Assembly (NCBI RefSeq): GCF_030505395.1
Contig: NZ_CP130044.1
Span: 2,589,001-2,653,000 of the forward strand
From: Asticcacaulis sp. ZE23SCel15
GTDB lineage: Bacteria; Pseudomonadota; Alphaproteobacteria; Caulobacterales; Caulobacteraceae
Direction of reading: 5' to 3'
Length of the DNA: 64,000 bases
How positions within the stretch are numbered: position 1 is the first letter of the stretch; each line of letters starts with the position of its first letter. The notes under the pieces were generated by a model. That model was not told the origin of the DNA, did no database searches, and worked only from the letters and a program-made list of their open reading frames with translations. The translations under genes were made by a program, and so were the position numbers. Positions 1-64,000 of this stretch are shown here, one piece after another.

Positions 1-1194
1 GATTTCACCAAACACAACGCAGTCCTTGGGCAAGGCAACATCCAGCAGAGACGACATCAGCGCCATGGCGGCGGCCAGATCGGCGGCAGGTTCATTGATT
101 TTCAGGCCACCGGCGACATTGAGATAGACATCCTTCTGGCCAAAACCGACGCCGCAGCGGGATTCAAGCACCGCCAGCAGCATAGCCAACCGACCGGAAT
201 CCCAGCCAACCACCGCCCGCCTTGGGGTGCCGTAGGCTGAGGGGGCCACCAGTGCCTGAAATTCGACCAGCACCGGTCGCGTACCTTCGATCCCGGCAAA
301 GACCGCTGAGCCCGCCGTGCGCTCCCCCGATGTCAGAAATAGCGCCGACGGGTTGGGGACTTCGCGCAGGCCGATATCGCCCATTTCAAACACGCCGATT
401 TCATCGGTGGCGCCAAAGCGGTTTTTGGAGCCACGCAGAATACGAAACGGATAGCCGCGTTCGCCCTCAAACGACAACACCGCATCGACCATGTGTTCAA
501 CGACGCGCGGGCCCGCGACCTGACCTTCTTTGGTCACATGGCCGACTAAGATCATGGCGATGTTCTGTTTTTTGGCCAGCCGCACCAGTTCTCCGGCGCA
601 GGCACGTACCTGAGAGACCGATCCTTGCGCGGCATCAATCGCATCGCTCCACAGGGTCTGAATAGAATCGATGATAACGAGATCGAACTTTTCGCGTTTG
701 AGCGCATCCAGAATGGTGCGAAGCGACGTCTCCGCCGCTAATTCGACCGGCGCTTTTGATAATCCCATCCGGTAGGCGCGGCCTCTGATTTGCTCAGCCG
801 ATTCTTCGCCGGAAATATAGGCGACCCGTAACCCGCCGCTGGCCGCCTGAGCCGTCACCTGCAGCAGCAGGGTGGATTTGCCGACGCCCGGGTCACCGGC
901 CAGCAATATGGCTGACCCTGGCACAATCCCCCCGCCACACACACGGTCGAACTCGGAAATGCCCGTCACCATGCGCGGCGGGGCCTTATCTTCGGCTTCA
1001 AGCGTCTGGAAGTTAAGCTTTGTAAGTCTTGAGATTTTCGACGGTGAGGTTTCCGGCTTCAAGCCGCCGGGCGGCGTCGAAAAGCTTTCCTGAACCAGCG
1101 TATTCCACAGGCCGCAACCGGTGCATTGGCCATTCCATTTGGAATGCACCGAACCGCATGATTGACATATAAATACCGCCTGATCTTTCGCCAT
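1..1194 (-). CDS. radA: DNA repair protein RadA (3' end cut by window)
   Basis: RadA is a RecA-like, DnaB-type ATPase that drives branch migration during recombinational repair. The 398 visible codons begin MAKDQAVFICQSCG and carry the N-terminal C4 zinc finger (CQSCG...CTGCG, residues ~10-31), the Walker A motif GDPGVGKST near residue 95, and the RadA-specific KNRFG motif (LRGSKNRFG). The last ~60 residues of the Lon-like C-terminal domain lie beyond position 1; the frame is open to the edge with no stop. The start at 1194 is fixed by the zinc finger immediately after it. dnaB lies directly upstream on the same strand, 82 bp away. Family identification is firm. Confidence 0.95.
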   Translation of the reverse strand, partial: MAKDQAVFICQSCGSVHSKWNGQCTGCGLWNTLVQESFSTPPGGLKPETSPSKISRLTKLNFQTLEAEDKAPPRMVTGISEFDRVCGGGIVPGSAILLAGDPGVGKSTLLLQVTAQAASGGLRVAYISGEESAEQIRGRAYRMGLSKAPVELAAETSLRTILDALKREKFDLVIIDSIQTLWSDAIDAAQGSVSQVRACAGELVRLAKKQNIAMILVGHVTKEGQVAGPRVVEHMVDAVLSFEGERGYPFRILRGSKNRFGATDEIGVFEMGDIGLREVPNPSALFLTSGERTAGSAVFAGIEGTRPVLVEFQALVAPSAYGTPRRAVVGWDSGRLAMLLAVLESRCGVGFGQKDVYLNVAGGLKINEPAADLAAAMALMSSLLDVALPKDCVVFGEI

Positions 1195-1276
1195 GAGTCA
1201 CCCTTAGTTGATTTTGGGTAAGCCTAGCGCGATCTGAATTTAATGGCCAGAAAAAAGAACAAAAAAAGAACGAAGC

Positions 1277-2794
1277 CTATTCCTGATTTTCTCGGAAGTC
1301 GTTATAGCGTTCGGGCGCCAGATTGCCAAAACGGGTGACGTTTTCATCGAACGCCAGCCGCACCGTCCCGATCGGGCCGTGACGCTGCTTGGCCAGAATA
1401 ACTTCGGCGGTACCGCGGGTGCGGTCCATTTCTTCCTGCCAGGTCAGATGTTCCGGCGTGCCTTCCTTGGGTTCAGAGCGGCCCAGATAATAGCTTTCGC
1501 GGTACACGAACATGACCATATCGGCGTCCTGCTCGATCGAGCCGGATTCACGAAGGTCGGACAGCATAGGGCGCTTATCGTCGCGGCTTTCGACCTGACG
1601 CGAGAGCTGCGAGAGGGCGATGACCGGGATTTGAAGCTCTTTGGCCAGCGATTTCAGGCCCATTGTGATGGTTGAGACTTCCTGCACGCGGTTCATGGTC
1701 GCCCCGGTTTCACCCAGGGTTACAAGCTGAAGGTAGTCAACGATCAGGCAATCAAGGCCCGCCGTGCGTTTCAATCGACGGGCACGCGCCGTCAGTTTGG
1801 CCAGAGAAATACCGCCGGTGTCATCGATATAGAGCGGAAAAGACGCGATATCCATGGCTGCGTCTTTGAGGCGCGCAAACTCAGAAGCGTCAATTTCACC
1901 TTTACGCAGGCGGTCGCCGGATACGCCCGACGCATCGGCCAGAAGACGGGTCGCCAACTGATCCGCCGACATTTCGAGCGAGTAGAAGGCCACGACCCCG
2001 CCATCGACGGTTTTGCGCTCCCCGTCCGGCTGCATCTCCATGCGGTATTTTTTGGCGACGTTCATGGCGATGTTGGTGGCCAGCGCCGTCTTACCCATCG
2101 ATGGACGCCCGGCCAGAATGATCAGGTCGGATTTGTGCAGGCCGCCGATTTTCTTATCCATATCAATAAGGCCTGTGGATATCCCCGACAGGCCACCATC
2201 ACGGTGGAAAGCTTCTTCGGCATGTTCCAGTGCGCCGGAGACCGCTTCGCCAAAGGTCTTAAAGCCGGTCGAAGACGTGCCTTTTTCAGCCATGTCATAG
2301 AGGCGGGCTTCGGCGGCTTCGATCTGATCGCGGGCGTTTTGTTCGTCGATGGCGGCCTTGGCGATTTCACCGCCCAGACGGATCAGGTCACGGCGCAGGG
2401 CCAGATCATAGATGATGCGGGCATAATCTGAGGCATTGGCTGCCGGTGGGGCGCGATCGACCAGATCGGCCAGATAGCGGATGCCGCCCAGATCCTGAAA
2501 GGCCTGATCGTTTTTAAATTTATCAACTAAAACAAGGGGGTCGGCCAGATGCCCGACACGGATATTGTCTTCGATAACCCCGAACAGCTTGGCATGAAAC
2601 GGCTCATAGAAATGCCGTCCCTGCAGGCCGTCATAGAGCCGCTCATAGGCCCCGTTGTCGAACATCAGACACCCCAGCAGCGCCTGTTCGGCGTCAAGGT
2701 TGTGCGGCATGGTTGAGATCGCGCCGACGGTATCGGCGGTCTGATCGATCGGCGGAAAAGTGAGGGCTAAGATATCTGAAGACATGGTACGCAT
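1277..2794 (-). CDS. dnaB: Replicative DNA helicase DnaB
   Basis: Hexameric helicase that unwinds DNA ahead of the replication fork. The 505 residues show the N-terminal DnaB domain (PHNLDAEQALLGCLM, residues ~29-43), the linker helix, then the RecA-like domain with Walker A GRPSMGKTAL (~228) and Walker B-type LIVDYLQLV. Length is normal (460-510). Two start codons three codons apart (2794 and 2785) are both possible and neither has a strong Shine-Dalgarno sequence. In many bacteria dnaB directly follows rpsF-rpsR-rplI; here a TonB receptor and an oxygenase gene separate dnaB from rplI. It is followed by radA. Confidence 0.97.
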   Translation of the reverse strand: MRTMSSDILALTFPPIDQTADTVGAISTMPHNLDAEQALLGCLMFDNGAYERLYDGLQGRHFYEPFHAKLFGVIEDNIRVGHLADPLVLVDKFKNDQAFQDLGGIRYLADLVDRAPPAANASDYARIIYDLALRRDLIRLGGEIAKAAIDEQNARDQIEAAEARLYDMAEKGTSSTGFKTFGEAVSGALEHAEEAFHRDGGLSGISTGLIDMDKKIGGLHKSDLIILAGRPSMGKTALATNIAMNVAKKYRMEMQPDGERKTVDGGVVAFYSLEMSADQLATRLLADASGVSGDRLRKGEIDASEFARLKDAAMDIASFPLYIDDTGGISLAKLTARARRLKRTAGLDCLIVDYLQLVTLGETGATMNRVQEVSTITMGLKSLAKELQIPVIALSQLSRQVESRDDKRPMLSDLRESGSIEQDADMVMFVYRESYYLGRSEPKEGTPEHLTWQEEMDRTRGTAEVILAKQRHGPIGTVRLAFDENVTRFGNLAPERYNDFRENQE

Positions 2795-2977
2795 CTAACT
2801 GGGGGTGGCCTGGACCGGCATTAACTTTTTTAGACGATAGCACCCCCATCCACCGGGCGACTTTCCACAGCCTGTTAGTAATGGGGATAAATGCTGTTTG
2901 TTTTGCGAATTGTGTCAAACAAAAACGGCGTCAGAACTGAGTTTGACGCCGCCTTAGCCGTTTGTCAAAACGATAGC

Positions 2978-5383
2978 TTAGAAGTTATGGCTGACCCGCG
3001 CATAGACATAGCGGCCATTAAAGCCGAACGGTGAGAAGCGCGTGAAGCCCAGCGTGCCGGTCGAGTTCAGATAGGCCGGTGTGGCCGTCGGATAGGTATC
3101 GAGCAGGTTATTGACCCCCAGAGTTACCGTGGTTTTTTCCGCAAAGGTGTAGCGCCCTTCGAGGTCGAGGATCGTCTTGTTACCCGTCGTGATATCGTCA
3201 GCAGGCGTGGCGGCTGGCTCATATGCGTCGCCGTAATAGTTGGCGCGTGCAGTCACGCCCCATGCGCCGCCGGTCCAGTCAAGGCCTAGGCTGGCGCGGT
3301 TTTCCGGTGTGCCGTTGGTGATGATGTACTGGCGGATACGGTTCAGCAGTACCGGCTGCGGGGTAAGCGCCGTCAGAGTGCCGTTGGTCGGCAGTTTATC
3401 GATGGTCGTGTTGGCGCTGGTGGCGCTGAAGGTAAAGTCATAGTGGCCATAGCTTTCGGTGCTCAGGCGATAAGCGGCCACCAGATCAATGCCGGTCGTG
3501 GTGGTATCGAGGCCGTTGGTGAAGAAGCGAGCCTGTGTGACATTATAAGGGGCCAAAAGTGCTGTGATATCAGCACGGCCACCGAGGTTTTCACTTAAGG
3601 CTATGCGGTCTTCGATTTCAATCTGATAGCCATCGATGGTCAGTTCAAACGGTCCCTTTTTCGCGACAAAACCCAGAGCGTAGTTGGTCGAGGTTTCAGC
3701 CTCAAGATCGTTGGCACCCAACGCCTGAGCCACGGCGCTGGTGGCTGGGAAGGTGCCGGTTTCAAACGGCACGCCGCCGGTGAAATTGGTTGAGGTTGCC
3801 GTGAAATACTGCTGTTGTAGCGACGGGGCTCGGAAGCCGGTCGAGACCGAGCCGCGCACTGCAAAAATATCATTCAGGGCGTAGCGGGCCGATAATTTAC
3901 CGGACAGGTTCGATCCGAAATCGGAGTATTTCTCGGCACGCGCCGCACCGCCGACGGTCAGCTTTTCGGTCACCTCGGCTTCGAGATCGATATAGGCACC
4001 GATGCTGTCGCGATTAACGTCAACTGCGTTGGCCGGAAGGAACCCACCGAAACCCTGTGCGCCGAGTGGGGCTGCCGTGATCGGGCCGCGGGCATAGGAT
4101 TGTTCTTCGCCGGCTTTGATTTCAAAGCTTTCGTGGCGGGCTTCGATGCCGAGCGCCAGATTGAGCGGGCCGTGCAGGCCGTTGACGTCGAAGGGTTTAG
4201 CGATCGAGCCGTTCAGAACGATCTGATCATAGGCCAGGCCGCCGTCATTGAAGCTGCGCTTAGAGTTGGTGCCATATGAGGCGTTGACGCTGTTGGAGGT
4301 GGTATAATCCAGCTCATTGCGGCCATAGGTCAGGCTGAGGTCGGTCGCCCAATCACCCCAGTTGCCACGGATGCCGCCGGTGGCCGAATAGTCCTGAGTG
4401 TCAACCCCGATCAGGGGCAGGAAGCCGTTGGGATAGATTGAGGCGATATTGGCGGCGGCTGCCGATGCCGCATAGACGCCGGTGCCGTTGTTCGGGCGGA
4501 AGAAGGCGGCACTTTCCGATTCGCGCTTTTGATAACCGGCATTGCCGTAAAGCTCGAAACCGTTGTCTAGGGGCAGGCCAGCGTTCGCAAACAGGGTCGC
4601 GTCCTCAACCGCCGGATCGCCGTAACGTGAGGTGACCGAGGCGGGAGTGACGCGCGGATCGTTATCGCCACGGCTGGTCGGGCGGCGCTTTTTCAGTTCG
4701 CCGGAAACGGTCAGGAAGCCATCTTCGCCCAGCGGCAGACCTTTCCAGCCACTGACCACATAGGTCTGGCCGTCACGGGCGTCACGGCTTTGGCGGGCGG
4801 TTTCGACCTCGGTATAATACTGGCCAAAGCTGGCGGTGACATTGCCGCCGTCACGAGCTTCACGCAGACGCAGATTGACGACACCGGCAATGGCGTCGGA
4901 GCCGTATTGAGCCGATGCGCCGTCACGAAGGATTTCGATGGTGCCCAGCGCTGCGGTCGGAATGGTGTTCAGATCCACGGCGGCTGAACCGCGCCCGACG
5001 GAACCATTGATGTTGACCAGAGCCGAAGTGTGGCGACGCTTACCATTGACCAGCACCAGAGTCTGATCCGGCGACAAACCGCGTAGCGTGGCCGGACGGA
5101 CATTGTCGGTGCCGTCGGTGGCTGACGGACGCGGGAAAGTAAGGGCCGGGGCGAGGGTGGACAGCGCCTGCGCCAGCTCGGTTGAGCCCTGACGATTCAG
5201 GCTGTCGCTTTTGATGACATCGACGGGCGCAAGGCTTGTCAGGCGTGAACGGGGGGCGGCGCGCGAGCCGGTGACGACCACTTCGGTGACGGTCTCATCA
5301 GCCGTGGTGACGTCCTGGGCCGTGGCGGTAAACGCGGTCAGGGAGAGCACAAGTGCGGTGGAGGCAATGAATGATTTGGACAT
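2978..5383 (-). CDS. TonB-dependent outer-membrane receptor
   Basis: An 801-residue receptor for active import of a scarce substrate across the outer membrane, powered by TonB-ExbBD. It has a signal peptide (MSKSFIASTALVLSLTAFTA, cleavage near TAQ-DV), then a plug domain (residues ~45-170; LRGLSPDQTLVLVNGKRR and ILRDGASAQYGSDAIAGVVN are typical plug motifs) and a 22-strand barrel ending in VSHNF with the C-terminal aromatic residue recognised by BamA. The TonB-box-like segment is ETVTEVVVTG. Substrate cannot be read from sequence; the nearby 2OG-Fe(II) oxygenase on the same strand (ending 268 bp upstream) is compatible with an iron or aromatic/glycan substrate but does not prove it. Two adjacent palindromes lie ~100 bp upstream. 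Confidence 0.93.
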   Translation of the reverse strand: MSKSFIASTALVLSLTAFTATAQDVTTADETVTEVVVTGSRAAPRSRLTSLAPVDVIKSDSLNRQGSTELAQALSTLAPALTFPRPSATDGTDNVRPATLRGLSPDQTLVLVNGKRRHTSALVNINGSVGRGSAAVDLNTIPTAALGTIEILRDGASAQYGSDAIAGVVNLRLREARDGGNVTASFGQYYTEVETARQSRDARDGQTYVVSGWKGLPLGEDGFLTVSGELKKRRPTSRGDNDPRVTPASVTSRYGDPAVEDATLFANAGLPLDNGFELYGNAGYQKRESESAAFFRPNNGTGVYAASAAAANIASIYPNGFLPLIGVDTQDYSATGGIRGNWGDWATDLSLTYGRNELDYTTSNSVNASYGTNSKRSFNDGGLAYDQIVLNGSIAKPFDVNGLHGPLNLALGIEARHESFEIKAGEEQSYARGPITAAPLGAQGFGGFLPANAVDVNRDSIGAYIDLEAEVTEKLTVGGAARAEKYSDFGSNLSGKLSARYALNDIFAVRGSVSTGFRAPSLQQQYFTATSTNFTGGVPFETGTFPATSAVAQALGANDLEAETSTNYALGFVAKKGPFELTIDGYQIEIEDRIALSENLGGRADITALLAPYNVTQARFFTNGLDTTTTGIDLVAAYRLSTESYGHYDFTFSATSANTTIDKLPTNGTLTALTPQPVLLNRIRQYIITNGTPENRASLGLDWTGGAWGVTARANYYGDAYEPAATPADDITTGNKTILDLEGRYTFAEKTTVTLGVNNLLDTYPTATPAYLNSTGTLGFTRFSPFGFNGRYVYARVSHNF

Positions 5384-5480
5384 GGGGGAGGCTCCAAATG
5401 TGGAAAAAACGTGATGATAAGATGGCCTTAAGGTGTGCGGTCATAGGCCGATTTAAAGGGCTGAGTATGTGTAATTGTTT

Positions 5481-5507
5481 TGTGATCACAGATTAGAATT
5501 TCTAATC
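5481..5507. promoter_or_regulatory. Two adjacent palindromes upstream of TonB receptor
   Basis: TGTGATCACA (5481-5490) is a perfect 10-bp palindrome and is followed without a gap by GATTAGAATTTCTAATC (5491-5507), an inverted repeat with 8-bp arms around one base. They lie in the AT-rich region 98-124 bp before the TonB receptor start. The first resembles a CRP/FNR-type half-site pair; the second has the look of an operator for a dimeric repressor. Binding is inferred only from symmetry and position. Confidence 0.45.
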
Positions 5508-5651
5508 GGGGTGTAAGCGGTTTTTAAAATATGATTATTTTCAATTTGTTATGAGTGCGATTTGCGCATGGGTTTGATTTTGCAGTGCTAATATAAAACT
5601 AAAAAGATAGGAAAATGTGGCAAATGAGTAACGTATGCGCCTGATTGCGCG

Positions 5652-6293
5652 TCAGGTCTTTAAGTCATAATTGAAGCTAATCGATGTGCGATGTGTTGCG
5701 GCCCGATTGGTTGCCACTTCATGACGCAGCCAGCTTTCCCAGATTAACAATGTGCCGCGTTGAGGGGCGATTGGAACGCTGATCTGACGATGGGGGCGGG
5801 CATTGGCGGTACGCATAGGCGCGTGCATCATGAAGCCCAGTCTGGGGTCTTCGAACTGCAAGGCACCGGAGCCATTCGGGACATTGATATAGAGCGTGCC
5901 GGAAAAAACGCTGTGGGGGTGAATATGGCCGGTATGGGCACCGCCCGGTGCCAGCCGGTTGACCCACATATTGGTAAGTTCAAGCGTACCACCGCGCAAA
6001 TCCATCTCCAGCATCCTGGCGACCGCCAGCATCTGGACATTCAGAACGGATTTCAGGTCGGCAAATGCCAGATCAAAAGCCGCAAGGTCATCTATGGAGC
6101 CATACGAGGTGTAGCCGATATAACCCTGCCGGTCTGCCCAGCCCTTACCTTCGGCGTCCTGGCTCGCCATTTTCTCGCAGACTTTGTCCAGTTGTACGAT
6201 CAGGCTGTCAAGCCCGGTGCCACCCAATTCGGTACGATAGATTTCGGTGACGAAGAGCGGCGTCAAGGTGGCGGCGGCTGGAAGTTCGCGCAT
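5652..6293 (-). CDS. Putative 2OG-Fe(II) oxygenase, TIGR02466-like
   Basis: A 213-residue protein with the double-stranded beta-helix signature of the 2OG-Fe(II)_Oxy_5/TIGR02466 group: a histidine cluster HTGHIHPHSVFSGTLY (H120-H127) followed by a typical SG-x-LY-x-N-x-P strand, then RGTLLIWESWLRHEV (H191) and a distal arginine in HRTSISFNYD (R202). These are the expected iron ligands and 2-oxoglutarate-binding arginine. The substrate is unknown. It lies between rplI and the TonB receptor, where dnaB is usually found. The TonB receptor follows on the same strand after 268 bp, so the two may be linked in function but probably have separate promoters. Confidence 0.8.
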   Translation of the reverse strand: MRELPAAATLTPLFVTEIYRTELGGTGLDSLIVQLDKVCEKMASQDAEGKGWADRQGYIGYTSYGSIDDLAAFDLAFADLKSVLNVQMLAVARMLEMDLRGGTLELTNMWVNRLAPGGAHTGHIHPHSVFSGTLYINVPNGSGALQFEDPRLGFMMHAPMRTANARPHRQISVPIAPQRGTLLIWESWLRHEVATNRAATHRTSISFNYDLKT

Positions 6294-6324
6294 ATTTTGT
6301 TTTCCCTGTAGAGCCGCAGAATAT

Positions 6325-6356
6325 AAAAAACCCCTGAAACCGCAAGGCTTCAGGGG
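6325..6356 (-). terminator. Rho-independent terminator after rplI
   Basis: CCCCTGAA (6331-6338) pairs with TTCAGGGG (6349-6356) around a 10-nt loop. On the minus strand the hairpin is followed by six T residues (6325-6330). It lies 28 bp past the rplI stop and closes the rpsF-rpsR-rplI operon. Confidence 0.85.
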
Positions 6357-6383
6357 TAATTTAGTACGTCTTAAAGCTAAGAC

Positions 6384-6971
6384 TTAGGCGTCGTAATCGG
6401 CGTCGGCACCGGCCTGACCGGCACCGCCTTCGATCATGTCGGCCGCAGCGGCTTCATCAGCCAGACGGTCTTCTTCGAATTGCGACGTAATGACGTTTTC
6501 GCCAGCCGCCTGACGCTCAGCTTCATCAGCCGAACGCGCAATATTGACGGTGATGGTGATAGACACTTCGGAGTGCAGGCGCACCTTGATCGCATGAACG
6601 CCCAGAGTCTTGATCGGGGTATCCAGGCTGATTTGGCTGCGCTCGACCTTGCCGCCGTTCTCGGCGATGGCATCAGCCACGTCGCGGGCGGTGACCGAAC
6701 CATAAAGCTGACCAGTTTCGCCAGCCTGACGGATCAGGATGTATTGCGAACCGTCAAGCTCAGAGCCTTGCTTTTCAGCAGCAGCCTTGGCAGCGGCGTT
6801 ACGGGCAACGATCTGTTCCTTTTGGGCCTCAAAGACCTTCAGGTTGGCAGAGGTGGCGCGCAGAGCCTTGTGGCGGGGCAGGAGGAAGTTACGGGCAAAA
6901 CCGTCCTTAACGGCGACAACGTCACCGATATGGCCAAGGTTTTCAACGCGTTCCAGCAGAACTACTTTCAT
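6384..6971 (-). CDS. rplI: 50S ribosomal protein L9
   Basis: L9 binds 23S rRNA near the L1 stalk and limits frame slippage. The N-terminal domain is unmistakable (MKVVLLERVENLGHIGDVV, then GFARNFLLPRHKA), followed by the long central helix and the C-terminal domain (residues ~75-148). The protein is 195 residues, about 45 longer than the E. coli form, owing to an acidic, alanine-rich tail ending GADADYDA; such tails are usual in alphaproteobacterial L9. It is the last gene of the rpsF-rpsR-rplI operon, 12 bp after rpsR. Confidence 0.97.
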   Translation of the reverse strand: MKVVLLERVENLGHIGDVVAVKDGFARNFLLPRHKALRATSANLKVFEAQKEQIVARNAAAKAAAEKQGSELDGSQYILIRQAGETGQLYGSVTARDVADAIAENGGKVERSQISLDTPIKTLGVHAIKVRLHSEVSITITVNIARSADEAERQAAGENVITSQFEEDRLADEAAAADMIEGGAGQAGADADYDA

Positions 6972-6983
6972 GTGGGGCGCTCC

Positions 6984-7259
6984 TTACTTCACAACGTAGG
7001 GCAGCAGGGCAAGGAAGCGGGCGCGCTTGATGGCCTTGGCCAGTTCACGTTGCTTCTTTTGCGATACCGCGGTGATACGCGAAGGGACGATCTTGCCACG
7101 CTCAGAGATATAGCGTTGCATCAGCTTAACGTCCTTGTAGTCGATCTTCGGCGCGTTTTCACCCGAGAACGGGCAAACCTTGCGGCGGCGGAAGAACGGA
7201 CGGCGGGCCGGAGCGTTGCCGACGGGCGTACCGATCGTTGGGTTGGTATCATCAGACAT
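6984..7259 (-). CDS. rpsR: 30S ribosomal protein S18
   Basis: S18 forms a heterodimer with S6 on the 30S platform. This 91-residue protein has the S18 core [20 protein letters not shown] and [17 protein letters not shown], and ends in the basic [11 protein letters not shown] segment. The N-terminal ~20 residues are a non-conserved extension. It lies 13 bp after rpsF and 12 bp before rplI. The S6:S18 complex is a known autoregulator of this operon in several phyla, which is relevant to the folded leader ahead of rpsF. Confidence 0.97.
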
Positions 7260-7272
7260 CTGTCAAGCTCCC

Positions 7273-7653
7273 TTATTCTGCGAATTCGCCGGCCGGGGCG
7301 CGGTCAGAACGCTCAGGGCGTTCCGGACGGTCACGACGGGACAGGACGGGCGACAGTTCGAGGTCAAGTTCCTCGACGCGAATGGTCAGGTAGCGGATGA
7401 CGTCTTCGTTGATCGACAACTGACGTTCCATTTCCTTGACGGCAGGCGCCGGTGCGTCGATCGCCAGCAGCGAGTAGTGCGCTTTGCGGTTCTTCTTGAC
7501 GCGGTAGGTCAGGTTGCGAAGACCCCAGTATTCGATCTTAGCGACGGAACCGCCACCTTCTTCGATCAAAGCTTTCAGGGTGTCGTTGAGAGCTTCCGCC
7601 TGCTGAGGCGAAATATCTTGTCGTGCCATGACGACATGTTCGTAATAGGCCAT
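7273..7653 (-). CDS. rpsF: 30S ribosomal protein S6
   Basis: S6 is the partner of S18 in the central domain of the small subunit. The 126 residues begin [20 protein letters not shown] and include the typical strand [18 protein letters not shown]. The C-terminal tail is rich in R, P, E and D ([16 protein letters not shown]), as usual for S6. The start is supported by a purine-rich GAAGAGGA sequence just upstream. First gene of the operon; its ~100-nt leader folds into a multi-branched structure. Confidence 0.97.
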
Positions 7654-7675
7654 ATCTATCCTCTTCCGTAGGGGC

Positions 7676-7755
7676 GAGAGGTGGCACGCAGGGCGGACGG
7701 AAGGTTCCGCCCCTCGCGACGGTTCATAGCCGCATACGGCTTATGACCACCTCTC
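7676..7755 (-). promoter_or_regulatory. Three-way-junction leader of rpsF mRNA
   Basis: Read on the minus strand, GAGAGGTGG (7755-7747) pairs perfectly with CCACCTCTC (7684-7676), closing a domain with two inner hairpins: one with CATAAGCCG/CGGCTATG arms (about 7725-7745) and one with AGGGGCGGA/TCCGCCCT arms (7714-7706 with 7697-7690). CCG trinucleotides occur in the joining strand. The structure ends 23 nt before the rpsF start. Position and CCG content fit the known S6:S18-binding rpsF leaders, by which the operon represses itself; that assignment is an inference. Confidence 0.6.
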
Positions 7756-7804
7756 AGGGAGCGCGGGCTTTACTGCATAAGGCTCGGTTTGGCAAGGTAA
7801 AACC

Positions 7805-7827
7805 TCCAAACTCAAATTTTGAGTTTG
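7805..7827. terminator. Hairpin downstream of peroxiredoxin gene
   Basis: CCAAACTCAAA and TTTGAGTTTGG form an 11-bp stem with almost no loop, about 55 bp beyond the stop of the minus-strand peroxiredoxin gene. A second small GC hairpin (GCCGC/GCGGC, about 7846-7860) lies between them. There is no clean T-tract, so termination here would be imperfect or Rho-assisted. Confidence 0.4.
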
Positions 7828-7882
7828 GCAAGGGCAAGCTCCCGCCGCCGCCTTTGCGGCGAACCTGACTTAAAACAACCTT

Positions 7883-8419
7883 TTATTTTTTCAGTTTCTG
7901 AGCGGCTTCCAGCATCTTCATCGGGTGTGATACGCCGTCACCGGCTTCGTGGGTGGCGTAAATCTTATTATCCGGTGTGATCAGATAGGATACCCGCGCG
8001 GCCATGTTCACGGCCGCCATCTTGGTATCATAGGCTTTGGCAACCTTGGCATCGGTATCTGCCGCGACCGGGAACTTGCCCTGACAGTCAGCCGTGGAAA
8101 ATTCGGTGACTTTCTGGATGGTGTCGGTGGAGACGCCAAGTACAGTGACATTAAGCGCTTTGAATTTCGCCATATTGTCCGCAAAGGTACGCGCTTCGAG
8201 TGAGCAGGTGCCGGTAAAGGCCTTGGGGTAGAAATAGACCACAACGGGGCCTTTTTTCAGATGATCTTTCAGGGAAAACGCGCTGACCTTGCCGTTTGTG
8301 GCGGTTTGCAGCTTGAAGTCAGGCGCTTTGTCGCCCGCCTTAAGGGCCGCTAAAGCCGGGGTGGCTGAGGCCGCAGCGATAAGGATCGCTATCAGGGCAG
8401 CAGGGCGCAATTTGGACAT
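7883..8419 (-). CDS. Exported peroxiredoxin (AhpC/TSA, BCP-like)
   Basis: A 178-residue thiol peroxidase with a clear signal peptide (MSKLRPAALIAILIAAASAT, cleavage after ALA), so it should act in the periplasm. The thioredoxin fold carries the peroxidatic motif PKAFTGTC (C72, preceded by the required P and T). The second cysteine found in PrxQ/BCP at +5 is absent; the only other mature cysteine is C112 (TADCQG), which could be an alternative resolving residue. It lies on the same strand as rpsF but has its own spacing (229 bp) and probably its own promoter. Confidence 0.9.
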   Translation of the reverse strand: MSKLRPAALIAILIAAASATPALAALKAGDKAPDFKLQTATNGKVSAFSLKDHLKKGPVVVYFYPKAFTGTCSLEARTFADNMAKFKALNVTVLGVSTDTIQKVTEFSTADCQGKFPVAADTDAKVAKAYDTKMAAVNMAARVSYLITPDNKIYATHEAGDGVSHPMKMLEAAQKLKK

Positions 8420-8525
8420 GGAAAACTCCTCATGAGGTCGTCTGACAATAATGAATACGTTGTCGCCGACATTTGGGTTACATTTAATCGCAATTTTGAA
8501 GTTTCAGATAGCTTTTTATAAGCGC

Positions 8526-9140
8526 TTATCTGGCCGTGGAAAATGCCAGCCAGAAGGCGGTCACCGCCAGCAGACCTGACAGGACGCGTCGGATTTTTAC
8601 CATACGGGCCTCATTGGCGAGAAACGATCCGGCTTGGGTCCCGGTGATGACGATGACCGCATGGATGGCTGTGGCGATGGCCACATAGATCAGTGTCAGG
8701 GTAAGGCTTTGCGGCAAGGTTGGGCGGCCGGGATCAATAAACTGGGGCAGGGTCGCTATATAAAAGACGGCTGCCTTGGGGTTCAGCAGGTTGGTGATCA
8801 GGCCACGCCGTAAATAGGTCGCTCCGGTAGATTTGGTGTCGGTAAAATGAGGCGAGGTCTCATTCGCTGAGCGCCAGCCGTCAAAAGCCAGCCACAAGAG
8901 ATAAAGAACGCCGGCCCAACGCAGTATCTGATACACGATGTCGTTCGACTGGATAAACACCGCAAGTCCTGTGGCAGCGACAAATCCCGCCAAAAGAAGC
9001 CCCAGAGCGATGCCAAAGATCAACGCAAACCCGGCGGCCCGCCCGCGCGACAGGGCGGTTATAGCAATGTAGCCCATGTTCGGCCCTGGGGTCAGTTCAA
9101 TCAGAAGGGCGGTAAAAGCAAAGGCGAGCAGGTTCGACAT
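8526..9140 (-). CDS. LysE/RhtB family amino-acid exporter
   Basis: A 204-residue inner-membrane protein with six hydrophobic segments and the family hallmark near the N terminus, ELTPGPNMGYIAITALSRGR (residues ~16-35). LysE/RhtB members export amino acids such as homoserine, threonine or lysine; the substrate cannot be told from sequence. Length is typical. It is divergent from fabD, with 286 bp between them, and ends 106 bp before the peroxiredoxin start. Confidence 0.88.
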   Translation of the reverse strand: MSNLLAFAFTALLIELTPGPNMGYIAITALSRGRAAGFALIFGIALGLLLAGFVAATGLAVFIQSNDIVYQILRWAGVLYLLWLAFDGWRSANETSPHFTDTKSTGATYLRRGLITNLLNPKAAVFYIATLPQFIDPGRPTLPQSLTLTLIYVAIATAIHAVIVITGTQAGSFLANEARMVKIRRVLSGLLAVTAFWLAFSTAR

Positions 9141-9248
9141 ATTTAAGTATCCAATATGTGATCACTATGGCGGTAAATCGTCGCCAGATCATTATGTTTT
9201 CGAATAGAAACAAATGATCTGGCCTTATCTTGAAGTCCCTCGCCGGGC

Positions 9249-9321
9249 GGTGGCTTCGCCACCTTGGCCGCCGCCGGGGTGGCGGTTTGAGCGGAATGAT
9301 TCTTTGAAAAATCATTCCGCT
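9249..9321. repeat. Two perfect hairpins in LysE-fabD spacer
   Basis: GGTGGCTTCGCCACC (9249-9263) has 6-bp arms. AGCGGAATGATT (9290-9301) and AATCATTCCGCT (9310-9321) have 12-bp perfect arms around an 8-nt loop. They sit in the divergent 286-bp gap. No T-tract of note follows on either strand. Function unknown; they could belong to the leader of either gene. Confidence 0.5.
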
Positions 9322-9386
9322 TTAAGGAAAGGTTGCGCGATCGGTTTGCCTTTTTGCTTGCTCCGTCCGTTTATTTGACCTAACCC

Positions 9387-9419
9387 AAGGCCCCACAAAC
9401 AGACTCTAAACGGGGCCTT
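9387..9419 (+). promoter_or_regulatory. Hairpin covering the fabD ribosome-binding region
   Basis: AAGGCCCC (9387-9394) pairs with GGGGCCTT (9412-9419) around a 17-nt loop. The right arm ends 7 nt before the fabD ATG and holds the only G-rich stretch that could serve as Shine-Dalgarno. Folding would therefore mask initiation. A regulatory role is inferred from position; no ligand-binding motif was recognised. Confidence 0.4.
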
Positions 9420-9426
9420 ATTATTC

Positions 9427-10368
9427 ATGACACTTGCCTTTGTATTTCCTGGTCAGGGCAGCCAGGCTGTCGGCATGGGATCAGATCTCGCCGATAATTT
9501 TCAGGCCGCGCGTGAGGTTTTCGCTGAGGTCGATGACGCTTTGGGGCAAAAGCTGTCCCAATTGATGCGCGAAGGGCCAGAAAGCGACCTGACCCTGACG
9601 GAGAATGCCCAGCCCGCCCTGATGGCCGTGTCTATGGCGGTTGTGCGCGTGCTGAAGGCCGATTTTGGCGTAGATATTTCCAAGGCCGCGTTCGTAGCGG
9701 GACATTCGTTGGGGGAATATTCGGCACTGGCGGCGGCAGAGGCCTTTAGCCTGACCGATACGGCTCGTCTTTTGAAACTGCGCGGTCAGGCTATGCAGCG
9801 TGCCGTGCCGGTCGGCGTGGGCGCTATGGCGGCTTTGATCGGAAAGGCTGATCTTGAACTGGCCGAAGCCGCCTGTCGGGCCGGATCGTCGGCGGGCGTG
9901 GTGGTGGTCGCCAATGACAACAATGCCGGTCAGATTGTGATTTCCGGTGCTAAGGCGGCAGTCGAACTGGCGATTGAAAAAGCAAAGGAACTGGGCGCCA
10001 AGGCCATGCTGCTCAATGTATCAGCACCGTTCCATTGTCCGCTGATGCAGCCCGCTGCCGATGAAATGCAGATAGCACTTGGCAAGGTCACGATCTTGCA
10101 ACCGAAATCGACTCTGGTGGCCAATGTCACCGCCCGTCCGGTTAGCGATGTGGCGCAGATCGCCCCGTTGCTTGTCGAGCAGGTCACGGGCCGTGTCCGC
10201 TGGCGCGAAAGTGTGCAATGGTTGGCAGGAGAAGGCGGCGTGACGCAGTTTGCCGAACTGGGCGCGGGCAAGGTTTTGACCGGCATGATCAAGCGCATTG
10301 CTCCCGATGCGACCGCCGTAGCCCTTAATAGCGCTGCCGATTTTGAAGCCTTTGCGGCTTCGCTCTAA
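9427..10368 (+). CDS. fabD: Malonyl-CoA:ACP transacylase FabD
   Basis: Transfers malonyl from CoA to acyl carrier protein, supplying the elongation steps of type II fatty-acid synthesis. The 313 residues show FPGQGSQAVGMG at the N terminus, the nucleophile elbow GHSLGEYSA (Ser near 93) and the catalytic histidine in SAPFHCPLM (~201). Length is typical. First gene of fabD-fabG-acpP-fabF; fabG starts 17 bp after its stop. Confidence 0.97.
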   Translation: MTLAFVFPGQGSQAVGMGSDLADNFQAAREVFAEVDDALGQKLSQLMREGPESDLTLTENAQPALMAVSMAVVRVLKADFGVDISKAAFVAGHSLGEYSALAAAEAFSLTDTARLLKLRGQAMQRAVPVGVGAMAALIGKADLELAEAACRAGSSAGVVVVANDNNAGQIVISGAKAAVELAIEKAKELGAKAMLLNVSAPFHCPLMQPAADEMQIALGKVTILQPKSTLVANVTARPVSDVAQIAPLLVEQVTGRVRWRESVQWLAGEGGVTQFAELGAGKVLTGMIKRIAPDATAVALNSAADFEAFAASL

Positions 10369-10385
10369 GACTTGTGAGGAACCGC

Positions 10386-11126
10386 ATGTTTGATCTGTCT
10401 AACAAAACCGCGTTGGTCACCGGCGCTACCGGCGGCCTTGGGGCCTCGATTGCTAAGGCTTTGCATAGCCAGGGTGCTAATGTGGTGCTATCCGGCACCC
10501 GTGAGGCCGTTTTGCAGGAACTGGCGTCTGAACTGGGTGAGCGCGCCTTTGTGGCGTCATGCAACCTGTCTGATTCTGCTGAAGTTGATGGCCTGATGGC
10601 TAAGGCCGAAGCGGCCGCCGGATCACCGGTCGATATCCTGATCTCCAATGCCGGATTGACCCGCGATGGCCTTTTGATGCGCATGAAGGACGAAGACTGG
10701 GAAACGGTCATCAAGGTGAACTTAGAAGCCTATTTCCGCCTGTCGCGTTCGGCTATGAAGGGCATGATGAAGCGCCGTTTTGGCCGTATCATCGGCATTG
10801 CCTCCGTCGTGGGCGTGACCGGCAATCCGGGCCAAGCCAACTATGCTGCCTCTAAGGCGGGTATGATCGGCTTTTCCAAGGCCTTGGCTCAGGAAGTGGC
10901 GTCACGTAATATCACGGTCAATACGGTCGCGCCCGGCTTTATCGCCTCTCCGATGACCGATGTGCTCAACGACGCGCAGCGCGACGCCATTCTGACCAAG
11001 ATCCCCGCCGGAAAGCTGGGGGAGGGCAGCGATATCGCCGCGGCCTGCGTTTATCTGGCAAGCGTTGAAGCGGGTTATGTCACCGGTCAGACCCTGCACG
11101 TCAACGGCGGTATGGCGATGATTTAA
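10386..11126 (+). CDS. fabG: 3-oxoacyl-ACP reductase FabG
   Basis: NADPH-dependent reduction of 3-ketoacyl-ACP. It is a short-chain dehydrogenase of 246 residues with the nucleotide motif TGATGGLG, NAG (SNAGLTRDG), the catalytic serine in GIASVVG, and YAASKAG (Tyr and Lys). The start at 10386 is preferred over an in-frame GTG at 10374 because GAGGA lies at ideal distance before the ATG and FabG proteins start MFDL. Directly downstream of fabD. Confidence 0.97.
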   Translation: MFDLSNKTALVTGATGGLGASIAKALHSQGANVVLSGTREAVLQELASELGERAFVASCNLSDSAEVDGLMAKAEAAAGSPVDILISNAGLTRDGLLMRMKDEDWETVIKVNLEAYFRLSRSAMKGMMKRRFGRIIGIASVVGVTGNPGQANYAASKAGMIGFSKALAQEVASRNITVNTVAPGFIASPMTDVLNDAQRDAILTKIPAGKLGEGSDIAAACVYLASVEAGYVTGQTLHVNGGMAMI

Positions 11127-11202
11127 GCGTTGTGTGCGTGCCCGTTTTATCAAAAGCTTTTGTGCCGTAAAATAGTGTGGTACGCAGCGCAGTTAAATTC
11201 GC

Positions 11203-11231
11203 TTGAATCCTTACACCTGTATGGCTACAAG
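11203..11231 (+). promoter_or_regulatory. Possible sigma-70-type promoter for acpP
   Basis: TTGAAT (11203-11208) and TACAAG (11226-11231) are separated by 17 bp, ~75 bp before the acpP start. Each hexamer matches four of six consensus positions. A separate acpP promoter is expected because the protein is made in large excess over FabG. Weak evidence. Confidence 0.3.
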
Positions 11232-11306
11232 CAAACGCCTAGAATCTTAGTTAAGTTTCTTAAGCGGCCCTCGCGGCCAAGTTTTTAAACCTCTAGAGGG
11301 CCTAAA

Positions 11307-11546
11307 ATGTCTGAAGTTCTTGAACGTGTTCGTAAGATCGTAATCGACCATCTGGATGCCGATCCGGACAAGGTCACGGATAAGGCGAGCTTTATCGACG
11401 ATCTGGAAGCCGACAGCCTCGACATCGTCGAGCTGGTCATGGCTTTCGAAGAAGAGTTCGACATCGAAATTCCCGACGATTCCGCTGAGCACATCCTCAC
11501 GGTCGGTGATGCGGTGAACTATATTCAGGAAAAGCTTTCCGCTTAA
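11307..11546 (+). CDS. acpP: Acyl carrier protein
   Basis: A 79-residue acidic carrier that holds growing acyl chains on a 4'-phosphopantetheine arm. The modified serine lies in [15 protein letters not shown] (DSL motif, Ser ~38). The start is preceded by GAGGG inside the short palindrome CCTCTAGAGG (11289-11298), so the ribosome-binding site could be partly masked. The 180-bp gap from fabG suggests its own promoter, and a stable hairpin lies between acpP and fabF. Confidence 0.97.
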
Positions 11547-11567
11547 TCCTGTTAAGGTGAAATAGGG

Positions 11568-11595
11568 CGCGGCTCTGCTTGGGTGCAGGGCCGCG
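11568..11595 (+). ncRNA. Intercistronic acpP-fabF hairpin
   Basis: CGCGGCTCTGC (11568-11578) pairs with GCAGGGCCGCG (11585-11595), an 11-bp stem with one G-U pair and a 6-nt loop. No T-tract follows on the plus strand. It may stabilise the 3' end of an abundant acpP transcript or attenuate read-through into fabF; this is inferred only from structure and position. Confidence 0.45.
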
Positions 11596-11642
11596 TCATG
11601 TCTATCGGGCATGGCTTTGCCCAAAGTTCTAAGGATACGCAT

Positions 11643-12926
11643 ATGGCTCGTCGCGTCGTGATTACTGGCGTTGGTCTGTTGACCCCTCTGGGGCATGGGA
11701 CCGAAATTTCGTGGAAGCGTCTGCTGGAAGGCAAATCCGGCGCTGGCCCGATCACCGCTTTTGATACGACCGATTATGCCTGCACCGTCGCCTGTGAAAT
11801 ACCTACCGTAGATGGGCGCGGCGGAGGTGGCCCGGACATCGAAGGCTCGTTTGATGCTTCGAAAGTCCTGTCCAACAAAGAGCGTCGCAAGGTTGACGAT
11901 TTTATCCTGTACGCGATTGCCGCCGCCGATGAAGCGCTGAGCGACGCCAACTGGCATCCTGAAACCGAAGAGGATCAGGTCCGAACCGGCGTAATGATCG
12001 GCTCCGGCATTGGCGGTCTGGGCGTCATCGCCGCCACCGCACTGGAGCTTAAGGAAAAAGGCCCCAAGCGGATTTCGCCGTTCTTTATTCCGTCATCTCT
12101 GATCAATCTGGCGTCGGGTCAGGTGTCGATCCGTCATGGCCTTAAGGGGCCTAACCATTCGGTCGTCACGGCTTGCGCCACGGGTGCCCATGCAATTGGT
12201 GATGCGGCCCGCCTGATCAAGTATGGCGACGCCGATGTCATGGTGGCTGGTGGTGCTGAATCGGCGATTGTGCCGGTCGGTATTGCGGGCTTTATTGCCT
12301 GCCGTGCCCTGTGTACCGCCTTTAACGATGCGCCGGAAAAAGCCTCGCGCCCCTATGACAAAGACCGTGATGGCTTTGTGATGGGCGAAGGGGCCGGCAT
12401 ACTGGTGCTCGAAGAATATGAACATGCTAAGGCGCGCGGCGCTAAGATCTATGCCGAAGTGCTGGGCTATGGCCTGTCGGGTGACGCCTATCACATCACC
12501 GCCCCGTCCGAAGATGGTGATGGTGGTTTCCGCGCTATGAGCTTGGCGCTCAAAGATGCGGGCATTTCAGCTACCGAAATCGACTATGTCAATTCGCACG
12601 GTACATCGACCATGGCTGATGGCATTGAGTTGAAAGCGATCGAGAAATTCCTGGGCGAACGGGCGGCCACCGGCACGGTATCGTCGACCAAATCCGCCAT
12701 TGGCCACCTTTTGGGCGCTGCCGGTGCGGTCGAGGCCGCGTTCTGTGCGCTGGCCATACGCGATCAGATCGCGCCGCCGACCATCAACCTCGACAATCCG
12801 GATGTTGAAACGCCCATCGATCTGGTGCCTAATAAGGCCAAGCCTATGAAGATTGATAAGGTTATGTCAAACTCCTTCGGATTCGGGGGCACTAACGCCG
12901 CGCTCATCTTGGGTAAGGTCGACTAA
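11643..12926 (+). CDS. fabF: 3-oxoacyl-ACP synthase II FabF
   Basis: Condensing enzyme that extends acyl-ACP with malonyl-ACP. The 427 residues begin MARRVVITGVGLLTPLG and hold the Cys-His-His triad: TACATGAHA (Cys ~177), NSHGTST (His ~317) and GHLLGAAG (His ~353). The start at 11643 is set by AAGGA nine bases upstream; an earlier in-frame ATG at 11583 would put the acpP-fabF hairpin inside the gene. mltG begins 2 bp after its stop. Confidence 0.97.
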   Translation: MARRVVITGVGLLTPLGHGTEISWKRLLEGKSGAGPITAFDTTDYACTVACEIPTVDGRGGGGPDIEGSFDASKVLSNKERRKVDDFILYAIAAADEALSDANWHPETEEDQVRTGVMIGSGIGGLGVIAATALELKEKGPKRISPFFIPSSLINLASGQVSIRHGLKGPNHSVVTACATGAHAIGDAARLIKYGDADVMVAGGAESAIVPVGIAGFIACRALCTAFNDAPEKASRPYDKDRDGFVMGEGAGILVLEEYEHAKARGAKIYAEVLGYGLSGDAYHITAPSEDGDGGFRAMSLALKDAGISATEIDYVNSHGTSTMADGIELKAIEKFLGERAATGTVSSTKSAIGHLLGAAGAVEAAFCALAIRDQIAPPTINLDNPDVETPIDLVPNKAKPMKIDKVMSNSFGFGGTNAALILGKVD

Positions 12927-12928
12927 CC

Positions 12929-13987
12929 ATGACGAAAAAAGGCAGGCCGGCCAAACCGCGAAAAGCCAAGCGTTTGATTGCGCCGGTTGCGGGCCTGTTG
13001 TCGGGATTGTTTCTGCTGTTTCTGGCCGTGCTGTTAGGTGTCTATGCTCAAGCGTTCGGGCCGGGGCCGGTGGCGCGTGATAATGCTGAGGTGACCTCGG
13101 TGTCGCTCAAGCAGGGCATGGGCGTTATCGCCATTGCCAAAACCCTCAAAGCGGCGGGCGTTATCCGCTCTGAAACCGCCTTTCGTTTGGCCGCCAAGGT
13201 TAGTGGCCGCGATAACGCCATGCGTGCGGGCACCTATGAGTTCGATAGCCGTCAGCCGTTGTTCAGCGTCCTGAAACAGATTCAGGACGGCAAGGTGGTG
13301 CAACACTTCGTCACTATCCCCGAAGGCCGGACCTCGGCTCAGGCCGTGCGAATCCTGATGGCGGTTGAAGCGTTGAAAGGCGATGTCGATATCCCGCCCG
13401 AAGGTTCAGTGCTGCCGGAGACCTATCAGTATGAGCCCGGTGAAACCCGTCAGGCCGTGCTTGACCGGATGCTGGACGCGGGCCGTAAGACTTTGAACGA
13501 TCTGTGGGCCAAACGTCAGCCGGGCCTGCCGATCAATACACCGGAAGAAGCGCTGATACTGGCGTCTGTGGTCGAAAAAGAAACCGGTATTGCCACTGAG
13601 CGCCCGCGCGTAGCCGCTGTCTTCGTCAACCGCCTGCGCAAAGGAATGCGGCTGGAGTCCGATCCGACCGTGGTTTACGGGGTCTCCAAAGGTGAACCGC
13701 TGGGGCGGGGCCTGCGCCGCTCTGAACTGGATACGGCGACACCGTGGAACACCTATCTGATTTCGCGCCTGCCGATCACGCCGATTGCCAATCCGGGTAA
13801 GGCCTCGATTGAGGCCGTGCTTAATCCGGCCCAGACCAATGATATCTTCTTTGTCGCCGATGGCACCGGCGGTCATGTGTTTGCCGAAACCTATGATCAG
13901 CACCTGGTCAATGTCGCCAACTGGCGCAAGATCGAGAACCAGCCGCGCGATTCCGCCGTTACGGCCCTGAGCAGCAAAGCCAACTAA
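12929..13987 (+). CDS. mltG: Endolytic murein transglycosylase MltG
   Basis: Inner-membrane lytic transglycosylase that cuts nascent glycan strands and sets their length. The 352-residue protein has a basic N terminus, one membrane helix (LIAPVAGLLSGLFLLFLAVL, ~15-40), a LysM-like region and the YceG domain with the catalytic glutamate in SVVEKETG (~217). The tail motif PWNTYLISRLPITPIANPG is diagnostic. Only two bases separate it from fabF, so it is translated with the fab genes, as in many proteobacteria. Confidence 0.95.
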   Translation: MTKKGRPAKPRKAKRLIAPVAGLLSGLFLLFLAVLLGVYAQAFGPGPVARDNAEVTSVSLKQGMGVIAIAKTLKAAGVIRSETAFRLAAKVSGRDNAMRAGTYEFDSRQPLFSVLKQIQDGKVVQHFVTIPEGRTSAQAVRILMAVEALKGDVDIPPEGSVLPETYQYEPGETRQAVLDRMLDAGRKTLNDLWAKRQPGLPINTPEEALILASVVEKETGIATERPRVAAVFVNRLRKGMRLESDPTVVYGVSKGEPLGRGLRRSELDTATPWNTYLISRLPITPIANPGKASIEAVLNPAQTNDIFFVADGTGGHVFAETYDQHLVNVANWRKIENQPRDSAVTALSSKAN

Positions 13988-14001
13988 AAGGGAATTTGCG
14001 C

Positions 14002-14898
14002 ATGGCGCTTTATAGCATGACTGGCTTTGCCAGACGCGATGGCCGCCATAGCGACGATTTGGGTGAAACGCGCTGGACGATTGAGGTGCGCTCCGTCAAT
14101 GGCCGCAGCCTTGATGTCAAATGCCGCTATCCGGCAGGGTATGAGCATCTGGATCGGCTGGCCAAGGAATTGTGCAAGGTCAAGTTTCAGCGTGGACAGA
14201 TTGCGGTGAATTTTCAGATCAGCACGGATGCCCCCAGAGCCGCGGTGACTATCAATGAATCCATGATTGATTTTTACCTTCGGGCTGGCGATGACCTGAT
14301 CAAAAGTGGCCGCGTCAAGCCGCCGCGCTGGGATGGATTACTATCTCTGCGCGGGGTGTTGGAAACGGCGGCGGATGAAGACGCCGCAGATGATGGTCGG
14401 GCGTTTGAAGCCAGTCTTATTGACGATCTCAATAGCGTGCTTGAGGACCTTAAAGCCGCGCGTGGCTATGAGGGTGAGGCGCTGCTGCATATCCTCAACC
14501 ACCATATGGAAACCCTGACCATTGCCCGCCATGACGCCGAGGCCTTGGCAGGCCAGCAACTGACCCATATTCGTGAGCGCTTTGAGCGTCGCCTGACGGA
14601 GATCATGGGCGATACGGCTGAGTTTCATGATCGTATCCTGCAGGAAGCGGCGGTGCTCGGCGTCAAGGCTGATGTCACCGAAGAACTGGACCGTTTAAGG
14701 GCCCATATTGAGGCGGCCCATGCCTTGTTGGGAGCCGAAACCTCACAGGGCCGAAAGCTTGATTTTCTGGCGCAGGAATTTATGCGCGAAGCCAATACTT
14801 TGTGCTCCAAATCGACCCTGACCGAACTCACAAGCATCGGCCTGAATTTAAAATCAACGATTGATCAGTTTCGCGAGCAAATCCAGAATGTTGAATAA
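14002..14898 (+). CDS. yicC: YicC family endoribonuclease
   Basis: A 298-residue protein with the YicC signature MALYSMTGFARRDG at the N terminus, EVRSVNGRSLDVKCRYP, and the conserved C-terminal block GRKLDFLAQEFMREANTLCSK. E. coli YicC is an RNase that acts on small RNAs such as RyhB. The start at 14002 fits the family; an in-frame TTG at 13996 is less likely. Its last 11 bases overlap gmk, indicating translational coupling; the yicC-gmk pair is widely conserved. Confidence 0.93.
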   Translation: MALYSMTGFARRDGRHSDDLGETRWTIEVRSVNGRSLDVKCRYPAGYEHLDRLAKELCKVKFQRGQIAVNFQISTDAPRAAVTINESMIDFYLRAGDDLIKSGRVKPPRWDGLLSLRGVLETAADEDAADDGRAFEASLIDDLNSVLEDLKAARGYEGEALLHILNHHMETLTIARHDAEALAGQQLTHIRERFERRLTEIMGDTAEFHDRILQEAAVLGVKADVTEELDRLRAHIEAAHALLGAETSQGRKLDFLAQEFMREANTLCSKSTLTELTSIGLNLKSTIDQFREQIQNVE

Positions 14899-15529
14899 TC
14901 CCCGCATCCGTCGTGGCCTTATGCTGATCGTCGTCGCCCCGTCGGGCGCGGGCAAAACGTCCCTGTGTCGCCGCCTCATGGCCGATCACGAAGACCTTGA
15001 CCTATCGATTTCGGTGACTACTCGTGCCCCACGTCCGGGCGAAGAGGATGGTCGCGAATACCATTTCATTGATGATACGCGTATGGATGAACTGGTCGCA
15101 AATGATGCATTGCTTGAGACCGCTTCGGTCCACGACCACCGCTACGGTACGCCGCGTGAGCCGGTCGATAAGGCGCTGTCTCAGGGTAAAAACGTCCTGT
15201 TCGATATCGACTGGCAGGGCGCGCAGCGCATTTCGGTCAAGGCCCCGTCCGATGTGGTGCGGGTGTTCATCCTGCCACCGTCAATGTCTGAGCTTAAGCG
15301 TCGGTTGGTGGTGCGCGCTCAGGATGGCATGGATGTGATTGAGCGCCGCCTAAGCCGCGCCAAGGGCGAAATCGCCCATTGGGCCGAATATGATTATGTC
15401 ATTCTCAATGATGATTTTGATCGGTCCTATGCCGAACTGGCGCACATCTATCATGCCGAAGCGGCCCGCCGGTCGCGGGGTTTGTGGATCGCGCCGTTTG
15501 TCGATGAATTGATGTCGGAGCCTCTATAG
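14888..15529 (+). CDS. gmk: Guanylate kinase
   Basis: Phosphorylates GMP to GDP. The 213 residues contain the P-loop APSGAGKTSL, the GMP-binding SVTTRAPRPGEEDGREYHF segment (residues ~42-60) and DIDWQGAQ. The ATG at 14888 lies inside the end of yicC and gives the expected N terminus (MLNNPRIRRGLMLIVVAPSG). It converges with rsmA and the two stops overlap by 6 bp, leaving no room for a terminator. Confidence 0.96.
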   Translation: MLNNPRIRRGLMLIVVAPSGAGKTSLCRRLMADHEDLDLSISVTTRAPRPGEEDGREYHFIDDTRMDELVANDALLETASVHDHRYGTPREPVDKALSQGKNVLFDIDWQGAQRISVKAPSDVVRVFILPPSMSELKRRLVVRAQDGMDVIERRLSRAKGEIAHWAEYDYVILNDDFDRSYAELAHIYHAEAARRSRGLWIAPFVDELMSEPL

Positions 15530-16363
15530 CAGGCTGGCGAGTTTCAAAAATCGATCCGGCGATACGGTTTCAGCCCGCGCGGTCGGGTCGATCCCGGCTT
15601 TTTCCAACAAAGCCTCACCGCCCAGTGGTTTAAGCGAGGCGCGCAGCATCTTACGACGTTGACCAAAGGCGGCGGCGGTGACTTTTTCGAGATTTCTAAT
15701 CAGTTGTGCATCCGGCCGGTCGGTCTTTGGCGTCAGTTTGACAACGGCGCTGTCGACCTTGGGCGGCGGTGTAAAGGCGCGGGCGGGCAGGTCCATCAGC
15801 TTTTCACAATCGCACAGCACCTGCGCGATCACGCTCAGGCGGCCATAGTCATTGTCATCGACGGGCGCCACCACACGCAGGGCGACTTCAAGCTGAAACA
15901 TTAAGGTCATGCTGAGCGGCTGCCACGGGCCTGTCAGCCACTTGATCAGCAGCGGCGTGCCGACATTGTAGGGCAGGTTAGACACCATATGGGCGGCCTC
16001 ACCCAGATCGCGTTCCGCCAGCAAGGCGCGTTCATCGGCCTTAACGGCATCGGCTTCGATCACGTCAAAGCGCGTACCGTAGGTGTCATTTAGCTCGCTC
16101 AAAAGCTCGATAAAGCGGGCGTCTTTTTCGATGGCCAGCACCGATCGGGCATCAGATTCCAGCAGGGCGCGGGTCAGGCCACCGGGGCCGGGGCCCACCT
16201 CAATCACCACATCGCCGTCAAACGGACCACCCAGACGCACAATCTTGCGCGTTATGTTGAGGTCGAGCAGGAAGTGCTGGCCGAAGCTTTTTTTGGCCAT
16301 AAGGCCATGCTGTTCAAGGCTATCGCGCAAACTCGGTAACTCATTTTGCGTTTTAGGCGTCAT
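15524..16363 (-). CDS. rsmA: 16S rRNA dimethyladenosine transferase RsmA (KsgA)
   Basis: Dimethylates two adjacent adenosines in helix 45 of 16S rRNA during late 30S assembly. The 279 residues show the substrate-recognition start KKSFGQHFLLD, the SAM motif VIEVGPGPGGLT and the catalytic NLPYNVGTP (N-L-P-Y). It overlaps the end of pdxA by 11 bp, the last of the lptF-lptG-lptD-surA-pdxA-rsmA series. The surA-pdxA-rsmA order is widespread in proteobacteria. Confidence 0.96.
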   Translation of the reverse strand: MTPKTQNELPSLRDSLEQHGLMAKKSFGQHFLLDLNITRKIVRLGGPFDGDVVIEVGPGPGGLTRALLESDARSVLAIEKDARFIELLSELNDTYGTRFDVIEADAVKADERALLAERDLGEAAHMVSNLPYNVGTPLLIKWLTGPWQPLSMTLMFQLEVALRVVAPVDDNDYGRLSVIAQVLCDCEKLMDLPARAFTPPPKVDSAVVKLTPKTDRPDAQLIRNLEKVTAAAFGQRRKMLRASLKPLGGEALLEKAGIDPTARAETVSPDRFLKLASLL

Positions 16364-17351
16364 TGCGCTTCATACTCAAATCGTGGGCGGCATGGATGGC
16401 CGCAATCAGGCTGTCGGGGCGGGCAATACCAAGGCCTGCAATACCAAAGCCGGTGCCGTGGTCGGGCGAGGTGCGCACAATCGGCAGCCCCAGCGTAATA
16501 TTTACACCGCCCCAGAAATCGAGCGTCTTGAGCGGGATCAGGCCCTGATCATGGTAGAGGCAAATACAGGCGTCATAGGCCCCGCGCGCTTCATCATGGA
16601 ATAGGGTATCGGCGGGGAAGGGCCCTTTGATATCAATGCCCTGCGCCTGTAAATTCGCGATCGCCGGCTTAAGCAGGTCGATTTCTTCGCGACCGATAGT
16701 GCCATCTTCACCGGCATGAGGGTTCAGCCCCGCCATCACCAGACGCGGCGATGAAATGCCAAAATCGGTTTTCAGGGCCTGATGGGTGACGCGCACCGTA
16801 TGGGCCAGATCATCAGCGTTCAGGCGCTTTTTTACATCGCAAAGCGGTATATGGATCGTCGCCAACACTACCCGCAACTCCTTGGCGGTCAGCATCATGA
16901 TAGGGCCGCGCGCGCCGTCGTAAGGGGCGGCAGCGGTCAGGTTCCCCAGATATTCAGTATGACCGGGGAAGCTAAACCCCGTGGCATAGAGCACGGATTT
17001 GGCGATGGGGGCCGTAATCAGCCCGCGCGCCTTACCTTCAAGACAAAGCGTCACCGCCTCTTCGATCCAGCGCAAAATATGCGGGCCGTGGCGGCTGGCG
17101 GGATGCCCCGCAACGGCAGGGGCGGTCAGGGGCCGGTCAAGCACCGGCAGGCTGGCCGCAAACACCTTATGGGCGTCAGATATGTCCTGAACTACGGCGA
17201 CATCAGCCCCGGCAGCTCTCAGGGCCGCGCCATCGCCTATCACGCAAAAACAAAGCTCAGGAACCTGCTTTAAGGTGTCCCAAGCTTTGAGAATAATCTC
17301 TGGGCCGATACCGCACGGGTCGCCCATAGTGATGACAAGCGGTTTGAGAAT
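16353..17351 (-). CDS. pdxA: 4-hydroxythreonine-4-phosphate dehydrogenase PdxA (non-AUG start likely)
   Basis: Catalyses an NAD-dependent step in the DXP-dependent pyridoxal phosphate pathway. Zn-binding and active-site blocks are present (HIPLCDVKK, NPHAGEDG, DTLFHDEARGAYD, ALYHDQG-type CLYHDQGLIPLK). The first in-frame ATG (17327) falls inside the family motif MGDPxGIGPE and would remove the first beta-strand. Upstream codons read LKPLVIT in frame, and a good Shine-Dalgarno AAAGGA (17365-17360) lies 8 nt before an ATT at 17351 (5 nt before ATC at 17354), so a rare AUU or AUC start is likely; this gives ~332 residues, normal for the family. The usual GDPAGIG alanine is a cysteine here. Confidence 0.9.
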   Translation of the reverse strand: MLKPLVITMGDPCGIGPEIILKAWDTLKQVPELCFCVIGDGAALRAAGADVAVVQDISDAHKVFAASLPVLDRPLTAPAVAGHPASRHGPHILRWIEEAVTLCLEGKARGLITAPIAKSVLYATGFSFPGHTEYLGNLTAAAPYDGARGPIMMLTAKELRVVLATIHIPLCDVKKRLNADDLAHTVRVTHQALKTDFGISSPRLVMAGLNPHAGEDGTIGREEIDLLKPAIANLQAQGIDIKGPFPADTLFHDEARGAYDACICLYHDQGLIPLKTLDFWGGVNITLGLPIVRTSPDHGTGFGIAGLGIARPDSLIAAIHAAHDLSMKRNDA

Positions 17352-17369
17352 GATCTCAATCCTTTAAAC

Positions 17370-18692
17370 TTATTTGTTCTCGATGGTCGCCTGATTGCGG
17401 ACATCGCGCAGATAGCGGCGGCCCAGCATCGACAGGCGCTGATTGACAAGGCGGTCTTCGATTTGTTCCCGCGTTGGGGCGTTTTCACCGGCCAGACGTT
17501 TGTCGCAGACGATCAGCACGTTCATGTTGGCATCATTGCGCATCGGGGCCGTGGTTTGGCCGACATTAAGCGGCTTTAGGGCGGCGGCATAGTCGTCACG
17601 CAGTTCGCTTAAGGGAGTTTCCCCAAGGTCGGTCACCACGACATTGCCGTCAATGGTCGTATCCGTCAGGGCACCGCAGCCTTTTTGACTGTTGCGGAAC
17701 GATTCCAAGGCTTTTTGCGCGGTCTCAACCCGTGAGGCCGGAGCGTCTGCGCCCAGCGATATGGCGGCCTGTTTCAGCGCCATAACCGAGTTGGAATTAC
17801 CGTCGGTTTTTTCACGCAGGTAATAGATATAGACTCCTTCGTCCGTGGTGATCGGCTGGGTCATCTGACCGCCACTCATGGTTTGCAGGACGGTTTCGAT
17901 CTTGGGATCGATTGTGCCGGAAATCAGCCAGCCGGCATCACCACCATTGGCGGCAGACGGGGCGTTGGAAAACTGGCGCGCCACCGATTGAAACGGGGCG
18001 GCACCGGAGGCAATCTGTTGGAACAGTTGCTGGGCACCGGCCTGGGCTTCGGTGAGCCCCCCGGCCAGATTGGGGTCGAGAAAGATTTCAGCTACCAGAT
18101 ATTGCGGTTTTTGACTGTCGGCCGTGATCTTGGCCATATAAGAATTGACCTGATCCTTACCGACGCGGGCCTTGGAATTGAAGCGGCCCCCCACCAGACG
18201 CTGCCAGCCGGTTTCGGCGCGGATCTGGCTGCGCAGGGTTTGCGGATCAACGCCTGCCCGTTGCAGTTCGGCCACCAGCTGATCGTAGCTCAGATTGCTC
18301 TGGGCCGCCATGCGGGTGATTTCTTCGGTAATTTCTTCTTCGTCAACCGTCAGTTCCCAGCGCTTGGCTTCCTGAAGCTCCAGACGTTCGTCAATCAGGC
18401 TACGCAGGGCCTGCTGCTGGAAGGCTTCGTAATTTTGTTCGTTGACCTGCACGCCTGACGTCACGATCAGCAGCAGCATCCGCTGACGCAGATCATAGGA
18501 CGAAATCAGCTCATCATTAACGATGGCGATAATGCCTTCGCGCAGGGACGGGCGCTGTGCCTGTGAGGCCGAGGCTGGTTGAGTTTGCGGGGCCTCGGAT
18601 TGCGCCATGGCGATTGAGGCCATAGCCGTCGTCATCAAGCCTGCGCTCATAGCCAGAGCAGTCGTCTTAAACATCATTTTTTTCAGGCTCAT
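17370..18692 (-). CDS. surA: Periplasmic chaperone / PPIase SurA
   Basis: Escorts unfolded outer-membrane proteins, including LptD, through the periplasm. From the Met at 18692 (MSLKKMMFKTTALAMSAG) there is a signal peptide ending AMAQ, the SurA N-terminal domain (GIIAIVNDELISSYDLRQRM), and one parvulin domain (residues ~185-285, ending GVYIYYLREK). E. coli SurA has two parvulin domains; alphaproteobacterial forms often have one. In-frame Met codons at 18749 and 18734 would lengthen the N terminus; none has a strong ribosome-binding site. Between lptD and pdxA. Confidence 0.9.
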   Translation of the reverse strand: MSLKKMMFKTTALAMSAGLMTTAMASIAMAQSEAPQTQPASASQAQRPSLREGIIAIVNDELISSYDLRQRMLLLIVTSGVQVNEQNYEAFQQQALRSLIDERLELQEAKRWELTVDEEEITEEITRMAAQSNLSYDQLVAELQRAGVDPQTLRSQIRAETGWQRLVGGRFNSKARVGKDQVNSYMAKITADSQKPQYLVAEIFLDPNLAGGLTEAQAGAQQLFQQIASGAAPFQSVARQFSNAPSAANGGDAGWLISGTIDPKIETVLQTMSGGQMTQPITTDEGVYIYYLREKTDGNSNSVMALKQAAISLGADAPASRVETAQKALESFRNSQKGCGALTDTTIDGNVVVTDLGETPLSELRDDYAAALKPLNVGQTTAPMRNDANMNVLIVCDKRLAGENAPTREQIEDRLVNQRLSMLGRRYLRDVRNQATIENK

Positions 18693-18793
18693 GATCATCA
18701 GTCGGGTTGTATTCGCACGGCAGGCAAAAGGCATGGACAGTCTTCTCATGGTGACCGATAGCGTAGTTGGTCATGAATGTGAAGCCACGGCCA

Positions 18794-21364
18794 TCAGCGA
18801 ATATCATTAAAGTCTGAACCTGATGACCCTAATATGGCAAGGTTAAGGCGCAAAGATATTCCGCTTGACGCTTTTCCATTGGTGTTGCCCAAAATCGCCG
18901 TTTCGTCGCGTTCATACACGACTTCGACCCAGGTGCAGTCGTCGCGGTAAATGGCACTGATTTCAGACCGGCGCCAGGAATTGGTCTTCAGATCACGGTT
19001 GATCCGCATCGACGCGCCCCAGTTCTTGGTGAAGAAGTGGCGGGCGTAAAGCTGAACGTCCTCGTAGCGGCTGCCTTCAAAGCCGGTGACGACGGTGTTG
19101 GTGGTGTCCCACTGCACGGCGGTGTTATCGACGATATAGCGAACCGTGGCGACGGTGTTGGGCCGGTTGACAGTAAAGCCCACTTCGCCGCGGCGGATGC
19201 CGCCGTCCTCAGAGTCCAGACGCAGCTTGGAATAGCCATAATAGCCGCCGTCGCCAGTTTTAAAGTCAGAGGTTACCACCCAGTCGGATGAGGTCTTAGC
19301 CAGACCCGACGGATCGTAAGACACTTTGACGCCCGCCGGAGAGGTCGCCGTCAAAAGATAGGTGTCTTCGACCTCATTGCGGAAGGTACGCCCGATCAGG
19401 GTTTTTAAGGTGGTGCCACTATCAAGCTGAACCTGAGCCTTTAGGCCAAGGCTGGCGCGCGCCCCGCCTTCGTAAAGGTCATAACCCGGTGACTTATTGG
19501 CCTTGAACAGGGTGGTTTCGTCATATTCAAAAACCTGACTGTCTTCGTTGGGGATCAGGCTCGACGATTTGGACTTAGGCGACACCGCCAGTTGGGCGAT
19601 CGGTGTCAGCACCACATCAAAGCCATCGAATTTGCGAATCATCGGATAGCTGAGGTCGAGACCGGCGGTCGCCAGACTGCGCGAAACATTGGCGCTGCGA
19701 CCGGCCGAATCAAGATCGTCGATGCGGTACTGATCATGGCGCGCCGACAGGAAGGGGGCGGCCTTTATGCCATGGTTGGTCACGAAATCCCGCCGCCATT
19801 CCGCCCCAAGGGTCAACCGGGCCGAATCGTAGCCGTTGGTGCCGTCGGAATCGTCAGGCGCAATCGGATCGCCAACATAGTCTTCGCGGAACAGGGCCAC
19901 GCCTGATGCGTTGAACTTGAAGCGGCCACCGGCAAACTCGTTGATCGGGTTCCACTGAGCCTCGATCACCGGGGCCACCAGCGGATAGCGCTTGTTTGAG
20001 CCCGCCACCGGTCGGTTGCTGGAGGTGCCGATGTCCTGTAACGCCGCGATGCGCAGGTTCTGGAAGGTCGCCATAGTGGCCGATACAAACGCGGTGTCGG
20101 TCTGACGGGTCAGGTTGACCTGACTGATGAGCTGACGCGATCCGGGCGTAAAGACGCCGCGATATTCGTAAACATCGCCGACCTTATAGCGTTCAAAGAA
20201 GTTGGCGCTGCCGGAATCGGACACACGCTCAGCCGTGAAGCTCCAGCGCCAGTCCGGGGTAATCTTGAAGGCGCCGTCCGCCAGAATGTAAGAGCGGTCA
20301 GTTTTTTCGCCCCACTTATTGCCGTCGTTATCGAAAAAGGCTTCGCGGGTGTAACCGGCGCGTACCGTGACATCGCCGGAATAGAACCGCCGCCGCCAGG
20401 TCGTGTTCAGCAGCGGGGCCACTTTTTCATTGAACTGAGGCGAGATAACCAGGTCCTGATAGGGCGAAATGACCCACAGATAGGGCTGCTCATAGGACAT
20501 GCCGCGCCGTTGTGACGAACCGATCTTGGGCATCAACAGGCCTGACGAGGCCTTGGCGCTGGGGTCGGCATGCCACAGGATCGGGGTGTAGAACAACGGT
20601 ACGCCGCGCATCTTAAAGATGGCGTTTTTATAGATCACGACGTTGCGTTTTTTATCCTGAATGATTTCGCCGGCTTGAAACGACCAGGTCGGGCCCTTGG
20701 TAGGTTCCCCCGGCTTTACGCAGATTTCACACGGCGTATAAAGCGCGTTATTCAGGACGTTGGTGTCTTCATCACGCCGTTCGACCCGCTCAGCAAATAT
20801 CTTGGTATTGTCGGGCTGGACCGAGGCGAAATTGGTGCCATAACCGGCGGTCAGGTCTTCGTTGACCTCCAGCGTGTCGGCATACTGGGTCGAGCCGTCC
20901 GGATTGATCATGACGGCATTGCCCTGCGCCAGGGTCTTACCCGTCGTTTTGTCGTAGCGCACCATATCGGCGCGGATAATCCGGCCATGATGGCGGACTT
21001 CTACATTGCCGCGGGCGACGATCACGTTTTCGCTTTCGGTTACCACTTCGTCGGCTTCGACATAGGCACCGTCCTGCGTCAGGCCGTCTTCGCCAACGAC
21101 ATAGCCCTCAGCCGGTGTGGTCACTGCACGCTCAGACGGCGTGCTTTTAAGTAGCGGAGAGGCTTCTGGAGTTGGTGCATTTTGAGCGTGGGCGACGCCG
21201 CCCAGTACACCCGCCGCCAGCAGCGGGCTTATGCCAACCGTGAGGAAATAAACGAATTTTTTCAGCGCGGGCTTGTGCATGTCGGACGCTAAGGCGTTAC
21301 CTTTCAGGCTGTCGGCGCGGCGCTTAAAGACGCGAAAGGCCGTGGAATTACGGATACTCGGCAT
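18794..21364 (-). CDS. lptD: LPS-assembly outer-membrane protein LptD
   Basis: Outer-membrane translocon that inserts LPS into the outer leaflet with LptE. The 856-residue frame has a signal peptide from the internal Met at 21280 (MHKPALKKFVYFLTVGIS...AHAQ), which is a better start by that criterion. The OstA/LptA-like jellyroll (residues ~75-220; ARGNVEVRHHGRIIRADMV) is followed by the large barrel. Three cysteines are visible: the pair in YTPCEIC and one near the C terminus (RDDCTW), compared with four in E. coli. It lies in one operon with lptF-lptG and surA. Confidence 0.95.
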   Translation of the reverse strand: MPSIRNSTAFRVFKRRADSLKGNALASDMHKPALKKFVYFLTVGISPLLAAGVLGGVAHAQNAPTPEASPLLKSTPSERAVTTPAEGYVVGEDGLTQDGAYVEADEVVTESENVIVARGNVEVRHHGRIIRADMVRYDKTTGKTLAQGNAVMINPDGSTQYADTLEVNEDLTAGYGTNFASVQPDNTKIFAERVERRDEDTNVLNNALYTPCEICVKPGEPTKGPTWSFQAGEIIQDKKRNVVIYKNAIFKMRGVPLFYTPILWHADPSAKASSGLLMPKIGSSQRRGMSYEQPYLWVISPYQDLVISPQFNEKVAPLLNTTWRRRFYSGDVTVRAGYTREAFFDNDGNKWGEKTDRSYILADGAFKITPDWRWSFTAERVSDSGSANFFERYKVGDVYEYRGVFTPGSRQLISQVNLTRQTDTAFVSATMATFQNLRIAALQDIGTSSNRPVAGSNKRYPLVAPVIEAQWNPINEFAGGRFKFNASGVALFREDYVGDPIAPDDSDGTNGYDSARLTLGAEWRRDFVTNHGIKAAPFLSARHDQYRIDDLDSAGRSANVSRSLATAGLDLSYPMIRKFDGFDVVLTPIAQLAVSPKSKSSSLIPNEDSQVFEYDETTLFKANKSPGYDLYEGGARASLGLKAQVQLDSGTTLKTLIGRTFRNEVEDTYLLTATSPAGVKVSYDPSGLAKTSSDWVVTSDFKTGDGGYYGYSKLRLDSEDGGIRRGEVGFTVNRPNTVATVRYIVDNTAVQWDTTNTVVTGFEGSRYEDVQLYARHFFTKNWGASMRINRDLKTNSWRRSEISAIYRDDCTWVEVVYERDETAILGNTNGKASSGISLRLNLAILGSSGSDFNDIR

Positions 21365-21440
21365 AGAGAAATATGATCAACAGGAACTTAATATTTAAAG
21401 CGCAAAGCGTGACAAGGCAATATGGCCTGATTACGGCAGC

Positions 21441-22584
21441 TTATCCGTCTTCAGTGTAAACCAGCAATGACATGGCCGCCAGAAGGGCAATAATCGGGGT
21501 CGCCCAGCCCGCCATAAACGCCGGAATGACTTCGGCCTTACCCATGGCTGAGCAAAGCTGGTTAAAGAAAAAGACCGCAAACCCAAGACTGACGCCGTAT
21601 ATCGCCAGCTTCGCCATGCCACCTAACCGCATCAGCCGCAGCGAAAACACCGCCCCCAGCGCCGACATGGCCGCAAACATCAGCGGTGTCGCCAGCAATT
21701 GATGCAGCCTCAGACGATACGACGTGGCCGAAAAGCCGGAGCGTTCAATCTCAGCAATGGTTGGCGCCAGCGACCAGAACGGCGTCGATTGGGCGGATAT
21801 ATATTTCTCAAACGCCGTCTGTGGATTCAAATTAGAATTGATCGACAGGGCATTGTAAAACAGCGCAGGTTCCCCCGCTGAGGCTTCGCGGGCGTTCTTG
21901 AGATCCCACATGCCGGGGCGGAGTATGGCCTCACGGGCATCGATGCGCTTGGTGAAGCTGGGCACGCCGGTCGAGTTCAATATTATAGACCCAGAAGGTC
22001 GCATCGATCAGGTGGCCGATGCTTTTTTGTGAGGCTGCCCGGATAACGGTCTGGGTCTTACCCTCAGTATCGCCCTGACGCAGATAGATGTCGCCTTCCT
22101 TGGCCATGGCGGTGCCTTCGATACGGGCACGCACACGCTCATAGTTATCAGACAGATAGGTCGCCAGTGGATTAAGTGCGGTGACGGTAATCACCCCGAT
22201 CATGAAGGCGGTGACCGACGCCGGGGTCACAAACCGCCAGGCTGACATACCGGCCGCCCGCATGGCGATCAGCTCTGAGCGCCGGTTCAAATTCACAAAG
22301 GCGGCCAGCGTGCCAAACAAAAAGGCGAACGGCAGGAGAACTAAGATGACATTGGGTGATTTCAGCAGCATCAGGCCCAAAATCTGAAGGCTCGATAATT
22401 CAGTTCTGACGCCGAGAGATTTTGAGATTTCCACAAAATCGATCAGGAAAATAATGCTGGAAATCACCGCCAGCGCCACACCCGCCATGATGATACAGCG
22501 CATCATGACGTAGTTTTCCAGCCGACCGCGTTTGATCGGGTTGATGTAGCGCAGCCAGTTCATGCCGGTTATGCCCGTACTCAT
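21441..22584 (-). pseudogene. lptG: LPS export permease LptG, split by a one-base frameshift
   Basis: LptG with LptF forms the membrane part of the LptB2FG ABC exporter that extracts LPS from the inner membrane. Here the coding frame is broken: 22584-21931 encodes the first membrane helices and half of the periplasmic domain up to ATFWVYNIELD, then runs into unrelated codons and stops; 22004-21441 in the +1 frame resumes homology at STGVPSFTKRIDAREA and carries the remaining helices. The switch is near 21965-21980. Joining the frames by skipping one base gives ~380 residues, the normal length. As LptG is essential, sequencing or assembly error is as likely as real loss. Its start overlaps the lptF stop (ATGA). 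Confidence 0.88.
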
Positions 22585-23732
22585 CGCGATTGGCCTCCCG
22601 ATGAAAGCGGTGACAGTTCAATCAGTTGTGTTGATGACTTAGCATCTTTGACCCGGTCGTTTTTATATATCGTTTTAGCGCACAGGAAGATCAGCGTCAG
22701 GGGTATAACGTACTGCATAAAGTTCATTCCGGCTGAGTTATTACAGGCGGCTTCGACGCCAAAACCCAGTATCCGCACCCCGGCGGCAATGGACGAGACG
22801 ATCATGATGCGCTTGGTATAGCCTGAGCGGCTGAACCGGCCACCCAAGACCCCAAGGGTCGCCAGCAGGACAAAAGCAATATTGTAGAGCGGCGAAGCTA
22901 GGCGGCTGTGACCTTCTGCAAACAGCTTTTTCCAGTTACCGCGCTCCCAGTCCATCGCCATGTTGGGATAAAACAGTTCATGCATCCAGCGGTCGGATTC
23001 TTTGTAATGCAGAAAATCATCCGAGGAGAAATAGTTCGTGATATCAAACGCATATTCTTCAAAGGTCAGATGATTTAGCACGCCTTTGTCTGAGACCTGC
23101 TGCATCGAGCCCTTACGCATGACTAGGCTTGAGGTGCCGTCTTTGCGCAGGATTCGGCCTTCTTTGGCGCTGTAGGTGCGGTCCATGCCGTCGCCGCCGG
23201 GGGTGCGGATAAAGATCTGACGCAGCAGCCCGTTCTGGTCGATGCGCTGCACATAGATGGTCAGGCCCGACTGCGTGGTCGAAAAATCACCTTCCCGGAT
23301 CAGGGATGAGGCCAGATCGGTTTTGACATTGTAAAGTTCCTGCCGCATCAGGCGCGAAGCCGCGGGCTGAATGAACAGGTTCATCGCCAGGCTCAGCATG
23401 GTAATATAGACGCCGAGGCGTAGGACCGGCGACGCGATCCGCCACAAACTCATGCCAGAGGCGTAACAGGCCACGATTTCATGCTCATTATGCAGCCGGT
23501 TGAGCGCCACCAGTGTGCCGACGAAAATCGCGATAGGGAACACCAGACTGGTAAGCTGAGGCAGGGCCAGAAAGCTGATTTTCAACAACACCCACGCGCT
23601 TTGCCCCCGCTCAACAATGACGTCGAGCTGGTTGAGGCTTTGCGACAACATAGCCACCGCCGTGAGCGCCAGAATGGCGGCGATCACAGGGAACCTCAGT
23701 TGACGGGAAATGTACCGTTCAACGGTGCGCAT
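22581..23732 (-). CDS. lptF: LPS export permease LptF
   Basis: Partner of LptG in the LPS exporter. The 383 residues from MRTVERYISRQL contain N-terminal membrane helices, the periplasmic jellyroll (residues ~125-260, QSGLTIYVQRID, LVMRKGSMQQV), and C-terminal helices (SPLYNIAFVLLATLGVLGGRFSR). A longer reading from 23840 adds 36 unlikely residues. It shares an ATGA overlap with lptG, and is the first gene of the operon. The 272-bp gap to divergent pepA should hold both promoters; no convincing hexamers were recognised. Confidence 0.93.
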   Translation of the reverse strand: MRTVERYISRQLRFPVIAAILALTAVAMLSQSLNQLDVIVERGQSAWVLLKISFLALPQLTSLVFPIAIFVGTLVALNRLHNEHEIVACYASGMSLWRIASPVLRLGVYITMLSLAMNLFIQPAASRLMRQELYNVKTDLASSLIREGDFSTTQSGLTIYVQRIDQNGLLRQIFIRTPGGDGMDRTYSAKEGRILRKDGTSSLVMRKGSMQQVSDKGVLNHLTFEEYAFDITNYFSSDDFLHYKESDRWMHELFYPNMAMDWERGNWKKLFAEGHSRLASPLYNIAFVLLATLGVLGGRFSRSGYTKRIMIVSSIAAGVRILGFGVEAACNNSAGMNFMQYVIPLTLIFLCAKTIYKNDRVKDAKSSTQLIELSPLSSGGQSR

Positions 23733-24004
23733 CGGGTGGGGATATCCGGATAAAATGTTTGATGAGACTAAAAGCTTTAAAACAGACGCTTTTTTGACGA
23801 CTTCGGACACTAATATCAAGCTGAAAACCAAAAAACGCACCCAAAACCTGAGCTTGCGTGATTATCGTCAGGTGAGGGGCATTTATGCACGAAAAAACAC
23901 TTAACCTTTGCGGGCGTTTGTGGGCATAAACCCTCACATAAGGGTGTTGGAGCGCACATACCGCGCCGTTTTACGCCCAGATTCTGGATACCGGAGTACA
24001 TATA

Positions 24005-25480
24005 ATGCACATTCAACTGGCCACCCAATATCCCGAAAACCATGCCTTGGCCGTTCTGATCGGTGATGGTGACGCTCTAAGCGCCGGGGCTGAAAAACTT
24101 AATACCATTTCGTCGGGCTATATATTGGGCAGCCTGAAAAAGCTCGGCTTCAAATCTGCCAAAGGCAAGGTGCAGATTTTAAGCGCGCTGCCGGATCAGC
24201 CCTACACGGCGCTGGCGGTACTGGCGGCGGGTGATCTGGCGGGCCTCAAGGGAACCGATGTCGAATCCGTAGCGGCCAGCCTCTATCACGCCACCAAATC
24301 GGCGGGCTTTGCGGATTTGGCGATTGATATGGGCGGGTTTCCGGCTGAGCAGGTCGCCCACGCCATGTTTGCCCTGACTCTGGCCAGTTATCGTTTCGAT
24401 AAATATTTCGGTGCCGCCAAGCTGGACAAAGCACCGTCACTTAAGTCAGTGACCCTGATCTGTGATGATGTGGCAGAAGTTGAAGCCGCTTATGCGCCGC
24501 TGAAAGCGATTGCCGATGGCGTGATCGTGGCGCGTGATCTGGTCTCAGAACCCGCTAACGTCCTTTACCCGCAATCCTACGCTGACCGTATCAAGGGTTT
24601 CGAAGCTCTGGGCCTCAAGGTTGAGGTTCTGGGTGAAGACGAGATGACAAAGCTTGGCATGTTCTCACTTTTGGGCGTGGGCTTGGGGTCGCGCAAAGAG
24701 TCAAAGCTGGTGGTCATGCAATGGCTGGGCGCTGATGATAAATCGGCGCAACCCGTAGCCTTTGTGGGCAAGGGCGTCACCTTCGATACCGGCGGCATTT
24801 CGATCAAGCCTGCCGAAGGTATGGAAGACATGAAGTGGGACATGGGCGGCTCTGCCACGGTCGTCGGCACCATGGTGGCACTTGCCGGGCGCAAGGCTAA
24901 GGTCAATGCGATTGGCGTCGTAGGGCTTGTCGAAAATATGCCTGATGGCAATGCTCAGCGCCCCGGCGATGTGGTTACCGCCATGTCCGGCACGACCATT
25001 GAGGTCATCAATACCGACGCCGAAGGCCGCCTCGTTCTGGCCGACGCGTTGTGGTACACGCAAGATCGCTTTAAGCCGCAGTTTATGATTGATCTGGCGA
25101 CTCTGACAGGGGCTATGATAATAGCCCTCGGTATGGATTATGCCGGTGTTTTCAGTAACAACGACGAACTGGCTGAACGGATTTCTGAAGCGTCGGAGTC
25201 AGTTTTGGAAAACACCTGGCGCATGCCGTTGCCAGCCCAGTACGAAAAGCAAATCGACTCCAAAATCGCCGACATTCGCAACATCGGCGGGCGTCCGGGT
25301 GGCTCGATCACGGCGGCTTTGTTCCTGCAACGCTTCGTCAATAATGTACCGTGGGCGCACCTTGATATCGCACCGACCGCCTGGACCAATGAGCAGCGTT
25401 TGCCGACCGTGCCTGAAGGTGCCACCGGCTGGGGCGTGCGCACGCTTGATGCGTTGGTCAAGGCCCATTACGAGGTTTAA
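24005..25480 (+). CDS. pepA: Leucyl aminopeptidase (M17)
   Basis: Cytosolic two-metal aminopeptidase. The 491 residues comprise the N-terminal macrodomain-like part and a C-terminal catalytic domain with the M17 motifs GKGVTFDTGGISIKP (catalytic Lys and Asp), KWDMGGSA, and the signature NTDAEGRLVLADAL. Length is typical. A GGAG lies upstream of the ATG at good spacing. holC follows 26 bp after; the pepA-holC pair is a common proteobacterial arrangement. Confidence 0.96.
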   Translation: MHIQLATQYPENHALAVLIGDGDALSAGAEKLNTISSGYILGSLKKLGFKSAKGKVQILSALPDQPYTALAVLAAGDLAGLKGTDVESVAASLYHATKSAGFADLAIDMGGFPAEQVAHAMFALTLASYRFDKYFGAAKLDKAPSLKSVTLICDDVAEVEAAYAPLKAIADGVIVARDLVSEPANVLYPQSYADRIKGFEALGLKVEVLGEDEMTKLGMFSLLGVGLGSRKESKLVVMQWLGADDKSAQPVAFVGKGVTFDTGGISIKPAEGMEDMKWDMGGSATVVGTMVALAGRKAKVNAIGVVGLVENMPDGNAQRPGDVVTAMSGTTIEVINTDAEGRLVLADALWYTQDRFKPQFMIDLATLTGAMIIALGMDYAGVFSNNDELAERISEASESVLENTWRMPLPAQYEKQIDSKIADIRNIGGRPGGSITAALFLQRFVNNVPWAHLDIAPTAWTNEQRLPTVPEGATGWGVRTLDALVKAHYEV

Positions 25481-25506
25481 GTGCTCAAGGAGCGTAGCGT
25501 TAGCAC

Positions 25507-25956
25507 ATGACAGAAATCTGGTTCTATCATCTGGAGACCACGGCGCTTAAGGCTGCGCTGCCCGATTTGCTGGAAAAAACCCTGCAACGCGGGTGGCGCG
25601 CCTATGTGCTGGGGCAGGATGATGATCTGCTGGATGAGTTGAACACGCATCTGTGGGCGTATCGCGATGAGGCGTTTCTGGGCCACGGTCTGGAAACCGC
25701 TGAGTTTGCGGATCGCCAGCCGATTTTGTTAGGTAAAACCGGCGAGCGGGCCAATGAGGCGCAGGTGCTATTTTCGGTCACACCGGGCGATCTGCCGGAC
25801 TTGACGGCCTATCAGCGCTGCCTGATTGTGTTTGAAGGTCGCGATGACGCCCATATCGGGTGGGCGCGGGCGCAGTGGAAGCAATTGAAAACGCAGAATT
25901 TTGACATGGCCTACTGGAAACAGAACGATCTGGGCCGCTGGGAGAAGATGCAATGA
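25507..25956 (+). CDS. holC: DNA polymerase III chi subunit
   Basis: Chi links the clamp loader to SSB at the replication fork. The 149 residues begin MTEIWFYHLETTALKAALPD and hold the family's central LEKTLQRGWRAYVLGQDDD and FLGHGL segments. Identification relies on this pattern, length and the conserved position after pepA. Its stop overlaps the start of the following lipoprotein gene by 4 bp (ATGA). Confidence 0.9.
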   Translation: MTEIWFYHLETTALKAALPDLLEKTLQRGWRAYVLGQDDDLLDELNTHLWAYRDEAFLGHGLETAEFADRQPILLGKTGERANEAQVLFSVTPGDLPDLTAYQRCLIVFEGRDDAHIGWARAQWKQLKTQNFDMAYWKQNDLGRWEKMQ

Positions 25957-26303
25957 CGATCAAACTTAAGCTTATCATGGCAGTGGCCGCCCTCGCTCTG
26001 GTTTCCTGCGCCAGTCCGGCGCCCGCACCAGCCCCCGTGCCCAACCAAACCATGAAACCAATCCCCAATCCGCCGGAACCTAAACCGGAGCGGCCGCGCG
26101 CTGATAATAATGATCAGTGTGGTGCCAAGCCGCTTCAGTATCTGGTCGGTAAGCCACGCACCGAAATACCGGTGCCGGTTAATCCTTCAAAGCGCCGCGT
26201 GCTGTGTTCGACCTGTGCCGCGACCATGGATTACCGTGAGGATCGTCAGACGATCACCTTCGACGTGAATACGGGCATCATCCAGTCCATAAAGTGCGGG
26301 TAA
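25953..26303 (+). CDS. Lipoprotein with I78 peptidase-inhibitor domain
   Basis: A 116-residue protein with a lipoprotein signal peptide (lipobox LVSC, Cys ~19), a proline-rich spacer of about 30 residues (APAPAPVPNQ...PEPKPERPR), and a C-terminal domain matching the I78 inhibitor family: CGAKPLQYLVGK, then TMDYREDRQTITFDVN and the ending IIQSIKCG. The family includes serine-peptidase inhibitors such as AEI of Aspergillus. The target is unknown; a membrane anchor suggests protection of the periplasm. Translationally coupled to holC. Confidence 0.8.
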   Translation: MTIKLKLIMAVAALALVSCASPAPAPAPVPNQTMKPIPNPPEPKPERPRADNNDQCGAKPLQYLVGKPRTEIPVPVNPSKRRVLCSTCAATMDYREDRQTITFDVNTGIIQSIKCG

Positions 26304-26342
26304 AACCGCCATCTTTGGCCCATTACGGCGTCGGTCTCGCTT

Positions 26343-26363
26343 GCGGGTATTTTGAATACCCGC
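26343..26363. terminator. Hairpin between convergent I78 lipoprotein and ABC-F genes
   Basis: GCGGGTATT (26343-26351) pairs with AATACCCGC (26355-26363) around a TTG loop. It lies in the 112-bp convergent gap. No T-tract follows on either side, so it may act as an mRNA 3' end rather than a classical terminator. Confidence 0.45.
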
Positions 26364-26415
26364 GGGCGCTTACCTCCTGCTACTGGACTCAAAGCTGCCG
26401 ATTTTAATTACGGGA

Positions 26416-28311
26416 TTATATTCCCGCTTCGGCCTTGGCGGTTTCATAGGTTTCGGCGGCGATCATCCATTTGGATTCTAACGCGACCATATCGTCTTCA
26501 AGCTGTGCCTTTTCTTTTCCGTAAGATATGGCCTTAGCCTGGTCTTTCACATAAAGATCAGCATCGCCCAGCTTAAGATCCAGCAGCTTGATCTTATTGC
26601 TGATGGTCTCAATCTGGCGCTCCAGATCATCGGCGGTTTTCTTGAGCGGGGCGATGGCATTGCGTGCCGCGGCAGCCGCCTTACGCGCGTCTTTTGAATT
26701 GACCCCGGCCTGTTTTTTCTCAACCGGCTCATCGCCTTGCGTGGCGGTTTTGGCGCGCTCAATGACCAGTTTGGAATATTCATCCATCGTACCGGTATAG
26801 GGTTTTACCGTGCCGTCATTGACCAGCCACAGCCGGTCAGCGACCATTTCGATCAATGAGCGGTCATGGGTAATGATCAGCACAGCACCTTCGTAGTCGT
26901 TGAGCGCTTCTAACAGCGCACGGCGGGAATCGATATCAAGGTGGTTGGTCGGCTCATCAAGGATCAGCAGGTGCGGCGCATCCATCGCCACCATGTTGAG
27001 CAGCAGGCGGGCCCGTTCACCGCCGGACAGATCCTTGCACTTGGTCTCAACCTTGTCGACCCGCATACCGAATGAGCCCAGCCGCGCGCGTCGCTTGGAT
27101 TCGGTCTCATCCGGGCGGGCGCGGCGCATCATCTCCAGCGGCGTGTCTTCGGGATCGAGCGCTTCGATCTGATGCTGATGGAACCAGCCAACGGTCAGGC
27201 GACGGTCACGCCAGTGGGTGCCGTGCTTTTCTTTCAACGCCCCGGCGATCATCTTGGCAAAGGTCGATTTACCCGCACCATTGACGCCCAAAATACCGAT
27301 CCGGTCATCGAGATCCAGCCGCAGGGTGATATCGCGCAGGATGATTTTATCATCATAACCGACGCTGACCTCTTCAAGGCGCAGTATCGGTGGGGCCAGC
27401 GGTTTTTCCGGCGACGGCAGAGTGAACGGCGCGACGCGGTCTTCGATGGTATCGGCAATCGGCGGCAGTTTTTCGAGACGCTTCATGCGCGACTGGGCTT
27501 GCGCGGCCTTTGAGGCCTTGGCGCGAAAACGATCAACGAAGCTTTGCAGGTGGGCGCGTTCGGCCTCCTGCTTGACGCGGCTGGCGGCCTGAAGGCGGGC
27601 TTTTTCGGCACGCATCCGCTCAAAGTCATCATAGCCGCCGGTATAAAGTTCCAGTTTCTGACCAGCGACATGGACGATGGCATCGACCGATTCATTCAGC
27701 AGGTCGCGGTCGTGGGAAATGATCAGGGCCGCATTGGGATAGCGTTTCAGGCGCGCCTCAAGCCACAGGGCACCTTCGAGGTCGAGATAGTTGGTTGGCT
27801 CATCCAGCAGCAAAAGATCGGGTTCGGCCAGCAGCGCCCCGGCAAGGGCCGCCCGCATCCGCCAGCCGCCTGAAAAGGCTGCGATCGGCCGGGTCAGATC
27901 GGCGGTCGAAAACCCAAGTCCGGACAGGATTTCCGCGGCCCGCGACGGCGCACGATCAGCGCCAATCGCGTAAAGATCGGCGTGGATCTCGGCCTGATGG
28001 ATCGGATCTGCGGTCTCCAGTGCCTTCAGCAGGTTTTCCCGGCGCGTATCGATCGACAAAACGGCATCAATCAGATGCTGCGGGGAGGCGGCCATTTCCT
28101 GCTCAACCGAGGCGACGCGCCAGGCCTTGGGCGTGGTGATATCGCCGCCGCCGGCCTGATATTGCCCCTGGATCAGCTTAAACAGGGTCGATTTACCCAC
28201 ACCGTTCAATCCCACCAGCCCCGCCTTGGTCCCCGGCGTCAGGGTCAGGGTCGCGCCGTCAAAAAAACGGCGCCCGTAGGCGTCAAAAGTTAGGTTGGTG
28301 ATCTGCAACAT
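26416..28311 (-). CDS. ABC-F family ATPase (Uup/YheS-like)
   Basis: A 631-residue soluble protein with two ABC domains and no membrane segments. Walker A motifs are GLNGVGKSTL (~35) and GVNGAGKSTF (~345); signatures are FSGGWRMR and LSGGERAR; Walker B motifs are LLLDEPTNYLD and LILDEPTNHLD. The region between the domains carries the charged P-site tRNA interaction motif typical of ABC-F (AHLQSFVDRFRAKASKAAQ), and the C terminus is a coiled coil. ABC-F proteins act on the ribosome. Exact subfamily is uncertain. The gene is divergent from ndk. Confidence 0.92.
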   Translation of the reverse strand: MLQITNLTFDAYGRRFFDGATLTLTPGTKAGLVGLNGVGKSTLFKLIQGQYQAGGGDITTPKAWRVASVEQEMAASPQHLIDAVLSIDTRRENLLKALETADPIHQAEIHADLYAIGADRAPSRAAEILSGLGFSTADLTRPIAAFSGGWRMRAALAGALLAEPDLLLLDEPTNYLDLEGALWLEARLKRYPNAALIISHDRDLLNESVDAIVHVAGQKLELYTGGYDDFERMRAEKARLQAASRVKQEAERAHLQSFVDRFRAKASKAAQAQSRMKRLEKLPPIADTIEDRVAPFTLPSPEKPLAPPILRLEEVSVGYDDKIILRDITLRLDLDDRIGILGVNGAGKSTFAKMIAGALKEKHGTHWRDRRLTVGWFHQHQIEALDPEDTPLEMMRRARPDETESKRRARLGSFGMRVDKVETKCKDLSGGERARLLLNMVAMDAPHLLILDEPTNHLDIDSRRALLEALNDYEGAVLIITHDRSLIEMVADRLWLVNDGTVKPYTGTMDEYSKLVIERAKTATQGDEPVEKKQAGVNSKDARKAAAAARNAIAPLKKTADDLERQIETISNKIKLLDLKLGDADLYVKDQAKAISYGKEKAQLEDDMVALESKWMIAAETYETAKAEAGI

Positions 28312-28419
28312 AAAACGGATACTTAAACAGGTTATAGGGCTTGGCGAAATCGGAATGCCTCGCTATAAGCCAGCCCAAGTTAAACGCCAAACGAATTTGG
28401 CCAAAATCGGAACCTACAT

Positions 28420-28836
28420 ATGTCACGCACCTTTTCTATCCTTAAGCCCGACGCCACCCGCCGCAACCTGACTGGCAAGATCAACGCCGTCATCGAAGAG
28501 GCTGGTCTGCGTATTGTCGCTCAAAAGCGCGTTAAACTGTCGACCGCTCAGGCTGAACAATTCTACGGCGTGCACAAAGAGCGTCCGTTCTTTGGTGAAC
28601 TGGTCGGTCAAATGACGGCTGAGCCGGTTGTGGTTCAGGTTCTGGAAGCTGACGACGCTGTGCCGAAGTACCGTGAAGTCATGGGCGCCACCAATCCTGA
28701 GCAGGCCGCTGAGGGCACGATCCGCAAGCTGTTCGCCCTGTCGATCGGTGAAAACTCGGTCCACGGTTCGGATTTGGATGAGAACGCGGCGATTGAAATC
28801 GCGCAGTTCTTCACGGACGCTGAAATCGTCGGTTAA
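28420..28836 (+). CDS. ndk: Nucleoside diphosphate kinase
   Basis: Equilibrates nucleoside di- and triphosphates through a phosphohistidine. The 138 residues begin [24 protein letters not shown] and [11 protein letters not shown] are conserved, and the active histidine lies in the C-terminal ENSVHGSD (His ~116). Monocistronic; it ends in a strong terminator embedded in a composite repeat also found after aspS. Confidence 0.97.
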
Positions 28837-28840
28837 TAAT

Positions 28841-28963
28841 TTACGGGGCGTGGGGTCTGTGACCCCACAAACCTTGATCTTTTCCAAAGAAAAACCCTGC
28901 CAGTTTCTGGCAGGGTTTTTCTTTGGAAGGGTAAGACGTGGGGCCATTGGCCCCAAACCCCAT
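28841..28963. repeat. Composite terminator repeat, copy 1 (ndk / S46 peptidase)
   Basis: Three parts: a left palindrome block (28841-28873, containing GTGGGGTCTGTGACCCCAC), a central perfect 20-bp inverted repeat with a 3-nt loop, and a right block (28939-28963, containing TGGGGCCATTGGCCCCA). The left block is identical over 33 bp, and the right block over 25 bp, to the copy at 41092-41208, while the central hairpin differs. The right block read in reverse matches the left at 18 of 25 positions, so the outer blocks form a degenerate inverted pair. Confidence 0.85.
28884..28926. terminator. Bidirectional terminator between ndk and S46 peptidase
   Basis: Arms 28884-28903 and 28907-28926 are perfect 20-bp complements around TTT. 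The core is CCCTGCCAG/CTGGCAGGG flanked by A5 and T5 runs, so it can end transcripts from ndk (plus) and from the S46 gene (minus). Confidence 0.93.
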
Positions 28964-28966
28964 GAG

Positions 28967-31027
28967 TTATTTCCCCGTCAATTCGGCCAGCAACGCCTTA
29001 CGGTCATAAACCGTCTTCAGCGCCTCCGCGATGGCCGAAGACGACACCACGACCGTGCGGTTGAGCGTACCGTCATAATAATAAGCACCACCCAAAGAGT
29101 GGATATTGCCATCAAACGCCGCCCCAATCACCTCGCCCTTGGCGTTGATGACCGGGGAGCCGGAATTGCCGCCGATGATGTCATTGGTGGTCACATAGTT
29201 GAACACTTTGGATTTATCGACATTGGGTTCCGCCGCTTTCCATGACGTGGCCAGCTCGTAAGGCTCAACACCGGTGGCGCGTTCGAATAGCCCGGCGATG
29301 TCGGTAAACGGCGTGATCTTAACGCCGCGATAGTCCCAGCCGGTGACCTTGCCGTAAGATAGGCGAAGCGAGAAGGTCGCGTCGGGATAGGTCGAGGTGC
29401 CATAGGCCTTGAAGCGGATTTTGGCGATTTTTTCCGAAGCAATGCGGGTCGGGCCGGTCACGCGGGCCTCGTACTGCTTGCGCACAGCCAGAGCCTCGTC
29501 GTCGATTTTTAGCGCCCACTGAATCATCGGATCATCCGACGCCTGAACGGCTGCCAAACCGCCATCCATCAGTTGCTTGCGATAGGCAATATCGGTCAGT
29601 TTTGTGCCATCAATCAGGCGCTTGGCCAGAGCCTCCGGCGACTCTTTACCCAGCAGCAGCTTGGTCACAGGTGAATTGGCCGTTAGATATTCGCGGGCTT
29701 TCAAAAGGCGGAACTCAAGCTGAATTTGATCGAGCGGTTTTTCGACCGGCGAGGGGTTAACCAGACGCTTTTCCAGCGCGGGCAGGCGGGTGTCGGCAAA
29801 TTCCGGCAGGCGCTCCGTTGACGGCTTTGGCTTTTCCTTGGCCAGACGCACAATCGTGCGTGCGGTCGTAAACAGGGATGAATTGGTCGGTGCGGACTCC
29901 AGAAAGAAATACGGGAAATAAAGATCGCCCACATCCTTTTGAGCCGCGGCGATATCGGCCCACGGATCGCCAAAGGCGGCCTTGTCCTCAGCCGTCATAC
30001 CGGCCTTGAGTACGGCTTCCTCGGCGCGTTTGGCCTCCATGACGGCAGGGTTGTTCAGGGCCAGTTGCTGACCGTAAAAGACCTTGAAGCCGTTCTCAAG
30101 CGAGGTCAGGACATCGGTGCCGATACGCTTGTTTTCAGGGCTTTGGGCCATGAACTGAATGATCCGGCCGCGCAGTTCCGAACGCTGAAGCTGCGACACC
30201 GGAATCATCAGATTGCGGTTGGTCTCAAGCTGGGCCACCGTCATCAGGCGCTGGGTTGATCCCGGATTGCCCGCCACGAAGGTGACGTCATTTTCCTTTG
30301 GGGCATTCGGATTGAATTTCAGATAGTTCGGCGTTTTAACGACCTTGCCGTTTTCATAGACGCGCAGAAATGCGGCATCGAGATTATAGCGCGGGAAATT
30401 GAAATTATCCGGATCACCGCCGAAGAAACCGGACTTATATTCCGGGTAGAACACCAGCCGCACATCGGCATAGCGGCGGTACTTATAGAGCTTATATTCG
30501 CCGCCCTGATAGAAGCTGATGACCTGACACCGGATAGTCTGATCGGTGCCGCAACCGGCTTTTTCCAGCTCCGACGCCTTGGCGTTCAGAGCCTTGACGA
30601 AGGCTTCGCCGGTCAGGCCAGAGGTTGCGACATTGATATCTTTCGTGATGTCGGTAATGCCGGTTAGGATTTCCGCTGACTGGCCGGGGCAGGTCTTTTC
30701 CTCGGTGCGGGCCGCAGTGAAGAAGCCCTTTTGGGTATAGTCGGCTTCAGGCGACGACAGATCCTGTGCGCAGGCAATGACGCAGTGGGCATTGGTCAGT
30801 ACTAGCCCTTCAGAGGAAACGACCGAGGCCGAGCAGTTTGATAAGCGCACGGCGGCTGATTGGATGTGATTAAGCCACTTGGCGTCGATCTTGGTGCCGT
30901 AGGTTTCATTGACCTTGGCGGCGGGGAAGTTGTCGAAGGTCCACATGCCTTCTTCGGCCTGCGCACTAGAGGCAGCCATGAGGGTAAAGGCGGTGGTGGC
31001 GGCAAGCGCCAACTTAAATCGGGCCAT
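28967..31027 (-). CDS. S46 family dipeptidyl-peptidase (DPP7/DPP11-like)
   Basis: A 686-residue exported serine exopeptidase that removes dipeptides from oligopeptides. It has a signal peptide (MARFKLALAATTAFTLMAAS, cleavage after AQA), a chymotrypsin-like fold split by a helical insert, the catalytic histidine in TNAHCV (~75) and the nucleophile in IIGGNSGSPVIN (Ser ~625). Length is typical of S46 (650-720). The residue deciding P1 preference was not assigned. It converges on ndk across the composite terminator. Confidence 0.9.
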   Translation of the reverse strand: MARFKLALAATTAFTLMAASSAQAEEGMWTFDNFPAAKVNETYGTKIDAKWLNHIQSAAVRLSNCSASVVSSEGLVLTNAHCVIACAQDLSSPEADYTQKGFFTAARTEEKTCPGQSAEILTGITDITKDINVATSGLTGEAFVKALNAKASELEKAGCGTDQTIRCQVISFYQGGEYKLYKYRRYADVRLVFYPEYKSGFFGGDPDNFNFPRYNLDAAFLRVYENGKVVKTPNYLKFNPNAPKENDVTFVAGNPGSTQRLMTVAQLETNRNLMIPVSQLQRSELRGRIIQFMAQSPENKRIGTDVLTSLENGFKVFYGQQLALNNPAVMEAKRAEEAVLKAGMTAEDKAAFGDPWADIAAAQKDVGDLYFPYFFLESAPTNSSLFTTARTIVRLAKEKPKPSTERLPEFADTRLPALEKRLVNPSPVEKPLDQIQLEFRLLKAREYLTANSPVTKLLLGKESPEALAKRLIDGTKLTDIAYRKQLMDGGLAAVQASDDPMIQWALKIDDEALAVRKQYEARVTGPTRIASEKIAKIRFKAYGTSTYPDATFSLRLSYGKVTGWDYRGVKITPFTDIAGLFERATGVEPYELATSWKAAEPNVDKSKVFNYVTTNDIIGGNSGSPVINAKGEVIGAAFDGNIHSLGGAYYYDGTLNRTVVVSSSAIAEALKTVYDRKALLAELTGK

Positions 31028-31129
31028 AGTCAGCAGTCCATGCAGTTACAATTGCCAGAATTGATACTGGATGTGCCGCGTGTGGCAACCGGTTTATGTT
31101 AATTATGAAACTTTTTTAACGTGCGGAGA

Positions 31130-31708
31130 TTAACGCGCGTAGATGTGGCGAACGGCGGCGGGGTACAGCTTATGCTCCTCGACCAGCACGCGGGCGGCCA
31201 GATCATCAGGTGTGTCGCCTGCAAGGATCGGCACCTGCGCCTGAAGGATGATGTCACCGTCATCGACTCCTTCTGATACCCAATGGACGGTGCAACCGCC
31301 GAAGGCATCGCCGGCGGCAATAGCGCGTTCATGGGTGTGCAAACCCTTATATTTTGGCAGCAAAGACGGGTGGATATTAATTATTTTGCCCGCCCATTGC
31401 CCCACCAGATAGGGCGTCAGGATGCGCATATATCCGGCCAGGCAGATCAGTTCGATGCCCGCGGCCTTAAGCGCTGCATCAATTTCGCGCTCATGGGCCT
31501 CACGGTCTTTACCAAACGGCTTATGATCGATCGCAAGTGTAGCAATGGCTTGCGACGCCGCCCACTCAAGACCCGCCGCACCCGGATCATTGGAGACCAC
31601 CAGCGTGAACTCAACCGGGAAATCAGCGGCGCGCGACGCTTCGACCAGCGCCATCATGTTAGAGCCGCGACCGGAAACAAAGATCGCAGCTTTTGGCTTA
31701 ATCGTCAT
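31130..31708 (-). CDS. purN: Phosphoribosylglycinamide formyltransferase PurN
   Basis: Formylates GAR with 10-formyl-THF in purine synthesis. The 192 residues begin [21 protein letters not shown] (the SGRGSN phosphate-binding motif) and include LAGYMRIL and the catalytic INIHPSLLPKYKG followed by CTVHWVSEGVDDGDII. Its start overlaps the purM stop by one base (TAATG), showing coupling. Confidence 0.96.
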   Translation of the reverse strand: MTIKPKAAIFVSGRGSNMMALVEASRAADFPVEFTLVVSNDPGAAGLEWAASQAIATLAIDHKPFGKDREAHEREIDAALKAAGIELICLAGYMRILTPYLVGQWAGKIINIHPSLLPKYKGLHTHERAIAAGDAFGGCTVHWVSEGVDDGDIILQAQVPILAGDTPDDLAARVLVEEHKLYPAAVRHIYAR

Positions 31709-32748
31709 TAGGCGTCCGCCAGTTGACCGCAGATAAAGGCATCTTCACCGGCATTCAACAGGGCCGCCAGAACCGCATCGGCATTGTTAGGTGCGACATA
31801 GAGCACAAAGCCGATGCCGCAATTAAACGTCCGAAGCATTTCATGCTGTTCGATCCCGCCCGCTTCCATCAGCCAGCTAAAGACCGGCGGGAATTCCCAT
31901 GAGCTATAATCAAAATTGGCCACCAGACCTTCGCGGATAGCGCGGCCGGGATTTTCGATCAGGCCACCACCGGTAATGTGCGCGCCGCCTTTGATCAGGC
32001 CCGCTTTCATCAGGGGCAGGACAGATTTGATATAGATTTTGGTAGGCTCCAGCAGGGCCTGCGCCAGTGTCTGATCCTTGGCGAACGGGGCCGGAGACGA
32101 CCACGACAGACCCGCGACCTCAATCACTTTACGCACCAGTGAATAGCCGTTGGAATGCGGGCCTGATGAGCCCAGAGCGATGATCACGTCACCGGCTTTT
32201 TGGGTGTCAAGCTTGGGCAACACCTTGTCGCGGTCAACCGCGCCGACGCTAAAACCGGCCAGATCATAATCGTTTTCGCCGTACATGCCCGGCATTTCGG
32301 CCGTTTCACCACCGACCAGCGCGCAACCCGCACGCTTGCAGCCTTCAGCAATACCGGCCACCACGCGGCGGGCGGTATCGACATCGAGTTTAGACGTGGC
32401 GTAATAATCAAGGAACATTAGTGGTTCTGCACCCTGCGCCAGCAGGTCATTGACGCACATGGCGACCAGATCGATGCCGACCGTATCATGGCGGTGGGTT
32501 TCAATGGCGATCTTGAGCTTAGTGCCTACGCCATCTGTGGTCGTCACCAGCAAAGGATCATCGTAACCGGCGGCTTTCAGGTCGAACAAAGCGCCAAATC
32601 CGCCCAGACTGGCTTCGGCACCAGACCGGCGCGTGGCCTTAGCCAGAGGCTTGATGGCGTCGACAAGGGCTTCGCCTGCATCAATATCCACGCCCGACTG
32701 TGCGTATGTAAGACCGTTCTTGTGTGTCTTATTCGCCGGTTCCGACAT
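31708..32748 (-). CDS. purM: Phosphoribosylformylglycinamidine cyclo-ligase PurM
   Basis: ATP-dependent closure of the imidazole ring (AIR synthetase). The 346 residues begin with the conserved [18 protein letters not shown] and contain [24 protein letters not shown] and [14 protein letters not shown]. Divergent from rnd with only 67 bp between starts, so both promoters share that space. Coupled to purN. Confidence 0.97.
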
Positions 32749-32815
32749 AAAAACTTACCTTCGATTCTATTATAGGGCTTGCCTAAAGCCCATTGCGGTT
32801 TGCTATAGCTACAAA

Positions 32816-33964
32816 ATGAGTCCAATTACAAACACTGATGAGCTTATTAGCTTCTGTGAGCTGATTTCCAAAGCGCCATTTATCACGGTTGATACCGAAT
32901 TTATGCGCGAAACCACCTATTGGCCGAAGCTGTGCCTGATTCAGGCGGCAAGTGCCGATCATGCCGCGATCATCGATCCGCTGGCCAAAGATCTCGATCT
33001 TCAGCCGTTTCTGGATGTGCTGGCCAATCCGAACATACTCAAAGTGTTTCACGCCTGCCGTCAGGACATTGAAATCTTTTATAATCTGGGTGTTTTGCCA
33101 GCCCCTGTGTTTGATACACAGGTGGCAGCGATGGCCGCCGGTTATGGCGATCAAGTGGCTTATGATTTGCTGGTGCGGCAGGTTCTGCGCGTTGAGATCG
33201 ACAAAGGTTCGCGCTTTACCGACTGGTCGCGCAGGCCCTTAAGTGAACAGCAACTCACCTATGCGCTGGGTGATGTCACCCATCTGGCCAAGGTCTATCC
33301 CAAGCTAAAAGCGTCGCTGGAAAAGGTTGAACGATTCGAGTGGGTGTCTGAGGAGATGAAGGGCCTGATCGATCCATCGCTCTATAATACGGATCCGCTC
33401 GATGCCTGGCGGCGTTTGCGGCCGCGCAAATCGTCGCCCAAATATCTGGCGGTGTTTGCGCAGACGGCAGCCTGGCGGGAACGCACAGCGCAGGAACGCG
33501 ACCAGCCGCGCGGGCGTATTCTGAAAGACGAGGGCATTGACGAAATCGCCACCCAGCTGCCGACTGATCCAGCGGCTTTTGACCGGATGCGTTCGACCCC
33601 CAAAGGCTTTGGCGCGTCGAAATTCGGGGTTGAACTGATCGAAATCATTCAGGCCGCCATCAAAGAGCCTGAAAAATTCGCGCCCAAAATGGATAAGTCG
33701 GCGCCTCCGGTTCAGGTGCCGGCGTCAGTCGTGGAACTGCTCAAAGTCCTGCTGCGCATCCGCTGCGAAGAGGAGGGGGTTGCCCCCAAGCTGATTGCGA
33801 CGGTTGCTGAACTTGAAAAGATCGCGCTGGATGACAATGCCGATGTGCCGTCCCTGCAAGGGTGGCGTCGCAAGGTGTTCGGCGAGGATGCCCTGCGGCT
33901 CAAGCGCGGTGAACTGGCACTGGTGCTCAATGGCCCCAAGGTCGAACTGGTCGAACTGGATTAG
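32816..33964 (+). CDS. rnd: Ribonuclease D
   Basis: A 3'-5' exoribonuclease that trims tRNA precursors. From 32816 it has 382 residues: a DEDDy exonuclease domain (FITVDTEFMRE with the DxE metal ligands, FHACRQDIEIF, YALGDVTHL with the tyrosine and final aspartate) and a C-terminal HRDC domain (KYLAVFAQTAAWRERTAQERDQPRGRIL). The start at 32816 matches the family N terminus; an upstream in-frame ATG would run through the purM region. Its stop codon overlaps the ppx stop on the other strand by three bases. Confidence 0.95.
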   Translation: MSPITNTDELISFCELISKAPFITVDTEFMRETTYWPKLCLIQAASADHAAIIDPLAKDLDLQPFLDVLANPNILKVFHACRQDIEIFYNLGVLPAPVFDTQVAAMAAGYGDQVAYDLLVRQVLRVEIDKGSRFTDWSRRPLSEQQLTYALGDVTHLAKVYPKLKASLEKVERFEWVSEEMKGLIDPSLYNTDPLDAWRRLRPRKSSPKYLAVFAQTAAWRERTAQERDQPRGRILKDEGIDEIATQLPTDPAAFDRMRSTPKGFGASKFGVELIEIIQAAIKEPEKFAPKMDKSAPPVQVPASVVELLKVLLRIRCEEEGVAPKLIATVAELEKIALDDNADVPSLQGWRRKVFGEDALRLKRGELALVLNGPKVELVELD

Positions 33965-35445
33965 TAGCTTTCCGTGCGCAAACTAAGCTTAAGCGCGCTG
34001 GCCAGAGCGCGGGCGCGTTTGCGGGTCTGTTCGCCCAGCAGCAGATCATCCCAACCGGCCTTGGCGCTGACGATCAGGGTTTTGTCGTCCTGACGAATGT
34101 GGGCCATTTTCAACAGCTTATCGGACTTGGCTGACAGATCGCAGCCCAGCCTGAGTGTCAGCCCCAGTTGGGTGGCCTGAAGATGGCGCTCATCGCCCAG
34201 TATGCGGCTGACCAGCACCGGTTCCTTGGTGTAGGCGTCGCCGCTGTAGCGGGTATAGAGCGCGCAGGCCAGAAACACCCGCTCAGCATGGTTTTGGCCG
34301 GGGATAGGGGCGCGCAGCACCTGATCGCAGACCAGATCGGCGCGGTGATCCGGGTGCAGGCGCGCGCCGATATCGGACAGTTTGGCGGCCGCCTTGATCA
34401 ATTTTTCGGACGGGCGGTCGACATCAACGCTGTCGTAAAATTCGGTGGCCCAGGCCGCCAGTGCGGGGCCTAAGTTCTCGCTGATGCCATGACGGGCGCC
34501 GAAATTGGCGCAGCCTTCGATCAGCGGATCAAGGTTTTTATAGGCTTCGGGCAGGTCATCAAACAGCAGGCCTTCGCGCAGACCATTGGCTGAGAAACAG
34601 ATGGTTTCAATCTCAAAGCACTCAATCAGACCTTGAAGCACCAGCGCGGCATAGGAGATATTTTCCATCCGCCGTTTGGAAACACCGGGGAATTTCTCAA
34701 GCGATGTCGGAGATTGAATTGCCACCAGACGCGCAATGGTCAGGGCATCACGGGCGGACAGTTCAAACTGCTGAACAATCTGAAGTGGATAGTTGACCTT
34801 CATCATCCAGATCAGGGCCAGATTACGCCACGCGCCGCCGACCGCATGAAAGGTTTTGGCTCTGAATTGTGACCTGAGCGGATCAAGCTGGGCGCGGATA
34901 AGGGCGTAAGTTTTTTCCACATCCATCGGCTTGGGCGCGCCTAAGGCAAACGGCCCTAGCGGCAGGGTCAGGCCCTTAAAGGTCGATTGCGGATCAAGAT
35001 TGATCAGTTCAAGGCTGGAGCCACCCAGATCACCAACAAAACCCTCGGCCTCCAACTGACCGCAGCGCACGCCCTGACCGGCATAGTGGGCTTCTTCGCG
35101 ACCGGTGAGAGTACGCACCTTAAAGCCGGTCACACGCTCGATTTCATGGGCAAACTCAGGGCCGTCGGCGGCGTCGCGCAAAGCGGCGGTGGCGACCACA
35201 TGAACCTTTGAGAGGGTATAGGATTCCAGAATGGCCTTGAAGCGTCTCAGGGCAATCAGCGTATCCTTCTTGCCCTGCGGATGCAGACATTCGGTCTGAC
35301 GCAGGTCACGGCCCAGCCCCGCCAAAATCTTTTCGTTGAACAACGGCCAGATCGAACGGCCTTCGATCCGGTAGATGACCAGACGAACGGAGTTCGAGCC
35401 GATGTCGATAACGGCAGTGTTATGATTATTTTCTGGAACCAACAT
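33961..35445 (-). CDS. ppx: Exopolyphosphatase / Ppx-GppA family
   Basis: Hydrolyses polyphosphate or pppGpp. The 494-residue protein has the ASKHA ATPase-like fold with [14 protein letters not shown] and [15 protein letters not shown] (phosphate-binding loops), and a C-terminal HD-like region with [12 protein letters not shown]. The ATG at 35445 is preferred to a TTG two codons earlier. Its 5' end overlaps ppk by 20 bp, so polyphosphate synthesis and breakdown are encoded together. Confidence 0.93.
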
Positions 35446-37696
35446 GATCAAAGGCTTGAGGCAAGTCCTTAACCCCGCGACCGCGCCCCGATAGTGAAGG
35501 GTTGGTCATGAAATAATCGTGAGCCGAGAAGGGGTTATCGAGGTGACTTACATCTATGCGTTTATAGCTGCCGTCAATAGCTAATTGCCAGCTCTGGGCT
35601 TCGTCATTGAAGTTGGCGACCATAATTTGATCCAGAACCTGACGATGAACCGTCGGGTTTTCAACCGGGATCAGCACTTCGACGCGGCGATCCAGATTGC
35701 GGCTCATCCAGTCGGCGGAGGATATAAACACCCGCGCCTGATCGGACGGCATGGCGTGACCATTGGCAAAGCAGACTATGCGAGTGTGCTCCAGGAACCG
35801 GCCCACAATTGATTTGACGCGGATATTTTCCGAATAGCCCTTCACCCCCGGTCGCAGGCAGCAGATGCCGCGCACGATCAGGTCGACCTGAACCCCGGCC
35901 TGTGAGGCCTGATAAAGCTTTTTGATGATGACCGGATCGACCAGCGAATTGAGCTTGGCCCAGATCTGGGCGGGCTTGCCCGCGCGGGCATTGGCGATTT
36001 CCTGATCGATCAGGCTGACAAGGCCTTGTTTTAGCGTCACCGGCGAGAAATAGAGCTTATCCATCTTATCCGGGCGGGCATAGCCGGTGATGAAGTTGAA
36101 CACCCGCATGGCGTCGCGCCCCAAGGCCGGATCGGCACTGAATAGCGACAGGTCGGTATAAACCTTGGCCGTGATCGGGTGGTAATTGCCGGTGCCGAAG
36201 TGACAATAGGTGCGCAAAGTCTCACCTTCGCGGCGCACCACGACCGACAGCTTAGCGTGGGTCTTATATTCCACAAAGCCGTAAACGACATGCACGCCCG
36301 CCCGTTCCATGGCGCGCGCCCAGCGCATATTGGCTTCTTCGTCAAAGCGGGCCTTGATTTCGACCAGAGCCGTGACGTTTTTCCCCTGTTCGGCGGCCTC
36401 AATCAGGGCGGCGACGATGGGGCTGTCTTTTGAGGTTCGGTACAGGGTCTGCTTGATGGCGATGACGTTTGGGTCGCGTGCGGCTTGACGCAGGAACTGC
36501 ACGACCGCATCAAAGCTTTCAAACGGGTGGTGAACCAGAATGTCTTTTTCGCGGATGGCGGAAAACACATCGCCGCCATTGTCTCGGATACGCTCAGGGA
36601 AGCGCGGCTCATAGGGTTTGAATTTCAAGTCGTTGCGGTCGGCAGGGATAAGCTGCGACAGTTCCGACATCCCCAGGATGCCCTTAACCACCACCACATG
36701 TTCCAGTTCGGCATGAAGTTGCTCAATGATAAATTCGCGCAGGTCTTCGGGCATGTTGGCGTTGATCTTGACGCGCACGACCGAGCCCAACCTGCGCTGT
36801 TTCAACAGCGCTTCGAACTCCCGTACCAGATCCTCGGCCTCTTCTTCCATTTCGATGTCGGAGTTGCGGATGATACGGAACACACCGCGGGCATGGATAT
36901 CAAAGCCCGGAAACAGCTTATCCAAAAACAACAGCACCAGCCCTTCGAGGGTGATGAACTTGCGCTTGACCGGGCCGGTGCCGCGTCGGGCAGCGGCCGT
37001 GCCGATCTCCCAGAAGCGTTTAACCTGCGTCGGTATCGGCACCAGCGCGTACATGGCCTTATTGTCCGATCGGCGCGTCAGTTTAATCGCGATAGAAAAG
37101 CCAAGGTTCGGGATAAACGGAAACGGGTGGGCGGGATCGATGGCAAGCGGCGTCAGAACCGGGAAGACCTGATTATCAAACTGGGTTTCCAGCCAGGCGG
37201 CATCCGTTTTATTGATCTCACGGTGGTCAATAAGGGCCACACCGGCATCGGTCATCTCTTCACGCAGGCGCGACCAGATCAGTTGCTGCTTGGCCATCAG
37301 GTCAAAGGCGGCCTTGTTGACCATTTCAAGCTGTTCAGCCGGGGTATGGCCATCCTGAGACATGACGCGCACGCCTTCGCGCACCTGTCCCTGCAGGCCC
37401 GCGACGCGCACCATGAAAAATTCATCGAGGTTGTTGGCCGAAATCGACAAAAACCTTAAGCGCTCCAGCAGCGGATGGCGCGGGTTCTCAGCCTCTTCAA
37501 TCACCCTCTGATTAAAGGCCAGCCACGACAGTTCGCGGTTGATATAAAGCTCATAGCCCAGCGGATCGTCGCTGTTGAGGTCAACGCTTAAGGTATCATC
37601 GGCCGCAAGGGGTTCGATGTCCGCAGGCAGAACCACCGCTGCGGCCTGCGCGCGTGCGGGTGTCTGGGGTTTTTGAACGAGTTCTGCGTCAGACAT
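35426..37696 (-). CDS. ppk: Polyphosphate kinase 1
   Basis: Makes polyphosphate from ATP. The 756 residues contain the PPK1 N-terminal domain ([25 protein letters not shown]...[18 protein letters not shown]), the catalytic region with [19 protein letters not shown], and the phosphorylated-His region ([12 protein letters not shown]...[11 protein letters not shown]), and the last PLD-like domain ([15 protein letters not shown]). Length is slightly above the usual 690-720. hdaA lies 41 bp upstream on the same strand. Confidence 0.96.
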
Positions 37697-37737
37697 CTAT
37701 GGGACCTTAAAGGGTAAAACAGCGATTGTGTTGTAAA

Positions 37738-38421
37738 TTAAAAGTCATCCTGATCAGTTAACCAAGACAAATTTTCGCTTTTTTCGAGAAAGTCTTTGGC
37801 CAAAGTGCGGGTAAAGGCGCGGCCGTTGGCATAATCTTCGATTTCTGTGACGATTTTTTGGGCCTTGGGGACAGAGCGTTCCATCCGTCGGCTGATATAA
37901 TCAAAAAAATCCGCTGAGGGCGTAATGGCATGATGGGCGAACAGTTTTTTCAAAACCCCGCTCAGTATCGCTTCATCCGGTTCCGGAATATCGACGACCC
38001 GCATAGCCTTTAGCCGCGACGCCAGATCGGGCAGGGTGGTTTGCCAGTTTAAAGGATGGGTTTTCGACAACAACACTAACGGCTGCGCGGTTTGAAGGCT
38101 GTGGTTAAACGTGTGGAAAAGAAGCTCTTCGTTGGCCTGTTCGGCATCATCCACAGCGACCGCACAATCAGGCAGGCTTGAGGGCTCCATATATTGAGTC
38201 TCAAGCGCGCTCAGAAACTGCCCGTGGTTGATATCGGCGAATATGTGGCCCAGATGCGTTTTGCCGCTGCCGGACGGGCCAATGAGTATCAGATGGGGGT
38301 TGATCCAGTCTTTGGGCGCGCGCAACAGATCGATCAAACCCTGATTGGTTTCCGACACAATCAGGTCGGTCAGGCCATAGCTTTCAGGCCGCTCAAGCTT
38401 CAGGGGAATCTGGTGGGACAT
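37738..38421 (-). CDS. hdaA: DnaA-regulatory AAA+ protein HdaA
   Basis: Hda-type protein that, bound to the sliding clamp, promotes ATP hydrolysis by DnaA and so limits re-initiation. From 38421 it has 227 residues: the N-terminal MSHQIPLKL includes a beta-clamp binding motif (QIPLKL), then Walker A GPSGSGKTHLG, a degenerate Walker B (CAVAVDDAEQ) and sensor/lid helices. It lacks the DNA-binding domain IV of DnaA. A longer frame from 38460 would move the clamp motif inward. Located before ppk. Confidence 0.88.
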   Translation of the reverse strand: MSHQIPLKLERPESYGLTDLIVSETNQGLIDLLRAPKDWINPHLILIGPSGSGKTHLGHIFADINHGQFLSALETQYMEPSSLPDCAVAVDDAEQANEELLFHTFNHSLQTAQPLVLLSKTHPLNWQTTLPDLASRLKAMRVVDIPEPDEAILSGVLKKLFAHHAITPSADFFDYISRRMERSVPKAQKIVTEIEDYANGRAFTRTLAKDFLEKSENLSWLTDQDDF

Positions 38422-38502
38422 GGTTGGCTTGAGTTTAGAGCGCTGTGCGGTTTGAGGCAATGGCCGTGCGCCTGTTGATAACGGGGAAAACGGGGAGGGC
38501 CG

Positions 38503-39132
38503 TTATTTCGTGCCATACATCCGGTCGCCGGCATCGCCTAAGCCCGGCACGATATAGCCCTTATCGTTCAGGTGACTGTCGATGGCAGCGGTAAACACCG
38601 GCACGTCAGGATGGGCGGTGGTGAAGTCACGAATGCCTTCGGGGGCGGCCAGCAGGCACAGGAAGCGGATATGCTTTGCCCCGCGGGCCTTAAGCTGGTC
38701 TACAGCGGCAATGGATGAATTGCCGGTCGCCAGCATGGGGTCGACCACGATCACTAGCCGCTCAGAAATATCTTCCGGAGCCTTAAAGTAATACTCAACC
38801 GCCTCAAGCGTATCGTGGTCGCGGTACACGCCGATATGGGCCACGCGCGCGGAAGGGACCAGATCGAGCATCCCCTCCAGCAGGCCATTCCCGGCGCGCA
38901 AAATAGAGGCAAATACCAGCTTCTTACCGGCAATTACGGGCGCCTGCATGGCGGCGACCGGCGTCTCAATCGCTTCCAGCGTCATGTTCAGATCGCGGGT
39001 AACCTCATAGCACATCAGGGTCGAAATCTCGCGAAGCAATTGCCGAAACACCGCCGTCGGGGTGTCCTTGCGCCGCATCAGCGTCAGCTTGTGCTGCACC
39101 AGCGGGTGATCAATCAGGGTGACATCGGCCAT
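38503..39132 (-). CDS. upp: Uracil phosphoribosyltransferase
   Basis: Salvages uracil to UMP. The 209 residues begin [20 protein letters not shown] and contain [21 protein letters not shown], the PRPP loop [12 protein letters not shown] and the C-terminal [11 protein letters not shown]. The start at 39132 has AAGGAG eight bases upstream, which overrides a longer frame from 39225. Divergent from aspS. Confidence 0.97.
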
Positions 39133-39290
39133 AGCGGTCTCCTTTGCGCAAAGACTAGCACGGCGGATCGTCTGCGGCACCGCTAATGTGCTGGCGGCAA
39201 CCTGCATTAAGGCTTGACAATTCAAGGCGGGTCATGTCCCTACGGCCCTCATAATTTTGTCAGAAACGACTGCTTTTTTCAGAGTTTTCC

Positions 39291-41090
39291 ATGCACATCT
39301 ATCGCTCACACACCTGCGGCGCCCTGCGCGCCACCGATGATCAGTCCGCGGTTCGCCTTTCGGGCTGGGTTCACCGCAAGCGCGATCATGGTGGCTTGCT
39401 GTTCATCGATTTGCGCGACCATTACGGCCTGACGCAGTTGGTGTTCGATCCGGCCACACCGGGCTTTGATAAGGTCGAGCGCGTCCGCGCCGAAAGCGTC
39501 ATTCGCATCGATGGCAAGGTCGTGAAGCGCACCTCAGATACCATCAATGCCAATCTGCCGACCGGCGAAGTCGAAGTGCAGGTGTCGTCGGTTGAAATCC
39601 TGAGTGAGGCTGCCGAACTGCCGCTGCCGGTCTTTGGTGAGCCGGAATATCCCGAAGAAATTCGTCTGAAAAACCGTTTCCTCGACCTGCGTCGTGAGAC
39701 CCTGCATAAGAATATTGTGCTGCGTTCGCGCGTGATCCAGTCGATCCGTAACCGCATGGTTGAGCAGGGCTTTCTTGAGTACCAGACCCCGATCCTGACG
39801 GCATCATCGCCCGAAGGGGCCCGCGATTTTCTGGTGCCGTCGCGCATGCATCCCGGCAAGTTCTACGCCCTGCCGCAAGCGCCGCAGCAGTTCAAGCAGT
39901 TGCTGATGGTGTCGGGCTTTGACCGCTATTTCCAGATTGCGCCGTGCTTCCGTGACGAAGACCTGCGCGCGGACCGGAGCCTTGAGTTCTACCAGCTCGA
40001 CGTCGAGATGAGCTTTGTGACGCAGGAAGACGTGTTCGCGGCGATTGAACCGCTGATGCACGGCCTGTTCACCGAGTTTGGCGAAGGTAAGCGCGTATCA
40101 AGCTATCCGTTCCAGCGCATTCCCTATCGTGAATCGATTGCCAAATATGGTTCCGATAAACCTGACCTGCGCAACCCGATTGAAATGCAGGATGTGTCCG
40201 AGCATTTCCGCGGGTCAGGCTTTAAGGTGTTTGCGTCGATCCTTGACGCCGATGTGAAAAACAAAGTCTGGGCGATTCCGGCCAAGACCGGCGGATCGCG
40301 CGCTTTCTGCGATCGCATGAATGGCTGGGCGCAGGGCGAAGGCCAAAAGGGTCTGGGTTACATCTTCTGGCGCACGCCGGAAGGGGCAACGGAGGGCATT
40401 GAGCCGTCAGGACCGGTGGCCAAGAACATTGGTGATGAGCGTACCGAAGCTTTGCGTGGCCAATTGGGGCTTGAGGCTGGCGATGCCGTGTTCTTTGTCG
40501 CCGGTAACCCGGACGAATTTTATAAGTTTGCGGGTCTGGCGCGTACCAAGGTCGGCACCGATCTGGGGCTTGTGGATGAGGATCAGTTCCGCTTTTGCTG
40601 GATCGTTGATTTCCCGATGTTTGAGTGGAATGACGACGAAAAGAAGGTCGATTTCTCGCATAACCCGTTCTCGATGCCGCAGGGGGAAATGGACGCGCTT
40701 CTCACCAAAGATCCGCTCGATATTCTGGCCTATCAGTACGACATCGTCTGCAACGGTTATGAACTTTGTTCTGGTGCTATCCGTAACCACAAGCAGGACA
40801 TCATGCTTAAGGCGTTTGAGATCGCGGGCTATGACGAAGCGTTTGTTGAGGCGCAGTTCGGCGGGATGCTCAATGCGTTCAAATACGGCGCGCCACCGCA
40901 CGGGGGTCTGGCCCCTGGGATCGACCGGATTGTGATGCTGCTGGCCGGTCAGACGGCGATCCGCGAAATCATTGCCTTCCCGCTGAACCAGCAGGGGCAG
41001 GACGTGATGATGTCGGCCCCTTCGGAAGCGCTTGATAAGCAGTTGAAGGAATTGTCGATCCGGACGGCGTTGCCGATCAAGGTCAGCTAA
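39291..41090 (+). CDS. aspS: Aspartyl-tRNA synthetase
   Basis: Charges tRNA-Asp. The 599 residues have an OB-fold anticodon-binding domain ([22 protein letters not shown]), class II motif 2 ([22 protein letters not shown]), the bacterial GAD insertion (residues ~290-430), and motif 3 ([13 protein letters not shown]). Alphaproteobacterial AspRS is often non-discriminating, also charging tRNA-Asn; that cannot be decided here. It ends at the second composite terminator. Confidence 0.97.
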
Positions 41091-41091
41091 G

Positions 41092-41208
41092 TTACGGGGC
41101 GTGGGGTCTGTGACCCCACAAACCTGCTGTTTCAATAAAAAACCCGGTCATATTGACCGGGTTTTTTATTGAATGAGAAGACTTGGGGCCATTGGCCCCA
41201 AACCCCAT
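41092..41208. repeat. Composite terminator repeat, copy 2 (aspS / pentapeptide gene)
   Basis: Left block 41092-41124 and right block 41184-41208 are identical to those after ndk (28841-28873 and 28939-28963). They again flank a 20-bp perfect hairpin with a 3-nt loop whose sequence is different. Both copies occupy the gap between convergent genes, and in both the right block ends within a few bases of the minus-strand stop codon. Confidence 0.85.
41131..41173. terminator. Bidirectional terminator between aspS and pentapeptide gene
   Basis: Arms 41131-41150 and 41154-41173 are perfect 20-bp complements around TAT. The core CCCGGTCA/TGACCGGG is flanked by A6 and T6 runs, so it works for both strands. 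Confidence 0.93.
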
Positions 41209-41211
41209 AAC

Positions 41212-41697
41212 TTAGCAGATTGGAATGCGAAGCCCGCGCGGCAATTGCGTTTCACGATCGCCACACGCGCTGTCAAGCTGGCGCTGGGTCAGGCCTTTGG
41301 CCTGCGACATCTCAGCACCGGAGAAGTTCACGCCCGACAAAGTGGCCCCGGCGAAATTGGCACCCTCAAGATATGCCCCCACAAAGGTCGCATTGGTCAG
41401 GTTGGCCTTAGCGAAACTGGCGTTAGAAAACAAAGCGCCAAAACCGTTCAGATCGCGCAGATCGCCACCCGCAAACGACGTGCGGTTAAATGACCCCAGG
41501 CTTAAGTCCGCCTGACGCAAACGCGCCCCGGCGAAGTTCTTGCCCTTAAGCTCACGGTTGCTGAAATCGGCCTGAAACAGGTTGCAGCCTGCGCACGATG
41601 CTCCGCTTTGGGCCCTCCCGATCTGACCGGCATTTTGTGCGGCGACGGGGGAAGCGAGTACGGCCATAACTGCCAATACCGGGAATAAGCGTTTCAT
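41212..41697 (-). CDS. Exported pentapeptide-repeat protein
   Basis: A 161-residue protein with a signal peptide (MKRLFPVLAVMAVLASPVAA) and about 18 pentapeptide repeats of the A(D/N)LXX type (residues ~40-135: LFQADFSNRELKGKNFAGAR, ANLTNATFVGAYLEGANFAG), which fold as a right-handed quadrilateral helix. Two cysteines at the N side of the solenoid (CAGC) could be a disulfide or metal site; another pair lies near the C terminus. Function unknown; it should be periplasmic. Start chosen by the signal peptide. Confidence 0.85.
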   Translation of the reverse strand: MKRLFPVLAVMAVLASPVAAQNAGQIGRAQSGASCAGCNLFQADFSNRELKGKNFAGARLRQADLSLGSFNRTSFAGGDLRDLNGFGALFSNASFAKANLTNATFVGAYLEGANFAGATLSGVNFSGAEMSQAKGLTQRQLDSACGDRETQLPRGLRIPIC

Positions 41698-41750
41698 CTT
41701 AAGACACCTCAATCTGTTTGGCTTTGTGTAAGCAAAACAGAGGCCGCAAA

Positions 41751-44531
41751 TCAACCGTCAGAGGGTAAATCCATGCCGATATCATCATTTGACGCTTTTT
41801 TGGCGAAGGGGATGACCACCAGATTGTCGGTATTGGCCCCGCGCGCAAAACCTTTGGATATCAACTGGGAAGCGCGAATACCTTCGGAGTTGTTGGCCTG
41901 CTCGCCGTCACCCAGACCATCGGCATTGAGCGCATCCGGGTCAGCATTGGCCAAGTCCGTGCGGTCAAGGTACGAAATGGCCAGTTCCCGGAACAGATAA
42001 TCCAGAATTGACGTCGATGATTTGATGGAGTCATTGCCGCTGACTGGCCCTGCCGGTTCAAAGCGGGTGAACACGAACGCATCGACAAATTCATCGAGCG
42101 GCACGCCGTACTGAAGGCCGATGGATACGGCGATGGCGAAATTATTCATCATCGACCGGAAGGCGGCCCCTTCCTTGTGCATGTCGATGAAGATTTCTCC
42201 GACGCTGCCATCGTCATATTCGCCGGTGTGTAAATAGACCTTATGGCCGCCGACCGAAGCTTTCTGGATGTAGCCTTTGCGGCGATCCGGCAGTTTCTGG
42301 CGGGAGCGGTCGCGCTCAATGATCTTTTCTACTACCTTTGCCTGCGCAGGTTCCGGCTGCGGGCGGGCCTCAAGCAGGTTGCGCTTAGGGGCATCCTCAA
42401 TGACCGGAATATCGAGGTGGAAATCATCCGGCGGCGTGGTCGGTTGCAGGCTTATGGCGCGCAAATCCATATTCGCCGCCATCGACAACAGTTTAAGGCT
42501 GTCGGGCAGGTTCTGGCCAAACGGAATATGGATGCGTGCGGCCGATGGCGCGCTTGAGAAACTCTCAAGCTTTTGTCGCATCAATAACCGCGCTTTTAAA
42601 CCGGGGGCGGCAAAGATAGCGCGCTGGTCTTCGGTCAGGCCCTCAAAGTCGGCTAATGTTTGGTGACCAAAGATGAAGGCTTCAGCTTCGGCGATTTGCG
42701 CCGCGGTAAAGCCCATAACGGTCAACAGGTTATAGTCAGGACTTGAGATATCTTCATCGCTGACACCCCAGATGTCGCGCACGAAATCCTTATCGATGGT
42801 GTTGAAAACGTCGGTCAGGTTGCGGGCGGTCAAAAGTGCTGACTTAAGCCGCCCAATTTCAAAATCGGTCAAACCCCGCGCCTTGAGTTGCGGTGGCGAC
42901 AGATAGGGGGCCTCAAACAGGGAGCGTGCCCCCAAGACATGGCGGCGCGCATCGGCCAATGACGCACCCACCCGGATCAGACCCGCGATGGTGGCCTCAG
43001 ACAAGGTCTCAATAATCTCACCGTCTTCGGTTTCCAGCACCGAGGTCAGGCCAGACACCGGCTGATCATGCAGACTAACGCCAAGTCGCAACGTCAGTTC
43101 CGGATCGTCAAACAGGGCTGTGGTCTGGGCATGGCGAAGGCCCGATTTTTTGGCCGTTTTTAAGGCGTCCTGAATGAGTGTCAGGCTGTGGGCCTTGAGG
43201 TCGGCGTGACCTTTCAGGCTGGAAATGCGATAAATTTGCTGCGACAGGCTATGTAAAATCTGGTCCTTATCCGACGCAAATGCCCTATAGGCCCCGTGAG
43301 ATTTGGCCAGTTGCGCCGAGGTATGAAGGCTTTGGGCCTGCATGGCCGCCATTAGCCCCGCGGCAAAATCAAGCCCGTCCGCGTCTGCGGGATTGAGGTT
43401 CAGGGCCATCAGTAACTCGGATACTCCACCGATTGTCAGGGCGATCGGGCGATCATAGTATCGTCTCAGGGCATGGTTCTCAGTCGCACTGAAAGCTGTG
43501 GCGGTCTCGATATCAAGCGCTAAGGTCCACAATGCCACGCACTGGCTAAAGGCGGTGGCGTCAAAGCCTTTGTCGGCATCATAAAACCCGAACATATTAA
43601 TGGCTGCCTTGGGCGCATATCCTTGACCATACAGCGCTTGGGCGTCCAACGGATTAAAGGCCAGATAAAGCTGCCCGGTTTCCTGAGCGACCTGCGCCGC
43701 TAGCCGCGCGGACGGATCACCGACTGCGATCAGGGCGCGTGAAGCCAGAGCGATTTTGGGTTCATGCGGGGCAGAATTAGCGTCGACGGTCTGCTGCGAC
43801 CATGGCGGCAAAACCGCATCGGTGGCGGCATTTTGCGCGGATTGAATGGTCAATGAAATCAGGTGGTCGCTGGCGCCCAGTTTACGGGCGGTCATGGCGG
43901 CGCGGGCCAGAGCCGGATTATGGCGCAGGCTTGTGCGGTGATCACCTTCGGCGCGGGCGATAGCGGTGGTAATCTCGTTCAGCGCGTCGTGTAACTGGGT
44001 GCGGGTGGTTCTGGAAATCTGGTCTGAGCGATAGGCGATCAGAAACTGACGCAAATCGCGGTCGCAGGCCGGATCATCAAGTTGCCAGAACTTAGTCTCA
44101 GGCGGTTCCGGCACGCGATCTCCGGCCAATGGGTGGATACGATGACCGCTTTTCAGGGATAAGGCTGGCGCGGCATAGCCGAGCAGGATGCTGGCGCGCA
44201 ATTCTCGCAGGAAATGAGCGGCACTGTGGGAAACCTCGAAATAGCCGAGCGCATAGCCCCAGGCGGTCACGCGCTGCGCATAACGCTCAACTGCACCGCC
44301 CAAAGCCAGATCGAATGGATCGTCATGGACAATGCGGTGGTCGATATCGGGGGCCAGTTGCGGCTGATCTTCGGGCAGGGTATCGGCCCAGTCCAGCCAC
44401 GCCTCCAGGCGGGCGTTTGACCAGTCGCGCGGGGCCAAAACCTCATCATAACCGCCGGGTCGTTCGATAAAGCGGTCTTCGAGACTGATGTCATAGATCA
44501 GGCGGTTGGAAAAATCCGACTCTAAGCGCAT
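41751..44531 (-). CDS. NrdJ-like protein lacking catalytic cysteines (TSCPD domain)
   Basis: 926 residues from [11 protein letters not shown]. The C-terminal third is plainly that of class II (B12-dependent) ribonucleotide reductase: [40 protein letters not shown] and [19 protein letters not shown] (TSCPD region, ~790-880). Upstream segments can be aligned with NrdJ by eye ([34 protein letters not shown]), but only two cysteines remain in the whole protein and neither lies in an active-site motif; the finger-loop cysteine, the redox pair and the C-terminal CxxC tail are missing. It is also shorter than NrdJ (~1200). It should not reduce nucleotides. Role unknown; regulatory or structural paralogue is possible. 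Confidence 0.8.
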
Positions 44532-44618
44532 GGCGTCGTGTCCCGTGCAATGTGGGCTAGGCTGCAATCCTAGGGCCGCATTAACCACTTATCAATAAAT
44601 GTAGTTGGTTCGGGTCTT

Positions 44619-44658
44619 ATATCCACAACATATTGATCGGCTGGGCGGGTGTGGATAA
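44619..44658. promoter_or_regulatory. DnaA boxes between NrdJ-like gene and NDUFA12 gene
   Basis: TGTGGATAA (44650-44658) is a perfect DnaA box on the minus strand (TTATCCACA). ATATCCACA (44619-44627) is a one-mismatch box in the opposite orientation, 22 bp away. They lie in the 274-bp divergent gap, ~90-130 bp from the NrdJ-like start. Binding is inferred from sequence; in Caulobacter DnaA is also a transcription factor for nucleotide-synthesis genes. Confidence 0.5.
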
Positions 44659-44805
44659 TTGCGTCCACCGGCGCGATATGAGGAAATTTCAGGGACTGTG
44701 GCTTTACCTCGGCATCTGTGGTCACTATAGTGACTGCAAGTTTTTAATGATCTGCCGGGTCTGTGATTTACGGGTGTGAATGGGGATTTTCGGATCAGTT
44801 ACAGG

Positions 44806-45207
44806 ATGTTTGCCGTGTTAGCTAATATGTTTACCTGGTGGAGCAGTGCCACGATAGGAACCTTATGGACAATTGGCCGTCTGGGCAAATTTGTCGGTTC
44901 CGATGAGTTCGGCAACAAATACTACGAAGCCCGCGACACCAAGGAAAGCTATGGCGACAAAAAGCGCCGGTTCGTGATCTACAAAGGCTATGCCGATGCC
45001 TCAAAGATCCCACCTGATTGGCACGGCTGGATGCACTATGTCTATGATACGCCGCCGTCCGATACGCCGCTACCGCGCAAAAGCTGGGAACAGCCGCACC
45101 TGCCGAACATGAGCGGCACACCTTTGGCGCAATACCCGAAGGGCTCGCTCAACGCGCAGACCGAACGTCAAAAATCGACCGGCGATTACGAAGCCTGGAA
45201 ACCGTAG
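44806..45207 (+). CDS. NDUFA12-like complex I accessory subunit
   Basis: A 133-residue homologue of the B17.2/NDUFA12 subunit of NADH:ubiquinone oxidoreductase, found in alphaproteobacteria and mitochondria. Motifs: MFTWWSSATIGTLW, GNKYYEARD, RRFVIYKGYADASKIPPDWH, GWMHYVYD, and the C-terminal NMSGTPLAQYPKGSL. The start at 44806 (MFAVLANMF, with ACAGG before it) is preferred to an in-frame GTG at 44776; 44827 is also possible. Followed 12 bp later by a DUF2155 gene. Confidence 0.9.
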   Translation: MFAVLANMFTWWSSATIGTLWTIGRLGKFVGSDEFGNKYYEARDTKESYGDKKRRFVIYKGYADASKIPPDWHGWMHYVYDTPPSDTPLPRKSWEQPHLPNMSGTPLAQYPKGSLNAQTERQKSTGDYEAWKP

Positions 45208-45219
45208 GCGCAGAGCGAC

Positions 45220-45984
45220 ATGGCCCATAAACCCAAAACCGGTAAGTTGAAAACAAGGCTCCTGTGGGGGCTTGTGCCGGTTATGGCTGTGGCAGGCGTG
45301 GCGATTGCCCAGATCCCGCCCGATGAAGAACCGCCCGCACGTCAGGGGCGCTATGTCGATTCCCAGAACTACGACCCTGAGCCCTATTACGTCGATGGGG
45401 TTGAGTTTAAGCCCTATGTCCCGGAAGGCGCGCGCAAGGCGAGCAACCGCACAGACACCCGACCGGTAGCCCCGCAAGCACCACCGGCGACGCGCAGCAT
45501 CGCCAGCGGTCAACCTGTGCCTGGGGCCGCTGATGCTGTTGCACCGGCGCCGGTGGCCGCAGCACCGGCCTTGAAAGGGGCCGTTGGGGACGGGGTGCAG
45601 GCGTCTGAGGCCGTCGAAGTGCCCAAGGTTCCGGCCAAGCGTCAGCGTCATGGTGCGGCTATCATACAGGCGCTGGATAAGGTCACGGCGGAGACCGTGC
45701 GCTTTGAAGCCCAGGTCGGCAAGCCTGTGCGCTATAAGGGCCTGATCTATACCGTCAAAGCGTGTGAGACGACCACGGATGAAGAGGCGCAATCAGATAT
45801 CATCGCCTATATGGAAGTCCAATCCTCGCCGCAGATCACCGAAACCACCAAGATCATGCCTAAGCCCAAGTCGATTTTTCGCGGCTGGACCTATGCGTCA
45901 TCGCCGGGTCTAAATGGTCTTCAGCACCCGGTTTATGATGCCTGGGTGATTTCGTGCCGCGCGCCCTTAGTCCGTAAATCCTAA
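45220..45984 (+). CDS. DUF2155 family exported protein
   Basis: 254 residues with an N-terminal membrane/signal segment (LLWGLVPVMAVAGVAIAQ), a long proline/alanine-rich low-complexity middle (~residues 75-150), and the C-terminal DUF2155 domain: VRYKGLIYTVKACETT, YMEVQSSPQ, and IFRGWTYASSPGLNGLQHPVYDAWVISC. The domain's two cysteines (KAC and SC) are positioned to form a disulfide. Function is unknown, but its linkage to NDUFA12 and aat is conserved in alphaproteobacteria. Its end overlaps aat by 18 bp on the other strand. Confidence 0.85.
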   Translation: MAHKPKTGKLKTRLLWGLVPVMAVAGVAIAQIPPDEEPPARQGRYVDSQNYDPEPYYVDGVEFKPYVPEGARKASNRTDTRPVAPQAPPATRSIASGQPVPGAADAVAPAPVAAAPALKGAVGDGVQASEAVEVPKVPAKRQRHGAAIIQALDKVTAETVRFEAQVGKPVRYKGLIYTVKACETTTDEEAQSDIIAYMEVQSSPQITETTKIMPKPKSIFRGWTYASSPGLNGLQHPVYDAWVISCRAPLVRKS

Positions 45985-46617
45985 AACTTTCAGCGCAGTT
46001 CTGCCGTCAGTGCGCGCGGGCAAATCATAAAAATCGGCTTCAAGGGTCAGAGCTTCTTTCAGACGCTCATGATACTCTGCCCGATCAATTTCCTCTGTGC
46101 CGAACTGTTTCAGGTGATCGGTCTGAAACTGGCAATCCAGCAGGCTGTAACCGCCGCTTTTTAGCCGGGCCACCAGATGGACGAGGGCGATTTTCGACGC
46201 ATCCGTGGCGCGTGACACCATGCTTTCACCAAAGAAAGCGCCCCCTATGGCCACACCATAAAGCCCGCCGACCAGCCGGTTGTCATGCCAGACCTCAATA
46301 CTGTGAGCCAGACCACGCGCGAAAAGGGCCTGATAAAGGCTCTGGATCGGGTGGCTGATCCAGGTGTTGGGCCGATCCGAAGCGCTTTCGGCGCATAGCT
46401 CAATGACCTGACTGAAGGCGGTGTTGACGCGTACCTCAAATGAAGTGGTGCGCACCTTGCGCCGTAAGCGCGATGGGATATGGAAGCCATCAAGCGGCAA
46501 TATTCCGCGCTTGGGCGGATCAACCAGAAACAGATAGTCGTCATCCCGCGCATCCGACATGGGGAATATGCCGTTGCGATAGCTGTCGATCAGGTCGTCA
46601 AGGGTGAAGTCGGCCAC
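45967..46617 (-). CDS. aat: Leucyl/phenylalanyl-tRNA--protein transferase
   Basis: Adds Leu or Phe to N-terminal Arg/Lys of proteins, marking them for ClpAP. The 216 residues contain YRNGIFPMSD, RGILPLDGFHIPSRLRR, WISHPIQSLYQALFARGLAHS, and the core GGLYGVAIGGAFFGESMVSR followed by LLDCQFQTDHLKQFG. Length is normal. It converges on the DUF2155 gene and follows accC by 49 bp on the same strand. Confidence 0.95.
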   Translation of the reverse strand: MADFTLDDLIDSYRNGIFPMSDARDDDYLFLVDPPKRGILPLDGFHIPSRLRRKVRTTSFEVRVNTAFSQVIELCAESASDRPNTWISHPIQSLYQALFARGLAHSIEVWHDNRLVGGLYGVAIGGAFFGESMVSRATDASKIALVHLVARLKSGGYSLLDCQFQTDHLKQFGTEEIDRAEYHERLKEALTLEADFYDLPARTDGRTALKVLGFTD

Positions 46618-46666
46618 GATATCCCGCCTTAATTAACGGGTGCCAGAGCTGGTCGAAGCAAGGGCT

Positions 46667-48019
46667 TTACGCCCCTGCTTCCTGAGCCTTGATCCAGTTT
46701 TCCAGCCAGTGAATGTTGTAGTCACCGCTCTGGATGTCTTTTTCGTTCAACAGATCAACAAACAACGGGATGGTGGTGTCGATACCGGCCACTACGATTT
46801 CCGACAGGGCGCGCTTGAGGCGGGCCAGAGCTTCGAGGCGGTCGCGGCCATGCACGATCAGCTTACCCACCATCGAGTTGTAATAGGGCGGGATCGCATA
46901 GCCATTATAGATAGCCGAATCCATACGCACACCTAAGCCGCCGGGCGCATGATAATCGGTGATCGTGCCGGGTGAGGGCACAAAGGTGCGGGCGTTTTCA
47001 GCATTGACGCGCACTTCGATCGAGTGGCCTTTGATGGTGATGTCGTCCTGCGTGAACGACAACGGCAAACCCGCCGCGATGCGGATCTGTTCACGCACCA
47101 GATCAACGCCGGTGACAAACTCAGTCACCGGATGCTCGACCTGAAGGCGGGTGTTCATCTCGATAAAGAAGAACTCGCCGTCCTCATACAGGAACTCAAT
47201 CGTGCCAACGCCGAGATAGCCGATCTTACGGATGGCATCGACGACGACCTTACCGATCTTGTCACGGGCGGCATCGTCAATTGCGGGCGAGGGCGCTTCT
47301 TCGAGCACCTTCTGGTGGCGGCGTTGCAGAGAGCAATCACGCTCGCCCAGATGCACGACATTACCGTGACTGTCGGCGATGACCTGAATTTCGATGTGAC
47401 GCGGCTTCTGGAGGTAGCGCTCCATATAGACCGTGCCATCGCCAAAGGCGGCAGCGGCTTCGGATTGCGCGCTCATGACCGCTTCGGACAGGGATTCTCG
47501 GTCCTTGGCGACTTTCATGCCACGACCACCACCACCGGCGGCAGCCTTGATGATCAGCGGGAAGCCGATGTGTTCGGCGGCCGCCAGAGCTTCCTCGACC
47601 GTGGCGACGCCACCATCGGAGCCCGGAACGACGGGGATGCCGGAATCCTTTGAGGCTTGCTTGGCGGTGATCTTATCGCCCATCAGGCGGATGTGCTCAG
47701 GCTTCGGGCCAATAAAGGTCATGCCGTGGGCGCCGACGATTTCGGCAAAACGGGCATTTTCCGACAAAAAGCCATAGCCCGGATGGATCGCCTGTGCGCC
47801 GGTGATTTCGGCAGCCGCAATGATCGACGGGATATTCAGATAGCTTTTGGACGCAGCGGGCGGACCGATGCAAACGCTTTCGTCGGCCAGATGAACATGC
47901 ATGGCATGGCGATCGGCTTCACTGTGCACGGCGACGGTCGCAATGCCCATTTCCTTACACGCACGAATGACGCGAAGAGCGATTTCGCCACGATTGGCAA
48001 TGAGAATCTTATCAAACAT
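46667..48019 (-). CDS. accC: Biotin carboxylase subunit of acetyl-CoA carboxylase
   Basis: ATP-dependent carboxylation of biotin on AccB, the first step of fatty-acid synthesis. The 450 residues begin [20 protein letters not shown] and include the glycine-rich ATP loop [31 protein letters not shown] and [16 protein letters not shown]. It starts 7 bp after accB. Confidence 0.97.
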
Positions 48020-48026
48020 CTGTGGT

Positions 48027-48506
48027 TTACTCGAACGCGATCAGGGGCGCGCCAAATTCGACGGGGGCGGCATCCGCCACCAGAATTTCGGCCACCACAC
48101 CGTCTTTGGGCGACGGGATCGGGTTCATGGTTTTCATGGCTTCGACGATCATGATGGTCTGACCGGCCTTAACGCGATCGCCGACTTTGATAAACACTGG
48201 CGCGCCGGGTTGCGGCGACAGGTAAGCCGTGCCGACCATAGGCGATGACACGACATCCTTGGCGGCAGCTTTCGGGGCCTCAGCGGCGGGTGCGGCAGCC
48301 GGGGCTTGCGGTGCGGGGGCAGCCACGGGTGCGGACGCCACAGCGTAGGTTGCCGCAGGGGCCGCCGTCAGTTGACGCGCAACGCGGATCTTCAACTCAC
48401 CCTGTTCGACTTCGATTTCGGACAGATCCGTTTCCTTGAGGATATCCGCAAGTTTGCGTACCAGACGCGGATCGATGGGGTCGGAGGAACCTTTGGGAGA
48501 AGACAT
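48027..48506 (-). CDS. accB: Biotin carboxyl carrier protein
   Basis: Carries biotin between AccC and the carboxyltransferase. The 159 residues have an N-terminal helix pair, an alanine/proline-rich linker (residues ~50-85) and the biotinyl domain with the modified lysine in IVEAMKTMN (~125). Operon aroQ-accB-accC, a common alphaproteobacterial order. Confidence 0.97.
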
Positions 48507-48533
48507 TTTTTTTACCTAAAAGCTTGTTAATTC

Positions 48534-48977
48534 TTATGGTTGTTCAAGAAGGCGCAGAACCGCCGATATGGCCAGTTCATAACCAATGGGGCCGAAACCT
48601 GCAATCACCCCTTTGGCCACATGAGACACATAGGTGTGATGGCGAAACGCTTCGCGCGCCGCCGGGTTGGACAGGTGACATTCGATGATCGGCACGGTCA
48701 GGGTTTTCAGCGCATCCAGCAACGCCACTGAGGTATGACCGTAACCGGCGGGATTGATAATGAGCGCCGCAGCATCGGTGCGGGCCTCATGTATCCAGTC
48801 GATCAACTGGCCTTCGTGATTCGATTGGTGAAAGACCAGATCAAAACCAGCGGCGGTTGTCAGGGCTTCACAGGACGCCTTGATGTCGTCAAGGCGAGTA
48901 TACCCATAAATTTCCGGTTCCCTGACCCCAAGAAGGTTGAGGTTGGGGCCATTAAGGACATATATGGACTTAGACAT
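48534..48977 (-). CDS. aroQ: Type II 3-dehydroquinate dehydratase
   Basis: Shikimate-pathway dehydratase. The 147 residues from [17 protein letters not shown] show [16 protein letters not shown] with the catalytic tyrosine loop, [25 protein letters not shown], and [20 protein letters not shown] with the catalytic histidine. The Met at 48977 is the right start; a longer frame from 49067 adds 30 residues with no family match. Heads the aroQ-accB-accC operon. Confidence 0.95.
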
Positions 48978-49090
48978 GACACCGCCAATTGACTGGACGG
49001 TTCTTGTATCGTGTGAAACCCACGTCCACAAGCCGAACATCGGTGAAACGGCGTGAAAAGTGGCCAAAATGGGCCGAAAAGCGGCGAAAA

Positions 49091-49291
49091 ATGGTAAAAA
49101 TCCTGCTGAATGGCGAATCCAAAGAGGTTGGCGCGGCGAATATTCTGGCCCTGATCGAGGAGATCGGAATCGAAGCCCGTAAGCTGGCGGTCGAGCAGAA
49201 TCTCGAAATCGTGCCGCGTTCGCAGTATCATGAGACGGCTATCAACGATGGTGACAGGATTGAAATTGTCCATTTCGTCGGTGGCGGGTAG
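49091..49291 (+). CDS. thiS: Sulfur carrier protein ThiS
   Basis: A 66-residue ubiquitin-fold protein whose C-terminal Gly-Gly is thiocarboxylated to donate sulfur for the thiazole ring of thiamine. It begins [10 protein letters not shown] and ends HFVGGG, the needed tail. A longer frame from 48989 is rejected as its extra residues are not ThiS-like. No TPP riboswitch motif was recognised in the 113-bp gap upstream. thiG follows after an inserted VOC gene. Confidence 0.93.
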
Positions 49292-49306
49292 TGGGGTCGT
49301 GATAAA

Positions 49307-49666
49307 ATGCCTCAACTGACACTCTTGGTTTTGAGGGCCAAAGCGCCTAATGAATTGGCTCGATTATATGCGTTGTTCGGATGCTCGTTTGTCGAGGAAA
49401 GCCATGGTAACGGCCCTGTCCATTTGAGCTCAGAAATTGGTGGGCTTGTCTTGGAAATATATCCTCGTGGTGAGGGTGACCCCAATACCGGAGCTGTTAG
49501 GCTCGGCTTCTTAGTCGAAAACTTAGAGGCGGTTTTGGCTAAAGCTGAGGTCATAGGGGCCAGATTGCTGAAATCACCCGCATCAAGTCCATGGGGATTA
49601 CGGGCGGTAATAGTGGATAGTGAGGGACACAAAATTGAACTCACGGAAAAGTTAGAGAGCGAATGA
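49307..49666 (+). CDS. VOC (glyoxalase-fold) protein inserted between thiS and thiG
   Basis: A 119-residue protein with the two beta-alpha-beta-beta-beta units of the vicinal-oxygen-chelate fold: [38 protein letters not shown]. The first metal-ligand position near the N terminus (usually H in strand 1) is leucine, so metal binding may be lost or altered. Codon use differs from neighbours (more TTA, TTG, AGG, ATA, GGA). Its stop overlaps the thiG start (ATGA). Substrate unknown; resistance-type or lyase-type functions cannot be separated from sequence. Confidence 0.8.
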
Positions 49667-50460
49667 TGGCGGATACGATCACTGATGTAATTTCAGACAC
49701 TTGGACCGTAGCGGGGCGGACGTTTTCATCGCGCCTGATCGTCGGCACGGGTAAGTATAAGGACTATGCCCAGAATGCGGCGGCAGCGCGGGCCTCCGGC
49801 GCTGAGATCGTCACCGTGGCTGTACGCCGGGTTAATCTGACCGATCCAAACCAGCCGATGCTGATGGATTACGTGAAACAGGACGAATTCACCTACCTGC
49901 CCAATACCGCCGGATGTTTTACCGGCGAAGACGCGGTGCGAACCTTACGTCTGGCGCGTGAAGCCGGTGGCTGGAACCTGGTCAAGCTGGAGGTTTTATC
50001 CGACCCAAAGACCCTCTATCCCGATATGGAAGAAACCCTGCGGTCGTTAAAACTGCTGGTTAAAGACGGGTTTGACGTGATGGTCTACTGCTCGGACGAT
50101 CCGGTCTACGCCAAGAAACTGGAAGAGGCGGGGGCGGTTGCCATCATGCCGTTGGGCGCGCCGATCGGCTCGGGCTTAGGCATCCAGAACAAAGTCACCC
50201 TGCGCATTATCATTGAGAATGCCAAGGTGCCGGTGCTGGTCGATGCCGGTGTGGGGACGGCCTCTGATGCCGCCGTCGGTATGGAACTGGGCTGCGATGC
50301 CATCCTGATGAACACCGCCATTGCCGAGGCCAAAGACCCAATCCGCATGGCTGTGGCTATGAAACACGCGGTCATTGCCGGACGGGAAGCTTATCTGGCC
50401 GGGCGTATGCCGAAAAAGCTTTATGCTGATCCGTCATCGCCGCTAGCGGGCTTGATTTAA
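49663..50460 (+). CDS. thiG: Thiazole synthase ThiG
   Basis: Forms the thiazole phosphate moiety of thiamine from DXP, dehydroglycine and ThiS-thiocarboxylate. The 265-residue TIM barrel has [24 protein letters not shown] with the Schiff-base lysine region, [15 protein letters not shown] and [14 protein letters not shown]. Start at 49663 or 49666 (adjacent ATG codons). The end overlaps the convergent glycosyltransferase gene by 4 bp. Confidence 0.96.
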
Positions 50461-51617
50461 GCCATATCTGTCAACGCCTCGCGCCATTGCTGGGCGATGG
50501 CGGCGGGGACAAAGCGTGACATGGCCGCCGTCATTTGGGCGCGGCGGTCTTGGCGCTCATCTTCTGGCATGTCGATCAGCCGGATCATGGCGGCGGCGAT
50601 CTCGGCCTCGTTTTCAGCATCGACGCCCAAAGCCCCATCGCCCGCCACTTCTTCGAGTACGCTGTCCTTGGTAACCAGCGGGACCAGACCGTAACGAATG
50701 GCCTCGGCCACCGGCATCCCAAACCCTTCGAGCAAGCTCGGCAGGACAAAGCCCGAAGCGTTCTGGTACAGCCACGCCAGTTGGGCGTCCGACACATATT
50801 TCAGCATGACCACGCCTTCGGTCTCAAGGGCTGCTTTTTGGACCGCCTCGAAACCGGGCTCTTTTGAGCCGCACAGCACATAGGTAACGCCGCGTTTGGC
50901 GAGGCCCGACTGCGTAAACGCCTTCATCGAGCGGATCTGGTTCTTGCGGGTGCCCAAAGCGCCGACCGTCAGCAAAAATGGACCTTTGACGCCTTCGACC
51001 GGTTCAGCCTCGCCGCCGGAGACATCCTGACGGATGGCGGGATAGATCACCCGTTCACTGGCCAGCTTAGCCCCCGGATAACAGGCGGCAAATGCCTTTT
51101 GCGTGGCCTGACTGACGAAGATGACGTGCGGGCCGACCGCGGCGATTTGTTTATAGATATGGTCGTAAATCGGGCGGGTGTTGGCATCGAACAGGTCGGG
51201 GTGCGTGATCGGGCCGACATCGTGGCAAATAACCGCATCCGTCGCGCTCAGGCGGGTTGAGGGGATGCTGAACGGGTCCATATGCAGCAGGGGGCGCGCT
51301 GGCCGATGCGGTGGCAATAACCCGAACGGGCCACCCAAAGCCTTACCAGTCACCTGCAGGTGCTGAATACGGCCCAAGGCCTTACCAAACAGGCGCTGAG
51401 GCGGGGTCTTACTGTGGTAATAACCGTAATAGGTCTCCCCCAGCAGATCACCGCAGGCATCGATAATATCCTTACCGATGAAGTACTTACCCGTCCGGTT
51501 ATAGATGGACAGGGAAAATTCGACATCGAACAAAGGCGTTGCGGCAGATTGGGTCAAGATCGATCCGAGGGTTTGGTGTAAGGCGCAATCAATGATTGCT
51601 TTCGCTAACCCTACCAT
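50457..51617 (-). CDS. GT4-type glycosyltransferase
   Basis: A 386-residue GT-B glycosyltransferase. The C-terminal Rossmann domain contains [49 protein letters not shown] and the donor-binding [17 protein letters not shown] with the E-x7-E type motif. The N-terminal half is poorly conserved. No membrane segment. Likely acts in surface polysaccharide or cell-envelope glycan assembly, but donor and acceptor are unknown. Confidence 0.85.
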
Positions 51618-51660
51618 AGCCGGTCTTAAAAACCACTGAATTGTCGCGGTGCAGCAATGC

Positions 51661-52440
51661 CTATTTGATGGCGAGCTTGGCCCGCTGCGCTTCGATGGCG
51701 GCTTTAAGGCCGTTCATATCGGCACCGTTGACGACCACGCCGCCGACGATAAAGGTCGGGGTGCCGTTGATTTCCAGTTGGGTGCCCAGCTTTTCAACGG
51801 CGTTAATGTGATCCTGAACCGCTTCGGATTTGGCTTTGGCGGCGATGTCCTGAGCGTCGAAGCCCAGCTTCGTCAAGGCCTGTGCGACCTCGGCCTCCGT
51901 CGTAAACTTGGATGCCATAAACGCATGGTGAACTTCGGCGTAGCGGCCGCTGTCCTTGGTGGCCAGTGCATAAGACGCAAGCGCGCGCGAGGAGTCTGCG
52001 ATGATCGGATATTCCTTCACGACCACCCGGACGTCCTTGTTTTCCGCCAAAAGCTGCTCGACCTGCGGCGTCGACAACTTACAATAGGCGCAGTTGTAAT
52101 CGAGGAATTCCACGATCGTGATCGGCCCGTTCGGATTGCCCATAACCGGATCGCGGGCATCGTCATAGAGGGCTTCATGATTGGCCTTAATAGCGATATC
52201 AGCGGCTTTTTGCTTTTCCGCGGCCTTAACCTCATCCAGCTTTTTGATGGTGTCTTCGAGGATTTTGGGCTGGTTGGTGAGGCCCTGACGCACCTGAATG
52301 CTTTGAATTCCCGGCACCACATAGGGCGCACCGGCCAGCATGACAGCCACAACGCCCAGCGCTATGGCGATGTTGGGTTTGCTGAACCATGAAGCCACAG
52401 TGGCAGTGGCGGGTTTAGTCTCAGGAGGCGTGTCGGTCAC
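51661..52440 (-). CDS. Membrane-anchored DsbA-family thiol oxidoreductase
   Basis: 259 residues: a short cytoplasmic N terminus, one membrane helix (IAIALGVVAVMLAGAPYVVP, ~25-45), a helical spacer (LEDTIKKLDEVKAAEKQKA), then a DsbA-like thioredoxin fold with the active site DYNCAYCKLST (CAYC) and the cis-proline loop NGTPTFIVGG. Similar proteins include ScsC/BdbD-like and Com1-like families. Probably a periplasmic disulfide catalyst. It begins 12 bp after the stop of the M48 protease gene, so the two are co-transcribed. Confidence 0.85.
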   Translation of the reverse strand: MTDTPPETKPATATVASWFSKPNIAIALGVVAVMLAGAPYVVPGIQSIQVRQGLTNQPKILEDTIKKLDEVKAAEKQKAADIAIKANHEALYDDARDPVMGNPNGPITIVEFLDYNCAYCKLSTPQVEQLLAENKDVRVVVKEYPIIADSSRALASYALATKDSGRYAEVHHAFMASKFTTEAEVAQALTKLGFDAQDIAAKAKSEAVQDHINAVEKLGTQLEINGTPTFIVGGVVVNGADMNGLKAAIEAQRAKLAIK

Positions 52441-52452
52441 GGGCAGGACTTC

Positions 52453-53838
52453 TTATTTTTTGGTTTTGGTGACCTCTTCGACCGGGTCGATGCCCATGGC
52501 CGCAGAGGTGGTGATGACGATATCGCGGGCGCGCCGGAACTCAGGGGAGTTTTTATCGAGATTCTTTTGAGACCATACCGCAAAGGTGCGCGCCTGACGG
52601 AAATTGCCGTTGAAGAACTCGGCTTCCGCTGAGGCGAGGCGTGCCTCACCGGCACGGCCTAAGCCATCATAGGCCTGCGCCAGAAGCCGCCAGGCAAAGC
52701 TGTTGTCGTCTTCGGCTTGCAGCGATAGTTTAAGCTGCCGGATGGCTTCTTCTGCGTCGTCCTTAGTGCCAGTCGCAATCAGGGTCTGGCCGAGGTTAAG
52801 GTGCAGCAGCGGGGCACCGGGCATGAGTTCAACCGATTTCAAATGGGCGGGCTTAGACAGCTCTGCCTGACCGGTCTCGAAATAAATCTGGCCTTTGAGT
52901 TCCCATAGATAAGGATTGTTGGGTTGCTCAGTGATGAGTTTATCGAGTTCGGTCAGCGCCTTTTGCACCTCAGTCTGCTTATAATAAGCAATCACGCGGG
53001 CATAACGTGCCGGGTAAGACGTATCGGTTTCAGGATATTTCTGGAACACGAACTGCGCAGGATCAAGAAAGCCTGACAACTTGGCGCGCACGATGGCAAA
53101 TTCGTCAATCGTCGCCTGAGAGTCCTTGGCATTATAGTGAGACTGCTTTGATACCAGAGCGCGCAGGGTCTGGATGCGCTCGCGCGACAAGGGGTGGCTG
53201 CGGAAATATTTGTAGCGCTCGGCGTTGGAAAAGGTTTCGGACTGGCGGAACTTATCGAAGAATTCGACCATGCCTTCGCCGGACATGCCCGCACGCTCTA
53301 ACGCGGCGATCCCGGCGAGGTCTGCGGCGGATTCCTGGGTCTGCATATACCGCAAAGCCCCTAGCGTGCCAAAGGTCGAGGATGACCCAAGCAACGCTAC
53401 CCCCGCATCTGGGGCACCGGCCAGAATACTGATGATCCCAAGGCCCAGCGATATGGCCATCGGAGTCTTGGCGGCTTGATAAATTTCGTCCGAACGCACG
53501 GTATGGCCCGCACTCTGGTGGCCGGCTTCGTGCGCGATGACGCCCAAAAGCTGGTTCGGGGTCTCGGCTTCCATGATCAGGCCGGTGTTCAGACCGATAC
53601 GCTGGCGCGAGGTGGCAAAGGCGTTGAGATCGTTGGAGGCGACAATCAAAAACTGCACCCGGTCAGGATCGAGATATGATGCCTCTAAAACCGTGCGAGA
53701 TTCCTTTTTCAGGAAGGCTTCGATCTCGGTATCGCGAATGACGGCCTGAGCCTGACCCAGGCCAGGCACGCATACGGCCAGCAGCGCCACGGCCGCTATA
53801 GCCACCTTGCCTATGCCTTTAAATGCCTGTGGTGTCAT
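52453..53838 (-). CDS. M48 metalloprotease with TPR domain (BepA-like)
   Basis: 461 residues: a signal peptide (ending GLGQAQA), an M48 zinc-protease domain with IAHEAGHQSAGH (HExxH plus a further His) and the third ligand in TQESAADLAG, then a TPR region (residues ~290-430). BepA in E. coli degrades or helps fold outer-membrane proteins, LptD in particular. The ATG at 53838 with AAGG before it is preferred to a GTG at 53853. Followed by a DsbA-like gene. Confidence 0.9.
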   Translation of the reverse strand: MTPQAFKGIGKVAIAAVALLAVCVPGLGQAQAVIRDTEIEAFLKKESRTVLEASYLDPDRVQFLIVASNDLNAFATSRQRIGLNTGLIMEAETPNQLLGVIAHEAGHQSAGHTVRSDEIYQAAKTPMAISLGLGIISILAGAPDAGVALLGSSSTFGTLGALRYMQTQESAADLAGIAALERAGMSGEGMVEFFDKFRQSETFSNAERYKYFRSHPLSRERIQTLRALVSKQSHYNAKDSQATIDEFAIVRAKLSGFLDPAQFVFQKYPETDTSYPARYARVIAYYKQTEVQKALTELDKLITEQPNNPYLWELKGQIYFETGQAELSKPAHLKSVELMPGAPLLHLNLGQTLIATGTKDDAEEAIRQLKLSLQAEDDNSFAWRLLAQAYDGLGRAGEARLASAEAEFFNGNFRQARTFAVWSQKNLDKNSPEFRRARDIVITTSAAMGIDPVEEVTKTKK

Positions 53839-53928
53839 CCTTGCGACCTTCACCGAAAACCTGTTGTCTCATCCTAACCTAAATTGTGATCTATTTGCGG
53901 CTAAGTTAAGGGGGCGGCTTTAAAAAAC

Positions 53929-53958
53929 TCAGGCGCCGGAGAGGTTTCCGACGCCTGA
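53929..53958 (-). terminator. Terminator after rne
   Basis: TCAGGCG (53929-53935) pairs with CGCCTGA (53952-53958); on the minus strand the hairpin runs into a six-T stretch (53922-53927 on plus as A). It sits just beyond the rne stop. Confidence 0.8.
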
Positions 53959-53967
53959 AGTCAATGA

Positions 53968-56763
53968 TTATTTGCGCCACCAGCCGCGTTTAGGCTTTTC
54001 CGGTGGTGTGGTGATTTCCGCCGGATCGACCACGGATGGTGCCGGTTCAAAGGACTGAACCTCAACCAGGGGCCGCTCCAGCACAGACACCGTAGTGTCA
54101 ACCGGGGCCGGGGCTTCAACTTCCGGGGCCTCGTTTACCGCCTCAGCCAAGGGGGCTGTGACCGTTTCGGTTAAGCTTTCCGCCACCACATCCGTTTTCT
54201 TGCGACGGGCGCGTGGCTTACGCGTGGCTTTCACGTCGTCTTCGGCAATCACCGGCTCAGGTGTCACCGCGACGGCTTCAGGCTCGATCGTCGGTTCAAC
54301 TTCGACGGATAGGGTCGCGGTATCATCGGCCACGGCTTCAGCGGCGACCTTGCGGGAACGCGTTGGACGCTTACGGCGCGCGGGCACGTCACTAACCACG
54401 TCTTCCGGTACGAGCGATGTCGGCGCCGAACCATCTACCGGCTCGGTCAGGGCGCGCGGGGCGACCTCAACGGAACCAACCGGCGTGATGACATCCATAG
54501 CATCAGGGGCGGACGACCGGTTACGGCGATTACGCGAACGCTCACGTCTGGGTGCGTCTTTAGATGCGACCGGCCCTGAGCCCTCAAGTCCTGTTTCAGT
54601 GGCTGTCGTCGATGAACTCGCCGCGATCGCGTCTGATACAGGCGGGTCTACGCGCTTTTGCTGCTGCTCATCGAAGGCATCGATCCAGACATAGGGTTCT
54701 TCGAGCGACGGCGTGCGGGCGCGCACCCAGCCATAAGGTTCGCGCGGACGGTTTTCCTGACCGGTGCGGCGGCCACCGCGACGGCCCCGACGGCGACGGC
54801 GGTTGCGGCGGTCATCGCTATCGCCATCGCTACCATCGCTATCGTCATCGGCCTCAGTGTCAGCCGCTTCAACGGTTTCAGTTTGGGCCTCAGCTTTGCC
54901 ATCCAGTCCGCGGTTACCGTTTTCGCCATTGCGGCGGCGGCGGCGGTTGCGGCCACGACCGCGACCGTCACGTCCACTATCGCGGCCATCTTCGCTTGAC
55001 TGCGCACGCTCAGCGGCACCATCATCGTCGGTGTCTTCGCGGGCAATGGCCTCTTCGTCTTCGGCGTCGAGTTCTTCGTCTTCAAACACTTCGTCGGCGG
55101 CATCGAGCAGAAGGTCGGCGGCTGGCATAGAGCGCACTGGCGGGACGAACTCAACTTCGTCGGCATGAACGGTTCGTGTGATTTCAAACTCAGCGTGGGA
55201 GAGGTGGTTCTCAATTTCGACGGTGACCTTAAGGCCCCATTCGTCACGCAGCTTGGCCAGATGGCCCTGCTTTTCGTTAAGCACATAAAGCGCCACAGGC
55301 TGCGGCAGCTTGATGATGACAGCGCCGGCGCCATTTTGCATGGCCTCTAAATCAATGGCACGCATGGCACCCAGGGCTGACGAATTGACCGAGCGGATAC
55401 GGCCCGTGCCTTCGCAGTGCGGGCAGGGCGAGGTCGTGCCTTCAAGGAAGCCGGTGCGGCGGCGCTGACGTGAGATTTCCATCAGGCCAAAGCCGGAAAT
55501 CTTACCCATCTGGATGCGGGCGCGGTCGTTTTCGAGCGCGTCTTTGAGCTTCTTTTCAACCGCGCGATTGTTTTTCGGCTCATCCATGTCGATGAAGTCG
55601 ATAACCACAAGGCCAGCCAGATCGCGCAGACGCATTTGACGTGCGGCTTCTTCGGCGGCCTCGAGATTGGTCTTGAGCGCGGTATTTTCGATATTGCGCT
55701 CTTTGGTCGACTTGCCCGAGTTGACGTCGATGGCAACCAGCGCTTCGGTCTGGTTGATCACCAGATAGCCGCCGGAGCGCAGAGGCACGGTCGGCGAGTA
55801 GATTTTTTGCAGCATATCCTCAATGCCATGACGGGCAAAGAGGGGCGCATTGGCACGGTAAAGCTGTATCTTCTTGGCCTGAGACGGCATGATCATGCGC
55901 ATGAAATCGCGCGCTGAGCGGTAACCTTCTTCGCCTTCGACCATGACATGTTCGAAATCCTTATCGAACAGGTCGCGAATGGCGCGTTTGACCAGATCTT
56001 CTTCTTCGTAGATCAGCGATGGCGCGTTTGATTTCAGCGTGGTTTCGCGGATGTTTTCCCACACGCGCAGCAGGTAATCATAGTCGCGCTTGATTTCCTG
56101 CTTGGTGCGCTTAGCCCCGGCGGTGCGGACAATCAGGCCCATGCCCTGCGGCACGTCAAGGCTTTGGGCGACAACTTTCAGGCGCTTACGGTCGGCAGAA
56201 TTAGTAATCTTACGGCTGATGCCGCCGCCACGGGCGGTGTTGGGCATGAGCACGCAATAGCGTCCGGCCAGCGACATATAGGTGGTGAGGGCCGCGCCCT
56301 TATTGCCGCGTTCTTCCTTGACGACCTGAACCAGCAGGATCTGACGGCGCTTGATGACTTCCTGAATCTTATAACGCTTGATCAGGTGGGCGCGCAGGCG
56401 GCGCTCTTCGTCCGGCAGATCGTCGCCGTCGTCTTCGTCTTCGAGATCATCATCGTGGTGGTTATTGGCCGCGGCTTGCGCTGCCAGTTCAGCCATCAGC
56501 TTTTCACGGTCGGCCACCGGAATCTGGTAATAGTCCGGGTGAATTTCGTTGAATGCCAGAAAGCCGTGACGATTTCCGCCATATTCAACAAACGCAGCCT
56601 GAAGGCTGGGTTCTACCCGTGTGACCTTGGCCAGATAAATGTTGCCGCGAAGTTGTTTTCTGGAATGGCTTTCGAAATCAAATTCTTCGACCTGGCTTCC
56701 GTTCATTACGACGACGCGAGTTTCTTCCGAGTGGGTCGCGTCGATCAACATAGTTTTCGACAT
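53968..56763 (-). CDS. rne: Ribonuclease E
   Basis: Endonuclease that organises the RNA degradosome. The 931 residues start MSKTMLIDATHSEETRV and have the S1 domain (residues ~35-120) with an acidic insert, the 5' sensor and DNase-I-like catalytic region (VAIDVNSGKST, LVVIDFIDMDEPKNNRAVEK) and the Zn-link CPHCEGTGRIR. The C-terminal half is disordered, with Arg-rich patches (RGRGRNRRRRR) and repeated V/E/P segments, and ends KPKRGWWRK: the GWW motif by which Caulobacter RNase E binds PNPase. GGAGAG precedes the start. The 569-bp upstream region is structured. Confidence 0.95.
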   Translation of the reverse strand: MSKTMLIDATHSEETRVVVMNGSQVEEFDFESHSRKQLRGNIYLAKVTRVEPSLQAAFVEYGGNRHGFLAFNEIHPDYYQIPVADREKLMAELAAQAAANNHHDDDLEDEDDGDDLPDEERRLRAHLIKRYKIQEVIKRRQILLVQVVKEERGNKGAALTTYMSLAGRYCVLMPNTARGGGISRKITNSADRKRLKVVAQSLDVPQGMGLIVRTAGAKRTKQEIKRDYDYLLRVWENIRETTLKSNAPSLIYEEEDLVKRAIRDLFDKDFEHVMVEGEEGYRSARDFMRMIMPSQAKKIQLYRANAPLFARHGIEDMLQKIYSPTVPLRSGGYLVINQTEALVAIDVNSGKSTKERNIENTALKTNLEAAEEAARQMRLRDLAGLVVIDFIDMDEPKNNRAVEKKLKDALENDRARIQMGKISGFGLMEISRQRRRTGFLEGTTSPCPHCEGTGRIRSVNSSALGAMRAIDLEAMQNGAGAVIIKLPQPVALYVLNEKQGHLAKLRDEWGLKVTVEIENHLSHAEFEITRTVHADEVEFVPPVRSMPAADLLLDAADEVFEDEELDAEDEEAIAREDTDDDGAAERAQSSEDGRDSGRDGRGRGRNRRRRRNGENGNRGLDGKAEAQTETVEAADTEADDDSDGSDGDSDDRRNRRRRRGRRGGRRTGQENRPREPYGWVRARTPSLEEPYVWIDAFDEQQQKRVDPPVSDAIAASSSTTATETGLEGSGPVASKDAPRRERSRNRRNRSSAPDAMDVITPVGSVEVAPRALTEPVDGSAPTSLVPEDVVSDVPARRKRPTRSRKVAAEAVADDTATLSVEVEPTIEPEAVAVTPEPVIAEDDVKATRKPRARRKKTDVVAESLTETVTAPLAEAVNEAPEVEAPAPVDTTVSVLERPLVEVQSFEPAPSVVDPAEITTPPEKPKRGWWRK

Positions 56764-57332
56764 TAATAGACTCTCCGAAGCGCACAGGCCCTGAGACCCA
56801 AAGGCTCAAACCTTTGGGTATAATTAGGGGGCGCTCATTTTTGGGGTGTGACGGGCGTGCACATTCATCCTGTCCGCGCTTCAAGGCGCGTAGACCGTTT
56901 AACGGTCGGGATAAATTAAAATAGGCACAGCCCATATTGGGTATTTCCGTTACGCTTTTGCGCAAGACGTAAGAGCCCGCGCGAAATCTTTTTCAGGTGG
57001 CGCTCATTCAGAGACCAAGGTTTGCTGACCTTCAAGCCGCTTAAGTTCGCCATTTTAGGGTGTTCCGCAGACAATGCGGTTCAGCCAGATATATGTGTTG
57101 TCTGCCTTTGTATAAAAGCCGTTTCATTGAGCTTTTTATAAAAACAGGCGCTGTCTGAACCAAAAATTGCCATAAGCGATCGCTAAACAACATTTCGGGT
57201 TCATGTGAAGCCACTTTGCAACATGGCTCTAAAAACGCATTCTCGTCAATTATTTTCTTGTGTTAACGCAATGGCTACCCGTGCGGGGTTATAGTCGCTC
57301 CAACATAAAAAATAAGATGTGTGGAGTTTTGA
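56764..57332. other. Long rne-amidase divergent gap with leader hairpins
   Basis: No gene is seen. Near rne (minus strand) are clear hairpins: CCCAAAGG/CCTTTGGG (about 56798-56819), GCGC(TTCAAG)GCGC (56877-56890) and GACCGT-TTA-ACGGTC (56894-56908). They would lie in the rne 5' leader, matching the known habit of RNase E to control its own mRNA through a folded 5' UTR. The AT-rich half near the amidase should carry its promoter; no clear -35/-10 pair was identified. Confidence 0.5.
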
Positions 57333-58604
57333 ATGATCCGGGTGCTCAGGCATTTGGTCGGCTATGATTTTCATAAGGCCGTAAAAATAGCGACCGCGTC
57401 GGTTCTGGCGGCTGTGATCTGCATCGGTGTGTCCGAAGTGACCTCCGTGCGGGCGGCCACGGATGCGACTGCTTCCGGCGATGTGGTTAAGGTGCGTCTG
57501 GGCGGTGATAAGGCTCAGACCCGGATCGTGCTTGAACTTAATCGCGCCGCCAAGGGTAAGCTTTTATCGGCAGATACGGCCTCATCGGCGGTGCTGGACT
57601 TAAGCGATGTGCGCATGGATGGCCCGTTAAGCGGTGAGGGCCGGGGTCTGGTCTCCGGCTGGCGTGTTGAAAATCAGGGCGGGGCGGTGCGCCTTAAACT
57701 CAGCTATCAGGGGCAGGCGAAAATTGCGCGCCGGTTCATTCTGCCGCCCGCCGATGGCGTGGGCGTTTATCGCTATGTGATCGATGTGGTGCCCGCCGCA
57801 GTTACACCTCCAGGTGATGAGGCCACGCGCCTATTGATGCCGGACACCCCCAAAGGCTCTGCGGCGACCCAGTTAAAGGCCGAAGTGCCGCTGCGCCGCT
57901 CATTGAAAAAGATTGTGGTCATTGATGCGGGTCACGGCGGGAAAGATTCCGGCGCTTTGGGGACGTTTTCTTATGAAAAAGACGTTAATTTAGCCGCAGC
58001 CAAGACATTGAAGTCCAAACTCGAGTCGACCGGGCGCTATAAGGTCATCATGACGCGCGAAACCGATGGGTTTGTTGATCTGTCGGCGCGGGTCCGGATT
58101 GCCCGCAGTGCCGATGCCGATCTGTTTATTTCGCTCCATTCCGATTCGGGGCCGGATAAGTCAACCCGTGGGGCCAGTATTTATACTCTGTCTGATTCGG
58201 GTACGGAACGGGCGGCACGTAAGGCCCTGGTACGCGGCGATTGGTCTTTGGCTGAACGTCCGGCCGATCAGATGGTCAACCGTATCCTCATTGATCTTAC
58301 GCAGCGCGCCACCAAGAACCGCTCGGCAACCTTCGCTCAGGTCCTGCTCAACAATATTGGCGACACCACGCCCTTGCTGAAAACCAGCCACCGTCAGGCC
58401 GGTTTTGTGGTTCTGCTGGCGCCGGATGTGCCTGCAGTTTTGCTGGAAATGGGCTTTATTACCAATGCGATGGATGAAAAACTGCTCAACGATTCGGCGC
58501 AACGTAACCGCATGATGACGTCGGTAGCCAAATCGATTGATCAGTATTTTGAAAATGATGTGCGCTATGCCTCATTTGTCATGATGCCCAAGTCTGGCCG
58601 CTAA
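57333..58604 (+). CDS. N-acetylmuramoyl-L-alanine amidase (AmiC-like)
   Basis: Zn-dependent amidase that splits peptides from glycan strands, needed for daughter-cell separation. The 423 residues have an N-terminal export segment (ASVLAAVICIGVSEVTSVRA), an AMIN domain (residues ~45-150) that targets septal peptidoglycan, and an Amidase_3 domain with VIDAGHGGKDSGALG, FISLHSDSG and VLLEMGFITN (zinc ligands and catalytic glutamate). GGAG precedes the ATG. A PBP1A gene follows. Confidence 0.93.
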   Translation: MIRVLRHLVGYDFHKAVKIATASVLAAVICIGVSEVTSVRAATDATASGDVVKVRLGGDKAQTRIVLELNRAAKGKLLSADTASSAVLDLSDVRMDGPLSGEGRGLVSGWRVENQGGAVRLKLSYQGQAKIARRFILPPADGVGVYRYVIDVVPAAVTPPGDEATRLLMPDTPKGSAATQLKAEVPLRRSLKKIVVIDAGHGGKDSGALGTFSYEKDVNLAAAKTLKSKLESTGRYKVIMTRETDGFVDLSARVRIARSADADLFISLHSDSGPDKSTRGASIYTLSDSGTERAARKALVRGDWSLAERPADQMVNRILIDLTQRATKNRSATFAQVLLNNIGDTTPLLKTSHRQAGFVVLLAPDVPAVLLEMGFITNAMDEKLLNDSAQRNRMMTSVAKSIDQYFENDVRYASFVMMPKSGR

Positions 58605-58622
58605 GATTAATTTATCTGATCT

Positions 58623-58651
58623 AAGGCCCTGCGGTTAAGCGCGGGGCCTTT
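58623..58651 (+). terminator. Terminator after amidase gene
   Basis: AAGGCCC (58623-58629) pairs with GGGCCTT (58644-58650), extended by a GCG/CGC-type inner stem; followed by TATTTATTT rather than a pure T run. It probably separates the amidase from the PBP gene at least partly. Confidence 0.6.
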
Positions 58652-58830
58652 ATTTATCTGCAAACTTGTGGCGGAATTGTCAGGCTGAGGCGCCTTTGAA
58701 GCCATTCACGCGAAATGCGATTGCCTAAGTTGGCAGGTTTGATAAATACGTAGCCTTAATTAAGGTGGTCCTGGCTTCAGGCGGGGGGCGTGACGGCGTT
58801 TTTGTCAGGCGGCCTTGAACGGTCAGGATC

Positions 58831-58847
58831 GGAGGCGCAACAAGTTG
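58831..58847 (+). promoter_or_regulatory. Shine-Dalgarno and TTG start of PBP1A gene
   Basis: GGAGG at 58831-58835 is the best ribosome-binding match nearby, and lies 9 nt before a TTG at 58845. An upstream in-frame TTG at 58815 has no such site. This fixes the PBP1A start on TTG. Confidence 0.7.
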
Positions 58848-61235
58848 AAATCAGCCGAACGATGGTTTGCCATGGCAGGGGTCGTGCTCATGACGGTGAT
58901 CGCCGTCGCGGGCTTTGCGATCGCAATCTATGCCGCGTGGCTGTTTCATGACCTGCCCGATGGTACGGAACTGGCGGATTATCGTCCGGCGACCTCGACA
59001 CGCGTCTTTGCCTGGGACGGCACCCTGATCGGGGAATTTGCCAAGGAGCGGCGCATCTATGTGCCCTATGATCGCATCCCGCCGCGTCTGGCGCAGGCCT
59101 TTCTGGCCGCCGAAGACCGTAATTTCTTTGCCCACTCCGGGGTTGATGTCGGTGGTTTGAGCCGGGCCGCAGCTAAGAACGTCGGCAATTTCATGGAAGG
59201 CAATCGCCTTGAGGGCGGTTCGACCATCACACAGCAGGTCGCCAAGAACGTCCTTTTGACCAATGAGCAGACCCTTGGCCGTAAACTTAAAGAGGTTATT
59301 CTGGCGCGTCGCCTTGAAGCCTCGCTGGATAAGAAGCAAATCCTTGAGCTCTATCTCAATGAGATATTCCTGGGCTATCGCTCCAACGGGGTTGGCACCG
59401 CAGCCTATAACTATTTCGGTAAGTCGGTCGATGAACTGTCTTTGAGTGAAATGGCTTATCTGGCCGCCTTGCCCAAGGGGCCGTCCAACTATCACCCGAC
59501 CCGCCGCAAGGAGCAGGCCATCGACCGCCGCAACTGGATTTTGGGTGAAATGGCCAAGGTCGGCTGGGTCACACCGGCCGAGGCATTGGCGGCCTCGAAA
59601 GAAGATTTGGTGGTTCAGGCCGCACCAGCGCGCGCCAAATACCGCGATGCCGACTATTTCGTCGGTGAGGTTGAGCGCCGCGCCCAGAATATTTTCGGCG
59701 ATGAGATTTATTCGAGCGGCTACTACCTCAGAACCACGCTTGACCCAAAGCTGCAAACCGTGGCGCGGATCGCGCTGATGGACGGCTTGGAGCAGTATGA
59801 CCGCCGCCACGGCTGGCGCGGGGGCTGGGACAATATCGACATGGATAATGGTTGGCAGGCTGTCGCTCTGAAACGCGCGGCACCGGCTGAACGCGAAGAC
59901 TGGCAACATGCCATTGTTGAAAAGGCGTCGTCGTCTTCGGTAAGCATAATCACCGCGACCGATGGCACGCGTGGGCGTCTGGCCGATAATGATGTCATCT
60001 GGGCGTTTGCGGGTAAGGGCCTGAAATCCGGTGATTTGATCTTCGTGTCTGAACAATCCAAAGGCCTTTTCAGGCTGCATCAGGTGCCTGCGGTCAATGG
60101 CGCCCTGGTGGCGGTTGATCCCTGGACCGGGCGGATCGTGGCTATGGTGGGTGGCTACAGCTACTCTCTGTCGAAATTTAACCGCGCCGTTCAGGCTAAG
60201 CGTCAGCCCGGTTCGGCCATCAAGCCGTTTGTCTATGCGGTCGCTCTGGAGAATGAGTTTACGCCAGCGTCGATCGTTATGGATGCGCCGATTTCCATGG
60301 CAGGTGCCAAAGGCGAAAAATGGTCGCCGCAAAACTATACCCGCCGCTATTACGGCGCGCAGACCCTGCGCAAGGGCCTTGAATACTCACGCAACGCCAT
60401 GACCGTGCGGCTGGCGCAAAAGGTCGGCATCAAGACCGTCTCGCAAAAGATTGCCGAATATGGCATTTCCGATAACCTGCCCGCCGTCTTGCCGATAGCA
60501 CTTGGGGCAGGGGAGACCACACCCTATAAATTGACCGCGGCCTATTCGATGTTTGCCAATGGTGGACGCAAAATTCGCCCGCATCTAATAGAGGTGGTGC
60601 AGGATCGCGAGGGCGGGGTGGTCTATAAGGCTGAAGCCCGTAAATGCCCCGGCGCCTGTAAGCGCGCCTTTGACGGCACGGAATCGCCTAAGCTATTGCC
60701 GGATGGTTCCCCGGTTATTGACCCGATTACGGCCTATCAGATCACCTCTTATCTTGAGGGTGTGGTTCAACGCGGTACGGCCGCACGGGCCTCGGTTCTC
60801 GGTCGCCCGATTGCGGGTAAGACCGGCACCACCAATGAATACCGCAGCGCCTGGTTTGTTGGCTATTCACCCGATCTGGTGGTTGGCGTCTTTGTCGGTT
60901 TTGATGATAACCGTTCACTGGGCGAGGGGGAGACGGGCGGATCTTCGGCCTTGCCTATCTTTGTCGATTTCATGCAGCAAGCGTTGAAGAACAAACCCGT
61001 TAAACCGTTCATGAAGCCCAAGGATGCGGTCTTTGTTTCGGTCCGCGGTTATGAAGAAGCGTTCCGGCCGGGTACTGAGCCCAAGCCGGTCGTGACGGCA
61101 GCGCCTTCTGACATCGAAGGGCCCAAGCCCTATACCGAAGTTTGGCGTGATGGCCTGACCGAAGAAGTGCCGTCTCAGGACGCCGCTCCTGAGCGCAAGC
61201 CCTATGTGGATGAGGCTGAGCCCATTCTCTATTAA
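58845..61235 (+). CDS. mrcA: Penicillin-binding protein 1A (bifunctional)
   Basis: Class A PBP that polymerises and crosslinks peptidoglycan. From the TTG at 58845 it has 796 residues: one membrane helix ([20 protein letters not shown]), the GT51 domain with [12 protein letters not shown] (catalytic Glu) and [13 protein letters not shown], and the transpeptidase domain with the active serine in [11 protein letters not shown] (SxxK), YSRN (SxN) and [14 protein letters not shown] (KTG). Length is normal. prfB begins 60 bp after its stop. The amidase-PBP1A neighbourhood joins synthesis and cutting of the wall. Confidence 0.95.
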
Positions 61236-61295
61236 ACCTTGCCTTCATTGTGGCGGGGATGTATCCCGCCCTCTTAATTTCATAAGGATACTGGC

Positions 61296-62418
61296 ATGCG
61301 ACTGGATGTTGAGGCTCAGGCCCGCGACATCGAGCAATCCATTGGATTGCTCAGGAGGCGTCTTTGACTGGGATGTCGCTCTAAGACGTCTCGATGAGTT
61401 GAATGCGCGCGTCGAAGATCCGACGCTGTGGGATAATCCTGAGATGGCGCAGAGCGTCATGCGTGAGCGTACCCGGCTTGGCAATTCGGTGGATGCCGTC
61501 AAAAAGCTGGAGCAGGAACTCAAAGACGCGCTCGACTACGCTGAACTGGCCGATATGGAAGGCGATGAGGAACTCTTAGAGGAAGCCCGCGCCATGCTTA
61601 AGTCCCTTAAGGACTATGCGGGCCGGGCCGAGTTAGAGGCCCTGTTGTCAGGCGAAGCCGACGGCAATGATGCCTATCTCGAAATCAATTCTGGCGCAGG
61701 CGGGACGGAATCCTGCGACTGGGCCGGGATTTTGATGCGGATGTATATGCGCTGGGCGACCGCGCATGGCATGACCGTATCGGTCGAGGAAGAAACACCG
61801 GGTGAGCAGGCGGGCATCAAGTCGGTGACCCTGACCGTCAAGGGCACCAATGCCTATGGCTGGCTTAAGACCGAAGGCGGGGTGCATCGTCTGGTGCGGA
61901 TTTCGCCGTTCGATTCCAACGCACGCCGTCATACCTCGTTCGCTTCAGTCTGGGTCTATCCGGTGGTCGATGATGCGATTGTCATCGATATTAACCCGGC
62001 GGATGTGCGCACCGATACCTACCGCGCATCAGGCGCGGGTGGCCAGCATATCAACAAGACTGACTCGGCGGTGCGTTTAACCCACATTCCGACGGGTATT
62101 GCGGTCGCCTGTCAGGCCGGTCGCTCTCAGCATGCCAACCGTGATGAGGCTTGGAAGATGCTGCGGGCGCGGCTTTATGAGGTCGAACTGCAAAAGCGTG
62201 AGGCGGCGCAGCAGGCGCTTGAGGATCAGAAAACCGATATCGGCTGGGGGCATCAGATCCGATCCTATGTTCTGCACCCCTACCAGATGGTCAAGGACCT
62301 GCGCACCGATGTCGAGACTTCGGATTCGCAAGCTGTGCTGGATGGTGATCTCGATCCCTTCATGGCCGCGTCTCTGGCGCAAAGGGTCGGGGCCACGCGC
62401 GACGGTGCTGAAGTCTAA
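61296..62418 (+). CDS. prfB: Peptide chain release factor 2 (programmed +1 frameshift)
   Basis: RF2 ends translation at UGA and UAA. The gene is in two frames: codons 1-23 from the ATG at 61296 (AAGGA upstream) reach an in-frame TGA at 61365; the rest (61366-62418) is in the +1 frame and starts [13 protein letters not shown]. The fused product is 373 residues. The RF2-specific codon-recognition SPF motif ([11 protein letters not shown]) and the catalytic GGQ ([13 protein letters not shown]) are present. The shift is autoregulatory: scarce RF2 slows reading of UGA and favours slipping. Confidence 0.96.
61353..61368 (+). promoter_or_regulatory. prfB +1 frameshift signal
   Basis: AGGAGG (61353-61358) acts as an internal Shine-Dalgarno, three bases before the slippery CTT (61362-61364) and the stop TGA followed by C. 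The order SD-3 nt-CUU-UGA-C is the same as in E. coli prfB. Confidence 0.95.
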
Positions 62419-62428
62419 ATCTGGAATC

Positions 62429-62461
62429 AAAACCCCTGAGATTACATCTCAGGGGTTTTTT
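62429..62461. terminator. Bidirectional terminator after prfB
   Basis: Perfect 14-bp arms (62429-62442 and 62446-62459) around TAC with core CCCCTGAGAT/ATCTCAGGGG and A4/T6 flanks. It ends prfB on the plus strand. The left part meets the stop of the YihY gene on the minus strand. Confidence 0.93.
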
Positions 62462-63356
62462 GTGTTTTGACGCGTCGGTGTTTTGCGGTGATGTGTGAAC
62501 CAAAATAGCGGCTGTACACTTGGGTGAATTCAGCGCCGAAAAAGAAAATCTGCGTCGAATAATAGATCCACACCAGAACCACGATCAGCGACCCTGCCGC
62601 GCCATAGGTGGAACTGAGCGCGCTTTGACCGAGATAGATGCCGATAAAAAACTTGCCCACCGAGAACAACAAAGCGGTAATGACAGCGCCGATCCAAACG
62701 TCTCGCCATTCGATATGGGCATCTGGCAACATCTTGAAGGTCATCGCAAACAAAAATGTGGTGACGGCAAATGATACGGCCAGATTAAAACTGTGCAGCA
62801 TGAAGGCTGGCAGTACGTTAGCGAACATACCGCCAAACGCCGCCAGTGCCGCTGAAACCACCAGTGATATCAGCAGTAAAAACCCAATGCCGACGATTAG
62901 GGCAAATGACAGAACCCGTTTTTTCAGGAACCATGTCCAGTGGTCGTTTTCCTTACTTTCGACATTCCAGATCGCATTAAGTGCGTCTTGTAATTGCGCG
63001 AAAAAGCCGGTGGCTGAGATAATCAGTGTGGCAAATCCGATCAGGGTTGCGACAATGCCCGCCTCACGATTGTGGGAGTTGGTCATGATCGTTTCAATGG
63101 CCTGCGCGCCGGTATCACCGATAAGGTTTCTGATTTCGGTGACAAGCTGAAGCCGCACCGAGTCTTCGCCAAACGCCAGCCCGGCTACGGACACGACGAT
63201 GAGCAACAGCGGGCCAATCGACAGGACGCTGTAAAAGGCAAGGGCGGCCCCCAGACGCGGGGCTTTGTCGGCCAGCCACTCGTCAAAGGTCTCCCGCAGC
63301 AATCGCCACATGAAGTTTAAGGTCAGTTCGGGTCTGTCGGATGAAGCTTCAGGCAT
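62442..63356 (-). CDS. YihY/BrkB family inner-membrane protein
   Basis: A 304-residue membrane protein with six hydrophobic helices and the family signatures GAALAFYSVLSIGPLLLIV near the N terminus, NAIWNVE in the loop, and SLIVVLVWIYYSTQIFFFGAEFTQVY at the end. Earlier annotation of this family as ribonuclease BN is incorrect. Function is unknown; roles in transport or envelope integrity have been proposed. Overlaps the prfB terminator at its 3' end. Confidence 0.9.
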   Translation of the reverse strand: MPEASSDRPELTLNFMWRLLRETFDEWLADKAPRLGAALAFYSVLSIGPLLLIVVSVAGLAFGEDSVRLQLVTEIRNLIGDTGAQAIETIMTNSHNREAGIVATLIGFATLIISATGFFAQLQDALNAIWNVESKENDHWTWFLKKRVLSFALIVGIGFLLLISLVVSAALAAFGGMFANVLPAFMLHSFNLAVSFAVTTFLFAMTFKMLPDAHIEWRDVWIGAVITALLFSVGKFFIGIYLGQSALSSTYGAAGSLIVVLVWIYYSTQIFFFGAEFTQVYSRYFGSHITAKHRRVKTQKTPEM

Positions 63357-63421
63357 GAGAGTCCGTGATTTAATGCCCCATCATACAGGTGCCGTTGGCG
63401 ATTGTGTGATTAAATCTCCAT

Positions 63422-63463
63422 AAAAAAGACCGTAAGAAATTGAAGTTTCTTACGGTCTTTTTT
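63422..63463. terminator. Bidirectional terminator between bactofilin and YihY genes
   Basis: Arms 63422-63439 and 63446-63463 are perfect 18-bp complements around TTGAAG; the core GACCGTAAGAAA/TTTCTTACGGTC is flanked by A6/T6. It lies 27 bp past the bactofilin stop and ends that minus-strand transcript. Confidence 0.92.
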
Positions 63464-63489
63464 ATGTACCAATATGTTAGCGTGAATGC

Positions 63490-63978
63490 TTAGTAAGATG
63501 GTTTAAGATCTGACAGGGCGTTCATGTCATAGCTGCTCAGTGACGGTGCGCCGTAGTCAGGCGTGGTTGCATATTGGGCGGCTGCGGGCTGAACCGGAGC
63601 CGGGGCTGCATGAAGGGTTTCGGGGCGGGCGCGCGATTGCAGGCAACGGCCGACGAAGTAAGCGCCGACATCGATCGACAATTGTTCATGGGTGATGTCG
63701 CCTTCGACATAGGCGGTGGCCGATAAGCGAACCTGCTTGCCCGAAATGCCGCCGACTACACGGCCACGGATTTCAATGGTTTCGGCTTCGATCGAACCTT
63801 CGACATTGCCGGCTTCGCCCACCACCAGATGACCGGCCTTAACGTCGCCGCGCACGGTGCCTTCAAGGTGCAGGTCGCCGGAACCGGTAATATTGCCATC
63901 AATCGTCAGGGTCGATGACAGCACCGAACCGACCTTTGGTGCGGGGGCCATCATCGGCGTTGATTTCGATGAATTCAT
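63490..63978 (-). CDS. Bactofilin (BacA/BacB-like), 5' end possibly beyond window
   Basis: Polymer-forming cytoskeletal protein that in Caulobacter localises to the stalk base and recruits a peptidoglycan synthase. The 162 residues seen have the beta-helical DUF583 core (residues ~18-110: GSVLSSTLTIDGNITGSGDL, EGTVRGDVKAGHLVVGEAGN) and a proline/alanine-rich tail. The frame stays open from the Met at 63978 to the window edge (LDLNAVN upstream), so the true start may lie outside. Confidence 0.92.
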   Translation of the reverse strand: MNSSKSTPMMAPAPKVGSVLSSTLTIDGNITGSGDLHLEGTVRGDVKAGHLVVGEAGNVEGSIEAETIEIRGRVVGGISGKQVRLSATAYVEGDITHEQLSIDVGAYFVGRCLQSRARPETLHAAPAPVQPAAAQYATTPDYGAPSLSSYDMNALSDLKPSY

Positions 63979-64000
63979 ATTGACCGCGTTGAGGTCCAGC

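Follow-up and report, generated by a model that had tools for sequence, protein, structure and literature searches.

A predicted pseudoenzyme at the native nrdJ locus of Asticcacaulis and a probable catalysis-independent function of the class II ribonucleotide reductase TSCPD module

Inactive homologues of ribonucleotide reductase R1 occur in herpesviruses, where they have other roles; they are likewise pseudoenzymes, but are viral, of class I ancestry and directed at an unrelated target. Among class II reductases, the alphaproteobacterial NrdJ (NF005736/PRK07562; R. sphaeroides structures 7b9p and 7b9q) is a protein of about 1220 residues. In the split class II enzyme of P. aeruginosa, as described in passages of PMC4520616, the class II C-terminal part is a separate polypeptide, NrdJb, which works by thiol-disulphide exchange on NrdJa. 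A redox pair among the cysteines of the C-terminal finger of NrdJ is proposed in passages of Loderer et al. 2017 (PMC5704485), and a 2022 survey (PMC9669993, from passages) states that the reductase literature has reported no role for the TSCPD/IscU-like domain found in class II enzymes. Among titles, openings of abstracts and text passages, with few subscription papers included, we found no description of a catalytically dead NrdJ family or of TSCPD modules standing alone. The gene described here resembles alphaproteobacterial NrdJ in its locus, its domain order and its TSCPD sequence, and differs from it in length (926 residues) and in lacking the catalytic and redox cysteines, the specificity loops and the zinc/redox tail. 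A predicted pseudoenzyme of the class II reductase, together with what may be a hidden second function of its TSCPD module, is the new part.

On the minus strand of the window (a stretch of 64,000 nucleotides from Asticcacaulis sp. ZE23SCel15), the gene occupies 41751..44531, stop codon included; its product is referred to as pseudo-NrdJ. The frame opens with an ATG at 44531, closes with a stop codon at 41751-41753, and is free of internal stops and frameshifts; an alternative GTG start 57 bases upstream would give 945 residues. An earlier note on this DNA had placed the gene at the same positions without its strand, here found to be minus, and had described a frame intact over 2.8 kb, two cysteines outside motifs and no CxxC tail. 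The frame is indeed unbroken, the only cysteines are C156 and C331, neither within a motif, and the CxxC tail is absent.

The ancestry of the protein in NrdJ, which the earlier note had seen most clearly at the C-terminus, extends past that domain, since PF02867, NF005736 and 7b9p all align upstream of TSCPD. In the profile search that the note had proposed, two Pfam families exceeded their curated cut-offs: the reductase barrel PF02867 (E 1e-12), with partial coverage (model positions 230-386 of 523 only), and the TSCPD family PF12637 (residues 758-851, E 5e-10, 39.9 bits against a cut-off of 22.8). The barrel match delimits the Pfam-detectable part of the eroded barrel (residues 309-473; 43113..43607, minus strand), where AlphaFold2 pLDDT is 95-98 per ten-residue block. 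The NCBIfam model of alphaproteobacterial NrdJ, NF005736, matched residues 308-910 with 385.6 bits, below its cut-off of 1737, and among solved structures R. sphaeroides NrdJ 7b9p is closest in sequence (residues 284-427 and 454-647, E 4e-17). The AlphaFold2 model of the whole protein has a mean pLDDT of 86, with values of 86-98 per ten-residue block over residues 261-700, mostly 65-88 in the module, and below 50 over residues 868-926. With this model, Foldseek returned 7b9p first (E 1e-24, TM 0.53), followed by 7b9q and T. maritima NrdJ. The predicted structure, another check that the note had named, thus suggests that the NrdJ-type barrel fold is partly kept.

Catalytic positions were compared in an alignment of 60 non-redundant degenerate relatives, the window gene included, with 26 true NrdJ. 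Removal of near-duplicates had reduced 164 rows to 107, of which 46 carry NPCSE (47 if L140 with its SPCSE variant is counted); the 60 degenerate rows include partial contigs. Of the 47 true NrdJ rows, 26 were used for the residue counts. We take C210 and C498 of the reference (ref) to be the active-site redox pair of NrdJ, and the dNTP specificity loops presumably lie in the stretch ref 190-330. The thiyl-radical cysteine is kept in none of the 60 degenerate relatives (0/60), all of which lack an NPCSE-like motif anywhere; in the window protein, NPCSE of the finger loop reads NPLDA (residues 293-297; 43641..43655, minus strand). Ref C210, the first redox cysteine, falls in a gap stretch in 60/60, the window protein included, and ref C498, 11 residues past the radical cysteine, is alanine in the window protein and cysteine in 1/60. 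The earlier note's claim that the catalytic cysteines are gone is therefore correct: aligned with true NrdJ, the protein does not have them.

The deletion that removed C210 lies in the N-terminal part of the protein (residues 1-258; 43758..44531, minus strand), which corresponds to the NrdJ N-terminal region in the alignment with 26 true NrdJ. The span ref 190-330 has a median of 141 residues in true NrdJ, against 49 in the window protein and a median of 40 in the 60 relatives, and the specificity-loop stretch GSGTGTNFSSLR...SGGTTRRAAKM is missing from the window protein. The earlier note had offered nucleotide sensing as one possible role; with this stretch shortened and the loops gone, sensing at the NrdJ specificity site is unlikely and was rejected.

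At the C-terminus, 46/60 degenerate relatives keep all four cysteines predicted to bind zinc in the tail, a likeness to the C-terminal zinc finger of S. nassauensis NrdJd as given in passages of PMC5704485, but the redox pair of that finger is lost in 60/60. The other 14 lack the finger: L119, L054 (cut off by the end of its contig) and all 12 members of the window's genus in the alignment. Those 12, the window protein among them, have no C-terminal redox tail at all. With the redox cysteines lost, thiol exchange of the kind carried out by P. aeruginosa NrdJb cannot be the retained function here; nor did the window's own genome yield an NrdJa-like partner.

Selection on the gene was assessed with the Nei-Gojobori method. 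Compared with its three closest relatives, at dS 0.38-0.66, the gene has an omega of 0.057-0.063 as a whole, 0.04-0.07 for the barrel, which is also low, and 0.008-0.018 for the module; four other close pairs gave 0.06-0.10 for the whole and 0-0.013 for the module. Comparison with eight further members of the genus, at which distance synonymous sites are nearly saturated, gave a dN of 0.07-0.08 for the module and 0.37-0.55 for the N-terminal, barrel and middle parts. The gene is thus under strong purifying selection (omega about 0.06), as the earlier note had supposed when it suggested a dN/dS check. From its lost catalytic residues and the purifying selection on it, the window protein is a predicted pseudoenzyme, and would be inactive.

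What that note missed is that the strongest constraint falls on the C-terminal TSCPD module (residues 741-862; 41946..42311, minus strand). Residues invariant in true NrdJ are kept at 96% in ref 950-999, 98% in ref 1000-1049 and 93% in ref 1050-1099; elsewhere the values are 1-62% per earlier 50-residue bin, 78% in ref 1100-1149 and 36% in the tail. Over 120 module rows (47 true NrdJ, 60 degenerate, 8 stand-alone, 4 degenerate from other families, and the query again, so that the window protein occurs twice, also as L004), 54 positions are at least 97% conserved, and cysteine is found at none of them. The module of the window protein contains no cysteine at all, and is 72-83% identical to those of the 47 true NrdJ. 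Beyond it lies a short C-terminal motif (residues 891-905; 41817..41861, minus strand) with invariant S892, G894 and R897 in alignment A1, which is also kept in relatives where the zinc finger comes after the motif.

The surroundings of the gene identify the locus. With genes named from their Pfam domains, one side carries a divergent neighbour encoding the complex I accessory subunit NDUFA12 (44776..45207, plus strand; PF05071, E 2e-25), a DUF2155 protein gene (45220..45984, plus; PF09923), aat for leucyl/phenylalanyl-tRNA-protein transferase (45967..46617, minus; PF03588) and accC for biotin carboxylase (46667..48019, minus; PF00289, PF02785, PF02786). Downstream are a pentapeptide-repeat protein gene (41212..41754, minus; PF00805) and aspS, an aspartyl-tRNA synthetase gene by its domains (39291..41090, plus; PF00152, PF01336, GAD domain). 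In the 44 degenerate loci that span at least 7 kb, the one side has NDUFA12 in 42, the DUF2155 gene in 42, aat in 40 and accC in 37, and the other side the pentapeptide gene (40) and aspS (36). The flanks of many of the 64 true NrdJ loci are short, and the counts there are 18 for NDUFA12, 16 for DUF2155, 12 for aat and 9 for accC, and in two (L139 and L141) a true NrdJ is flanked on both sides by the whole marker block.

Searches of the window's own genome found no second NrdJ. Given this and the synteny with true NrdJ loci, we rejected the earlier reading of the gene as a paralogue; these comparisons indicate that pseudo-NrdJ is the in-place orthologue of the alphaproteobacterial class II NrdJ of about 1220 residues, at the native nrdJ locus. 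Without a second NrdJ there is also no true NrdJ to regulate, and that proposed role falls away. The working ribonucleotide reductase of this genome is class I NrdA plus NrdB: NrdA has the finger-loop cysteine (NLCAE) and a CxxC tail, and NrdB is present too. The nrdB gene (G000:C1:568634-569446, plus strand) and the nrdA gene (588198-589622, minus strand) are about 19 kb apart on opposite strands and share no operon.

By the tallies of the search program, 188 of 199 Caulobacteraceae genomes sampled match the window protein and none reaches the NF005736 cut-off; the named control C. vibrioides is below the NrdJ cut-off as well. Across the order, 40 of 200 genomes reach this cut-off, and 9 more have E = 0 yet stay below it; across the class, 237 of 387 reach it, again by the program's tallies. 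Named records with the degenerate form, among the matches listed, belong to Caulobacter, Phenylobacterium, Brevundimonas and Asticcacaulis; one relative search comprised the best 80 of at least 594 relatives. In C. crescentus, passages of PMC5869019 give CCNA_01966 as a vitamin B12-dependent ribonucleotide reductase, and a B12-pathway figure in a 2019 study (PMC6538847, from passages of that paper) labels it NrdJ. Because 188 of the 199 family genomes match the window protein and 0/199 reach the NrdJ cut-off, we infer that CCNA_01966 is a pseudoenzyme of the same type, which by this inference corrects the published NrdJ reading in a model bacterium. The degenerate gene is split over two frames in one genome (G011; L161/L170), and so is an NrdJ gene in another (G256; L175/L176); either may reflect a sequencing error or a real break.

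The module also occurs on its own, in genes that can be compared with P. aeruginosa NrdJb as a separate C-terminal polypeptide. Stand-alone frames of 277-301 residues were found in nine sampled genomes of two families outside the order, f87 and f12. The first of these families, with small AT-rich genomes, is by size and composition probably SAR11. NDUFA12 and accC adjoin the module at all eight loci fetched (five of f87, L207-L211; three of f12, L212-L214), with aspS on the other side in 5/5 from f87 and aat near in 3/3 from f12. GC content at six f87/f12 loci is 26-30%, and f87 genomes with the stand-alone module measure 1.0-1.5 Mb. The order to which f87 belongs has matches in 143 of 148 genomes: 118/123 of f87 itself, with frames of 269-307 residues, and 25 from family f158, one of them a fragment and the other 24 frames of 1196-1218 residues. 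The f12 modules retain four C-terminal cysteines of zinc type. An NrdA-like match is listed in eight of the nine sampled genomes with a stand-alone module, the exception being G690 (93% complete).

Conversely, one genome (G356) carries an NrdJ of 902 residues (L134/L177, C1:1106007-1108709) with barrel, class II N-domain, NPCSE (SNPCSEYMF) and redox tail, and no module match was found anywhere in it. Its NDUFA12 gene lies about 62 kb from NrdJ, so that the locus is broken up. Degenerate NrdJ with a module occurs in families f37, f134, f142 and f152 as well, and f26 has one whose module has diverged further (46-52% identity). The module is missing from nine degenerate frames of 524-1001 residues (L181-L183, L190, L191, L193 and L197-L199, from f92, f102, f107 and f155), save for a weak partial match in L193 (37% over 55 residues); NDUFA12 adjoins such barrels in all six loci fetched. 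Because these four families keep the barrel without the module, a degenerate barrel may have a value of its own. Genomes of f92 and f155 have a further reductase-like match at another place, with frames of 787-797 residues.

Some lineages have lost the gene outright. Of 27 doubtful genomes selected for a search, 21 gave no module match, including 7/7 of g31, 2/2 of g17 and three of g3. At loci of these three groups (L246-L255, L258, L259), no NrdJ-like match separates NDUFA12 from the pentapeptide gene; the two follow each other within 168-255 bases in g3 and g17, and in g31 the spacing is about 0.5-0.6 kb in six loci, the seventh having an unrelated frame in between. Hits of the L144 query near NDUFA12 were discounted as false, its open frame running through antisense NDUFA12. 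Pseudo-nrdJ is therefore dispensable in some lineages (g31, g17 and part of g3). In a set of 21 genomes selected because they lack the module, 18 keep NDUFA12, and NrdR is kept in 30/30 genomes, of which 15 are without the module; since neither vanishes with the module, their profiles point to no partner, and both were set aside as co-lost candidates.

Taken together, these data lead us to regard it as probable that the gene is the native nrdJ after loss of ribonucleotide reduction, kept for a catalysis-independent TSCPD function as old as alphaproteobacterial NrdJ itself. With class I NrdAB making the deoxyribonucleotides, the old class II enzyme would have lost its radical cysteine, redox cysteines, specificity loops and redox tail, its barrel would have eroded, and the gene would have been kept for what the C-terminal module does. 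That the module has such a function, though some lineages lost it, is probable because it survives without the barrel and because catalytic NrdJ exists without it. Since the module has no cysteine and the redox pair of the tail is lost, it may be a docking surface for a conserved partner and not a redox or metal centre, and the eroded barrel could then serve as carrier and oligomerisation scaffold. We would guess that the partner belongs to dNTP supply or replication, where the module sat while the enzyme worked. In its general form, towards which we lean, alphaproteobacterial NrdJ would be bifunctional, with a cysteine-free TSCPD module whose undescribed catalysis-independent function was often all that was kept once B12-dependent reduction had been abandoned: as pseudo-NrdJ in Caulobacterales, and as a stand-alone gene of 269-307 residues in f87. 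Nature would here have separated the TSCPD/IscU-like domain from catalysis, which offers a handle on it: its function could be studied in a strain free of interference from the domain's own reductase activity.

A specific form of this explanation, that the module or the eroded barrel binds NrdA/NrdB (or their mRNA or repressor) and tunes dNTP supply as a regulator of class I, strikes us as possible but doubtful. The ancestry in dNTP synthesis fits it, and class I is present both in the window's genome and, as an NrdA-like match, in 8/9 genomes with a stand-alone module; its presence gives no independent support, however, as any genome with a dead class II enzyme should have class I. Genomes without the gene also keep an NrdA-like match (among the matches listed) and NrdR, and some genomes, again among the matches listed, have full-length NrdJ only (with modules not aligned apart) and no NrdA-like match, so that class I cannot be the sole partner of the module. 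It is unlikely, in turn, that the barrel is the business end, as a pseudo-reductase scaffold or decoy: the low barrel omega, the confident predicted model and the nine module-less frames, one with a weak partial match, would suit it, but few NrdJ-invariant residues are kept in the barrel, dN is several-fold higher outside the module than within it (0.37-0.55 against 0.07-0.08), and the stand-alone forms have no barrel at all.

The neighbourhood might suggest a role in complex I or iron-sulphur biogenesis, for a protein of IscU-like fold encoded beside NDUFA12; such a fold is reported for class II C-termini in passages of PMC9669993, IscU/SufU chains recur among the weak Foldseek matches of the module, and NDUFA12 is the divergent neighbour even in distant families. 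This adjacency is weak evidence because the whole gene block is conserved, and NDUFA12 stays where the module is lost (18/21). In the Foldseek search with the module no match to an IscU fold was significant (all E above 0.1; best IscU/SufU E 0.21), and a module without cysteines is also without cluster-ligand cysteines, which makes this role quite improbable. That the gene is a functionless vestige in slow decay is harder still to credit. The erosion of the barrel, the losses in some genera and the split G011 copy would accord with decay, but an omega of about 0.06, and of 0.008-0.018 in the module, at dS 0.38-0.66 would not, nor would matches in 188/199 family genomes and the persistence of stand-alone frames in genomes of 1.0-1.5 Mb. 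Least credible of all is continued catalysis by an unusual route, for which the B12-dependent annotation and NrdJ label of the C. crescentus gene might be cited, in the face of absent radical and redox cysteines and missing specificity loops.

How many times the degenerate form arose within the order was considered in three trees. The neighbour-gene tree (51 loci) needs four changes, three of them forced by starred branches. The 55 degenerate sequences from the order group together in the full-length gene tree, possibly as an artefact of long branches; this tree has 106 rows, after exclusion of the duplicated query, 8 stand-alone modules and 5 degenerate rows that are partial. Two changes are required by the module tree (119 rows), which does not reject a single clade (AU p 0.454). 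The losses in other orders look separate, with weak support. The module was also seen in two phage records, KY940711 (H17; 68% identity), which is annotated as a class II ribonucleotide reductase, and LR745208 (H18; 61% identity).
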